Of a DNA stretch of 64,000 nucleotides, positions 1 through 64,000 are shown piece by piece (positions within the stretch are counted from its first letter, which is position 1; each line of letters begins with the position of its first letter). Source of the DNA: Echinostoma caproni. Taxonomy: Eukaryota > Platyhelminthes > Trematoda > Plagiorchiida > Echinostomatidae. Under the pieces are notes generated by a model. That model saw only the letters and a list, made by a program, of their open reading frames with translations. It was not told where the DNA came from and did not search any database. The position numbers and the translations under genes were made by a program. The stretch covers positions 27,204 through 91,203 of the forward strand of contig UZAN01040036.1 in the NCBI GenBank assembly GCA_900618425.1, written 5' to 3'.

Positions 1-3000
1 CGCTCAAAGGCTTCTTTTGTTAAAGTTCCTTCCCTGTACAACATCGGCCATGACCATTTAGAATCTTGGTGAAACCAGTATATTTTTTCCCGATGCCGTG
101 ACCCAGCATAATTGAGAATAACATGATCGTTACCTATCTTTTGGAGTAATTTGTACATAGATAACTTACAGCATTACATTCCAGTACCTAAACTGAGGTA
201 TGTTGATTCCGTTTTATTTTCATGGATTCCAACCAGCAGAGAAATCTTCTCAGTTTCGACGTCTCATATCTCAGCAGTACGTGGTCAGTTCACCTTTCAT
301 TATTTCATTCATTTTCAGTTTGATAAATGCGCCAAAATCAAGCAAATGTGACGTCCGATGTTTCCGGCTCCAAACGACTCCGGGAAGCCCGTCGGAGACA
401 TTAGTCACGGATACCAACATCACACTTCTTAAAGGATTATCCGAAAAGAGGAATTGAAATGAGATGAATAATTTCCTTGCGGTTGTTTCTCTTACCAGGA
501 TTCCATTTTAGCTTCAGATCCAAATTGTTTTTTTACATCTTATTTCTTCCCTAAAAGAGTTAGAAATGTTAACCCCCTCAGTGATATTGGCATCTAGAAC
601 ATCAAATACCCAGCTTTGTTACGAAACTCTTTGTTCGGTGTTGGTTTGTATTCGCTTCAAATCTAATCAACTTAATTTCAAAAATCTCACCATTGATTAA
701 AGTGTATTTCTTCATCGGTGTACTGTACAGGCAAAATTTTGAAATGTAAAATTTCAAATATAGGTAACTGTTGCTCAGAGCAAGTTACCATTTTGTAAAG
801 TAACTCCCCTTGTCCCTCGAAAAAATGAGTTATAGTTTTCTAAACTTATTGACTGGTTCGTAAATAGATGCGATTTTTTTCATTTACTGAATATGCGTTA
901 TCCCAGTCACTCACTTTGCCGTTGCAATTTAAGCACGTGATTCTTCAAAATGTATGTCAGAAAATCGCCATCGTTTATTTGGATACACTTGCGTTGTCCT
1001 ACAGAGACTGCTTTTATTTCCAAGCAGATGATTGCCTTTGCAGGCCTTTGAAACCAAAATGGGCATTACACCCTTGAAACTAAAACTTGAATTCACCCAC
1101 AGGGATGCATTGGGGACTGATTGGAACCGAAGAATTTCGTTATAAACGAAGAGTGGAACGCGATCCCTAATGTTGCAGACGGTGTAAATGAACGCTTTAT
1201 TCGCCGATATTTTTTATACAACTCCTACTGATCAATTTTTCAGATTTTCCCAGAAAAAGAATCTTTGGTGGTGGTGGCGGTCATTGACAAAGGTGGCAAC
1301 TTGTTTCCCGGGAAGACTTGAATTAGAATGCTACCACCACCCTACAACCTTCCCATTCCGAAAGTATCCCCAAGCAGCACCTTCACTGTTGCAACCCGCC
1401 CCGTTTTAAAAGTTGAACGTTTGTGTGTTCAACAAAAAGAAGTAAAATATTTTAAGATTAAAGAGACCATAATCAGACCATAATTCTCTGATGTGCATCA
1501 GGTAGACTTTGAAAGTAGGTCAATCTGTAGAAACATATCCCCGAATGAATTATGGAAATCACTGTGTTGATGTGGCTTGTAATAAAGAGATAAAGAAAAT
1601 CGATCAAATAACAGTCGACCCGATGAAATTATTTCAATCCGTTTGTGAATGAAACACTTGAAGAGGTATTATGGACTGCACATTACTGAAAATTAACAAA
1701 ACCCACAAGACCGGTTAAATGCTTCTAGGGGTAAACAAGTGAACAAACTGGCTTTAGAGCCTAAACTGTCAGAATGTGGAGCATTTAAGTAGCAAAATCA
1801 ACTCAAAATTATCAGAGTACTTTGAACGTGAAAGTTTCAAAACCGACCTGTCCGAAACATCAATTTCTGTGTTCTTAGTGAGCTGTACTAAATGAATGTG
1901 ATGTTCTACGCCTACCCAGTCAATCACTCTAATATGGTGTAACACTGGTAGCAGGAAAACTACCATTGTTAGCATTTTGACTGGTTGTAGAATTTGAGGA
2001 TTAATCTAAACCCGTTAAACACTTCACTTTACTATCGAAGAAGTGTTGTATCCCACAGAGGCAAAAACAAAAGATAGTGAAAACGCATCTAAATTGTTAC
2101 CTTCCAAACTCCATAAAAAATACTGACACCCGATTTGGATTGTGTCTACAGGTATTCGTCAGAAAATAAGCATTTAATTTGTAAAATTGAAAATTTGGTA
2201 CCATTTAAGTCACCCATTCTGGATTCAAGTTTTGTTTCAAGTTTAATAGACAAACGATGCTTATTTACAAAGAGGCAAATTGCATAAGACGCGGTAGCTG
2301 AACTGCACGTAGATTGGTTTGTCTTTCACCCAGTGATTTTGTTTACCAAATTTCACACTAATTAGGTTCTCTAGAATGGGATTTCTTCGGCATGACTGCA
2401 GTGGATGACTACAGCAGATAATTCCATCGATCCAAAATCGCTATGTCCAAATCCGTTGATGGTTTAGTCGACAGCAGTCATGTCCATGAATAGCTAATAA
2501 AGGGTCGACTAGGAATGCCAGTGTTAAAAACCACAAAGAAAATATTTTGTTTTTCAACTGCATCTGCGAAATAAGTTCAGAAAAATGGATGATTTGTGAG
2601 ATAATGCACCGTGTTGTTTCTCTCTGCGTTTGTTAGCTTCTTATCGAAAAACTGATTCCCCAGTTTATGCTCCTAAATCACCGGGACCATTGGAATTTTT
2701 AAGGTGGAATGTGTACAATTAGCACCTAACAGTTCAGATCTCAAAGCGATTGAGATCTAGATTACTGTGATCAAAAAAATGAAACTTCCACTCAACTAGT
2801 TCCATTCCGATTACTGAAACCAGGTACTTAATCTACACGACATAAACAAAGCGTAGATTTCAAAACTAGCGGACACGACAGCCAAAAGGTGGAATAGAGC
2901 AATCAAGAACCGAGGGAGCAGAACAAATTATTGAGCTACATGCACATCATCTGTTGGGACTTACCTGATTGTATATCAATGTCGTTTGCGTATAACTATA

Positions 3001-3439
3001 TACATGTTGCTCTGGTCAATGGTCACAAACGGGGAATTTTTCCAAATAAGAGCCCCACCGTTATGATGACTATTTGCTAAGACAATCCCAATTTTGTGTC
3101 AACTGGTATCTTTTGAATCCTTAAGAGTGAAAAGCATTATCAGGTTTCATCACTGTGTTCTCAGCTTTGTGGGACAGAATACTTCATTGGTAGTGAAACG
3201 CCTAACGATTGTGGAAAAGATCATTCTCCATGAAACTTGAAGACTCCGAGACCAAATCAGATAATGCACTTTGTTGCTGTGGGGAACATAAAAGATTAAT
3301 TGTATCTTCACCGAAGATTGAATAAATCCGAATTATCGTATGCATTTTCATTTTCTAATTAGCCCCTTCAACTCTGACTGCATATACTCTTGTAGTTTCA
3401 GACTGTTAGGTATCTGTAACTGTTTAACCATAACACGTG
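1..3439. other. No gene recognised
   Basis: AT-rich DNA with only short open frames (up to 85 codons, overlapping on one strand at 151-457). No repeat family, tRNA or splice-bounded exon could be supported. Confidence 0.5.
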
Positions 3440-3925
3440 AGTTGGTTGACTAAAATTGGCGACGGTGACTTGGGTTGCTCTGAGTCGAGATGGAGTCGGT
3501 AGAGGCTCGGTTGGGACCGGGTGTGGGAGGGAGCGAAAGACGGAAGACAACAATGCCCGGATAGTGATTTCCACGAGTTGGACTGACCGAAAAACACTCT
3601 GGATTGGGCGCGGCGGTACGCGCGGTACGGTGGTTATCACCACGTGCGACCGAAATGAACCGAGTTAAACGGGGCGACAGAACACATTTATTCTCTCGCT
3701 AAATGATCTCGCGTCCGGTAAAGGACACTTGTGTTAACTGGGGCCATATTTGTGGACGGAAACACATGTTTCTCTGATGTTTACGACAGGATTTCGACGT
3801 ACATGCAACTAAACACACACACACACACACGCAGCAACAAAACACCGGATGTCGACCTCAGACACAAAATGCCGTTGCTGTCGACAAGGAAAGTGTGCCT
3901 GTGCCTGGAGGAATAGAGAAAGCAG
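3440..3925 (+). promoter_or_regulatory. CpG-dense, GC-rich patch (possible promoter or first exon)
   Basis: The 250 bp from 3440 hold about 25 CpG dinucleotides by eye count, including GCGCGGCGG and TACGCGCGG, in an otherwise AT-rich neighbourhood. An E-box CACGTG lies at about 3639. Short open frames exist on both strands (plus 3456-3668, starting MATVTWVALSRDG; plus 3731-3916), but neither is a recognised protein. In invertebrates GC-rich islands often mark exons or promoters, which is general knowledge. The role here is inference. Confidence 0.25.
3813..3830. repeat. (AC)9 microsatellite
   Basis: Nine AC units at the right-hand side of the CpG-dense patch. Confidence 0.9.
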
Positions 3926-4599
3926 TTTGAGGATTATTTGTTGTCTATTACATCCGTAAAATGCTTGTTCCAACGGGCCCGCTGTCCACTTATCCCTACT
4001 GAAGAGGCTGCAGAGACAAAAGTGATCCGTGTTTTTGACAGTCGCATTGTTTCAACTCGTTATGTACAGACCGAATAAACTATACGGCTTCATCGGGGTG
4101 GCAGAGAATAAAGCAGATGGTCAAATAACATCTATTCTTGTGTGCAGTGCTTCTTCAGCACTAGCTTTATGTCATTAGATCGATTGGAATCTGTCACATG
4201 TAGGGGAATTAACTTAAATCCTTCTTTAATGAAATCATAGAAGGGCAAGTTTTCAAGCGAGCACTATTAGGTCTACGAAGTGAGAGAATGAAGGAGGTAG
4301 AGTCACGTTTTTTCCTATCATGAAAAGGGTGTATGTGGTCTGTTATTATTGCTGAACAATAGTTCCGACAGGTAGTTGAAATATGATGACTTAATGACTG
4401 CTTGGAATCTGTGGGGTAAATAACCTTCAATCGAAATGATTGGTTTTCTGCTAAAGAACATTTATACAAGCTCAAATGAATTTCTATTTGGATGATGGGT
4501 ATTGATCAGCACGTTGTAGTGAGTAATATATAAAACGAGTTCATTTGGATTACCAATGAGAAAGAACGTCATCAACTAAGGGGAATACAAAAGGATTAT

Positions 4600-4765
4600 T
4601 CTCGACGGGATTTCATGCCTGATGACCAACACAGAATGCTGAAGAGCTGTAACAACTTTGTTGGGACGCATAGGCAGTACGCACTGATTTTATTCCTGCC
4701 GGGACTCGAACCAAACATCTTCGGTAGGGAGTGAAAATCACGAATAACGATCTCCAAAGCAGGTT
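4600..4765 (-). mobile_element. tRNA-derived SINE-like family B, copy 1
   Basis: On the minus strand a tRNA-like head ends in a textbook B box, GGTTCGAGTCCC (4713-4702), preceded by an anticodon-arm-like CACTCCCTACCGAAG. The body downstream (CAGCTCTTCAGCATTCTGTG, then TTGGTCATCA) lines up with the bodies of the copies at 12.3 and 50.8 kb. All three lie on the minus strand. Class assignment is inference from the Pol III box and from recurrence within the window. Confidence 0.5.
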
Positions 4766-7700
4766 GCGGGCACCTTAAACAAATGGTTAAATTAACGAAG
4801 ATTGTTATATTTGAATTAGCTCATTACTGTGTAGGGATTTTGCTGTGGGTTTCAATTTTTTGAGATAAAGCTAATTCTACAATAGGATCGAAAAACTGTC
4901 CACTGTTCTTTGTCAACTATTTTTACCACAAACAAATCATTCATTTCACAGACCGAGATTAAACAGCTTCTCCAGTGGCAAAAACCAAAACGTAAAACAG
5001 CGAACTACAGTGCCCAAAAACTAGGAGGATCGCATGGACTAATCCCACAATAGCATTCTAGATTCTTTTGTTTTTCAGAGGATACTCTAAATTAACACAT
5101 TAAAACACATTTGTATGTTTGAATCGGTTTATGCGTATAACATAATGCTTTTTAATGTTTTTCCACCATTGATTAAAGTGCACCAGTTACAATTTGTTAT
5201 AGTGCTTATCAAATAGGATAAAAAACTGGTTCTGTTCAGTTGTGTTTCAACGCAACCACCTTTTGTGCTTTGATTCGATCAGCGGTGGAACTACGTCATA
5301 TCAAAAGATTTCCCTTGATTACTGACATTACATGGCGTTTCGATGTAATACATTCCACCCAACAAGTCACTCTGGACACATCGTCTATCACATTTACCTT
5401 TTGACCCAGTCCGGGCCGGTTGGAACAAACGGTCCAATATTGACATCACGAAGCCGGTCAATGAAGCAGATAGTAGATGCCGACAAACAAAATCCAGTAT
5501 GTGGAGATAGATAGGTTTCCGAGGCGATGCTTTGCTTGAGTGTACAGAAAACAGGGAATCTGGTTCACAACCCGCCATGAATAGATGAGAAAATTCTATT
5601 GTTTCTCTCATGGTTAAACTGTTAAGTGGACACCGGTCAGCTCGGGAGCCAAAAGCACCCGGCAATTTAGTTGTATTGATAACTCAAGGCAAATAAATAG
5701 ATTATTTTCGGTCACATAGAAAAGGACCTAATGCTCTACTGAGGCATGGAACATTACCTGTCCTCACCCTCTTCATAGAAGTCAGACGCAGATTGGTGGT
5801 CACCTTACACAAAAACAGTTATTGTGTCTGTGGTCATTCAATTTTCACCGAGCCCAAGTCAGAAGTCAAGTGTGGATGAGATCTCTTCAACATGTGTATG
5901 GTTTTATGACACTCTCACAAGCCTTGCTCACAAACCCCGAGTATGCTCCTTAGACTGCGTGGTGAAAAATGGAAATGGAGATTTTCTATTATTATTCGGA
6001 TAACTCGGAATCATTTTCATCTGATTGGAGATACCGACTTAGGAAAACGATGTATAAAACTTCGGACGTGATCTGTGTGATTCACTTCACAGTGATGATG
6101 AACGACCCGACAATTAGCTAGACTGTGTTTACCCCACTCTCAGCACACTTTTCTCATTCATTTCCTTCCCCATTTTGACTATCCCTATGATGTTCTGTAG
6201 TTCACTCGATCAGCTGATTTTCTACCACAGGTTTTTATAGTAATGAAAATGAATGGACCAGGAGAGACGTCAGTTTTAACTATTTCCGCTCTATTTCAAT
6301 AATTAGGCAATTTGATCATTGGCATGCGTTTCACAACGGCTTCGAGGTACCAAAAGAAGGTTGGGCCGTNTTAGATGAGATAAATTAGTATTTTTTAAAC
6401 TTAGACGGCTGTATCCCTGTTAAATTTAGATATCAATTCCATGTTTATTGTCCCTTCATACGCGTTACGTTATATCATTAGCCTACTATAATATGATTAG
6501 CCCAATTCCAAGTTTCACACATATGATCTCTGGGAATGGAAGATGTAAAGTTTATCCCAAATATTAACATTGAACTGTTTACCATAAATGAAAAACTGGA
6601 TTGATAGTATTGTGACTGGAAAGTTTCGTATTCCACTTCATCGCCGCATAGCCTGTCGTTTAATTTAAGCCTCTGAGTGGTGTGCCGTGAGCGGTAGATT
6701 TGGGTGTTGAAAAAACATGTACGTTTGAATGGGCCGTTTTATTATTAAGATGATTACCTAAAGTGGTTGGCAGTATATACCGTTCATATCAACAGAAAAC
6801 TCGCTTCGGTATATATTAGTTACAGTAAAAATAGTTTATAAATGTTGAAATTCTTCCGTTATTTAAGTGTAATATGAGGGTATGGGTCTATTTTCACAGG
6901 ACTGCCCCCATGTATAGGCGAGCAAATTAATCAAGCGTTATGTGCCCCTTGGCACTGATAGCTTTCTTTAGACACGTTTTGTATTTGTTACATGGACTGC
7001 TTCGATAGTCTACGCCACATGTCTGCTCATTTTTCTGTTTTTCACATAGGCTATTAGAGTTAACATCCCGGATCAGAGCAATATTAGACACGACAAATGG
7101 TTGTTGGCACTGCCCTCATCTGAGATGAACTGAACGCTTACCTAATTGCATAACCATTGAATTGCAATGACAATCTGTATGTTTGATGATGAATTCCACC
7201 GGAAATGTGGTGAATTCAATGACAAGAAGTGAAACTGTCACCAGATAGGAGTAATCAAATAGAAATGGATGTTTTTTATTTGCAAAATGAAAATGTTAAT
7301 TGTATTGGCATATGTGAATTAACTGGTTTCATTTGGATCCCTTCTGGACATTCCTGAGCGACGTCAAAAAAATGATTATGGTAAATCGGTGACGGAGCCA
7401 TCAAAATTGGAGTTTGTCTGTCCGTGAGCGAATGTTTGCCTTTCATGTCCGTGAATTTTACAATCACTGTTACTTCTGGCATCAATACCATGTTTATCGT
7501 ACGAACAAAAAAAGGAGAATAGGTATTCCAAGATTTAGGTCTTCGGTTTACGTGTAAACTGTGTTCGAATTAGATCATGTTGTATCAAAAATAAGTGTAT
7601 CAACTCTGTGTGTGATATAATGTGATATAATGATAGAATGAGTAAACCAATGTGAAACCAACTGTAGAATTCTAGTCAGCAGCCCGAATACACGTGATAT

Positions 7701-9320
7701 GTCTACTCCAACACTAGGATCGATTAACTGATTGCAGTGTTAAAATCGATTGAATAATTGGGAAGCTTTATGCACGACCGATGCACACACACAAAAACTA
7801 TCCTACAATCACGTACTAGCGGTTTGCTCCCTTGTAAAACGGGCGACCTGGTATTGATCTGTTCCATTCAGATTAAAACTGTCCGCATGACATCAACTTC
7901 AAAAGTATCCTAATCAAAATCCTAACGTAGGAAAATCTGTTTAGGAAGATGTCAAAAGCTTCTCGAAAATAAATTAATCCATTTGTGCTGTTGCTTATTT
8001 GGAATTCACCAAATTTCGGTGTTTCGAAAACTAAGCATGTGGTGAACAAGTCCTGAGGGCTGAAAGATGGAGGTTAGTTTTGTTTACCAGAAATCAATAA
8101 TTTTCCAAGAACATCTGATATATTCTGGCTGTTGTCCAAATGATTTTCATCACTAACCAATCCAAACTATTTGGATAAAAACGTGTTAATGTTTAGGAAG
8201 ACCACCGTGAGCGTGATTTTATGGTTTAAACCCATCTATTATTACGGATACTGTACAGCTGATGGTGCATTTCATTATCCCCTGATCATTAACATATTTG
8301 TGACCAGCTGTAATGTGGTAGGGCTATCAGTAGATAATAATCTGTATATGATTGCGCTTCGGGAGACCGACTGGGCAGACACGGAAATCGGCTTCATGCA
8401 GATCCTAGGTAGTACATGATAAGTAATCCATTACTTAGCAAGAAAGGACTCAGTGTTTTTTGTATCCGCTGGCTTCGAATTCGATAGACACCAGGCCGTA
8501 GTTGTGTTTTTTCTCAATTCTCTACTCCTAATCTGTGGGTCAAAATCTGTCGAACCATACTGAACTGAGTCTGTTCCATTAGGCCTCAGTTGAATAAAAA
8601 ACACAAAAGGTTTGTGTGAAAATGTGATCAATCATCCTTTTGTAGCATTTTGCGGCGTTCCTCGGTCCGTCAACACTCCACCAACTGATTTCGACCCTCC
8701 CGCTGAACTCGATCATGTAGGTCCAAACGGAGAATAACGTCACACTGTGAAATTGATTACGCATAACTGCTCGCGGCAACAGAGTGCTTCCACATTCGTA
8801 CCGTAATTTGAATCGTAACAATAAATAGCGTCTGATATTGTTTAACAAAGCTAGTTACGAAACCTTGAAAAAAGAACTAAACATTTGTTGCCGTGATGTG
8901 CGAAAGTGGCGCGAAAGGATGTAAAATAGGAGCAATATCTGACGCATTCCTTTGGAATATTTCCGATTTCAACTGAATTAATATTCGCACTTGTTTGTTG
9001 CATTTCTCCACGAGCGATTGCACTGTCATCTACTGCAACTGACACTACCCAATCGGTATCACAGTTTATTGCAGCTAATCAAGGGTCAAAATTGACTGTT
9101 TGGATTGCTGGGCATGCACGCCTACCGGCCAGCAGAACTGCATGCCTAGCTTAACCTTCTCCGTTTGGATTGCCTTATGTTTACTTCGCGGGTGGTAACA
9201 AATAAACTCCACATGCAGTTGTGTGTATACGCACAGAAAACAGTCATCTTGGGCTAAATGTGCACCGGCATGAGGCTACATGCATGACCTCTTGTCATGC
9301 AGATATACGTGGGAACTGCT
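4766..9320. other. No gene recognised
   Basis: The longest frame is minus 5291-5665 (124 codons). It lacks recognisable motifs and splice signals, and is overlapped by a plus-strand frame. A short TGTGATATAA duplication sits near 7610. Nothing else is supported. Confidence 0.5.
6370..6370. other. Ambiguous base N
   Basis: Single unresolved base; two others are at 23493 and 37270. They sit in unannotated DNA and affect no feature, apart from truncating confidence in a short minus-strand frame near 23.5 kb. Confidence 0.95.
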
Positions 9321-9321
9321 T

Positions 9322-9494
9322 CCCCCCGCCCCGCCCCACCCTACACACATACGAATATGCGCAAGCCCGCGCAGATCACTTCATTGACCCAATATCAGCC
9401 GCGTTCGAGCTGTTAGAGTTCGTAAATCAGGCTTTGTGCGTTTTAGGTTGGCCGTTCAATGCAAGTGTTTCGTTGCTGGGGCTAGGTATATAAG
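9322..9494 (+). promoter_or_regulatory. Possible promoter: GC boxes plus TATA box
   Basis: Two overlapping CCGCCCC motifs at 9326-9337 lie about 150 bp upstream of TATATAAG (9487-9494), followed by a GT-rich stretch. TATA-like strings are common in AT-rich DNA, but this one has a canonical 8-mer with a GC-rich flank. No downstream gene was recognised, so the call is weak. Confidence 0.2.
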
Positions 9495-12294
9495 AGAGGA
9501 CGAACTAGTGGTGTGCATGTGTGCGTGTGTGTGTGCGTATTTGTGACTAGATCGTCCTCATTACAACAGGGATTTGATTTGATTAGGAGAGGTGAAATCA
9601 ATGTGATTACGCACTTTCACAATAAATCAAACCTATCTTGCATCATTTTGAAAACAGGATGCTTAAACTTTCAGCCCAATTATTGAGCATTTTAGTCCAA
9701 CAATATTTATCGTACCAAAGTCTTTATTCACGTGATTTTCACTACCGGGTACACAGCCCTGAATGACCGCTGCTACACAAACGGAAGATGATGGAAATGC
9801 GTTAGCCATAAATTCCGTCTAACTTCCTCCGACCGATTAACGAGCTTTAGCAACCCAGAACTTAGATCTAGGGTTTTCGGTTAACCAAACAAACTACTTT
9901 TCCTATAATCATTTACCAACCAAGGACACATTTTAAGAGTGGGGGAAATTACCGGTTTCTCAGGGAGTAAGAGGCGAGCGAAACAATCGAAATACAGATC
10001 GTGATATCCGCTGAGTGAATCAACATTCTGTTTCAAACAAACTGCAGCTAAATAAACCACACGGGGTGTAGAACGAACGCAAGGAATTCGAGTGCACCGG
10101 TAATGATTCGGTGTTTTCCGGGCCAAGCGAAAACATGTGTAACGTCCCATGGCGCCTTTGGCAAGTACATTTTAACTCATATCTTGTAAGCATACTAGTT
10201 TTTGGCTCACATTACTCTCGGTTTTAAGTAAATGCCGTTTAGGAAAACATAAAATGCAGTATAAGAACATTGGGCCAAAAATGGAAATGTCGCCGTAGTT
10301 TCTGAATCCCATATGAACGGACGAGCACTTTTTTTTACTCATTACTGATTCTCTCTTCACAAAAAGTAGAAATAATGGTTAAGAGTAAGATATTCCTGCT
10401 AAATATCTCTTCAGCTATTTTACCATTATATTGTGATACTTTTTTGGTAAAGTCGTTTTTTTAAATAGAAGCAGTTCAAATATTCCACATCTTTGTATAA
10501 GGCAAAGTGTTGTATGGACTTTGGGGTATGATAGTGTGCAGGGCAGCACAGATGATTTTTCCCCTTGCCTGAGAAAGTTTAATTTTGATAAATTAGACTG
10601 ACCTGCTTCGGGGCCGCTGAAAATGTGGAGCTGACAAAACATGGGAACGGTGGGGCGGGTATGGTGAAACGGAGTTGGACATCCTAATGCATGTGATCCG
10701 CTCGAACCGATGCTGTCATTAGAATGTCGGACTGTAATACCTATGTACCGTTAATGTGTTCATGGTTTACAATACACGCGCGTGAAAGCATCATCATCAT
10801 ACATGTACTCGAATTAACCCAAGCAGTTTTAGCAAACGGAAGAGCGACACCGTCAGTTTGGTGTGGTGATTCGCATTCACATGTTCTCCAACTGAACCCA
10901 GCGGGACAATTGAACTGGAAGCTGTCCATCAGTCAATTAAGCAAATCACGATTGAGGTCAGCATTTGCAACCGCACTGATCACCCGGTTCTGACCCTGGA
11001 TTGTGTGAGATATGCTGAATCACTACTGTGTCTGTGCCAGCAACTGATTGAGTATATCTGTACACGACGTATGAAAGAAACGTAGTCCGGTGATTTCTGT
11101 CAGTTTTTTTTTTTGGGGGGGGGGGGGGGGTGACACAAACATACGACTTCCATGTGAGAGGTCTAGTCATCTGGTCCCAAACGGCGATCAGTCACTGCTG
11201 CTGAGTTATATCTATAGTGTAAAGGAAGTGGATAATATTTCCACGTGGGATGATGTAACGATTAGTTGAATCCAGGTTATGCCTTACTAAGATGTCTGTA
11301 GGATGATCAGTCAAATGTGATTGCGATTTGGCCGGTATTTAGAGGAAAATGTATCTTTGATGGCCCCAGTGTGTGTGTGTGCACATGCATATTTTCTTTG
11401 GCTGATTCAATGAATGAAACGTTTCCCGTTCTTTTGGCAACGGTTGAAATCAGTTTGTTATGTATGTGCTGTATCTTAACTAAACACTGAATCACTATGG
11501 TTAAACAGTTGTTGCAGACCAATATTAGTGGAAGTTTCGTTTTGTTCTCACTTGCCTCCGGAATTGTTTTTTGACTTTGACCAAACAGAAAATAAAAAGC
11601 ATGAAAGAAAGGTAATTCACGTTGATTGATGTGAACGAAAAACCTAAGACCTGATGAGTCAGTGCTTGCCAGCTAAATCAAAATTGATTCCGTTGTGTTT
11701 GACGAAGTCGTAAGCAAACAGACACTTATATTTGTTAAGAAGTTCAATCATCTCACTAGTTGGAACCTACTTTGGCAGAAGAGATTTCTTTTTGACTTGT
11801 TAAGGGGCGGAAATGATTTTTGCAATGTAAATTATTAATGCTTTTATCATTGAAGTACCAAACCAATCCGTGTATTGCACTGTATTTTTTAATTAATTTA
11901 AAATTGTTGCTTTCAGATCATTTGGTTGATGTCTGTTGTAAGAATACTACACACATTGATTAGAGCAGGAACGCATTTTTGGTGCCATTTGCGATGTGTC
12001 AATGCCATATTGTTCTGATCGCCATTCCGCTTGAATTCCGCCAATGCTGGTCAACTTTCCCATCAATTTGTATTGAAAAAGGATTGATAAACTATATGTT
12101 TCTTTCTAAAAATGGATTGATCACACAGTTGCATATTCAATAAACGGAAGCACAGAATTTATTAGGCATGTCATTGCTTAAGAATTTGCAGAGCCATAGA
12201 CACTGGGGGCTGAATGTGTCTGTTGCACTCCAGTGGGTTTTTGTAACTTTCTCACGGGCTTTATAAACTCTTACTAGACTGACGGTACTGCACG
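9495..12294. other. No gene recognised
   Basis: Several overlapping short frames on both strands near 10.7-11.2 kb, none recognised. A GT-rich stretch follows the possible TATA box, and the T11-G16 tract lies at 11.1 kb. Confidence 0.5.
11104..11130. repeat. T11-G16 homopolymer junction
   Basis: Eleven T are followed at once by sixteen G. Exact lengths are uncertain because such tracts are error-prone in sequencing and assembly. Confidence 0.85.
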
Positions 12295-12440
12295 ACATGG
12301 GCGACAAACTGTGCTGAGCAGTTGTTTTGTTCGTACTTGAATTATTCTATGGGGCGAACCTTTTTCCCCGCCGGGTCTCAAACCAAGAACCTTCATGTTG
12401 AAGGCTGAAACCATTAAAATGTAGCAGCACTATATCCGAA
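12295..12440 (-). mobile_element. tRNA-derived SINE-like family B, copy 2
   Basis: The minus strand reads TTAATGGTTTCAG (degenerate A box), CCTTCAACATGAAGG (an anticodon-like hairpin), then TTGGTTTGAGACCC (B box, about 12394-12381). A body follows with GGCGGGGAAAAAGG and AACTGCTCAGCACAGTTTGT, matching copies 1 and 3 in order and spacing. Boundaries are approximate. Confidence 0.5.
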
Positions 12441-13160
12441 GTCAGTTAATTGGCTTTTGCCAAGTCGAATAAATAAGAGCATACGTATTGATCTTTATGA
12501 AAGATATGTGAGTCGGATAAGCAAATGAATGATTTCAGTGGTTTCTAGCACGATCAGCAAACTGATCCTCATAATGGTAAACTACTTTGCAGCTTCAATG
12601 GGCAATCTTACGCACAAACACCAAAGATAAACGTTTTCCCGTCACTAGCAAATATAGTACACTAGAAAAACGATTAGCGTCAAAACAGACGGTAGCGAGA
12701 AGGTATCCGGGCTGAATGCACATTTTAGCTGAGTGTAATATGTTGATCAGTGCCGTCAATCGGACAGTGGTACCTGAAAAGTTGGGGAAGGCTTATTACA
12801 ATCACAAATACCCTTCTCGTCAGTAGCATGAATTACACGATGTGTTTATTCGATCTAACATATGGCGCCTCGTAAATGTAGACAAATGAGCGTAATACAA
12901 GCCATAACAAAATCTGGTTCATCAGTCAACCATAGGATCGCCATCACAGACAGCCACTTACCGCCTTCGTATTTCCCCCCTAAGTGTTGACGACTTCTGT
13001 TTCGCTTTTCCAGAATCTCTCTGTTTCCCTCTCCGGCACAGTTTCTCATCATTCTGATAGTGTTTTTCCTCGACCGGTTTTCAATGATTTAAACGTTCTG
13101 AACTACTCGGCTTCTAATCTGGGAGATCCTTAAGCTTTACTCACTCATCCTTACTGATTT

Positions 13161-13186
13161 AGTTGTCGGTCTCTAGACCGACAACT
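13161..13186. repeat. Near-perfect 26-nt palindrome
   Basis: AGTTGTCGGTCT (13161-13172) and AGACCGACAACT (13175-13186) are exact reverse complements separated by CT. It can form a hairpin of 11 pairs with a TCTA loop. It stands alone: no T-run, gene or second copy was found nearby. A transposon footprint or a dimeric protein site are both possible. Confidence 0.85.
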
Positions 13187-15204
13187 TTGTGAAGCACGCA
13201 AGTTTGCTTTTTCACCTAACCATAATGACGTTTTCTTGTTGATATTCATTGAAACTCATCCTCGATGCTGATCTAGTTTCCAATAATCACTTACTCACCT
13301 GATTCGTTTATCCGTGTTCCCGATTGGTTATGGCTCGAAACTAGTTAGATTATTGCTCAAATCTGGTCACGCTTTGCGAAATGTCTCTGACGCATATATG
13401 CAGTCAAATAAATATTTTTCCAGTCTTCGTATTTTCAACTATAGTATTAAAGAGATGAACGAGCAATACACCTTCATGTTTTGGTTCGTTGTCAATTGTA
13501 TTTGTTCTCCCTGCCAAAACCCACAGCTATTACATATTTATGGTTCTTTTATCCCTATAGGTAAATAAAGCATAAATCACAGCGCACAATACAAAAACAT
13601 TTGCTTCAATGATTCTCAAAAAGGTTTCGCAAACAGAATTATTTTCTTTAGCGAACATCAATTAAAATATATCTGGCACCCACATTCAAATTTTTTAAAG
13701 CCTGACTTGACTGCAGATAATACCGTAGCCACCAAAATGTGTTAGTAGTAGTAAGAGAGGTAAAAAAAACTTAACCTAGATCCCTTCGAAAATAAAAACC
13801 CGTGTGCTGTGTAGTTCCGCATTTAGTCATAACACGTTTTTCTCGGTATAGCTAATCCTTCGTTCATTTTGATTGCTAGAAGTAATTTAATTCACTTGGA
13901 ATCAACCAGCTGAATCCTGTCAATGAAAAACCATATCGAAAAATGCAAAAATGTATCTGGAAAGAAAGAAGAACGTTTAAGGTTTGTGTTTCGTCACGGA
14001 TACTAGAACTAATATTCATCCGCAACAAGAAGTGAGATTCCTTCAATTACATCAAAACACATTCTGATTTGGATGAATTCACGCGAGGGTGATTGAAAAC
14101 AAATTTTATGAGGGTGTTTATATGTGTGTTGCATTGTAGAAAACTGATTTGTTTAACGGAAACCATTGAGATACCTAAGCATGCTAACGTAATAACAAGC
14201 AATGCACAGACTCTCATCTACCGGCAAAAAAGTTAAAATAAATGCATCCATTATTCTCACTGATGAATGATAGCATAGAGATTATGGGACGAGAATCATT
14301 GAAAAAAAATCGGTCTTCCTTTCAACTATTACAGAAGTAAAAACGTAATTTCATCAAACGCAGTTAAATTGGCAAGGAAAAAACAAAGCTACATACTTAA
14401 AAAAATTACAATAATTTATCGTTAAAACTTTAAAACAGCACATACTGTTAGAGGTATGTTCAGATCGTTACTCAAGATAGAATTAGAGAAATATTTTTTT
14501 CGTAGCCATGAAGATGTAGAAAAAAGATGAATGAAGTATCAACAGTCCCGGTTTTCCTTGTGAAAGGCGAAGATATGGCATACTGTAAGACCAGGTGTTG
14601 AAGTGAGCTCACAAAGTTGGACAAAAACAACTTCTTGAGAAAAAGGTTTTAAAAGTCACTGGTGTTCGTAGTTTGCACAGTGGAGCTGTTTGTACTGATT
14701 GGTCAAACATCTGACATACTGCGCCACATTGCACCCACGTTCCACACTTGTCAGTAAATGTGCCAACTGTACATATGTGCACTTTTTCATCATGAAATGA
14801 AGATTTACCCAAAGTTCAAAGTTTGTCAGATGTGAACAAATCGGGGGTTGGAGTGAAACATTTGTGTGAGGGTAACGTTCAACAGCATAATAACAGCCGA
14901 CAGAATGGAAACTAGGGGGAACGCACCGGGAGGTCGAATTAATTAGCTTCTATCACAACTGGCTTACTATGCGGTAACGCGTAAATAGCCAAAAACTAGA
15001 TATTGGATGGTTTCTTTTGAACATGTGTTCAGAATGCGATTAGTAAAGAAAAACAAAACGGAGAAATTCAAGTTCGTTCTATCGCGTAATGTATCAAATC
15101 GATAATTAAGTTACACGGTTAAGCGAATTCTTAATTTGCTAAAGCCATATTGTTAACAATACCACACGCGGCGGATAAGCTCATTTCAGCATTCGTCATT
15201 GTGT

Positions 15205-15220
15205 TGGTGGTGGTGGTGGT
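15205..15220. repeat. (TGG)5 microsatellite
   Basis: Five TGG units plus one base in otherwise unremarkable sequence. Confidence 0.8.
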
Positions 15221-16261
15221 ACTGCTTCTGCTTTACCCTTTGAAATTGGGAGTGGTTCGGGGAATCTAATTAGAGTTTTAGGCGATTAGTATCAGACACA
15301 GGTCTTGGGAACACCGTTGGAGAAAGAGTGAGTGTATGTAAATTGCACATCAGAATTCTTTGTGATAAAATGAATCATGAAAGAATTGAGAATCTGTTCT
15401 TGTTTCAATCAATCTGACAGGGATAGACAAATGAGAGCAGTGCTTGAACAGTAGCGGTGACTACAAAATAGGGACTCACTAACCTCTTGAGAGATAAATA
15501 CACGTTTATTGGGTGACTTGTGTGCCATGGTTGGTTTCAGTCAAGATTTTCCCTTTACACTTTACTTCCAAAAAGAATTGAACAACTGAATGAAAACCCA
15601 ACATGAATTAGAAATGTTTCAAAGGTACCTGAAATGAAAGCGATAACTCAAAATCCCCACCCCACGATGCATTCCAAAGCATTCATTCAAATAGCTTTAC
15701 TATTCGTAACAGTTTAGCAACCAATAAAACGCCAGTAAAACAGTACCACCAGATCAAAGCGGTATACATACTCTTTGTTCTTGAATAAAAGGAAATGAAA
15801 ACAGAGTTCAATAAGCAGCTATTTGAGGAGGATGTATCGCTATTTTTGTCCTACTTTATCAACGCATAAATCCTTTAAAAATTACATGTTTCATCGGGAG
15901 AAAACGGTGATCAGAAAATTGCTTCCTCATGTGCATATCTAATCTTCTGGGATAGAAACCCGAATATGAGTATTATCTGCTCGTCATTGTATTTGATAAG
16001 TAAAATGCTACAGTCTTGAAAATAAGGTCTTTCCTTTCTCGGTACTTATTTTTGTCTTTTCATTTGCGAAATACCTCCAGATAGAATCCTGAATGATGGG
16101 TGCATTTTAGTGACCAGCGTTTCGTGTTATCGTCCTGATCGCATTCAGATGATGAAAATATTATTACATTCATGTGTCAACCATGTCCAATCGAACTGAT
16201 CATCCGGTCTTAGCAGATTAAAATGCAGAGATACACACACAGTCCTCTGTTCATCCGGTCA

Positions 16262-16410
16262 ACAATACACGCGAGTGGCACAAGACTCGAGTTTCGCTCT
16301 TATTAGAGCTCATCAGTAGTGCATATTCACCGTCCCATCCGTGATTTGAATTCCGGACCGACCGTATGGAGAGTGTGCGTTACCACTATGTCAACCAGTT
16401 GATACCAGAA
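16262..16410 (-). mobile_element. tRNA-derived SINE with hammerhead ribozyme, copy 1
   Basis: Read on the minus strand, the element opens with a tRNA-like head. It has an A-box-like TAGTGGTAACGCAC near 16375-16388 and a B-box-like GAATTCAAATC near 16342-16352. These are the two internal RNA polymerase III promoter boxes of tRNA-derived SINEs. About 15 bases further on is a complete hammerhead core, listed separately. A second copy in the opposite orientation begins 130 bp away, and a third, worn copy lies at 31.7 kb, so this is a dispersed family. The head-plus-hammerhead layout is that of the schistosome Sm-alpha SINE, which is established knowledge. Assignment to that class is inference from architecture, not from a database match. 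The outer boundaries are approximate; no target-site duplication or poly(A) tail was found. Confidence 0.75.
16274..16331 (-). ncRNA. Hammerhead ribozyme (type I, SINE-borne)
   Basis: Minus-strand order is stem I, CTGATGA (16316-16310), stem II, GAAA (16295-16292), stem III, then the cleavage base C at 16284. Stem II is GCTC/GAGC with a six-base loop TAATAA. Stem III is ACTC/GAGT with no loop nucleotides, the same palindromic arrangement known from schistosome hammerheads, where two molecules may have to pair for full activity. Stem I pairs GCACTA with TTGTGC (five of six, one T-T mismatch). After an internal loop, it continues as GGTG with CACT (three Watson-Crick pairs and one wobble). An internal loop in stem I facing loop II is the usual natural layout for tertiary contact. 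All conserved core residues (CUGAUGA, GAAA, U before cleavage-site C) are present. Predicted cleavage falls between 16284 and 16283. Activity is inferred, and the T-T mismatch beside the core could weaken it. Confidence 0.8.
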
Positions 16411-16543
16411 ATGTCAATTCATGCACGTTGAGGTGCCATCTTGTGACCCAACAGCAATTATAAACTGTAAACTCCAATCAAAAGCCGTCTGGTCACAAAA
16501 TGAACATCTAAATAAATGAATTGATAATGCTGATAAGTCCCGG

Positions 16544-16665
16544 TATGGGCTAGTTGGCACAATGGTAAAACACTCGTTTCATGCAATGGGTCCGGAAGTC
16601 AAAGTTCAGAGGAGACGGTGAATATGCACTACTGATGAGCTCAAACAAGAGAAAATCTCCATTCC
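16544..16665 (+). mobile_element. Hammerhead SINE, copy 2 (core broken)
   Basis: Plus-strand copy of the same SINE. Its tRNA-like head includes TAGTTGGCACAATGGTAAAA near 16551 and GGTCCGGAAGTCAAAGTTC near 16589. A 29-base block at 16614-16642 is identical to 16334-16306 of the minus-strand copy and contains CTGATGAG. Stem II survives as GCTC-AAACAA-GAG, but the following bases read AAAATCTCC where the core needs CGAAAC and a palindromic stem III. The GAAA element and stem III are therefore destroyed, and the ribozyme is predicted inactive. The two copies form an imperfect inverted repeat with a spacer of about 130 bp. Confidence 0.7.
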
Positions 16666-17032
16666 GATATATTGTGGAATGGATGGATTGACGATTGTGC
16701 GTGAAGATGAGATATGAAGCATGGCCAGTTCAAATAAGTAACATTTATCGCATACCACTACTTAAAAGTCACTGAGTCAAAGGTGGATTGGGGAAAAGTT
16801 ACAGTGACATTCGACTGTTGATAAAACGTGATATTTGATGATGCGGTTTTCATTTATCAAATAGATATTAACAGACATACACTCCATGTAAATTATTATT
16901 CTGTGTTGGTTCGATCATAACTGAAGGGTATTTTTCACGTCCGGAAATATAATTGATGGGTCCAAATAAACACATGTGGTATCCCTTTTTCAACCATTAT
17001 GCTTCCAGGAAAACTATAAATAGCAAATATCA

Positions 17033-17266
17033 ATGTATAAAATGCATGAAAGTATTTTTCTGAACAAAAATGCATCCAGGAGGTTACATAGATTACAAAT
17101 GAGACCATTTCAGTTGAATGGTCTTCCTATGGACCGAATTGAATTGTATTTCACTCGACGTATTTTACTCAAAGCAGCTATAAGTGATTCAACCCTGTCT
17201 GATTGTATTAGTTTCTTTACTCAATTGCTCACACTTATTCAATCTGAATGGCGTTTAAGTTATTAG
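17033..17266 (+). CDS. Short open frame with coding-like composition
   Basis: 77 codons from ATG to TAG. The C-terminal two thirds (LNGLPMDRIELYFTRRILLK, then SDCISFFTQLLTLIQSEWRL) look like an amphipathic helical segment. The upstream in-frame stop is only four codons away and its AG makes a poor acceptor. Not recognised. Confidence 0.15.
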   Translation: MYKMHESIFLNKNASRRLHRLQMRPFQLNGLPMDRIELYFTRRILLKAAISDSTLSDCISFFTQLLTLIQSEWRLSY

Positions 17267-18191
17267 CATTTATATTGTTTATTGCAGCTATTACCAGAAG
17301 AGCCAGACAAGTGGGAATAATTTTAATTGGTCTTTGTGTCTGAATATTCTAAAGAACCACTCGTAATTTTCGGTCCTCAATTTACAGCCGCCAGCTAGTA
17401 ATCTTTTATTTTATTTTGCCTCAATCTATTTTTTCGATATCAAATGCAACCCGAGAAGCCAGTACTGATTATGCCAAAGGATTATTGAGACGTTTTAATT
17501 TATTTCAAATAAACTACGAATTGCACGCAAAGTAAACCGAACAGTTAGATATTTTCTGTCTTTACAAGTGCATTATACCGCTTTCTCGAATACTTGAAAT
17601 ACGCCGCCCCGAGATGCTACAACACAATAGTCCTCCACTTCGGTACTCGGACTAGCTCACTTGTCAGACTGGTTTAGCATCGACTGTGTTTCCCCTCCAC
17701 TTTCCCAATAAAGGTGATCGAATTCTCCCAACTAAACTCCGAAGCCGTACATGTTAGTCTACAACTTGGGTTTTTGTTTCACTCATTGCGGGTATTTACA
17801 GCGCGGAAATAAAAAAAGTAATAACTTTCCAGTGTATTTGTCAGCTGCCCACACACTGACAGTTATTGTCGATGGGAGTAACATATCAGGTACACCAAAA
17901 ATAAATAGTTTTAAAGCGGATACAAGAAAGAAAGGTTTGGATTGATCTCTGAGATCCGACAACATTCTTTTTATCAGTTGGGTTTGTGAAAAAGAACTGA
18001 ATGTGAATGAATGTCAAGGAAATCCAAGCTTATCATTCCAGGTGATCAGAAATGGGGATAAGAAACACCAATACTTCCAATGAGATTTAGAAGGCATGAC
18101 TCACTTTCACTCACTTTTCTCATTGAACATTCAGGAGGACATAAGTTTGACTTCGTTTCCGTGACAATCATCGACCAAACCCAGTAAAAAC

Positions 18192-18392
18192 ATGCCAGGG
18201 AGTTTCTCAAGGCCTGAAACCCCTGTGATTGAACCAATGAACACGCACATCATACTGGATCACGTGAACACGCCAATGAAACTCATAGATCAAATGACGC
18301 ACGAAAAAGGTCATATCGTGACCCGAATCGTGGGGGAGAATAATACGTCCATCCCGACGAACAAACAACTAGCATTTCCCACTTTGCGCTAG
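18192..18392 (+). CDS. Short open frame with coding-like composition
   Basis: ATG at 18192, 66 codons, TAG stop. The protein (begins MPGSFSRPETPVIEP, later HEKGHIVTRIVGENNT) is hydrophilic with little low-complexity bias, and the local base composition is richer in GC than the flanks. A stop lies 10 codons upstream in frame. No family or splice site was identified, and chance is quite possible. Confidence 0.15.
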   Translation: MPGSFSRPETPVIEPMNTHIILDHVNTPMKLIDQMTHEKGHIVTRIVGENNTSIPTNKQLAFPTLR

Positions 18393-21300
18393 GTCAACGG
18401 TTAAACAGGTTGAACACAACGGGAATGATGTATAAAATTATTCTTGCAAGCAGTGGAGAAATTTTAGGCGAACGGTAAAAATGCAATCTTCCCATTTCAG
18501 CGAAGTCAGTTGTCAAATGAAAAATGTAGTTTTTTTGAGTTCTGTATAATCAATGTTACAGGAACTAACAAATTGATCAAGTCAAACGACCATGTGGTGC
18601 ACAATTATTGAAGTATCCATTGGTCTGCTCCGGTTTTCTGGGTTTGTTTATCAGCCTTAACGATGTCACAATTTTAAGATCATGATTTTGGTCCTGCAGT
18701 TTTCCAATGAATACCTGACTATGACGTTCAGACTAAGAGTACATGAGAGTTTATTTACCTTTTTTGCTATGAGCGAAGAAAATTATTTTTCACTAAGCTT
18801 GAGGTCAGTGTTCTTTGACGAAGACTGTTGAATTCGCATCGGGAAATTCTTAGTAACCTAGGAGGTTAGAGGATGAATAGATGTTGCATAACTGAAGTAT
18901 GGACCAATAGCTCACAGAATAGATTTTTCTGCAAAACAACAAGTTATCATGTAAATCTTAGTAGGTGCAACCAGAGAAACTATTTCTCTTGTTGGTGTCA
19001 TGAATCGGAGAAGAGATGGGGATAGATTAGAGTCTTTTTGATAGAAAGCAGTCGACATGGTTGATCGTAACTTGTTGCAGCTCAGGTTATCGAAGGGGAT
19101 ATATATTTCAATTATGTTTTCGGTTAAATAACCTTTCCCGTCAGTGTTTTCAGCGGCTTACAAAATTTAATTAACCCGATGCCTAGAGGACTGAATAAAG
19201 CAATAAGAAGCTTAGGACGAGAAACGGTTTGTTGTTAGACGTTTAGCCTATCTTGATCGGATTGTGACCTGTGTGAGAGCCAATCAATACCGTTTGGGTT
19301 GAAAACCGGCTGTATTAAGATAATGAGTAGTAGTTAAATGAACTAACTTATCCATGGAACTAAATGGACTGATATGGGTATTTTTCACCTGTTCACCGTG
19401 AAATTATGTACGACAAGAAAAAAGGCCCATAGCAACCCGAAGCAGTTTGTATCTTTAACGGTAACGTTTTGAGCCGGTTTGGAGAATATACATGTATGTG
19501 GTTGATTTTAGGGTGTTGGTCGAACAATTCATCGTGCATCGGAATCGGTAATAGGATATCGGTTGAGCTGTTTTGAAAAGTATTTGACTCTTTATGGAAT
19601 TTTCTTCCACATTAGAACCAAGTTTTCTGCATTCTTCAAGTTAGTATGTGAATGTTATTAACAGATAACCGCCTTTGGGTTAGTACAATTCAATCACTTT
19701 GAGAGAGAACCAAGTAAAAGTGGCACGGATGAGAAAATCCATAAAAGATTGTGTATCCGAGTTCAGAATTGATATCAAGCATTTTGAGTATGAACTTTAG
19801 ATTATGTTTAAATTATCCTTTTTAAATTAGTTAATTAGATGGTTAAATTACAGTCAAAGCGCAGGTTTAGTACATTTTAACACTCATCTGGTACAAGGTA
19901 GATGTTGATCTGAGCTGCCCATATCTTCTCAGAGTGTGAAGATAATCAGGATGGAAAAAATCGTTGTCTCTGTTTGAATAACAAGAGTCTGTATTGGTCA
20001 AATGCGATACCCAAATTTCATGAAATCTTCACGTGTATTGTGCCGATCCCAGTTGGTAAGATCAGCAAAACTCAACACTCAACAGATTCTTTCTTCAAGG
20101 GACAAACTAATTCAGCTTCACTGTCAATGTGCACGCTCTCCAATTGTCTAAAATGTCATGATGATGTTGTCCAAGTTTCCTTCAGGGTAACTTAAGCATG
20201 GAGTGATTCGATCAAAAAAAACAATAATTAAAAAACGTCCTGTTGAAACAACCTGCTTTTGTAGGAGAAGGTCATGAATCTTAACTATTTTAATCCACAT
20301 TTTTCTTCTTTTAACGAGTCACATGACAGCAACAGCATGTCCGTTGTGCTTGATTGATTGGTGAAACGTGATATAATCTGGAATCTCATCGCTAATCTTC
20401 AAGTATATTTCACAGTGTCCATTTTCAACTGGTCATTGAAGCATAGTATAAAACATTCTGGTGTTTCAGCGGTAGGTATCAAATATTTTGGTATTAAAAG
20501 TAGGGGGAAGTGGTACAGATGTTTAGTGATTCTATCTTTCCCCCAATAAATTTTCAATCGCTGATCTGCTTAGTTCAATCAAAGTTTTGATTGACGGTAA
20601 TTTATAAAAAGACGTTCATTTCCTGAGGGTTGATTTTAAAAACACGTGACAAACTGTGTTATTTACTACGTGTCATTTTTTTCTACACAAAATTCATTCA
20701 GCATAACATCGTTTGACTGAAAAAGTATTTTTTCCTTCTTTTCCACTATCAAGCTTTAATCTGTTCCTTCCGGAAATAGGTTTATTTAGGTCTTCCTCAG
20801 AACTACGCAGACAGCTGAAACTTATCAAAACTGTATTTTGAACGGATTTCTAAAAGTGACTGGCACATACGACGGTGGATTGCTCCGACGAACGTAACAA
20901 ACATGTGTACACATTTTTCACTGCAATTACCAAATATCTTAGTATTTTTTGGCCTTAGTAATCGCTATCGCATTTCCCGAATCGCCTCAACCACATACAT
21001 GGTAGTTTCGTAGATGTTACTTACGACCTCCTGGTTACCCATATGATTCAGTTCTACCACCGGACAACGGTCAAAAACAGCAACAAAAAGCCCACGTATG
21101 GAACGCATGAAAAACAATCCACGAGATACCTCCCAGAAAGATCATTGTGTCCAAACAACGTGGTTATACCCTGAGATGGCTAGGACAAATCAACACAAGT
21201 TTTTTCATACTTGATCCGGAGTCAATTGGATACAGATGAACGTATCAATCGAGTGGTTTCACCTAACTGGCATTTGCATCTTGCCTGAATACGATTGGAA

Positions 21301-21886
21301 TGGTTTTGTCTGGTTTTAGATCCTATATGACCACCAGCCCACCACCAAGACTACTACCATCATTTCGTCCTCGTGTTATTGCCTTTCTCACCTCTTAACT
21401 ATGGTGAATAGCTATCGTGTCAGTGTTTATTGTTGGTAATAGACAACCCAAGTGAAACAGATTTCCAATCAACAGCCCCAGAAAATGTTTCTGGAGTGGT
21501 ACATACTGCAAGTTAGTTAAATTAATGATTTAGGATTATTTAGTAAAGGGATGTGTACGTGTAAACCGGCTACTTTTGTTTGACATTGAAACTGAAAATA
21601 CCTTAAGGCATGGATTTTAAGGATTTAGAAATTTACATTCAAAAACAACAATTGTATTGGGAGGCTTGAGATTTTATTCGGTTTATCCCTGCAACAAAGC
21701 TGTGACTGGGAAGAAAAGTGGAGTTAATTGCTGATAGCTGAGAACCTGCTTATATGCTATCAGTTCAAACCAGTAAGAACTTCCGGTTGAATTTTGGGTT
21801 TCCACCCAACTAAAAGTTCTTAGATAGCTTCAGACCGATAATTCAGGTGGTAGTAGATTGCTAAGGGAGAAATAATCAAATTGAGA
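18393..21886. other. No gene recognised
   Basis: AT-rich DNA with frames of at most 73 codons. No repeat or RNA structure could be supported. Confidence 0.5.
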
Positions 21887-21969
21887 GGCCTCGGTGGGAT
21901 TCGTAACCACGCATAGACACCGCCTACGCTTTTGTACAGCGCAAGCTCTACAAGCTGAACTACGAGGCC
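21887..21969 (-). tRNA. tRNA-like sequence, anticodon ACA, probably a SINE head or pseudogene
   Basis: This 83-nt minus-strand sequence folds as a tRNA with a long variable region. The acceptor stem GGCCTCG/CGAGGCC is perfect (7 bp), the D stem is GTTC/GAGC, and the anticodon stem TGCGCT/AGCGTA has six pairs with one wobble. The seven-base loop GTACAAA has T at position 33 and anticodon ACA. The T arm is GTGG-TTACGAATC-CCAC. The B box GGTTACGAATCC has an extra base compared with GGTTCGAATCC. The long variable arm is unusual for the cysteine codon that ACA would read. The inserted base and an adjacent inverted copy of the T-arm/acceptor end argue for a tRNA-derived repeat over a working gene. 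No Pol III T-run was identified. Confidence 0.45.
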
Positions 21970-21994
21970 ACGTGAGTTCGAATCCCACCGAGGC
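21888..21994. repeat. 16-bp perfect inverted repeat flanking the tRNA-like sequence
   Basis: GCCTCGGTGGGATTCG at 21888-21903 recurs as its exact reverse complement at 21979-21994. On the plus strand the right copy reads GAGTTCGAATCCCACCGAGG, itself a tRNA T-arm plus acceptor end. Two tRNA 3' halves therefore point outward in opposite directions around one tRNA-like body. This could come from head-to-head insertion of two tRNA-derived elements or from inversion of one end. Confidence 0.8.
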
Positions 21995-22608
21995 TACTGA
22001 ACGTTTTGCAATCTCGACGTAAAAATCTTCAATCTGCCAAACAACAGTTTGAGTTATTATTTGAACTTAAAATATCTAACAAACTATTCGATTAGGTATA
22101 TTTTTCTGCAGCCCATTTTACCCTTCAGTGTCCAATCACCTATTGTTCATGTCTGTCTATTTTGGGAACAGCACTACCGAGGAGGTTCCAGAAAAACCAC
22201 ACTATTATCTGAGATCAAGACGATTTGCGTGCAGTTTCCCTGTGAAGAAACCCGCCGGGGATTGAATAATGGTACTAAAATAATCTCCTCGCTGCACCGA
22301 GTGGTAGAAGGTCGGGACGATGATTGCTTGGTTGATAATGGAGTCTTCCTATGGGATAGATGTCCGCTTATTGCATGATTGACGTGGCGGTTATAAAACC
22401 CCAACACATTCCCTATCCAATGAATGTTGTGTAAAGTCATGAACCACAGTTCAAATCAGCAACTGAATCGCCCACCTCTGTTCTAGAGACCAGCGTATGC
22501 ACCATAAATTTTCATCACGAACGACTCCCAGTATGTGGAAAACCACTTGGATCTAGTTCATTAGGAGAGGTTGCATGCCAGCAGTCACACACACGTTGCT
22601 GCTGCTGG

Positions 22609-22901
22609 TTAAGTGAATGGCAACGGTCTCGTTGGGTCACATTTTATCACCAACTTAAGGATACCGATCAGAGTCCATAACCGACTCTTCGCAGGAGGAA
22701 ACTTTTGATTTTTTGACCACACTCGAATATGACCGACTGTTCGTGAATCGGGAGCCGGTAATTGATGTGTACCTTCGGGGATCCTGTGGTGTGAAAGCGT
22801 TTCTCGTGGATTCTTTTGTTCACCACACTTTTCCCATGGAACTTGATTATAATTCAAGATAGGTAGATGGCTCTGTGCGTGGTGTTTTGGTCTGCATCTA
22901 G
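22609..22901 (-). CDS. Candidate terminal exon, unrecognised protein
   Basis: On the minus strand TGATCTTCAG precedes 22901 as a possible 3' splice site, and the frame then stays open for 97 codons to TAA. The middle reads VPWEKCGEQKNPRETLSHHR, IPEGTHQLPAPDSRTVGHIR and VWSKNQKFPPAKSRLW. It is hydrophilic, proline- and lysine-rich, and less AT-driven than its neighbours, which favours coding. No family is recognised. Remnant transposon coding sequence is an alternative, since tRNA-like repeats lie 600 bp away. Confidence 0.22.
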
Positions 22902-24363
22902 CTGAAGATCAGAGCATGGAACACAAACTCCTATCACTCGTAAAACACAAAATCGTAATGTCCATATTTCCCACAGCTGGCTCAGCGTTTCAATTGTGCA
23001 CAAATTTGGAATAAATCGGAGATTTAATAGAGGGGGCAAAAAAGAGAACAACTGAATTGTACAAAATTTTGGAAATCACTCAGCCACTAAATCACTTGGC
23101 TTTGCCAGTTCGGTTCCACTTGAAAAGCTTTCATTTACGAGTAGTAGTTTATAACAACAAGTTTATAATTATGACTCGAAACAAAAACACCGTCATTAAA
23201 ATAAGACATAAGAATTCACAAAGTATTCAACAAGTGATTTTATGGCCCAGTTGAAAACGGTTTTCTCACTAACAACTAAACATCTATTAGGACCGCATTC
23301 ATTTAAGTTTGCTTTATTATGACTAGCTCTTGATAGAGTGACTAGTATAAGTAGAGTAAGCGAAAAATTATAGTACTGTTAGTGAGCAGCAGCCATTTAT
23401 TTGAAAGCTAAACAACAGGCTCCTTTTACCTCAACCTCTTTTGGTGATGTTCTCGTTTTGTGCGGACCACTAGCCGAGGAATCCTTCTCGCGNCGCGATA
23501 GAAGGCAAACCGTCCTGAAAAGCTACTAATATCGAGAGTCTATGAATCATTAGCTCTGTGCTTTTCCAGCCAAAGACTACTTTTATCAGTAGTGAGTTGA
23601 CTGTTTGTAAAGGGATCGGATGAAGACCAGTGTTGAACAACATTGAAATAAACAATCATGCTGACCACAAGCGTGATTCAGTGTAACAACCCCGCCGATT
23701 TCTTGTCAGTTGTACTCTGACCCTGACCTCGTTAAGCCAATCCGATGCGATTGATCATTGAAGAATTACGTCTCCCATGATTAACCGCATGAAGTGAAGT
23801 GCTTCTAGGGACAGCCAATCCACACATATTGCGACAGGTGATTTGATGTGATTTTGCCGATAGTTGTGCCTAGTGCGTTTGGGGTCAGTTAGATGATGAC
23901 TATCAATTATGACCTTAAAGTGTAAGCTTTTCAATCTCAGAATCGTATGCACATACATGAATGTTATTGTTGTTGAATATAGTTACAATAATCTTTTATT
24001 CATTTCATTTACAGAGCATTCAATAATTTGGCCAATTTCACCATAGAGAGCTGCAGCCAATCAATATTGCTCTAATAGCAAGCTTAACTCTTTGTTTGGT
24101 TTTCTGGTCTGCTAGCATTCAATGCATTTGAGTCAGCCAGGAAATATGAGAGACATTTGAGAAAAAACATGCGTCTGCATAAAAAGACAATTGGGTGCTT
24201 CTAAGCATATCACAAAGCATGAAAAGAACATTCCCCAAAATTATCATCAACGAGGGACCTTGAGGATTGAAACTCACAAAAATACATTTGATTTTAATTT
24301 TTGAAATTGTTTGTAACTTTGGTTCCTCCGATGGAGTTCAGTGTTCATCTGTTCATTTGTTTC

Positions 24364-24425
24364 CATGGTTCAAAGCATATGACACTCAGGATCAGAGGTT
24401 TGACCCCACGAAGTTGCGAGGATCC
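24364..24425 (+). repeat. Degenerate tRNA-like module
   Basis: TGGTTCAAAGCATATG resembles a worn A-box/D-arm, and GAGGTTTGACCCC (24395-24407) is close to a B box. Their spacing of about 30 bases is plausible for a tRNA-derived SINE head with deletions. No full cloverleaf can be drawn. Confidence 0.3.
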
Positions 24426-27070
24426 TCCTGCCGAATTGAGGCAATCGATCAAGGGCGTAACTAATTAATACCTTGTTGATTGAAGCTACAAGATGAATCC
24501 GGCCCAAAGTGTTTGGAGTACCGCTTAACGTCCAGAGACAGTAATCTAAGCGGATGGAGTATCCCGTCTGCCACAGAAGAAGCTACGTTAATCCGCTTTC
24601 ACAAGCCATAATTGTGTGAGGTTACTGGGTGTTTCATGTCCGAATATTCATCGAAACTTGACTAACTCATCTAGTTGCAGTAATTTTTGTTTTTCTGTAT
24701 CAACTCAGAAACCAAAGATGTCATCTATTTTAATGTGTTCATTTTCATATCGTTATTATTTGCGCTCTTATCACCCATTTCTAGACACTTTGTGATAGAC
24801 TAGAGAGAATGAATTACAGAGAAATAATCAAATTGATTAACTTGTCTTCTGTTCGAAATGTAGTACAAAAACTTGTAGATTTGGTTCTTTCGCTCCTCAT
24901 ATGTTTTACTGTAGCACAAGAAGCGCAGATCAGATTCATATATACTTCCGGATGCAATCACGATTCTTTTTGTTAGCAATACACAAAATCCTGTTTGTTT
25001 TATTTGTGTATGACGAGCCTTTTCCTCGCACCACTGCCGCCAATGAATTGATGATTTAACCGCATTGTGTGGACATCATTCAGTGAGATTTCAAAGATTG
25101 AATGGCTGGCTGAAAGGTGGGCAATCCACACAGAAAAGCCCATTGGAATTAAATCAACGCCAATCAACGCTCCTAAAATAAAATGTATGCCAACAACTAA
25201 ACATAAAAACACGAACTTTCTTACGTTCTGACACGGATACTGATGACACAACATGTGCTACTAACTGTAATGCAAAACAAATTGCACCCATAAAATGTGT
25301 ATGTACTTGGTGGGATGTAAATAGGAATAAAAACAAGCATTCCACTGCTAAACACGTTACTGGCTCACCTATATAGGGCGAAAGATCCATTTAGAAAACA
25401 CGGCGAACACAAGAGTGCAGCGTAAGAACTGGCTTCATGAACGAAATGGTACTTATCTCTGGGCATGGACAGTTATTTATGTCTTAAATGGTTTCTGACC
25501 AAGGTCAGGACGGATATTTCATGCAAAATGTTTGATTTATATTGAATTCACGGATTCAATCGATCTGTACTTGTGTTGTTAGAAACATATACCAGTACAA
25601 GAAAACTTGTGTTACCCGGAAGTATGCTATATTATATCCATTATTCAAATCACTTTCTGTTTTCATATTGCCCTAACATATGAAAAACGAAATCGATTAT
25701 TTAATTGGTTTAAACTATCAGGAACTTCCAATTACTTCAACAGGTTATTTTTAATTGCGTGACTTGTAAGTGAATCTTGTTGTAAACGTTTATCTAACAC
25801 GAGATGATGATAACCCTTTTTAATTTTCAGGGTAATATATAAACTGTGCGCACCTTATTTAATGTCCGAAAACCGAACCACAACCCTGTTCTTTTTTCTG
25901 TATACAATTTTTCCGCCAGTTAACTCATTCAAATTTGATGTGTAAAATTAAACTTTGCATTCGAATTTCGTTTAACCGTTTCGTTCTCATTGGATACTTT
26001 TGGCGCAACGGACCAATTAGTAATGTATTACATCTTTCTACGGTAGCGATCATTGAGGTTTCACTCAATATTTATATAAATCATTCCAAACCATGGAACT
26101 TGGAACTGCAGCTTCACGTTCTCAATGGCTTAGCGTACAATACTCCAGAAGCAGAAAGCATTAGGGCTAGTTTATTAATGAAACACACTATTCATTGGTA
26201 TGATCGATTATCAATAAATTGATAAACGACGAATGAGCTCGAATCAACTCAATGGTATTTATGAGCGTTATATGTATCCGGTAATTCCCAACTGGAATTT
26301 CCTATCTCTATCACTACCATCACAATATGAAAAGGTCATTCATTTCCGGATGATACGGGAGGTTTACAAGTTTACAAAACTTTTTTGTCTCTGTTTTTCT
26401 ATCACCAAACCGTTTTGAGCTCGAGAGAAAGTATAATGCGAAACATTTGACATTGAAATTCGTAACGTGCTATAGATCAAATGATAGAGTATACTGAGTG
26501 GTTAACAATTTTCATGATGATAAAAACCATTACAGTAATTAACAGATTATTATTAGATGTCAAATTTTAACGTTTTATTATAGTTATATCAAAAACGAAA
26601 AGCCAATAAAATGCCACATATTTTTGAAACACTCTTGTTTGATAAAACTGTTCTATACAGGAATTTTCATACTAGACTATCTCACAGCTGTCGTCACATA
26701 GATGGAGTGTAATAGACAGTATCGTTTCATCTATGAACGGTCGGGTCTAAAATAAAACCATTTCAGTCCTCATGTGCCGTTGATGTTGGGGTTTATTTTA
26801 TTTCAGTTGCACTATCACGCGTTAAGTTCAGTTTTGTTGTTTTCATACCTGACATATGTTTTCCACTATTTGGTTTGTCTCGTTGTTAAGTTCTGATTTT
26901 AGGAACAATTAGAATCCATCCTCAAAAATACTCCGTATGTTATTTTTTGTAACGAATACTTATCATGATACTATATGTTACTCAGCAGGTTTATAACGTA
27001 TGATTACCTGTTATGGATCTTACCATAATCTCTTTGTAAATCATAATCAAAATAAGGACCTCATTTAATT

Positions 27071-27144
27071 GATGGAGAGGGTCAAGCGGTGAGGTTGACT
27101 AGCTTATCACTTCGTAGGTCTTTTGTTCGAACCCCACTATCGTC
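27071..27144 (+). repeat. tRNA-derived module (Ser/Leu-like), probable SINE head
   Basis: The plus strand reads GGGTCAAGCGGTGAGG (A-box region similar to the GGCCGAGCGGTTAAGG of serine and leucine tRNAs). Forty bases on is the B box GTTCGAACCCC (27125-27135). The acceptor-like ends GATGGAG and TATCGTC can pair with one mismatch. The T stem is broken on its 5' side, so it is not a working tRNA. The 3' body is not matched elsewhere in the window with confidence. Confidence 0.5.
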
Positions 27145-30100
27145 GCCTAGCTTTCTCCATTTAGGCATACCACAGGGAAGCTCTTGCATTGTCAACTTCC
27201 TTCATTCTGAAAGTTACTTATAAAGTTGTATATTCAGTAAAGGGATGTAATCGGGAAAAAAACAAATCAAAGGTTAATTATGTTCAGTTTAACTGCTTGA
27301 AAAAGTACTTAAGAAAACGAAACATTTCAGGTATCGGACTTTTGATCTCATTAATACCAACGGATATGAGACAATGTATAGTCAGGGTCAGTACCATCAA
27401 GTAATTTCATTTTTTATGTCTCTGGTTGGGAAAAAAACCTCAAACAGATATTTCCATTATACCACATACTCAAGAATCTGTCAGCTTACAAACCTGCACC
27501 AATGCGAACAGTTGCAATCACGTACTTACCTATAAATAAACTCAGACTGAGTTCTTCAAATGCACAAGTGATTCCCATAAACACGGCCGCGAGTCGCTGC
27601 ACGAGATCGAATGTGTATGATCTCGAACTTGTGTGAACGTTGAACCCGGTGATTCGTAATGCACAAATAGTTTCAAATTACGCGAATTTGTCATGTTACA
27701 TCACTCAGATTTGTTAAGTGTTAAAGACTTATGCCCAGGATCACCAGTGTATGTTTACCGATTCCAGAAGGGAGCATCAAATGAACTAAGCATGGAGAAA
27801 GTGAAACGATTGGCTGGTAATGGGACCCCAAATTCCCAGAATGGGTTTCGCTCGCAATGAGAATTTCTTCTGCGTGCCCGTGTTCTGATTGGCACACGGA
27901 CAAGAATGCCCACACACACGGACGCATCCGTGCGTGCATGCGCAGAACGCGAGTACCTCTACAGCAAGCCGGATGTTTTGACCAGTTGTATACACGAGAC
28001 CAGATTCGTCATTTGCGTTGCCGACAGTGTCAATTAAACTGTTCCTGACACCAGGCAGTGGCGTATTTTTTTTTAGATTATTCACAAATCTATTACCCCC
28101 GACACTTATTGACAAGTGCACTGACGAAGATGGAACAGATTTCTGCGAAAGCGGACATGGATGGATTCATGCAGATACACAATTTGTTTACACTGTGAAT
28201 CCCATCCAGAAATGATAGAGTTGAGTTAGCTTTCGTTGATCTAACCGGTTGCTTACCCAGTGTCTGTTTGTATGAGAAGATGCACAAGGTCATTGGGTGT
28301 GGTCGTATTTTTGAAAAATCCAGTAAGCAAATTCTGCTTCTCTACGAAGTGGGTCTGGTTTGGATCAATTAGCGTTACTTCTCACCGGTCACGTGTCAAC
28401 CATACATCATGAAATCATGGTTTGTTTGGGCGACGAAGTTAATTGTGAGAATTAATCTTTTTATCAAGTGGTTGCGGATGAACTTAAACGGATAAATTCT
28501 GTAATGCACATTTTTCTTAGCTAGGTTAACGTACTGTATACTGAATAATTAAAAAACCACATTGAGCAACAATCAGACCATAAAGAAGTCTGTTCATCCC
28601 TTTAACGTTGATCATGGCCGGTGAAGACGGAGTCTACCGAGAGACACGAACGGCTTTTCCGTAAAGTTCATCACTTCAAATGCATAGTATAAAAAGAGCG
28701 AAGCACCTTGTTTCTGCTTTCTCTCTTCAGTAAACTGCGGGCTAATACCAACGGACTGGATCCATCAATTCGTATGTAAGTTTGAGCCCTTGCGATGAGT
28801 GCTCACTTGAAAACATGGACAACGCAACATTCAGAAAGTCCGTCATGACGCAAAAGTAACACAGGGGCGTAGACTGTTCAAACCGTTTGTGAGTCGAGTG
28901 CGCGATATCCCAATGGAACGTCATGAATAGAAGCGTTTTTGCTGAGTTAAATTAAGGGTCAAAAAATATTTCATTTCACCGAAAGCAGTCGTAATAAATA
29001 TACCACTATACGTTACTGTGCGATTCCAACTTAGAAACGGCACCAACCAAAAACTGTGGGTAGAATGATTAATTGTTTTTCAACTTGACAGCCAATCAAA
29101 TCATCTGTCAGACTGATTTGTGAAAATATATCTGAGAGGAGATGCTTCGTAGACGCGAGTTGCATTCAAACACAGCACGCAGGTGTGAGAATCCATATTC
29201 GTTTAACCACGTGTTGTAGCCGCTTATTTTCATCTTGCTAATGGAAAGTGTTTGCATGATTCGATTTTGCGGTGCCTGACTGAATGAGAATGTCACGAAT
29301 GGTTATGCATTTGACTTTTAATGGGACCATTAGAATTTTTCTCATTGAAATTTTATGATAGACACTGATTGGCCGTAGTGTTATCGAGCTTCAGATCAAA
29401 TGGGTCTTAGGTGAGCAAGTAATCATATGCGGTAGAAGCACATTGAATCAGTCTTATGGGGACAGTATCTCCACGTGCCGTTTCCACAATAAACGGTGAC
29501 GTTCATTAACTTGCTTGAATTGAGACTTAGATCTCAATCTCTATCGTGCACAGGTCTTTCAAAGTCATCCGACACGCCGTAACTATACGTTGTAAGGCAT
29601 ACACGAATATTCCTGCGAAAGGTAGATACCCCTCTTCCGCAAACAGACATTGCATGAGCAGTGCAACTATAACCAACGAGGTGATTAATAAGTGGCTTTT
29701 ACAACTTTAAAAAAAATTATTTTAGGGTGTTTAGATTGTTAATTTTTTCGCTAGCAGCGAGAACTAATTCAAAAGTAAGCAAATTCGGGTGGTATTCAAA
29801 CTGTGAAATATTATCTATCTAACCAAAGTCAATCCAAGATTCTGTTTTTGAATCGAGCTCTGATTTTCTTGTAACATATTTCCAGACTCTCGTCCGAAAC
29901 AAACTGACCGTTCTCAACGAGTCCCATAACCAATAATGAATAACTGCTCTGGACGCTTAAGACGGGACACGGATCGATCACAAAGGTTCTGATTTTCATC
30001 TATAGTTAGTGCGTACATTTTGCCGCGCAATTATCGACTGAGGTCCGGATTGGTGAATTGTTCAAACCTATTCATCTACACAGTGATTAAATCAGACCAA

Positions 30101-31721
30101 GAGTCACTTATTTAAAGAAACCTGTCTAAGCATTTGTGATTTGGGTTGCAAAACTCTCCTTTTGTTGCGCTGTGCCTTCAGAATCAGTAAGCCAGAGCTT
30201 TGGATTTATCATGAACAGCTTGAGAAGTCAGAGAGGTGTAACACCTGTTAGGACTGCGTGCAGAATCATTTGTGCATTCATTTATTCGATAAGTGAATTA
30301 AGTTCACAAGCACTGCTGGAGCTGGGATAAAATCTGTCCCACACAAGCACACGCTCCGACCTTAACCTCTACACAATCATATTAGGTCCTTCATCTCGGG
30401 TTATTGTGTAACCAATAAGACAATGTTGTGTTTGACTGGTAAATGAATCACAGAAATCTAGCTTGCTTCCCAAATGCCACTCATTCTTTTAGTTATCACT
30501 TAGTCTTTGAACTTTGTGTTAGACAAATACGGTGTTTCCCAATTGGCATTTCTATTCAAGTAACCACAGGATGAATCGGACGGTACTGATTCAGTTAACA
30601 CACAAGAAAAAATGGTGTAACAACAACAAGAAAATTAAAAAGAAAACGAACACGACGATAAAAACGAAATATACCAAGAATTAATGTCACATAAATTATC
30701 GGAAGAGTGAATACGACAAGCTTATACTTTACGATGCATCATTATCGCCAGTGTTTTGCAATCTGGCAACCTGTTGTATAGACCCAAATCAAACATATTG
30801 CTGCATACAGAGAGGTGTTGTTAAGCAGATAGAGATAATTTGTTAGAATCATATTTTCTCAAGTCACCGTGATGTGGGCAACTAGGGATATTCAGTACTA
30901 GCGGAATGTGTTTAATCATTGGGATACTTTATTTTGAACAAAAGTTACATTGACCGATCCTGGATAACCTCCATTTCGTTCCGCCTCGTTCCTCCACAAT
31001 ACGTGCACAAATAGAAGTCCAGTTAAGTCAAATATTACCAGGTGCAGTGATTCACTTCAGTTACACAACGGGCTTGGAAAAAAATTAATCCTCTCAGTTC
31101 AATGACGAGGCTTTCGTTGTGATTTCTCCGTTGTGCTTCTACGAAACCCTCGGGAACAAATGGGACTTCTCTGAATAGTTCCACGTTTCTGCTGGATCTG
31201 GTCAATACGCAGCATACGAGCAATTTATTATGACTGGAACGTTTGCAATGTTATGCGCTTATTTATCCGTCCACGAATGACGCCAGTTGTATATTGATCA
31301 GCAGGATTTCTATCGTTTGATCAACCGAGCTTGGTGTACAGAGTATGAATAATAATAATACAATGTCAGGAGTAGAAATGTTATAAACTCATCCAGTGAG
31401 TGATTCGTAGTCCATTTAAATACTATCACCACCGACTGACTTCCATCATATTTTGTCTCCTGACAGTCCGTTCCTGAAAATGGCATGATCATATTTGCAG
31501 TAAAAGGAAGTAAAATAAAATAAAGATAAAGACTCAACTGTAGTATGCCAAAGAGAATATCTCCATTTCCATGGGCAGCTGCCTTTTCCACACATATAAC
31601 AATAAGTTGGTTTGGATCAAAAAATCAACGAGGGCAACTGCTCCCGGAGAAAATAGCTATCTTGAGGTACTTTGAAAGTGTCAACCGGATAAAATTGATC
31701 GGGGATTTTGATCAGCCTCGA
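27145..31721. other. No gene recognised
   Basis: A somewhat GC-richer patch at 27.75-28.25 kb has overlapping frames on both strands and a small hairpin (CACGGA/TCCGTG, 27917-27932). A TATAAAAAG string lies at 28687. None can be tied to a gene. Confidence 0.45.
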
Positions 31722-31850
31722 TATGAGCCAGTTAGCCCAGCAGTATTACACATTTCATTCACGTGCACGGTCCGGAGGTCATACTCATGATGGGTTTCTT
31801 GGTCAGAATTCAGCACTGATCAGTTCTACTGAAAGTCGAACTCAAACCTG
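31722..31850 (+). mobile_element. Hammerhead SINE, copy 3 (decayed)
   Basis: The head (GAGCCAGTTAGCCCAGCAGT, then TTTCATTCACGTG, GGTCCGGAGGTCA) lines up over about 60 bases with copy 2 (TAGTTGGCACAATGG, TTTCATGCAATG, GGTCCGGAAGTCA). A worn ribozyme follows: CACTGATCAG where CACTGATGAG is expected, then TCGAACTC where CGAAACTC is expected. The G-to-C change inside CTGATGA and the lost A in GAAA should abolish cleavage. Alignment is by eye, and ends are approximate. Confidence 0.5.
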
Positions 31851-31920
31851 GCATAACTGAGAGGATGAAATGAAGATCATATGTATTGCTGACGTATGAA
31901 GAACAGTCCGTCAATATCCT

Positions 31921-31948
31921 GGGGGGGGGGGGGAAGGCAAGCTTGCCT
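31921..31948. repeat. G13 tract followed by a 14-bp palindrome
   Basis: Thirteen G residues (31921-31933) run almost straight into AGGCAAGCTTGCCT (31935-31948), a perfect palindrome centred on a HindIII site. It lies about 70 bp downstream of the third SINE copy. Confidence 0.8.
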
Positions 31949-32457
31949 AAGCTGTTATTTTACTAAAGATATCTGTGATCAATAAATCCGACATAGCTAG
32001 CTTGAACCAATCGAGTTTCAGATAGATTTACTTACCCTATACAAAACCGTGTTTCACGGTGGTTCACAGTGGTTGGCAATTCCTGTTATTCTGTTTGTGG
32101 TAGACTGGATGATTGATATGATTGATTGTATATGATTTCTACTATTCTTTTTATTTAGGTTTTCCATATTTTCATTCTGAATCTATATTTTCTGCACGGC
32201 AGCATCACTGACATTTAGCAGATCTGGATGGTTTTGGGAACGGGTTTGTGCCATTTAACACATACCCCCACTGCTATACATCTTGATCAATCAAACGAAA
32301 AGTGCCGTGATTTACAACATGAAAAAAATATCGTTGGGCTAGTTGAGGGGTGTAACTTTCCACCAAATGTAGCATCCGGAAGCGTTTTAACGGGATTGAT
32401 CTAATTCGGTTAGATGTACATCCAGATCGTCTTGATCACGTGCACCTAAGTCCACAG

Positions 32458-32481
32458 GTGATTCGTTAATGAACGAATCAC
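32458..32481. repeat. 10-bp hairpin
   Basis: GTGATTCGTT and AACGAATCAC are exact reverse complements around the loop AATG. It lies about 80 bp left of the MITE-like element, and no link between them was seen. Confidence 0.7.
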
Positions 32482-32561
32482 TCAGCTTAAGAAACACAGA
32501 AACGGAAATGCCAGAGGATGTTTCCAGAAAAGAAATAAGATATATATATTTACTTTATTTT

Positions 32562-32810
32562 TGGAGAAAAAACACGAAATAGCGAACAAACTCGTTTTGG
32601 ATAACTTCCTCATCTGGCTAAAATAGTTATATAAATAAGTTTTATTTATAAACCACACATAAACAACTAATTATATCTACCAATTCAATCCACACACGCG
32701 AAAATTTATGCAAATGTGATATGCCTTCTACCTATTCATATAACTTTATTAGCCAGATGAAGGAAGTTATCGAAAACGAGCTTGTTCTTTTTTTTCGTGT
32801 TTTTTCTACA
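32562..32810. mobile_element. MITE-like element with ~76-bp terminal inverted repeats
   Basis: The left arm (32562-32637) and right arm (32733-32810) are inverted copies of one another, with few mismatches. Both outer ends carry TGNAGAAAAAACACGAAA. Inside come GAACAANCTCGTTTT, then GATAACTTCCT, ATCTGGCTAA and GTTATAT. About 95 bp of AT-rich DNA lies between the arms, with no open frame. Long terminal inverted repeats, a size of about 250 bp and no coding capacity are the marks of a MITE or fold-back element mobilised by a transposase encoded elsewhere. No clear target-site duplication was seen, so the superfamily is unknown. The whole element would fold into one long hairpin if transcribed. 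Confidence 0.75.
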
Positions 32811-32817
32811 ATGTTAC

Positions 32818-33262
32818 TATGGGAATCTCCAATCAATCATTTTATTTTTACAAATATATATCTTTGCATAGCAATTTAGGCACAGAGGATAACGCAGAAA
32901 ACAGAAGACAGAATGAAACTGATGAGTGCTCACTGCAAATGTGTGGTTAACTAGTATATTGTGGGATATCAAACACCGTGTGTGAATTGCAGCAGGGATT
33001 ACAAGCAAGGCACAGCTAGGATAAAGAACAGGTTCTTTTGTTTGCACAAAACAGGTTTCTACTGCTAGATTGATTTTGCTTCGACACTTGAGCATTTCTC
33101 CATCGTCATAAGTGAGGTTTGGTGAAGATATCTTTTCTCAAAGAGGTCTTGCATCACCGGCGTCATCATCAGTCGTTTGAAGAGTTCTGTATTTTGTTTT
33201 TTCGGTATTAATAGATGCGCTAGTAGAAAGCACATAAAACATTCTCTCCACATGATACTCAT
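32818..33262 (-). pseudogene. Two overlapping coding-like frames beside the MITE-like element
   Basis: Frame 1 (33262-33065) ends FKRLMMTPVMQDLFEKRYLH and MEKCSSVEAKSI. Frame 2 (33095-32817) opens with LKCRSKINLAVETCFVQTKE and continues PVLYPSCALLVIPAAIHTRC. The 30-base overlap, together with the apparent continuation of one reading into the other, suggests a single frameshifted coding remnant. It stops 7 bp from the end of the terminal inverted repeat. No family was recognised; transposon-derived sequence is likely but not shown. Confidence 0.2.
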
Positions 33263-36200
33263 CTTGTAAAAAGATCAATATAATGAATTAGAAAGAACAT
33301 CGGAGTAATTGCGCATCAGCAGCTAACTTGAAGTCCATTTCCGACTTCATTCTTTAACGTCTTAGTCTAGCTGACGGGTTGTGTCACTGAACTGACTAAG
33401 TTTCACAATGCATCCGTCATTCCGCATTTGATGCCATTTTTAACAATTTAAAAGTAAATAGCCTAAAGCCAGACATCCGGTGATTCAGTTAACAATTTTG
33501 TATTTCCTTTTAAACAAGTTATAAAGAATTATTCAATGGTGCTCTATTACATTTTGCTTTGATGACATTAATAATTTCCTTCACTGTAAGTAAACAGATG
33601 GGCAAATCACAGAGGAACAATCTAAATTTGTTGATAAGAATAAGGAACCGTCTTCTCTGATCACAAGTGAAAGGCTCAATTCTTACAGACTCTGAGTCAC
33701 CATAGTCTCTTAACTATCTATTGCAACCCAAATTGCATAATTGAGTCTTCTTTTCCATCGTTTGGAAAATCAACGAAACGTTGGAGATCGACATGAGTGA
33801 TACACGAAGCATTCACTAAGAATTAAAACAGCCGTAAAGTGCCACTCAGGAGAAGCGTTCCTTCTGTTGAAGAGCTCGGTGAAATGAACCCATAATGGGG
33901 GTGAAAGTGGGTGGGGGTGGGAGGGTAAACACGCACAGGTTCGTGAATCACCTGTGAGTTTTAGATAGTAAAATAGAATTGACGAGATAAAAGGTACGCT
34001 ATGTGCATACACCTGTGGATAAATAAACTTTCAGCTGGTTTTCATCAGTAGGACAATTTTGATGCGGAGCCGTACTGATTGCTCGGTGTTCACGAATAGG
34101 CATTGTAAGCCTGCCAGTCAAGCAAAATACCCAGTCTATGAAAACAAATACCTGCTGTGAGTTGTGTATGAAACGGGTTCTTATAAACCGTGTTTGTTTG
34201 GTCCTATTTGTGTTATTTTTCAGAAACAAACAACTCTCTTCTCACCAGTGACTCGTTTAAATCCGCGCGGCCTTTTTGAACGTAAAAGATAAACAAAACA
34301 GTGAATACCCCTCTGTGAAGCACAAATACGGAAGATTGACTTTTAGCAGAAGCATTCTGTAATCAGGTTTGTTTTGTTTCCCAACCATCCAACCTATTTT
34401 CAGTTTAAAAGCAGATTGCATCGAAACAATAATTTAAAATCATGTACTGACCTGGCAACAAGAACAAAACACTTGTGATTGTCCAACTCGCGACGGTTAC
34501 CGGAGCTGCGGAAATGAATGGAAAAACATATGTGAAAAACTGTTCTTATAGAAATTAAAGTTTTGATCAACACAGACCGTACGTAGAATTGCTAAAAGAT
34601 TGTAATTGCGTTGTATTCTGAAACGTTTATGGTAATTTATCCAAACTGAGAGCTAAAAGGAGCCACTTTGTCCGATATATCCATTTCATTTGCATTTATC
34701 ACTAATTGATTCAAAGCGTGTGGAGAAATATAGTCAGAAAAATGGAGAAAAAATTGATCCTTAGGCGTATCGACTGTTCAGGATATGAGATAGGATAGCC
34801 TGCTAACAGTACAACCACAGATTCAATCTACCGGGATAGCTAATGGTGTCAGAACTGTATTGGGTAATAGTTTGGTGAACAACCGGTTAGCCATATGTCT
34901 GCAAGCGGCAAATTTAATTTTTTCTGATGACCTTTGTAAAATCATCTTTTACGTCTTTTTCCTTGCAACTGCAGGTGAACTGGTACAAGACACACCAGTA
35001 ACATGATCAGGCAAGACAAACCAAGTGCTTTTCGAAGTTTATCTCGATTGTATTTCGAATCAGCTGAAACGGGTCTATTCGTTGTGCGAGTGTTAAAGCT
35101 GATATCCAATTCCTGCGTTTTTATTGAGCGAAATGAATGGTCATATCTGAAGGATAAGACTACAATTGTTTACGTTCTGTCCCTGGTCGGTACCGGATTG
35201 GATTTAACTAATGCTATTTTCGGGTTTAGTTTGTCTAATAAAGTTTACCTGGTCGGCCGTGCTCGGTTTCTGCCCTCTTCAAGACAGCTCTGAGTGATCC
35301 CCATTCGTAATCGACTGCGGAGCGCCAAGGATGATCGTATGTACCGTCCCATTTGAGTTGCATTGTCATGAGGTTTGAGTTTGGGGTTTCAGTCAGACAG
35401 CTGATCATCAAAGTATCTGGAAAATCTGGGCTTTCGATATATTTAACTACTCGGGACTTCAGAATATCATAAACTAATCTGTATCGATTTATAGAACCGT
35501 CGATTGGGAAAACCAACCTATAAAATGAACTAACTTGGCAATTCAGACTTTCATTATTTAAACAAGTTTTGGGGCTACCATCCTTTGCAGAGTGGTTACT
35601 CGTCGTGAAGAACAATCCAGCCTCAGTTTAGCAAGAACAAGCTGACCCGTTGTAATTACCGCATGCCATCAACTTATAACGATCGCATTCCATTGTCCCG
35701 GTCCGGATACAAACTCACATGTGTTATGCACTTGAACTTGACAATATCTTTTATTTTTTTGGGGGCTGCTATAACTGTAAAAGATTTTGTAATAGCTCAC
35801 TTATAAGACACTACTCAGACCACTCTGTTTCATTTGTTGGATTGCAATACTCGTGTACCCGTGGAGAGTTGATATTGAAATTACTCTGTAAACATTCTAT
35901 TTCTGGATTTGTTTTCAGTCTTTGTTCCGATACCGAATGATGCATTGAGTCCCGACATCAATCAGCTTATCCAACTGGCTAAGGATAATTACGTACAGAG
36001 ATTTTTGCTTAACATTGTTTGTTGACATTCAGGGTCGAAAAATTCGTAAACTGACTTCGTTATCTACCCTTTGTTGGCTATATTAAAAGGCATTAGGAAA
36101 ATGTTAGTGTATTGAGGAACATACAGCAAGACTGAATACATCATCGATCATTCACGAATATCCTGTTAACTTTGCATAACTATCGTGATAAACCAGTTCA

Positions 36201-39200
36201 CAAACATCCATTAGGTTTGTTTACAAGATCGCAAAGATTCAAACTTATGGTTTCCAATCACATCAAAAACGATTGGGTTGTTATACTGGTGTTATATTAA
36301 TAGTATTTACCAGTGTAATGCGAAAAATTGCATTTAAGTAGGAGAAACGGTCGATCATTCCTCTGGACCGTATGGATGTTTTTTATTTTGACGGACAAAA
36401 TAATATATTTTGTATTGAAAAGTTTTCTGAAAAATGTTCCTCGATTAGTCCGTTTACGATTGACACAGAAAAATACAAAAATGCGAAAATACTCATCCTT
36501 TTTGTTTGGTGACAATTTACTTCACGTGTTTTCTGTACACGCATTCCTTTGATCATTTGATCAATATTGATAAATAATTGTAAATATTCCACTTACGCTT
36601 TTAAATGTTCAAAAAATGATTAGAAGCAAATCTGTTTACCTCGAGGTTGTCAGATAGTATCATAAATAAGCATACAATAGATTGTATATGAAATTAAAAA
36701 ACAGTATTGCAGATAGTATTTTGTGACTTATCCGAGTTCCTATTAAAGCAAAAACGAAAATTAGGAAAGCGAACCGTTTTTCATCGGTAAATGATCTTAA
36801 CAAGAGAGCAGCTGTCACGCGTCATTCCTTTATAGAGGGCTTTGGTATCTAGAAAATACGCTTAAATGCAGTTTAACTAACGAGATATTTTATTGCAAAT
36901 AATGCGACCAAGGATACTTAATTCAGATGCAAGCTATTAAGAACGCTGCGTACTGCAGAAGGATTATGGAGGTTGTCATTTTTGTGTATTTTTTCCACTT
37001 AATTTTAAAATAATAAAAATGAGTTTGCCATCCCGAAATTGGTTTCAGGCAGCTGTACAAAAACATGATTCACCAACTTACAACAAATACAATGCTTCCA
37101 ACTTGGTTATTTTTGTGAGCAATTTTATTCCCTGATCAATACCAATCTGGATCAGTTTACTGTTGTTTTTATTCGTACTCATTCGTTCCAATAGAAGGTG
37201 ACAGTCTTGAAAAGCAGGAAATAACTTCTGTCAATTGGAGTGTGAAAACATGCCCTAAAGGGCACAGTCNAGTAGTAAATGACCATTTGATACAGGTTTA
37301 TAGCCCTAGCTGTGCTTTGATTGCCAAGCAGACGTGCCACAAACGTTCCGGGTCATAAATGTTCCCGAAATTCATGAGTTTTCTTCTCCGAGAAGCCCCT
37401 ATTATTTGCCGATTTATATATCCACCGAATCGTCGGAGAGCATGTGTGTATTAAGTTTGTCATCACTACAGGTTCCTCCTAATCACAATGTGAAAAATAT
37501 ATCTGTCTCCGCTATTAATCATTATCACCTTTCTATAATTACTCTAATGTATGAGATTGCTCTATCAAATTTGCTTAGATGATTTAATGATGATTATAAC
37601 TGCATAGTGCAGGTTGATTGCATTGTTCGCGCACTCGTCAACCTGTATAATAGAATCATATAAATCCATCATTTACCTATGTGATTATACAAAGTTGTGA
37701 TCAACTTCTACTCCACTCCAAGTCGCATAAAAATCCGTGAAATAAAATGTCCCCACACACAGCTTACTGTCTCTTATGAAGCTATTCATTTTGTTCACTC
37801 ATGGCTGTAGAACACAGCCACCAGTAGTTCGAGGTATGTGAATTATAGACACTTTCTAACACTGGTGACTCAAAAATATCCTCAATTTTTGCTATGACCA
37901 GATTTCCAGTTCCGAAATTTGGAAATTATTACTGGCTGGTTTTTGTCAAGTAATGTTGATAGCCATCGCATACTCCTCAGGGGTCTTTAACTCGAAACTC
38001 TCTGTCTTCTAACTATCGCGTTTTTCTTATTATATTAATTGATCGTTTCCGCCTCTCTGAATGTCATTTTAGCCAGCAACAAAAATTGTAAACTTCAAGA
38101 TATTCTATGGTTTGATTATTATCCAAAAAGCAGGCTTTCACGATGCAATCTTCTTTGACCATCTTGTGCAGGTTTGCGTTGAATTCCTTCTAGTGCACGG
38201 GATACACGGACAAGCGCTTTTAAATCTGATATGAAGCAGCTGGATCTTTACACCACCTATAGCTAACAAATGTAGAAATATGGCTAGATAACAATTTTAA
38301 TCGCTCAGTGCTGCGCATGAGAAGTGGTTACCTGAGATTTTCATATGAAATTTAGCCGCTTAAACATAGCGATTTTCAGCGTATTCTAACTGAAACAAAA
38401 GATAAATGATCACTAACTCTATTATTCAATGGCCTTCTATCGGTTTAAATTAATTAACTAGATCAAATTTCATTGAGTGTTTTCTATTTATGACCTTTAA
38501 ACATATTAACGCTGTACAACGGCAACCATAAGTTACAATAGCATCGTCATCTGGTTGCATTTTGACAATAGTTCAGCACAAGTGATGAATAGAATTATCA
38601 TTTTGTTATTGTCTGTTGAAGACGAAAGCCATCCTTGTTTTGAAACTGATAATATTCATGTATCCACAAAATGCAATTCTTCTTAATTATTCTTTAGCCG
38701 TTTGGTTCGCTCAAGATTGCTCGAGATCATGGACGCATCTGAAAGGTGGATTAGGCATAGGTTGACAGCTGGTAATGTAGTTCATGTAGATCTGGGTAAC
38801 TAACCAATTGGTCCCTTGTCTTACGTCTACCCAAAGGTTGCAATTTTTTGTCAAAAACAAATCGGAGTGTATACTGCGGGTTGTTTTGATCCAAATGAAA
38901 AGCAGTGATCATTGAAGAGAAACAGTTGAAAAATACGATCATCAACTGTTAAATATTTTTTCATATTTTGATGTTTCTCCTCCTCATGTTGTTTGATAAT
39001 TTTAGAATTGCACAACCTTGATATTTTGATAAATAACACTTAACCTAATGCCTCAATTCAATGTTTATAAATCTCAATCGAAGCTCTTTCATTAAGGAGG
39101 CGGTAAACCACTAAATATGGGAAGATCCATTGTCTGCGCAATCGATAATATCGTACTTTGTTATTTCATTCTATTGAAATTCACGACTCTAGTAAAAGAA

Positions 39201-39870
39201 GGCATTAGAAGTGTTTTTTTAGAAAATACCAAGTCGGTTAGGGAGAGTTTTATGATAAAATGAACAGAATTTCTTCAAAATTGGAAAACAAAAGTAAGTC
39301 TATTGTTGCTTTTTAGTATTGGGCTGTATTGCTGCTCAAGTAAAAATTGCTGCTCACAGCTGTTTCAAAGAACCAAAGACCTGGAAAGTCCTGAGTACAA
39401 ATCCCACTATTAACACCAACCTTCATCATGTTTTCCTCACAAAAGCTTAAGCATATCCGTGGCTTCCCTCTTAGAAGTTTATCATATAGTCAGCAAATAA
39501 AATACGGAAGTAAAAATATTCATTTTTATTATTATCAATAATTGTGATTCATTTGCTAAGCCTACTCAAAACTATATTCATTGTGGTAGAGGAACAAAGT
39601 TCATCCTCATTTAAAAGCTTCAATAATAGTAGAAAGCAGCTCAATATTGCTTGATTGTTCTATTTTGTGTGCTCTTCATACTCCCAAAAATCATTTGCGA
39701 TGAAAATCCTGAAAACTGTATCCATGGCTTATTCAGTGATAGGAAGTAAAAATGAAAAGAAACTAAAAAAGGAAACATGGTTTAGAATACACAGGAGAAC
39801 GTTGACTAGCAAGAATTGAAGATCAAGTTTAATTGCAAACGTTTATGCACGGTTTCAGAGTTTTTGTAGC
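33263..39870. other. No gene recognised apart from the 35.2-kb exon candidate
   Basis: Short AT-rich frames on both strands around 36.3-36.6 kb are mutual shadows. No repeat family was matched. Confidence 0.45.
35249..35621 (-). CDS. Candidate internal exon, unrecognised protein
   Basis: An open minus-strand stretch of 124 codons is bounded by plausible splice sites. An AG precedes 35621, and at the other end CAG|GTAAAC is a good 5' splice site with the exon ending at 35249. The frame closes 12 bases into the intron, as expected for a real donor. The protein has balanced composition, for example RYRLVYDILKSRVVKYIESP, MISCLTETPNSNLMTMQLKW and DYEWGSLRAVLKRAETEHGR. No membrane segment or known motif is visible. 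The acceptor has only a modest pyrimidine tract. A plus-strand open frame (35003-35293) overlaps the 3' end. Neighbouring exons were not found within 1 kb. It could be a random open frame, since its length is near the longest expected by chance in this window. Confidence 0.3.
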
Positions 39871-39970
39871 TATTCCATCTCGCCTTTTCGCCGAGTTTGG
39901 CAATTTGTTTGCAAACGTTTCATTACCAGCTGAGGTGACATCATCAGTGCTTATGAAGCTTGTGTAGCTA
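39871..39970. repeat. Dispersed repeat family C, copy 1
   Basis: About 100 bases align with 57758-57857. The shared core is TTCGCCGAGTTTGGCNATTT, then TGCAAACGNTTCAT, CCAG, ACATCATC and TNTGAAG. On the minus strand it reads CTGATGATGTCACC, a six-base loop, then GGTAATGAAACG, a hairpin followed by GAAACG that recalls the hammerhead-like motif at 51.5 kb. No coding frame is shared by the two copies. The family is not identified; a Penelope-like terminal repeat is one possibility. Confidence 0.65.
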
Positions 39971-40800
39971 TATTCGGCATGCGCTCTTTTCCGTCTTTAG
40001 AGTTTAAGATTTTGTTACAAGGCTTGATTGCTCCCGAATCCAACGTTACGTTTACTAGGAAATAAATAATAAAATGATACAAATTTTGCCGGGAGGGCAG
40101 GTACACCACCTAATAGACGTATCATAGATGAAGTGTTGGCACACCTACTGAAAACAAGATTGGCGCTTCACAGAGAGGCACATCGGTTGTCGGTTAGAAG
40201 TACCGGATTTTCTAACGGATTCTGTAACTCGCGGGCAATTAACTAACGGCCGGATTAAACTAGAAGACTTGTGGTTGCAACAGACGTGTACTGGAGTACA
40301 GGGATTACACTGTTAACCGGTTGACGTGAATTTGTATTGAATCTCATGATTTGTAAAATCGGACGAAAATCGAATCTATAAGTGCATACGCGGAAGCATA
40401 TCATTTAGTAAAACACATGTCACTAGTTTTCGGTTCTGGTTCTTAGTGTGAACATAGGCACGGGTTATGATTAATATCAGCAGATGTCTGAGTTTTTCAG
40501 TGTAATCGGTCACACTACCCATCTGCCGTGCGGTCACCATTGGACGAATTTATTAGAACGGCCGATCAAGAAGGGCTTAAATTTGGTGCAGAGTTTCGAG
40601 TGATCATGATCGCAGACTGAAGCAAGTGGTCGATAACCACAAATTATGGTAGCTAGGTTATGTTCTTGACGTATATCATCAGGCAGACTTAATTGACGTG
40701 TAATGTTTACCGAGGTTAATCAACTGTAGCTAACCAACTAAGGGAGCACAGTTCGTTTGATAGGGAAGAAAATGGAAAAAATGTTGGTCCTCATAACTCG

Positions 40801-40822
40801 TGGGGAGGAGGGGGGGGGAGGA
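40801..40822. repeat. G-rich tract
   Basis: Sequence beginning GGGGAGGAGG and continuing as nine G; a candidate for G-quadruplex or assembly slippage. A complementary C-rich tract lies at 60875-60890. Confidence 0.7.
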
Positions 40823-40837
40823 ACTCATGTTCACCTG

Positions 40838-40895
40838 ATCGTCCAATTTGGCAATTTGTTTGGAAAAATTGCACCACGAGCCTATGCAAAACCTC
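40838..40895 (+). repeat. Possible truncated copy of repeat family C
   Basis: CCAATTTGGCAATTTGTTTG followed by AAAAATTGCACCACGAGCC resembles the family C segment CGAGTTTGGCAATTTGTTTG with CATTACCAGC after it. The match is short and lies in AT-rich DNA, hence the low confidence. Confidence 0.3.
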
Positions 40896-40899
40896 TATT

Positions 40900-43800
40900 A
40901 GCTTTGTGATGATAATGTTTGTTTTTAGTCGCTCATTCATATGTAATAGTTTTTGGACTATTTTTCTAATTATTTTCACTGCAGTTTACAGGTGAAATGA
41001 CTCAAACGGGTGTTCTTATGTTTTATCAGAGTCTTTTGGTCTGATGTTGAGTCGTGAAGTGACCGTTCTCTGGTCACTTTATTTGATTCTCGAGTCACAT
41101 CACTATGTACACTCGACCCAGCTCGAATTGTCTGTTCTCTGAATTGATCAAAAAGCTTTACGGCGCGATAAATTGTCTACTGTTTTCGGACCGGTCTGGG
41201 TCATTGATCGAAATTTCGTCTTTCCTTATCTTCCCAGATTGAAATAAGAAAGAAATGATTATGTCCTCTGATTGCTGATTGACGTTCACGAATCCGTGTT
41301 CTTCCGGTTGATTCTCACAGGGTGAGATACAGGTCACCTGTGTGATTTATTCTGTTTTTCGCTTGTACTCTCATCCATCCGCATAATATTATTTAATAAC
41401 ATTTTCACTCTCTCTTATATTTAATAAACAATAAAATGTACGAGCAAATTCTTGTTACCGATTCTCTGACTGGTATTTGATTTCTTTTTGTAATGAGATT
41501 TAACTTAAAAAAGCTTTGAGTATGGACTTTATGACGAAATACTTTGCAGTTACATAAATGTTCTTGCTTTGTGAATGTTTTCTTCTAGCAGGCCTAAATT
41601 ACCCTTAGGAATACCCATAAAAGAGCATCTGTTGTGGCGATTTGGATGGTCAAAGTTGAAGTTAGCAACTTGATTTGTGTGCGAAGATTTTGCATTGGGC
41701 CGTTATTTGCAGGATTTCATACACTGATTTGATATCAAATTTATTAAAAATGTGCATTTGTTATCAGCTAAAGTTTGCATCATAATAATGACGCCATAAA
41801 CCGTGTTGCACGTGATACTTCGCGTTCCGTTTAGTCTTGATTGCTCGAATATGATCAACATGTCATCAACTCATCGGAGGCAACGTTTCTGCTTCATGTT
41901 CATAGCAAATCATTCTTCAGTTTGTGGGTTTCGCCTTCGGCTTTCAATACCATTATTACTGATCCCATTGGGTTGTTCATAGATCTTACCGTTGAGTATC
42001 AGGTTTATTCGCGAGTATATTTACATGGGTTCGAAGATGATAGCTGGTTCGCTCAGTTGCTTTGGTGGTCTGTCTTTTATCGCATTCCGCAATGTGGATC
42101 TCGCCAGGTCAAATTTATTGACGTGAACAATGTGGTGAGGTCAAAGGACACTAAGACCGTCTTCTCATAACCTAACAGTTACCTGCTTGTCCAGAAACCA
42201 CTTGTAGTTGGTCAAGCTATGCTCCAGTTCTACGATGTACAGTCTCATTTGTTTCCAGAATTCAAGTTCAATTGAGTCATGGAATAGAAAGGTACTCAGA
42301 GGGTTAGATATTCAGTAACCATAAAAACACAATGTGCTAAACAATTGGAAATCTAAGACATTGATTTATAAATACACAGACAATGATTACAACAAAAACC
42401 ACGTTATTCATCATCGGTCCAGATTAGCTTTTTTACAGGTTCTCTGCAATGATTTCATAGTCTGAGTAATCTGGCAGGATACGGGACAACCGAGTACCTG
42501 TAAACCTCAATGAGTGCCTTTGAAACTGCAACGGGTAGGTGAAGAAGAAAGGAATTTGATAAGATCAGAATACAGGGGGTAGGAGCAATCAGATAAAACT
42601 TATGGCATAATGTTTTAAAACTTCCAAAGTAGTTCCCTACAACATGCAGTACACCAGGTTCCCGAGAAATAAGGTTACATCTCGACACAAAATTGGAGAA
42701 TCAGGAGATGAATTGAAATTCTTTGATAAAAGACCGACAATGATTCCAACTATTCCATTAAGACAGTTGGGGAAAAAGCAAGCAAAACAATACGCCTTAT
42801 GAACGTTACCCAAGAAGCAAAACATAAAACGTAAGCCTTCTGACTCTCAAGAACATGTTTTTGATATAGTCAAACCAGGTGAGGTTATGATTGAACATAA
42901 CACTAAGGTATTTGACAGACGTTTGTTGAATAAACCGGTCATTAAGATTGAACAAAACAGGACTGGTATTTGCCAGCTAATTGTTTTTTGACCTTTCAGA
43001 AGGTGAAAAATTACGTCTTTACTTCTTCTTGGGGGACGTTCATACATGGTTTTGTTTATGGGGACCACTTCACAGTTTCTTTTATGTCGTCTTATGCCAT
43101 GGTCTGAGATGATGAGTTGTGGTAAAATAGTTAAAATGTAATAAATCCACATGCTTACTAAGAAGAGGAGAAGTACTCAGGGTAGCAAAAGGTGCATGTA
43201 TAAAAGAGAAACAAGGAATAAAATAGCGTCATGTAGTACGCTATGTAAGGAGGGCATCAGTGAAGATAAATCACCTTTGTAGCTTGTGATCTGCTGACAT
43301 TTGGAGAAATAGTTGACCAAGAGTTCCATCGTAGGAGGTTGAAAGCTCCCTGCGTATCTCTGGTGTTGAAGGCATCAATGTGGTCTAGAAACCTACGTCA
43401 TCAACCCTAATTTACTTATCAAGGGAGGATAAAACAAAGTGGAACAGAGAAGCAAGGGTTTTTAAGGTATATCAGAAATGCATGTATACCAGCTGATCGT
43501 TGTCATCAACAGCAAACTGTTAGATAATTAATAATTTAATCCAGGCAATGAGATGAAAATTTTCTCAGTACTGCGGTGATTTAGGCAGCTCCTCAACAGT
43601 TGAGACTCCCTCGCTGCGAAATAAAGGAGTTAAATCGTTTACACAGTACAGGAAGAAGGGCTTCAGCACATTCCTTCCGGAAACAAGTAAAACTCCACTA
43701 CGACCATCGGATTTGCGAGAATTCAGTAAGGTCGATTATCATTATAGTTCTACTAGTGCAAAGTTGGCTATGTTCATGTAAATTGCATTTGTCAATCTGT

Positions 43801-44155
43801 CCCGTTATTGATGCAACTCTATTTTGGACTCTCTAAATCAGCAGACGGTATTTCTTCATCCAATGAGTTGCGAAACCCACTATATTGTTGCATGATCTCA
43901 ACAAACTGATAATATTTCATCAGTTTGGTTAGGATGCTGAGTTCGGTGATACTTCTGGCTCGCTATAGGACTTTACAGCTAAGGATGATGGGGACAAACT
44001 AGAGAAGGTTTGTTTTCGAAAGCTTACTCCCTAACCGGTTCAATGCTACCTCGCAGTTTTCAAACGTTTTCTGAACGTCCTTTTAGCTTCATTCCATATT
44101 GATCTCCCATAACAGGTTCCATTTGATGGTTTTCATAAATTCACGAGAGCAGTTG
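40900..44155. other. No gene recognised
   Basis: A plus frame at 41841-42170 (109 codons) and minus frames at 42455-43152 have some non-random look but no recognised motif. The minus frames could be old transposon sequence. Confidence 0.4.
41057..41079. repeat. 8-bp hairpin
   Basis: AAGTGACC and GGTCACTT pair around a seven-base loop. No tRNA or terminator context is present. Confidence 0.6.
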
Positions 44156-44445
44156 AGGAAATTGGTTATCACTGTCATTGCGTCATGGCTGTCTTGACAA
44201 CGGAGGTGAAAGATCATGCAAATGAAGCAGAAAAACACTATATAAAAGGTGTGAAATGTGTGAAATGAAAATTCGTTGAATGTATCAGTTTCTAGTATCA
44301 ATATTATATACAAGAACCATCCAATAAATACCAACACATTTAACGAAATCAGTCATCACTGCATGTCTTGATAACCAAGATGAAAGTTCATGCACATTGA
44401 GCAGAAAAACACCAAAAGGTTGGACGAAATGCCCACATCGTCCAG
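44156..44445. repeat. Diverged tandem duplication, two units of ~185 bp period
   Basis: The first unit, near 44157-44270, has GAAATTGGTTATCACTG, GTCTTGACAAC, GATCATGCA and GAAGCAGAAAAACAC. The second unit, near 44345-44430, has GAAATCAGTCATCACTG, GTCTTGATAACC, GTTCATGCAC and TGAGCAGAAAAACACC. Order and spacing are conserved with a deletion in the second unit. No known family was recognised. The minus strand has short open frames through both units, but their translations do not agree, so this is a DNA-level duplication and not a protein repeat. Confidence 0.6.
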
Positions 44446-45609
44446 ACCCTCTAAAATAAATGTGTTGCGACATTTGATACCATTACGACGATCAGCTGCG
44501 CAGCATAAGATCGCCACACATTTTCAACATTTGTAGAAAACAAAATATTTTACTATTCGTTGACATCAGAATATTGCGATACTTGTTGGTTGGCTCGCGT
44601 GCAGCGGCATGACTAAAGTTTATGCGTCAAGACTATGTGATTAAGGGTAGTGGCTAGGGCATTGTGCTTTTTGGCTAGAGCCGGACAGAAAAAGGTGTAG
44701 CCTGCACACACGAACGGTCGTTGAGGTCGTTACTATTAGCCTGTTGACATGTGACCTATACGCCCAGCATATACTAATTCAGGCAGTTCTATTTTCTGAA
44801 ACTTGAAATACTGAGTCCCGTTCATCTAATTCGTCAGAACATAGAGAAGACAAATACTATGAGATTCTAACATTACTTTTAATCTCTTCAGTCACTACAA
44901 CTTAAAATAATGTGGCACTTATACATTAACATCATGCGTCAGAAGTTCACGGCGGCATTACGTGGAACACTTTCTGTTGCTGACGTTCCATCCGTATTCT
45001 ACACCCAGGGAATTCCTCTGGGTAACCAAAAACAGAGCCATCCATCAAATTCTGCTTCACATGTTATCCATCAGTTCACCTGACGATTATTTTTGTTGTA
45101 GCGACTGAGAAAATTACCAGCAGTGTTGATATCTCTCTGTTTTAACGAATTTCTATTTTCATGACTGGAGGGTGACTATGTCTTGCACATGCATGATGAT
45201 GACAATGGTCAATCCATCCCGTAATTCAATTGGTTCGTGAACTGTAACGTAACGGTAACTAGTTGTTAAATACGCATCCGCACTATTGAAACCGTATTCC
45301 CCACGTTTGCATCAATGGACAGTGGTATTTCTCAAATTGACTAGTACACTTAAAACATTGTTTCCAGTATTTACGAAAACAAGCCTAAAAATCAATTATT
45401 CAAAAGAACGTCCACTGACAATTCGTGTTTCGATGAAGACGGTGGGCTAATGTTTGATCTCTGGAATAAATAGAAATGACCAGTCGTCATTCACTTTTGC
45501 CCAATGATGCCGCATTTCATGTGAGTGTTGCTGAAACACTTGGGGGCAAACTTTTTTATTGAGTAAACTGAAAAAGCGATGAACAATGATGCTGATCTGC
45601 TTATAAATA

Positions 45610-45978
45610 TCAAAAGGAAATGAATAGGTTTAAGCGGCCTCCGGGACTTTTGCGTAGCAGTGCGAACTTCACCCTACATGATGAGTTTGCCTTCCTAATG
45701 AAACCAAATCTCCCAATCCGTCTCAAACCATCTTCACCTTTTATCGAAACAAGATGACTTTGGTTTGCAAAAGGGAGCATGGCGTACACTTTTCCGAACG
45801 TTCCGAATGACTGATTGTGACCCAAAGCATTTTTTGCCCGCATGACTGAGTAACAAATAACGAAAATTGGAATAGAGATTGAGCTATTGGAATGTAAAAC
45901 AGTCATCGTAGACAGGTGCGAAATTCCAATTTTCGGGTCATTTTCGAAGACGAGAGAAGTCAAACTTTCTAGGTCCAT
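45610..45978 (-). CDS. Candidate open frame of 122 codons, unrecognised
   Basis: It starts with ATG at 45978 on the minus strand and ends with TGA. Features include a moderately hydrophobic segment SISIPIFVICYSVM near residues 33-46 and a basic, glycine-containing C-terminus (DGLRRIGRFGFIRKANSSC, LLRKSPGGRLNLF). No recognised motif, splice evidence or homologue is known to me. Its length is at the upper edge of chance. Confidence 0.15.
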   Translation of the reverse strand: MDLESLTSLVFENDPKIGISHLSTMTVLHSNSSISIPIFVICYSVMRAKNALGHNQSFGTFGKVYAMLPFANQSHLVSIKGEDGLRRIGRFGFIRKANSSCRVKFALLRKSPGGRLNLFISF

Positions 45979-46333
45979 GCACCACAGATCTAAACTTCCG
46001 ATCTCACCCGCTAATGATTAAATTACTTGGTCGTATCAGGCCAAGTACAATTGAACACACATTTCGTTAGACTGAGACGAGCTATAGTAATCGGTGGTCC
46101 GGATTTTGGTGGCACAATCTGATTTGTTCCGTTAACCAAAATAGTTCGGATAAAGAAAAAACAACCTTGGCAAAAACCCTTGAGGTCGTGTGAAAATTTT
46201 GTCCATAATGAATCTGAAAAGAGCAGCCAAAAACAGGGGTTTCCAGAATGTTTCTGGGATTATTTCATTGCCTCTGTAAATGTGCATACTGCAGCGGGCA
46301 TGGATAAAAATGCTGCGAATTGATCGCTGCCAT

Positions 46334-46360
46334 TAATATATATATATCTGTATATATAAA
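46334..46360. repeat. AT-rich microsatellite, (TA)n interrupted
   Basis: Alternating TA run with one CTG interruption, about 600 bp beyond the 3' end of the CR1-type LINE. Confidence 0.8.
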
Positions 46361-46959
46361 GTGAATAAAGAATACACATTAAATCCATCAAATAGGTTAT
46401 TACCCAGTTTAAACATCTGTGATTTCAAAGCCATAGCCTGCAAATAACCAACCATTTCTTCCAAAATCTAAACAAATATTGCTTTGTTGAAGCATATGCA
46501 ATGCAAAGAAGGAGATTCTTCATTCTTATGACTGGTCTACGGAAGTACCGTCATTATTTATCAGTTGTTTTTCATAATACAGCTTTTCGTGGGTGAACAA
46601 CGGGTTTACGTTATGGCAACACGTCTTCAAGTGCGGGCATCAATCGCCGCTTTCCATAGATATTATAAGAGAAATATGTTTTGAGCTAGCATACAGAAAA
46701 TTAGCACAACCCATGCCAACCTGTCGCGATGGATCAGTTTGACAAAACAGTTCAGACTGTGCATTTCAATCCATTGCAGTTGCTTAAACCGTGTATAGAT
46801 AAAGTCAAGTCAAATTAATTCAATCAAGACAATAGAACCTTTATACACCCGTGTTGGGCGAATGTTCAGGTTGATACATCATTAATATCACAAATATTCA
46901 GAATAAAATTGAACATGAATAATAAAAGTAGCGAAGTGTAAAAGTAGTTATGCAAGGAA

Positions 46960-47900
46960 ACGCGCGCGACCTTCATTGACTACCTTTTGCGGTTCAACAA
47001 GGAGACGCGATATATACACGGAACAATGGAAATGTGGTAACAAGATGTTAGGGAATATAAAACTTCAAAATTAGCTCGCGTGGCGGAAATGGACCCAGTT
47101 CTAAACACTTCACTACGTAAAGTATGCAAAACATCTTTAAGTACAAAGGGGGCAAATTCGTTGTGTGCTTAAATTTGTCTATTACCAATATAATCTAAGA
47201 GGATCACCCTCGAAAGACCGACGCATTTTGATTAATGAAATAAAGATCTCATAAGAATAAAATTCTTCACCACTGGTTCAGCAAAAATAGCTGCTGAACA
47301 ATATAACCTTTGAGGGGTAAAGCAAGCTTTCATAAAATTGAGGATTAGAATAAGTGGGAAAGAAAAGACGTTAAGTCTCTAGGAGAAAGAAGGTAATCTT
47401 CTAACCTTACAAAACATCTCATGAATGCGCGTAGATCATGACAGATTATGGTTAAAAACAATCCCAAATATTTTGCCTCGAAGGGACTTGGTATTGGGTG
47501 GTTCTTACCAAAGAAAGACAAAAAGCCAATTTTTAGAGTACCATATGGCTTACCAGATTTTACCAAAAAACAAATATCACACATATCAAATTAGAGGTGT
47601 TCAGAATGGGACGTGGATCACCTAACTACTACATCAAATCCCATTTGAACTTCAAATGTTTCGTTGGGGCACGACTGTTTACATCGCTGGTATGTTGACT
47701 TCCAATAATAGGAGAAGGAATGGGGAGTTGACTGACGTGTAATGAAAAGAAAAGCTGGAAATAATGGTACTTTGTAGCTCCTGCGAGTTGACAAGAAGAG
47801 ACGGTACTGAGTGAAATGAGTACGATCAGTAAAATAAGCACGAATGATTAGGTAAATGGCTGAATCTACACCTTTTTTTGAAAACCTATTCAGCAAAGTG
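46960..47900 (-). pseudogene. LINE reverse transcriptase, catalytic and C-terminal part, remnant
   Basis: From 47896 the minus strand reads LLNRFSKKGVDSAIY, RAYFTDRTHFTQYR and STRRSYKV in one frame. It then continues in a second frame as FSLHVSQLPIPS, the segment just before the catalytic YADD box. No intact YXDD is visible. A third stretch (47584-47345) has SPFEAKYLGLFLT, equivalent to the VKxLGxxLT block after the palm. Below 47340, stop-ridden sequence still reads LPLKGYIVQQLF, TTNLPPLYLKMFCILY and LLVEPQKVVNE, the C-terminal signature of this LINE group. The sequence is too broken to be functional. Confidence 0.75.
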
Positions 47901-47992
47901 GATCTGTAGAGGCAACCAAAGCTTTATAATAGTTAAGGAGTATCGGGTGCACGGTATTCCATTTCAAGTGTCAAGACTATTGAGTGTAACAA

Positions 47993-48340
47993 TTATGTGA
48001 CGACATCCACTGTGGAGCGTGACAGTCCACACGTGAACTGGTACATCTCAGCCATCACAGCTTCCGTGAAAATCTCGGGAAGGAGAAGTCTTTCAAATAC
48101 CCTAAATATTACAGCAATACAGGATATCGGGCAGTATTTCCCAGGAATGTGCTTTGGGATGGGAATTACTCGAGCGGGTTGCCAAATGTCAGGCGTTTTC
48201 ACAGAGAACTGACAAGAATTAAAGATGTCCGTTAAGGTGAGCATGAGGAAATCAGCACACTGTTCGAGTATACCAGAAAAACAGTGCAAACCAGTAGCCT
48301 TGCTCGCCTTTGTTGTCTGCTACGTAAGCATTCGTCTATC
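47993..48340 (-). pseudogene. LINE reverse transcriptase, N-terminal part, remnant
   Basis: The minus-strand frame reads ILEQCADFLMLTLTDIFNSC, then TPDIWQPARVIPIPK, PISCIAVIFRVFERLLLP and LSRSTVDVVT before a stop at 47993. These are the first conserved RT blocks of CR1-like elements: the VIPIPK, RPISLTSV-type and SRST blocks. Upstream, KASKATG corresponds to the KATGPDG motif with its PDG lost. Reading continues beyond the stop as LLHSIVLTLE, showing that a point change broke the frame. It is flanked by the endonuclease upstream and the rest of the RT downstream. Confidence 0.85.
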
Positions 48341-48869
48341 AACTCTCATTGATCGTCTAATCACGTGACACAGTTGTTCACGACAGACACTGACTAATAA
48401 TACTCCTCCAATCCGTTTTGTCCATGCGCCTGCTTGGCCTAAGTGTCGGTCATTGTTTAATCGATTGATTTACTCACACGATCATTCATTTAATCGTTAA
48501 CCCGATTCCGATCCGCACGCTGTCTTCTGTGTTCTGATTTTCTGTGTTGGGTTACGGGCCCTAAATTACTGTGCATAGCGTCGCGGTTGGAATTCGATCT
48601 TAACATTGTCCTCATTGGGAAAGAACACAGAAAGGCTAAATTGGTAATGAAAAATTAGTGCTAGCAAAATATGATCAGGAGACACATTGAGCGGGGAACT
48701 AAATAAAACTGTTTTTCAACACCTAATTTCTCTGCATTACTATTTTAGGTAATATCAAATGGGTTTTTACTATTGCTCCACATGTTTCGGCAAGTAGTGC
48801 TCCCAAAGATAATATTGTAGCGATAACGTGCTGCGCTAAGTTCTGTTGCAGATCAAGGGGATACTTTCA

Positions 48870-49400
48870 GTATACAATGGTCGGAGTTAATAAGTAGTAG
48901 GTATTTTTTCCTCAGAGAACAATTGTGTACAGTTAGTAAATATTAAGTCTAAATGCGCAGTCAATCCAGTGGGTAAATTCACAAATTCCACCAGCTCAAG
49001 TGTCGTAAGAAAAACTGCGTCATGTCTATTGTGTTCACCTGCGAATACACACAAAGACAAATCCATTTGAGAAATAAGGTAACATGATGAATTCTCGAAA
49101 CGCATTTGTAATTCTCCGGCGCGTGCATACGGGACCACATAAGCATTTCTGAATACAAGCGAAAAGAAAACACCCAAATATCCGGGTTTTCGGGTTGACA
49201 AACGACGGCTAATCTTGTCTGTTGAGTACACACAGATCATCACCAATCAGGTAGATGCTGCCCAAGACTTGGTAATGTATGTGACAGCACCCGCTTCGCA
49301 ATTTCGATGACTCACAGGACGATAGGCTATATAGGAATTAAAACCATGGATGTGCACAATTCCGTCTTGCAGTTCATCATGTAACCAAAAGAATGTTGAA
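48870..49400 (-). pseudogene. LINE endonuclease domain remnant
   Basis: Three frames together give one endonuclease. The first frame begins WLHDELQDGIVHIHGFN at 49387, matching the TETWL-type motif after the N-terminal strand, and runs to a TGA near 49247. The second frame (49246-48887) has DLSLCVFAGEHNRHDAVFL followed by LTAHLDLIFTN, the GDFN and LDLVFTN motifs of LINE endonucleases. The expected GDFN is degraded to GEHN. Right at its end, in a third frame (about 48888-48874), comes NSDHC, the conserved SDH active-site motif, displaced by a frameshift. The order and spacing are as expected. The protein would nick target DNA to prime reverse transcription, but this copy cannot encode it. Confidence 0.8.
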
Positions 49401-49480
49401 TCATTGATGTGAGCGATTTTTTGTCGTTATTATGCCTGATAGAGGTGAGGGCATCAATTCCCATGGTAATGATCTTAGAT

Positions 49481-51486
49481 TACTGGATAAGATCACTGGA
49501 ATTCCGGAAAGCATCTTCAAAAACCAAGTTTCCATCCTGTCTGATGTTTGCAAACTATTCATTTCACTTCGTTTAGGTTTCGCTTGTAGTTCTCCCGAAG
49601 AAACTGAGCTATTAAAAAGACATGAACAGCTTGCATGTTACCACAAAAGGGTTTCCTATTTCCTGAACTGTACAAGCGTAATGACCTTGAAAATAGTTTA
49701 TTTATCAGTCTTTTGTTTGAATCTGCAAAATGATTTATAAACGTAGAACACTTCTTGAAGAAAAAAGCCTAACCGACGCAAAGACACCCACCTACACAGC
49801 TGTCCTTGCTTCTTTGCTTGGGTCGTTCACGTGCATCGTGCTCTGTACAGGATTCCACAACTCCATCAGATCCTCATCGATTCAGTTCTAAAATCGCATT
49901 CATTAGGTCCGATGAAGAAAAAGTCAACATGGTATTCAGCTTGCAATCAGAATATTAGATAATTGGAGGCAGACATGCGAGCTATTTGTGAAATAAAGTA
50001 GATCGGCAAGCACGGAAAGTGACTGGGTGTGACCGAGATTTCAAAGTGCAACCGTAGATGAACTCGTAATATATGCTGCCCACACTGAACTGCCTTTCAA
50101 AATTTTCATTATCTGACCACTTAATTGTGATATCAGAGTTTTCAGTTTTGAGTAGCTGTATAAGACTCACAATTAGCATCGACTATGTTCAATGACTAAT
50201 TACTTTTGATTTTTTCATAGTCAACATCGCTCCATCAAAATAAGCACTAGAGATATTGATAAACGTCGAGAAATACCCTGGCACTCATAAGGTCTCTTCT
50301 TCCCAACACCATGCCTTTTGAGCCTCAATCACGGGATTAAATACGGTTTTACCCCACGTGTGACAGAACATATCTGTTATAGTATCCATTTATTGCCTCT
50401 ATTAGTCAGCTGCTATTTAAAATTACTACCTACGGACTTCGAAAATGATTGCTGGCGCATCAGTTGTAAGCTCTCGGAAATTCGGCAACAAAACCTAATT
50501 CAATTCTGTTTGTAAAAATGGCTCATAGATATAGTAGAGGTACTGAAAGTTCATGTTATTAATACGATGTGTGCTTTTCTTTACTTTTGAGCACTTTCGC
50601 TAGTGATACAAGGGAATTTCGAACATTGCTGTAGGAGGTAAAGTTCAGAAAAAATGTTAGTCACCCTTGGATATTGATGTACAAGTAAGATAGTGGGAAC
50701 TGAACAACGGAAATCTTTGTGATGATCAACAAATGGCACTGGGCAGCTGTTTCTTCCTGTTTGGGACTTGTCAGAAATGCGTATTTTTTCCCCTATCAGG
50801 ACTCGAACCGCCTGTGAAAAAACCGAATGGGATAATCCAAACATTCACCATATGAACAGAACTAAAATATAGTTCCAAAGTGTGGGGCATGTAACTTGAG
50901 TTCGATCAAAACCTGTAGTGTGCAATCAGGTGAGCGACCTAAGAATCTAAGATGAGACACTCTGGAACGGCATATTTATGAATCAGTAAACTTTAGCAGG
51001 TTGCTTACGGAGATAGAAATGCAAGCTTGAGTCGAGTTACGTAGGGAAGAGAAAAGAGGCACACATTCGACTAAATCGGATTAGTTTTACCGCTACACCT
51101 ATTGTGGTTTTGTTCGAAGTAGCACAGCACAGTGATTTGCCGCTATTCGTGCCAAACAAAATGCGCTTGCTCAATTTCACGTCCAATGAGATTCCTTTTA
51201 CACTAAAATGAACCAAAAACGAGAAAACGGTCCACATGAACCGAAAAACGTTTCTGACGCCACTGTCCACTCCTCTGTTACCAGGTTTTTACAGTGAATC
51301 GTTACCCCGCAGGGTTACTTTGATCTGAAATAGATATTTACAAGGGTTTTCCCGGTAACAGGTGAACGGGTGGGTATGTGATGCATCAAACGTGAAATCA
51401 ACATTCATTTTTATGATTCGGATATGGTGTGTTACAGCATTGTGTACTCAGACAGTTTTGAAAACATATTGGACGGAGCTGTAGCT
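49481..51486. other. No gene recognised apart from the SINE-like copy at 50.8 kb
   Basis: A 102-codon plus frame (49432-49740) begins inside the antisense of the LINE 5' end and runs into unique DNA, so it is unlikely to be coding. Confidence 0.45.
50720..50850 (-). mobile_element. tRNA-derived SINE-like family B, copy 3
   Basis: On the minus strand, GGTTCGAGTCCTG (50808-50796) is a B box. The body that follows, TAGGGGAAAAAATACG then AACAGCTGCCCAGTGCC and TTTGTTGATCATC, is the same module seen at 4.6 and 12.3 kb. The A box is too worn to place with confidence. Confidence 0.5.
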
Positions 51487-51562
51487 GACGCATGCGATAC
51501 GTTTCGCCAATGTACAGGAGCATTATAAAACACCAACTGCGGTTTTATCATGGCATCATCAG
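51487..51562 (-). ncRNA. Hammerhead-like motif (degenerate, stem I not supported)
   Basis: The minus strand contains CTGATGA (51562-51556), a long stem-II region, GAAA (51505-51502), a stem III and a cleavage-type C at 51487. Stem II closes with GCCA/TGGC after one extra T. An inner hairpin ATAAAAC/GTTTTAT lies within its loop. Stem III, ACGTA/TGCGT with loop TCGCA, has four Watson-Crick pairs and one wobble, and is followed by the required UC. Stem I cannot be formed: CAACTTAGTC-side bases do not pair with the bases after the cleavage site. The motif could be a decayed hammerhead such as those carried by Penelope-like elements, or chance. The extra T after CTGATGA also departs from the consensus. 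Confidence 0.35.
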
Positions 51563-52333
51563 GATTGAAATGGAAACGATCCTTTGAATAAATAGCAAAC
51601 GTGAAATCAACAGCTCTCCATGATAGGGAAAACCTTGGTAAAAAATTGTACGAGATACAACAAAAGTTATTTGTTTGATTCCGGGAATTATTATCGGATG
51701 TAGAACTGCAATTCAGCCATACGTCAATCTTTCAAATTCACGCCTTTGCTACATTCTCATCTCTGAAGCCCCAATCGAAGAATACCGCTCAGATAAGGCG
51801 TCATGTCATGTTTTATGTCACACCCGCTGTGCCCATCACTCTGGTTCGCTATCCACTGCAGATACGTTTTACGTCACGTTACATTTTTTGGAGAGGCGGA
51901 GCTATGATAGACTTGAGCGAAAAATCCACAGACAAAAAGCATAAAAAGAATAATTTGAATACAGTTAAGCGATGGCGATAGAAATCAGCATGTGGTGCCA
52001 GCCGGCCTTTTTGGGCACCGTCGGGAGACAGCAGAATCTCCTTCAGATTTGAGGTGGTAGAAAGGTAACACCTATATTGGGCTGTTTGTGGTTCAACTAT
52101 TCTACTGAACCCAAGCAACGAATCCGTTGTTTCTTTTGTGATTACGAATCACAGAAAACCGTCTCTGAGGCCTGATAAATTGCTCACTGATATCTACTTT
52201 GTTGAGCATACACTAACGTCTAATTGGCAAAAGCTGTTGAAAACTTTAATGATTACGGATCTAGTGTAGCATGAACTTGTAAATGGACTCAGTCAAATTT
52301 AGTTATCATTTGTTTGGCACTATTTTAATTAAG

Positions 52334-52427
52334 AAGTTACCCAAACTTGTTATTCTTATCAGAATTTATTGATAAAAAAGCGCTCGATAATTAGTATTTG
52401 AGCGCTTTGCCGCCAAGTTACCCAAAC
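52334..52427. repeat. Hairpin between 13-bp direct repeats
   Basis: AAGTTACCCAAAC occurs at 52334-52346 and again at 52415-52427. Between them AAAGCGCTC (52377-52385) and GAGCGCTTT (52400-52408) form a nine-pair stem with a 14-base AT-rich loop. The arrangement looks like a small insertion bounded by a target-site duplication, or replication slippage around a hairpin. No coding frame is present. Confidence 0.75.
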
Positions 52428-55400
52428 AAATCAAAATCGAAATCCTTGATATGTTAAAACCCGAAGAGAATGGTAGCCGGATCGATTTTATGGACTTTCG
52501 AGGACCTTAATTCAGTAAATCAGACCTTGCGTCTTCTAGTAATGATCCCGCTGTGCGCAATACCGAATATACTCTATCAACAAAGTATATATACTGAATC
52601 TAGCTTCTACACCACTACTGTAAAGCATACAATAGGGTTGTGTAAGCCCCCTGCTCCCCCATAATTAAGTGAAGCTTCTTCAAGAGATGGCCTAATGGAT
52701 GCACTACATGATAACATTTTCTCGAAAGGGAGGAGAATGAGAATAAAACCATAATTTATCCTCGAATCAGTCGGGTGATTTTTGGGGGCTCTTTGTTTTC
52801 ATGATTATATATTACCCCGGCTACGGGACTCACTCATTCTTTTGTCCTGAGCAACATACGTCGACTGCGTTTGATTTTGAACACAAGAGTAATGACAAGA
52901 CAACCTATCAGCCATTTGAAATTTCGATCAGTATAATCATATCTTAAACTCCGAACTAGAAATATTGGGTTGCAGACAATTGTTAGCGAAGTGTCAGTTT
53001 TCACGCATTACTGTGCATACTTCACCCCAGTTATTGAATGCATGAAACAATGTAAATTATTTTGCTTTAACCTGCTATATCGAACACACCGGTCAATCAT
53101 GGGCTGTCTGATCGTTGATGGGACTTTTGTTTAAAAATGTATTGGGACTTAAGTGAACAATGCGGTGGGAATTACTAAGAAGCCGACGCATGGTATAATA
53201 TTTAACTCGTGGCAACTGGCGTATACAAAATTGTATCCAAGCAAACGAATAGGGGAATATAAAGATAATTCCAAGAACATCATGCGCATCATCGTCGTGA
53301 TACTTTGTTAAGCTTATTGTAAAATAATTTATCTTTTAGCACTAGAAGATGATCTGGATTACAATTTCTGCTCTTTCTGAAGATACTACACTTATTCGTT
53401 GGCTAAACTCAAATTGACGTGGTAAAATATGTAATAATCGAGCATTTTCGTTTCACCCACAGTAAATATATAAACGTTCGTACGTGATCTCTGGCGTTGT
53501 TCTAAGCAGCACATTCTGCCATTTCTATTCATCACATGTTAATTGTTGTAGTTCAGTGGGAGTGGGATGGTTCCGATAACAATGAAATGACGACTGACTT
53601 CGATCAATATGGAGAGATAGAGGATGGTGTGCGTGAAGCTGAAACGCGATGCACAATTGAAGAGAGAGCCTCCTACACAAGCAAGTAAAAACCACTGACT
53701 AATTTCGAACAGAATAAACAAAAACAAACTTTCTCATCAAGCAAACCACGTTTGAGTTCATCAAAGATCAAAAATAGTGGATAATAACCCGGTAGACTGA
53801 TCTGGTTCATATCGCATTGCACTTGTGCAAATTTGAATAGATGAGGAGAGATAAGAAAAGCAATAATGACCAACTGTTCTTTTTGTTTTCGGTAGACGGA
53901 TATTTTTAATTCTTATGCGAGCTCCAAAAGTGAATGTGCATTCCACTGACCACTGGACATCAATTTTTCAATGCTATTGATCCATATTGTTTATTTCTTT
54001 GTTCGATAAAATCCTATTCAAGGATTAACAGAAGAAAAGGCTAATTTGAAGCAGAAATCATGCTTGATCACAAACAGCAACATTAATTAGTTCAATTGAT
54101 TAACAGGTTTTGTTATGCTGATACGTCTGTAACAACCACTTTCCTGATTTGTTTGTCCTTGAGAAGACTGGTCTGCGTTCCATAACGTTCGTAACTCTGT
54201 TGGTCCTCTGACGACAAAATTAGGAAATCTGCATCCATGAGACGCACTGTTGCCGTGACTCATTGAGCAATTTTTCCGAGCATTGCATGAAATCACATAG
54301 TGAAGCATTCGAAAGTTTGTTGAGCAACTGTTGCCAAGCTACAGAAAATAAAGTGGGCCGTAATCCCGCCAGATCAAAGTAATTGAAACAGAATGTTTTT
54401 TATCTTTTCCGTTAGAGTTAGCAAAACAGTTACCGTCTGGAAACTGTTTATTTAATGCAGGTTAGCTCAAATGGGCCTGATCAACTCGTGGCCCATAGAG
54501 CAAATGAAAGAGCGAAGTTCAATCAACAGCAGATTGATCGATCAATTAGAATCAGAGAAAGTGTATGTGACATGTTTGTCTGTGAGCCACGCCAATGACT
54601 TTTCATGAAGATTTCGCAACTGATGAATGAGACAGATTCCTCGATAGAAACTAATCTGCTTTTATAAGGATCACAAAGGATGGAACGAATTACTACTTTT
54701 AGCCGCATCATATTCCCCTACGTGGTTTGATCTTCAGGCGTGCATCTTTGATAACAAGACCATAGTGCCTTCTTGGTGCGTTTGCCCAATCATGTTCTTG
54801 GGTTATTCACGGTTGGTTCTACCTAACACGTCTTCCTGAATTTAACTGGCTTATCCAGGGAGCACGACAAATTTTGTTGAATATTATTTTTACCAATTAT
54901 GGCATTTTCGAACTAATATTCTCAAAGTCATTTGCTCATTCATCAGCAATAATCCAATACATATAGTAGTTTACAAAAAATTAGGTTTCACTCCTAACTG
55001 GATGCACGATTACTGGCATACTTCAAATAATTTGTTACGCCCCATTGAATAGCTACGTTTTGCAAGTGAAAAAGCTAGAAAGATTCCTGACGGACTTATT
55101 CAGAGAGAAGAGTCCTTCATCAACTGGAAGCTGATAAACATTCGTCAAAACATTGTATCTGTAACCATGGTCTCAAAGTGTGAAATCTGCTGCTTGGGCT
55201 GACAATGTAGATATTTCTGATCGGAATAATCCCCTGTAACGAATGCTTTGTTCAATTTCACTGGGAGCACTTCAGCCGGTAAAGTTATCAAAAATCCGGA
55301 CTGGTAAACTGGTCCATTACATAAAGAGTAGGCATAAATATCAACGTTTATACCTGCCCAAAAATACCATGCAGCAGAAGTTTCTTCTTTTCCAGTCCAT

Positions 55401-57389
55401 ATTCGAAGTAACTATCAAACCATTAATAGATACTTTTAAACTTTCGCTTGTCTGCTTGCTAGTGACTTATTAATCCCAATGCGAAAGAAACGATTTTATC
55501 GCTTGAAACGCTATCCACCAACAAGGGGATTGGAGGGTGTGGAAAAAAAACTCGTAGACGTTCGGAAAATGCCATTTATTGCGGCTGATCAAACAAGGCA
55601 CATTGACATCCTGATCACGTGATCTAGCATTGTGTAAATGCAATGTTAGTATTTTGCCCACTGTGATGCTACGGGTAATACTCTTAGTGGCATTCAATTT
55701 TCACTACAGGCTGCACGTTTGCCAAAGAGTAAAATTCTGTGATTGTTCAAATATTTGCGGTTATTTTGTGTAAATATGCTTCGTAGTTTTGTCGTGTTAC
55801 AAACAACTCAATATTCATGATATGATAATATCCATGTTTGTGCCAAATGATTTAAGATAGGAGGTATACCACAAACAATGTTTGGGTAAAACTTGACTAA
55901 TCAGATGGTATTATTTTGTTCTACCCCAGTAAGCACACGATTAAAAGACCGAAGCAAAGCTATTTTGATTGTAATTGTGGTGATGCCAAGTAAAGAAACA
56001 TGTTTCTTTATCAAGATGTTTTTTAATGTTCTAATAATCAACACCACAACGTAGCCCAACTAAGATTTCAAATACGTAAATGCTGAATCACAAATTGTAG
56101 TGCTTGATGCATTCATTCAAGGTATACCGATTGAGGCATAATACTGAAGATAATCTTCGCGACTTCTCAAGATACAGAAGCGCAATTCCTATAACAAAAT
56201 TCTTTCCAGGATGTCGTTGGACATGGCGCGCACCAGATAATCGAGAGAGCTGAATGGATTTCAGCCCCTTCCACTTATTGCTTTGGTTTGTGTTCAGTCG
56301 GTAATTCCATCCCGGGAATCAGGATTAAACCACTAGAGGTCAGTATTGATTTACTTTCAATGGTTGCTACCTCAACTTGAGGATAAACTCTATTCATCCA
56401 CGAGCACACCAAATAATCATATTGTTCAATCAATCCTCCAGATGTAGAGGTTCTTAAATAAAATGCCGGTTCAAGACTTTGGATGTTCTAAGATAGCCAA
56501 TCTGTTACGTACGGCAGAATTGATTTTGAACAAAGAGAAGCGGGAGAATGCAGAACGTAGAATGTTTGTTTTGTAGCGATTGAATGACGAAACTCAGAAT
56601 TGTGCAACGAGCTGTGGATCTGCAAATTTTGGCTAGCTACTTGAAATACTTAAATGTTATCAAAGCAGAATATGTTTAAAGTCTAAACATTCAGAAATGA
56701 TAACCAAGAGTTTCAGATGTAATTGGTTGCATACTATATTTTTTCAAGACTACTAAGTGCGTTACTCTTGGAGAAATCACAGCGAACTGACCAGACTCTT
56801 TCACTTGCGGTTGTTCGAATAGAACGGCTAGCGTTAAATCAGACTCTCATATTACTCAAATGAAATCCGTGCCCAAAAGACTACAAGCAACCGTCTCTCA
56901 AAATGAGCAATCATTAGGAATCATGTGATGCAGTCTTAAATAAATTTATGGTGTAATCAATTACGTCTAAAACTCCTGATCATTATTACTGTATGTCTAC
57001 ACTTTAAACATTTTCTGTCTTCGATAATCTTTAAGTGTCTAAGCGGTTGTTATGGTGTAAACTCCCCTCATCTTTCAAGTAGCTAGCTAAACTTTGCAGA
57101 TCCACAGCTCGTTGCACAATCCTTAGTTTTATCATTCAATCGCTATAAAACAAAAAGATTTTATTTTATTTCATGAAATTTTGACTCCCTAGCTTCAGGC
57201 ATTTTTAACGGGATAATAATTAGGAATCATGTACTGCACACCAAACTGCAGGATGTATTGTTCCACTCAAAGTTCAAATTCACGCTCAAACGCTATTATC
57301 CTACTAAGTTACGTATTTAACTTTTACTTTGGAAAATTTACCCTTCGAACCACGTTTGTGCAGTTTGAAGCAATTGGTCGGTATGTCTT
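52428..57389. other. No gene recognised
   Basis: Nearly 5 kb of AT-rich sequence with frames of at most 76 codons. No RNA gene or repeat could be supported. Confidence 0.5.
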
Positions 57390-57480
57390 GATAAACGTCT
57401 ATGGTTCATGTGATTCACAAGTGATTTACGTCAAGATCACATCCCCGCAGATGCTGGGTTAGAATCCCTCTGGGGTCTTT
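57390..57480 (+). repeat. Possible tRNA-like module
   Basis: GGGTTAGAATCCCTC (57456-57470) resembles a B box plus the 3' side of a T stem. ATGGTTCATGTG about 55 bases upstream could be a worn A-box region. No cloverleaf is convincing, so this is listed at low confidence. Confidence 0.25.
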
Positions 57481-57757
57481 TGAAATTAGCCTCTTTATAA
57501 CAGTATTTTTAAACTTTGATTCTAAACCCGTTTAACTAATGAACGATACAATTATTATCAAAACTGATTGCTCAAATTCATTCAAAGCAGCCACGTAAGA
57601 AGGAGTGTTGTTAAATTGAAAATTTATATCATTTAGAACAAATTACTCAAACCACAGTACCAATGCCTTTCGAATGGTTGCAGATGAACTCATCCTGGAA
57701 AGCTATTATCATAAAAATCAAAGTTTTTACACGTTCAATAAAAACTGAGAGATTTAC

Positions 57758-57857
57758 TTCATTCCATTTAACCTGTTCGCCGAGTTTGGCCATTTTTTGC
57801 AAACGCTTCATCGCCAGCCTAGGGCACATCATCCGTTCTTGTGAAGTATTTCATTTA
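57758..57857. repeat. Dispersed repeat family C, copy 2
   Basis: Same orientation as the copy at 39.87 kb. It contains GTTCGCCGAGTTTGGCCATT, TTTGCAAACGCTTCATCGCC and GGGCACATCATC. The middle differs by several substitutions and a few short indels. A possible third, shorter copy lies at 40838-40895. Confidence 0.65.
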
Positions 57858-60011
57858 TACTACCTAGGCGGTGCATATCCTAAGCGAACACATGCTGATT
57901 CAATCCGTGGATGAAATGTAGATAGTCGTGATGAACCTTCAAGTCTAACCAAGCATTAGCCGGTTACCTACATTGGTGGTGCAAACTAAACTCTGCCACC
58001 TATTTTGGATGTGCTGGAAACTGCTAAATCCCATCCCAGGTCGACCAAAAGGAAAGAGCATTCTTTTACCAAATGTTATTTCCGAGGTTTGAAAGCGAGT
58101 GGGCTCGCGGAATGTACACTACCGAGGATTCACGCCCAGAACAACGCAACGGTTCAGAAATTGTCTAGTAAGATTCAGTGATGACTGGCACGTGGACAGT
58201 GAATGACAAATTCATCGTCACAGCAGACGGAGTGATCTTCGAAGTTCACACAAACAACCTATCTACGTTCAGACTGTCATCCGAATTAAAAGTCCTTGTT
58301 TAGCTACAGCTCACACTAGCGTACATGTCCGGAAGTCCAGGTTAATCAAAAGGAAGTTAGTCAAATTGTTATCAGCACCGTGTTTAGTTATAAACTCAGA
58401 TAAAGGACCGCAATTCCAACTGTGTCCACAATCGTGTTGGACTATTTCCACCGGTGCATATCAATGATTTTGCATGCCAGTTTTAAAAACGTATACTTGG
58501 AAAAGGAATATGTTTGCTTTACGTATTTCTGATCTGAATTGAATCTTTGCTCTGTTTATGAAACCGCTAAAGACTGAAACAATTGTCCGAGGTTTTCTAG
58601 CTTATTGTTCCACATTTTGTTTTCAATGTAAATTAAGATTTTTATTCGTTATTATTATTATTATTTTAGGTTGAACGTCAAAAATTTCCATAGTGTATTC
58701 GGATACATTGACACATTTTTACATGCTCCCAATTTATGGCCATTTTTATCTTCACGGTCTAATACACTGCTCAACGTAATTCGCTTCGGACGGCCACTTA
58801 ATTGCCCATCGTTTGTCTTCGTGTGTCTTGCCAAATGCACCCTGTCTCACGCTTTCTCTCTCTGTCTCTCGAGGTTCATGTTACATAACAATACACGTTG
58901 TATTGTACACTAACACAATACTGCAAGCTATGGTGGGAGGCCGGATGATGTGATAATCCAAGAGCTCTGGCCAGCACAATACATGCCGTTACACATGGAA
59001 TGTTCCCGTTCTTGCCCACAATCACTGTTGCTCAATACGGCCGTTCTTGTCATTCAAAGCGTTCCCGAATCCATGAATGCATTCAATCTAATTTTATGTG
59101 CGTCTATTGCGCGGTGAGGAAAGGAGGTAGAATTAATCCGCGCATCTACTTTGAAGGGTGTTTTTACACAGGTATCAAGTTTGTGTACTCTTTTGTGAAG
59201 CGTAGCTTAAAAACAGAACAACTGGTTTTAACCACCTTTGCGTCGTTGAAACACAATCGTGAACAAAATGGAAGATTGGTTTTATGTCAGCTAATTTCTT
59301 GGTTCTAATTTTTCATAACTAATTTCCGGTCATTTTGCACTTCAATCACGTAAATGTATCACAATGGCGCAGAATATCTCAATTGAGACACAATGGAAAT
59401 GGATGTGTGCAAGTTGCTTCAAACTCTCCATGTTGACCTTTTGAAAATAAATGAAACACGTTGTATGAGGCTGATGGTGTGAGATCGCCAGACCCTCGTA
59501 TAATCAAAAAGTTACAAGGTAGCATTTATACAAACGGATAAAACCATTTAATACTGTTTGCTTAAGCGCGTAAGTCAGGATCAGTGAAGACATATGGAAT
59601 TATTTGTCCGATGAAAATTTAAGACTAATCAGACAAGATTTTAATTTAAAATGCTCAGATTGATTTACTACCAACAAAGATATAGCATCACATCAACTGT
59701 CGGTTGATTTTATGTGCGTCGATACATTTTGAAAAATCCATAATAATGTTTGCTCCCGGTTTAAAGGTTTGCCGTTTGATCTCCGGCCCTGACACAAACG
59801 TGTTGAGCAATTCTACCGAAAACAATGTCCGGTTATATCTGTTAGTCATCACAATAATCCATCACATCTTAAATGCATTCGCCTTTGAGGGGCTGACTAA
59901 CTTTCGAGAATGAAAGTTGATACCCGAAGTGTATGTCAGTTTGTGTGGACTATACAAGATAATCCGGCATTTAATTACAGTTTATTTTTGGTTGATTGAT
60001 GTAAATTTCAG
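57858..60011. other. No gene recognised; possible intron upstream of the 60-kb exon candidate
   Basis: GC-richer sequence at 57.96-58.35 kb gives broken coding-like translations on the plus strand, with stops, that match nothing I can name. A 102-codon frame lies at 59000-59308. Confidence 0.4.
58649..58665. repeat. (ATT)5 microsatellite
   Basis: Five ATT units followed by TTTTAGG. Confidence 0.8.
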
Positions 60012-60376
60012 AAATTGATTTGAACGGGGTTTCATCAATGTTGTCAAACAAATACCAGTTGTCTGACTCATTGTTCATTTACCAGAATTTGTTCGTTCCA
60101 TCTGTTTTAGTCTTCAGAAGTATCCACCCTGTAATTATTACACTACCCGTTTTAGTCTGGAATGAGCCAAGGTTTGAAAATCAGACAGAAACTTTGGAGC
60201 AATACTTGTTCAGTTTGGTTGAAGGTCAAACAGTTTGTGTCAGAAATTATTATTCACTTGAAAAGAACATGAATGAATCATTCCGTTTAGAACATTCCAG
60301 TTCAGAGTTTGGCAAGATCAATAGAATACGGCTCCCATGTTACTTCGTCGAAGACCAACAGAATGGAAAAATTTAG
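60012..60376 (+). CDS. Candidate 3' terminal exon, unrecognised protein
   Basis: The sequence TGTAAATTTCAG immediately before 60012 is a good 3' splice site after a T-rich tract, and the only frame stop upstream lies inside the proposed intron. From there 121 codons run to TAG at 60374-60376. Segments include MLSNKYQLSDSLFIYQNLF, VFRSIHPVIITLPVLVWNEP and RFENQTETLEQYLFSLVEGQ. A hydrophobic stretch around residues 25-50 and three NxS/T-type sites could suit an extracellular protein, but no family was recognised. Upstream partners were not identified. Short frames at 59000-59308 and 59704-59913 on the same strand could belong or be chance. Confidence 0.25.
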
Positions 60377-60873
60377 ACACTTCTGCACAAGCATTTCACC
60401 ATGTGTTCCAACCCTTTTCGATCTCTTTGATGGCAATAGATGAATTTAGTTGACGGGATTCATGAATCATCAGCGTTTTGGTAACTGCTGTCAACAACTG
60501 ACATCAGTTGTTTTTGCGGTCAAGTTGAGATCATAAGAATGCATGACACGAGAACAGAAACTGATGACTCGCCTAGCAACTAACCAAGACAAATGCTATC
60601 CTCTGTTCTTCTAACGGGCCATGAAGTTGTCGCTTACGGTATTCAAAACATGCCAATCTTATTCGATGCTGCCTCATTTAGGACCGGCGATTTATTTAAA
60701 CTTTTACGAAACAACATTGACATTTGTTATGGTATAAATACTTTTGTACGAGGAAAAGGGAACAAATGTAAAGCACACAGAATTGTTCTGCATCCTTAAG
60801 ATGACACTGTTCTCCCTCGAAGGACCGCGTGCGATTTTCAATCGATCAACTTTCCATGTTCCACTTGGTAAGC

Positions 60874-60890
60874 CGCCCCGCCCCCCCCCC
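60874..60890. repeat. C-rich tract
   Basis: GCCCCGCC runs into eight more C. It is part of an open frame on both strands, which explains the low-complexity proline/glycine runs predicted there. Confidence 0.8.
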
Positions 60891-61356
60891 ACCCTGCCCA
60901 ATTTATGTGATATGTTCAACTGGGTTGAAATACCTTTTCTTTCACGATGAACAGACACTGTGAACTGTGTTCATATTCAATTTATTGTGTCTGTGTTTTG
61001 GGGAATATTTAAATGAATCTTATTTTTGTGTAGGAATTTTTCGCAGTGCAAAGTCAACTCCAGTGATAATGTTTTTGCAAACGCGCGGCAAAAGATTGCA
61101 CCTCTCAATTTCGAGCATATATTTGTGCATATGATGTTGCATAAAACTGCATCATCTCTTTGACTGTACTGCCCTAAATATTCTGATAGATGTCCGTGTG
61201 AAAAGAGCAATGTCTATGACCATGGCATCATTTTTTCCTTATTTTGTTTGTATCTTTACTTCCTTTTACTGAATAGATAATGATATAATTTTCAGGGAGG
61301 GAAAGTGTCCAGTCAAAGGATGGGCATAATACATATAGTTGGGAAAGTCAAACGGT

Positions 61357-61450
61357 GCGGTGAGAATCGAATACACGACCTCCGGGATGATTATTTGTTG
61401 AAGTTAATGACGGGCCACCACCACCCGTATAACGATTGGGACTCATCAGC
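61357..61450 (-). repeat. tRNA-derived module with adjacent hammerhead-like half site
   Basis: The minus strand reads GGTGGCCCGTCATTAACTTC, then ATCATCCCGGAGGTCGTG and the B box TATTCGATTCTCACC (61372-61358), which is a tRNA-like order. Just 5' of it on the same strand lies CTGATGAGTCCC (61449-61438), followed by a GGG that could close a short stem II. That is the 5' half of a hammerhead core, but no GAAA follows, so no complete ribozyme is present. Confidence 0.4.
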
Positions 61451-62579
61451 CAATTGCGAATCGCAGTTTAGTGAATGACCGAAGATGCACGCATCAGGCA
61501 GTGCAAACAGCTGCTTCAGAGAGGATCAGGGCTTACGACATCGTTTTTTATCTTGTTCCTGTGATGTGCTGCTCACATTTGTAAGTAGTATATTTGCTGC
61601 ATATGCAGGAAGAAGCGTATGGTGGTTTAACACAATGTTCAAACAAGACTCTTTGGAGTGAATTACTTTGATCTATGATCTCTCCGTTTCAGCTGGACGC
61701 ATCGTTCTGTGTAGCCCAGTTTACCCATATTCTGCTTTTCTAAATGGTCGATCCCCCACATGTCGGTGCTGGTCTTGTGGATATATAACACCATGAACAA
61801 TTACCGAAGGAGTATCAGACGAAAGTGTAAATTTGTGTAGGTAGATTCTACCTCGGGACATAGACAAACCTTAGGAAGAAACCTTCAATGGTGCTGCTTG
61901 AGATCAGCAGTAAATGCCAAAGGAATTCTCTTAGGAAATTACGAAAGAAATACTGTGTAAAACGATCTTCAAGGAGCCTGATAAATCTTGTAAATTTCCC
62001 TACCCGGCTTGGTGTTTAAATTGACTGGATTTTTTTAAATAGTTCCGAAATTTTTTTCACTGAGAAGTGGGCTCCCTTGGGTAGCTCCTACCATTGCTCT
62101 ATTTTTTTGCATCCCAAGAGTTACGGCAAATATTTTCATCACCAAATGAACTGCTCAAAATCTAGAATCATCAGAAGGAGAAGTCGCACTCCTGCAAGCT
62201 TATCCAAACTTAGAGATATGGTTTTATCTACCGATTTTGTTGTCTTTTTCAATGCTGATAACTCTTCCAGTTGTGGGCATCTTGCATGTTATCATGCTGC
62301 ATACAAATTGCGAGGAAAGGAGACAATGGCACACCCCAGAGTTACGAGGTGGGGTAATATTTAATTATTCACCTGATAATGTAATCTAAAAGATGTCAGC
62401 AATGAGACGAATACATCTTGCGACCTACAGTTTCAGTTTGTACAACCAATAACCACACACCATTGTGTACCGGTTTTAGTTGCATTCTTTTGGTTCCTAT
62501 CTGGATGAAAGGGGCAGAATAAAGGTTAGACTTCGAGAGTAGAGTCAAAGAGAAAATGAAGACTTTCAGTAAACTAAGG

Positions 62580-63290
62580 TTTTCAGTATAATGAGTAGAT
62601 GCACGAGCGCCACTGTTTACTGTACACCCATGTCAAACAATGTCTCCAACCATTGATTACACTTATCCCGAGGACCCTGTCGAGGGAGCTTAACTAGACC
62701 TATGTGACCCACTCCCCTGGTCAGGGTTTTCATACCCTCACGCCAGATCTTAGTTTGACCGTCCTTGGCTTTTATTCATAAGCTGTCTGCCGCAGAAAAG
62801 ACCGCGTGCCTTTCTAATCTATTTGGTGATATGCCCAGCACATGTTCCAACTAGCGTAATCTATGGAGTGGACCAACGCGGTTACCTAAAACTCTACTCC
62901 TAAACTGAATATTGCTTGTATGGTTGTCCCACCAGACTTGTGTAATACGAAGTAGACAGCGGTGTTTGAACAACGACAGTCCACTTTTATCCAGTTTTCT
63001 TAATGACCAAGTTTATGCGCCGTTTAGCAGGACTGGTTGAATTGCCTCAGTCTACACTCAATCCTTCAAAGACAGCCGGATGTTTCGACGGCTCCACCGA
63101 TGTTTCAAGTTGGCAAGTGTCAATCGAGCCTTCAGTATGCGAGCTGAAACTTCATCTGCGATGCGTCCGTCAGGTGATACATAGATGCCCAAATATTTCA
63201 AAAGATAATCGACAACAGAAGTGTGTATCAAAGTAAACCCGAGAGTTGGCACGAGGACAATAGCCGTACACCACCGAGTCGTCAAAAATC
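62580..63290 (-). mobile_element. RTE-type LINE, 3' fragment of ORF2 (decayed)
   Basis: The minus-strand frame 63285-63058 reads YLLKYLGIYVSPDG, RIADEVSARILKARLTLANL and KHRWSRRNIRLSLKD, then stops. Past the stop, with shifts, it continues IQPVLLNGA, TWSLRKLDKSGLSLFKHRCL and LRITQVWWDNHTSN. Further on are RVLGNRVGPLHRLR, LEHVLGISPNRLERHAVFS, GQTKIWREGMKTLTRGVGHI and WLETLFDMG. This series (YLGxxxSPxG, ARxAFxNLRHLW, RSVLLYGxETW, RLxVFDHRCLRRI, RWLGHVLRM, GPRDxxxWLETL) is the C-terminal end of RTE-clade reverse transcriptases, very abundant in trematodes. At least four internal stops are present. The upstream catalytic RT and the endonuclease are not visible between 63290 and the window end, so this is a 5'-truncated or broken copy. 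Confidence 0.85.
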
Positions 63291-64000
63291 AAACTCCTAG
63301 TCATATATTCAAAAGCCGTGCAATAAACCAACCGGAATTCTCGATCGGAGACAGATTCGTCCAAATTTCAGAAAAATAACGTCATTACTAGATGTATGGA
63401 TCATTTTCGCCCTGGGGAGGAGTGGTGTGAGTAGCATTTGTGAAGTGCGCAAAAGAACCTGGTTGGCTGTTTCTCCCAACGGTCACAAATGAATAAGACC
63501 CCTTAGAGAGAATTACTGTGCTCAAAATAGTAACTACCGGGAATGCGCATATACTGTTGGACTGTTCCATCAAATACCCTGTGTGCTTGTGGGAATTCTG
63601 AAGCCGCGTTCCAACTGGAACATTTTGTTGTGTGTAGCCCAATTTACTGATATCCTTACCGTTATTCGTAACAAGCAACTTTCCTCGTCCCGGTACCGCC
63701 CTGTGGAATTATAACAATAGTCTTCTGTGACAAGCGGACGGCTTTAGTGAGGGGTCTTTCAATGTCTGTGGAGCTTTCGCCGTTTAGCCGTAATACCTTT
63801 CGGACCGAATATTCAGTTATACGGATTCAGAAGGTGCACTAAGAAAAATTAGAAACAAGTGTGTTCGGAATGTGAGATGGCGGGTAATAATTGTCTGAAT
63901 GATCGACTGCTGTTAAAAGGTACACCCCGAGTAGGTGATCAATCGGTTTAACTGGTGTGACTATCATGTGGAGTGATGAAGCAAAGTTTTAGTTACCGAT
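63291..64000. other. No gene recognised; upstream part of the RTE LINE not visible
   Basis: If the RTE copy were longer, its catalytic RT should read on the minus strand here. A 96-codon minus frame at 63388-63678 does not resemble RT, so the copy appears truncated or interrupted near 63290. Confidence 0.5.

Follow-up and report, generated by a model that had tools for sequence, protein, structure and literature searches.

Short SINE-like repeats that carry a hammerhead ribozyme are already known in flukes, where the accessible portions of earlier accounts describe the Sm-alpha and Sj-alpha families (PMC2770079, PMC8490949) and put the number of Sm-alpha copies above 10,000 (PMC2770079). The metazoan non-LTR retrozymes, as characterised in the accessible parts of PMC7229834 and PMC7761336, are small non-coding repeats with a type I hammerhead, and they are recognised by tandem units of ~150-450 bp and by abundant circRNA. 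That Penelope-like elements (PLEs) serve as helpers of the retrozymes is an existing conjecture (PMC7229834, accessible part).

In PLEs themselves, one inverted pLTR of the pair bears a tail, the arms are most commonly arranged head to head, and target site duplications of 8-10 bp accompany some copies and are absent from others (PMC3846280, in its accessible sections). The purified protein of a green-anole PLE cleaves and extends both strands, and its two initiation sites bound a tail of 30-40 bp; most initiation takes place at an AC-rich stem loop located at 111-118 bp of the ORF, the hammerhead cut lying at 26 bp, and mutation of the ribozyme leaves in vitro insertion unchanged (PMC11167929).

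The DNA analysed here (“the window”, 64,000 nt in full) comes from Echinostoma caproni, a non-schistosome fluke, whereas Sm-alpha and Sj-alpha belong to schistosomes. In the assembly, a GST exon (L067) is closest to the sigma-class GST of Fasciola hepatica (PDB 2wb9, E 9e-21), with the schistosome 28-kDa GST entries behind it (2e-11 and weaker). The 36-nt spliced leader of S. mansoni has no counterpart at up to three mismatches, although a draft might lack it, and a search for COX1 gave nothing. The repeat family found in it resembles these two, as far as their accessible descriptions go, in the putatively tRNA-related head, the type I hammerhead and the many dispersed copies. The new point is its insertion anatomy, namely head-to-head pairs with one tail: a PLE-type pair anatomy goes unmentioned in the accessible portion of the Sm-alpha account (PMC2770079), and the literature searched, mostly from journals open without subscription, listed no report of such a rule for a hammerhead SINE. 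Among the matches listed, there was no literature report of hammerheads in other flukes.

Results

The hammerhead and its family

Read on the minus strand, the window sequence runs GCACTA-CTGATGA-GCTC-TAATAA-GAGC-GAAA-CTC-GAG-TC, with TTGTGC behind the predicted cut, and the segment 16274..16331 contains what defines a type I hammerhead: CUGANGA, GAAA, three helices and an NUH triplet (GUC at 16286-16284). The earlier note had listed all core elements in order with a cut at 16284/16283, and our reading agrees with it in each position (Table 1). In the covariance-model check that it had proposed, Rfam Hammerhead_HH9 (RF02275) covers 16261-16334 end to end and scores 42.7 bits, with E 2.1e-9 in a search of 901 bases against 4227 families. 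HH9's gathering score, 52, is not attained, and no Rfam match in the whole window is at gathering level. Of the 19 fetched loci that were put to Rfam along with the window, four reached the Hammerhead_1 gathering score. The bare motif CTGATGA-N14-GAAA would not be convincing by itself, as with up to one mismatch it gave three matches (one exact, the 16274..16331 copy) against 2.37 expected. The core pattern as a whole has 170+173 = 343 exact matches in the 426.5-Mb draft of 12689 contigs, and its reversed control has 0+0. The hammerhead at 16274-16331 (-) is real, beyond chance, and belongs to a dispersed family.

Table 1. Positions of the ribozyme parts and of the two inverted arms in the window
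Feature	Position	Strand	Basis or remark
Type I hammerhead ribozyme, core intact	16274..16331	-	Direct reading; Rfam HH9 42.7 bits; genome-wide core copies
CTGATGA of hammerhead	16316-16310	-	Read directly
Stem II GCTC/GAGC, loop TAATAA	16309-16306/16299-16296	-	Read directly
GAAA of hammerhead	16295-16292	-	Read directly
Stem III ACTC/GAGT	16292-16289/16288-16285	-	Read directly
Stem I GCACTA/TTGTGC, one T.T mismatch	16322-16317/16283-16278	-	Read directly
Outer stem I GTG/CAC	16330-16328/16277-16275	-	Read directly
Cleavage C, predicted cut 16284/16283	16284	-	Read directly
Left arm	16193..16508	-	M57-406 by local alignment, internal deletions
Box B-like word (GGAATTCAAATCA)	16342..16354	-	Read from sequence; consensus counterpart M262
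Degenerate box A-like word (TTGACATAGTGG)	16383..16394	-	Read from sequence; consensus counterpart M218
Right arm, head-to-head with left	16479..16781	+	M134-462, long 3' end class with tail
Decayed right-arm hammerhead	16632..16659	+	CTGATGAGCTC kept
AC-rich tail remnant, ~M421-462	16742..16781	+	Alignment

HH9, the best-scoring model, shares the core and stem II GCUC/GAGC with the window copy; its stem I is a different one, and its stem III, of 3 bp, is closed by a 5-nt loop. The loop-less stem III, which had been taken for a peculiarity of schistosome Sm-alpha hammerheads, is ordinary, because the printed Rfam type I consensus (Hammerhead_1) has one too. A stem III loop of zero nucleotides cannot close in a monomer, and therefore either dimer help or a 2-bp stem III with a UCGA loop is a plausible route to folding. 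The window copy keeps its core, with one stem I mismatch, and may cleave its transcript.

Consensus M, made from the fetched copies, has 465 nt, with a box A-like word (TGGCACAGTGG) at M218, a box B-like word (GTTCAAATC) at M262, CTGATGA at M297 and the cut after M329. Its 3' part consists of an A/CAAT-rich stretch to ~M420 and an AC-rich stretch to M465; the latter, a tail of 45 nt, is predicted to form a hairpin (ACTCACAAGTAACTGTGAGT). The family looks SINE-like, and the box-like words may serve as a putative promoter. The previous description as a hammerhead in a tRNA-derived SINE thus holds for the complete type I hammerhead and for the SINE-like repeat, and the candidate tRNA origin is read from just the words resembling boxes A and B; consensus M, when given to ARAGORN, yields no tRNA. 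A tRNA-Cys-like gene is called by the same program at 21885-21969 (-) of the window. The suggestion of a new SINE subfamily is not supported: the copy has the core of the family consensus and is an old member, ~20% diverged, with no marker of a subfamily. Two other copies of the repeat (G000:C793:75051-75270 and 89313-89532), equal in score and length, lie in opposite orientation 14 kb apart, perhaps as a segmental inverted duplication.

Pairing and decay among copies

Compensatory changes among genomic copies, which the earlier note had named as a check, gave no excess in stem II: in 100 listed of 399 anchored copies, 349 of 400 cells were paired against a shuffle mean of 344.2, and this value was reached in 182 of 5000 shuffles. 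For stems I and III, tabulated only in the 66 fetched copies, one-sided changes were scattered and double changes rare. It is the covariation between families that supports the fold: compared by eye with the Rfam Hammerhead_1 consensus, which we take to be Sm-alpha-like, the repeat differs with pairing kept at five of six stem I pairs, two of four stem II pairs and one of four stem III pairs.

Extra conservation of stem II was not seen, since the substitution rate is 12.6% for each nucleotide of the stem and 8.5% for the loop, versus 6.1% in a control segment of the repeat, the anchors of which contain CpG and so favour younger copies. Neither stem II covariation nor extra stem II conservation speaks for selection on individual copies, and on these grounds nothing indicates that present copies cleave. 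An intact core is kept in only 11 of 41 copies not selected by the core pattern, and the genomic copies look as if they were decaying neutrally. The hammerhead diverges less (4.6%) than the tRNA-like part (7.1%) and all other parts (9-12%) in the 28 arms recovered through DNA similarity, but in 49 secondary arms the contrast is less clear (11.1% versus 10-16%), and given the latter we rest nothing on it.

Anatomy of the insertions

Insertions were delimited at 66 loci, 30 found via the core pattern and 36 via similarity to the window copy, with seven same-place repeats removed. Arms at most 80 bp apart were grouped, and insertions shorter than 80 bp or at most 40 bp from a locus end were removed, which left 63. 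Mixed orientation was observed in 27 of these, and all 27 run minus-then-plus, i.e., head to head with the 3' ends outward, tail-to-tail pairs numbering 0 of 27. The 3' ends cluster at M415-424 (27 of 100 arms) and at M460 or beyond (34 of 100). We distinguished a short class S (M400-432) and a long class T with the tail (M443-465), the bins being set after the ends had been seen. Among the 27 head-to-head units 17 were ST, none SS and none TT, and ten had the second end elsewhere; each of these ten has one arm ending at M443-465 and a partner ending at M368-398 (seven units) or at M98, M124 and M202 (three units). In all 17 units with both ends classifiable, the AC-rich 45-nt tail is present on exactly one arm. 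Head-to-head arms with the tail on one (27/27 and 17/17, respectively) are the arrangement by which a PLE-mobilised repeat is to be recognised. The 36 single-orientation insertions comprise 20 S, 12 T and 4 other, and at their frequencies 17 ST in 17 would occur by chance about three times in a million, a value to be read with the post hoc bins in mind.

For a prediction sample, the rule was fixed first and the first eight new loci were then taken from the list of a second pattern drawn from the repeat. Four were mixed and four single, and all four mixed loci were head-to-head and ST, with ends at M415/448, 418/463, 418/464 and 413/458. By eye, in 100 listed of the 343 places, there were four opposite-strand pairs within 1 kb, all minus-then-plus.

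A duplication around the whole unit is the other mark of PLE mobilisation. Words shared by the outer flanks (22 bases outside and ~6 inside each end, compared with mismatched flanks) reached at least 7 bases in 14 of 27 head-to-head units versus 4.7% in mismatched flanks, and at least 10 bases in 6 of 27 versus 0.4%. For single-orientation insertions the corresponding counts were 10 of 36 (3.5% mismatched) and 1 of 36 (0.2%). Flank words of 10 to 12 bp occur at loci L025, L054, L056, L061 and L065, and that at L044 is possibly spurious, being similar to the tail. Among the eight further loci, where the longest words were 6, 8, 4 and 5 for head-to-head units and 5, 4, 7 and 5 for singles, just one of four head-to-head units had a word of at least 7, and this sample adds little on target duplication. 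Derived changes are shared about threefold more often within units than between them (35.5% versus 11.4%, 22 pairs), as though one source, or sources closely akin to each other, had supplied both arms.

The unit in the window

The window contains two old arms that form one head-to-head unit, with the core intact in the minus arm and broken in the plus arm; the inverted arm 16479-16781, like the insertion anatomy, is additional to what had been noticed before. The best 221 nt of the left arm (16234-16442) are 80% identical to the consensus by BLAST, and the right arm is 74% identical over 16516-16781. In the right-arm hammerhead, deletions damage the 3' side of stem II, GAAA and stem III. Since the inner-end alignments overlap by 30 nt, the join between the arms is left imprecise. 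The pair counts among the ten units with an unclassifiable end because BLAST ended at M378; by local alignment its arms end at M406 and M462, which fits the rule of one short and one long end. It has no shared flank word of at least 8 bases, one BLAST end being inexact there.

Penelope-like elements in the same genome

RT matches were scored for 150 of 3054 candidates, and the genome does contain PLEs. In a 671-aa open frame at L082:267-2282 (-), the motif YVDD of a Penelope-type RT and a GIY-YIG-like stretch are recognised by eye, and at L074 Pfam identifies RVT_1 and GIY-YIG in two frames. For Adineta PLEs a length of 830-842 aa is quoted, which the L082 frame does not reach. The PLE copy at L077 is flanked by inverted arms. 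Among the 13 PLE/GIY-YIG loci, L073 is without a reported RT and five contain N runs of 732-3806; a search of all 13 with consensus M for a sequence-matched partner gave nothing significant, the best match being 24 nt in L082 (E 0.02), and Rfam on six of them gave no hammerhead.

Several further structures were noticed around these copies. A perfect 110-nt palindrome (L081:804-913) lies directly 5' of a PLE open frame and may be compared with the head-to-head palindromes of Adineta PLEs. Just downstream of the L077 copy (L077:4881-5157) there is an inverted tRNA-like pair with 123-nt arms, 90% complementary; Rfam calls a tRNA on both, and it is a distinct tRNA-like repeat. Short GAAAC-RTC stretches behind a possible stem occur in the PLE flanks at L077 ~4530-4570 and L084 ~3140-3185; they are perhaps relics of minimal PLE hammerheads, and Rfam makes no call on them.

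Discussion

The features described above make it likely, in our opinion, that this SINE-like, non-autonomous retroposon of ~465 nt, with its box A/B-like words, hammerhead and AC-rich tail, is moved by a PLE. We also lean towards the fuller reading that a hammerhead SINE/retrozyme uses Penelope-like machinery, not that of a LINE, and that its pairs are reverse-transcribed from both target strands at two start sites, with one tail as the outcome.

The repeat is similar to PLEs in the head-to-head inverted arms, the tail on one of them, the two RT starts, the AC-rich stem loop and the target duplications. The distance from the hammerhead cut to the RT start is ~91 nt here (proximal site) and 85-92 nt in the green-anole PLE, with the correspondence of the starts uncertain. 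Unlike PLEs, the repeat has no visible coding capacity, and its hammerhead is canonical whereas that of PLEs is minimal. With the metazoan non-LTR retrozymes, as far as PMC7229834 and PMC7761336 are accessible, it shares the small non-coding format, the type I hammerhead and the unit-length head-to-tail junctions (seen in 15 of 20 full-length arms); it differs in that its 465-nt units are dispersed and mostly truncated or head-to-head and not in tandem arrays, and in having box A/B-like words, promoters not being seen in the accessible part of the retrozyme review.

One can suggest the following course of insertion. The PLE protein would cut both target strands a few bases apart, and each target end would prime reverse transcription on an element RNA. 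One of the starts would be distal (~M465), the other proximal (~M420) and ahead of the tail. The resulting cDNAs, mostly 5'-truncated, would join head to head, yielding an inverted pair that has a single tail and is flanked by a target duplication. Transcripts would undergo hammerhead cleavage after M329, and circles or trimmed ends may result.

An ordinary Sm-alpha-type SINE mobilised by a LINE, whose inverted pairs are due to twin priming or chance nesting, is in our judgement unlikely, even though the tRNA-like head words, the A/CAAT-rich S end, the 5' truncation and the dispersed copies fit it, and the accessible portion of PMC2770079 presents Sm-alpha and Sj-alpha as hammerhead-bearing, SINE-like retrotransposons. 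The existence of two 3' end classes, divided between the arms, argues against this origin, and nesting is at odds with the 0 of 27 tail-to-tail pairs and with the words shared by the outer flanks. In twin priming the inverted segment is the 5' part of a single RNA, but here the 3' end is present on both arms. A foldback or MITE-like DNA transposon with a hammerhead by chance in its inverted ends would account for the inverted arms, the sharp outer end at M465 and target duplications of ~10-12 bp, but it is scarcely credible given that the outer ends are unlike (tail versus no tail), the break points on the inside are not constant, 5' truncation is frequent among single arms, and copies of unit length are joined head-to-tail at M465/M1. 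Misassembly at collapsed repeats might be feared in a draft of 12689 contigs with N in several loci; as the source of the pairs we find it highly improbable, because outer duplications, an exclusive head-to-head order and the one-tail rule are unexpected of misjoins.

The retrozyme model, in which a hammerhead-processed circular RNA is the template for any enzyme, is compatible with PLE-driven movement, and we regard it as a rather doubtful but tenable addition. With the query extended back to M381, 15 of the 20 arms that reach the unit 5' end cross M465/M1 into M389-456 and none goes further, i.e., they enter the last 10-77 nt of the preceding unit, and longer multimers are absent among the 20 full-length arms. 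In favour of circles, only two of 100 arms start within M320-339, around the cut site, and cDNAs longer than one unit are predicted from circles (PMC7761336, accessible part). However, the stops do not shift with the place where a given copy starts, they would be explained equally by a linear RNA that begins near M390-456, and in 100 listed of the 343 places, by eye, there was one same-strand pair within 1 kb.

A linear RNA cut at M329 was rejected as the usual template, the 5' starts not being piled at the cut; with two of 100 arms starting in M320-339, such an RNA is rarely a template. Twelve of 100 arms have their start at M280-299, a short way 5' of the hammerhead core; these may be RT stops after the ribozyme and are partly a selection effect of the core pattern.

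The rule of one tail per head-to-head pair offers a simple end-class score which can be applied to any genome, and the pairs represent a natural data set on the joining of two cDNAs; this subsequent step was left for validation by the in vitro study of the PLE (PMC11167929). If the proposed mode of insertion is true, the anatomy would be the missing genomic footprint that names the helper of animal retrozymes, as well as a general rule for the construction of PLE insertions, and copies pasted by PLEs would help to explain how ribozyme repeats move.
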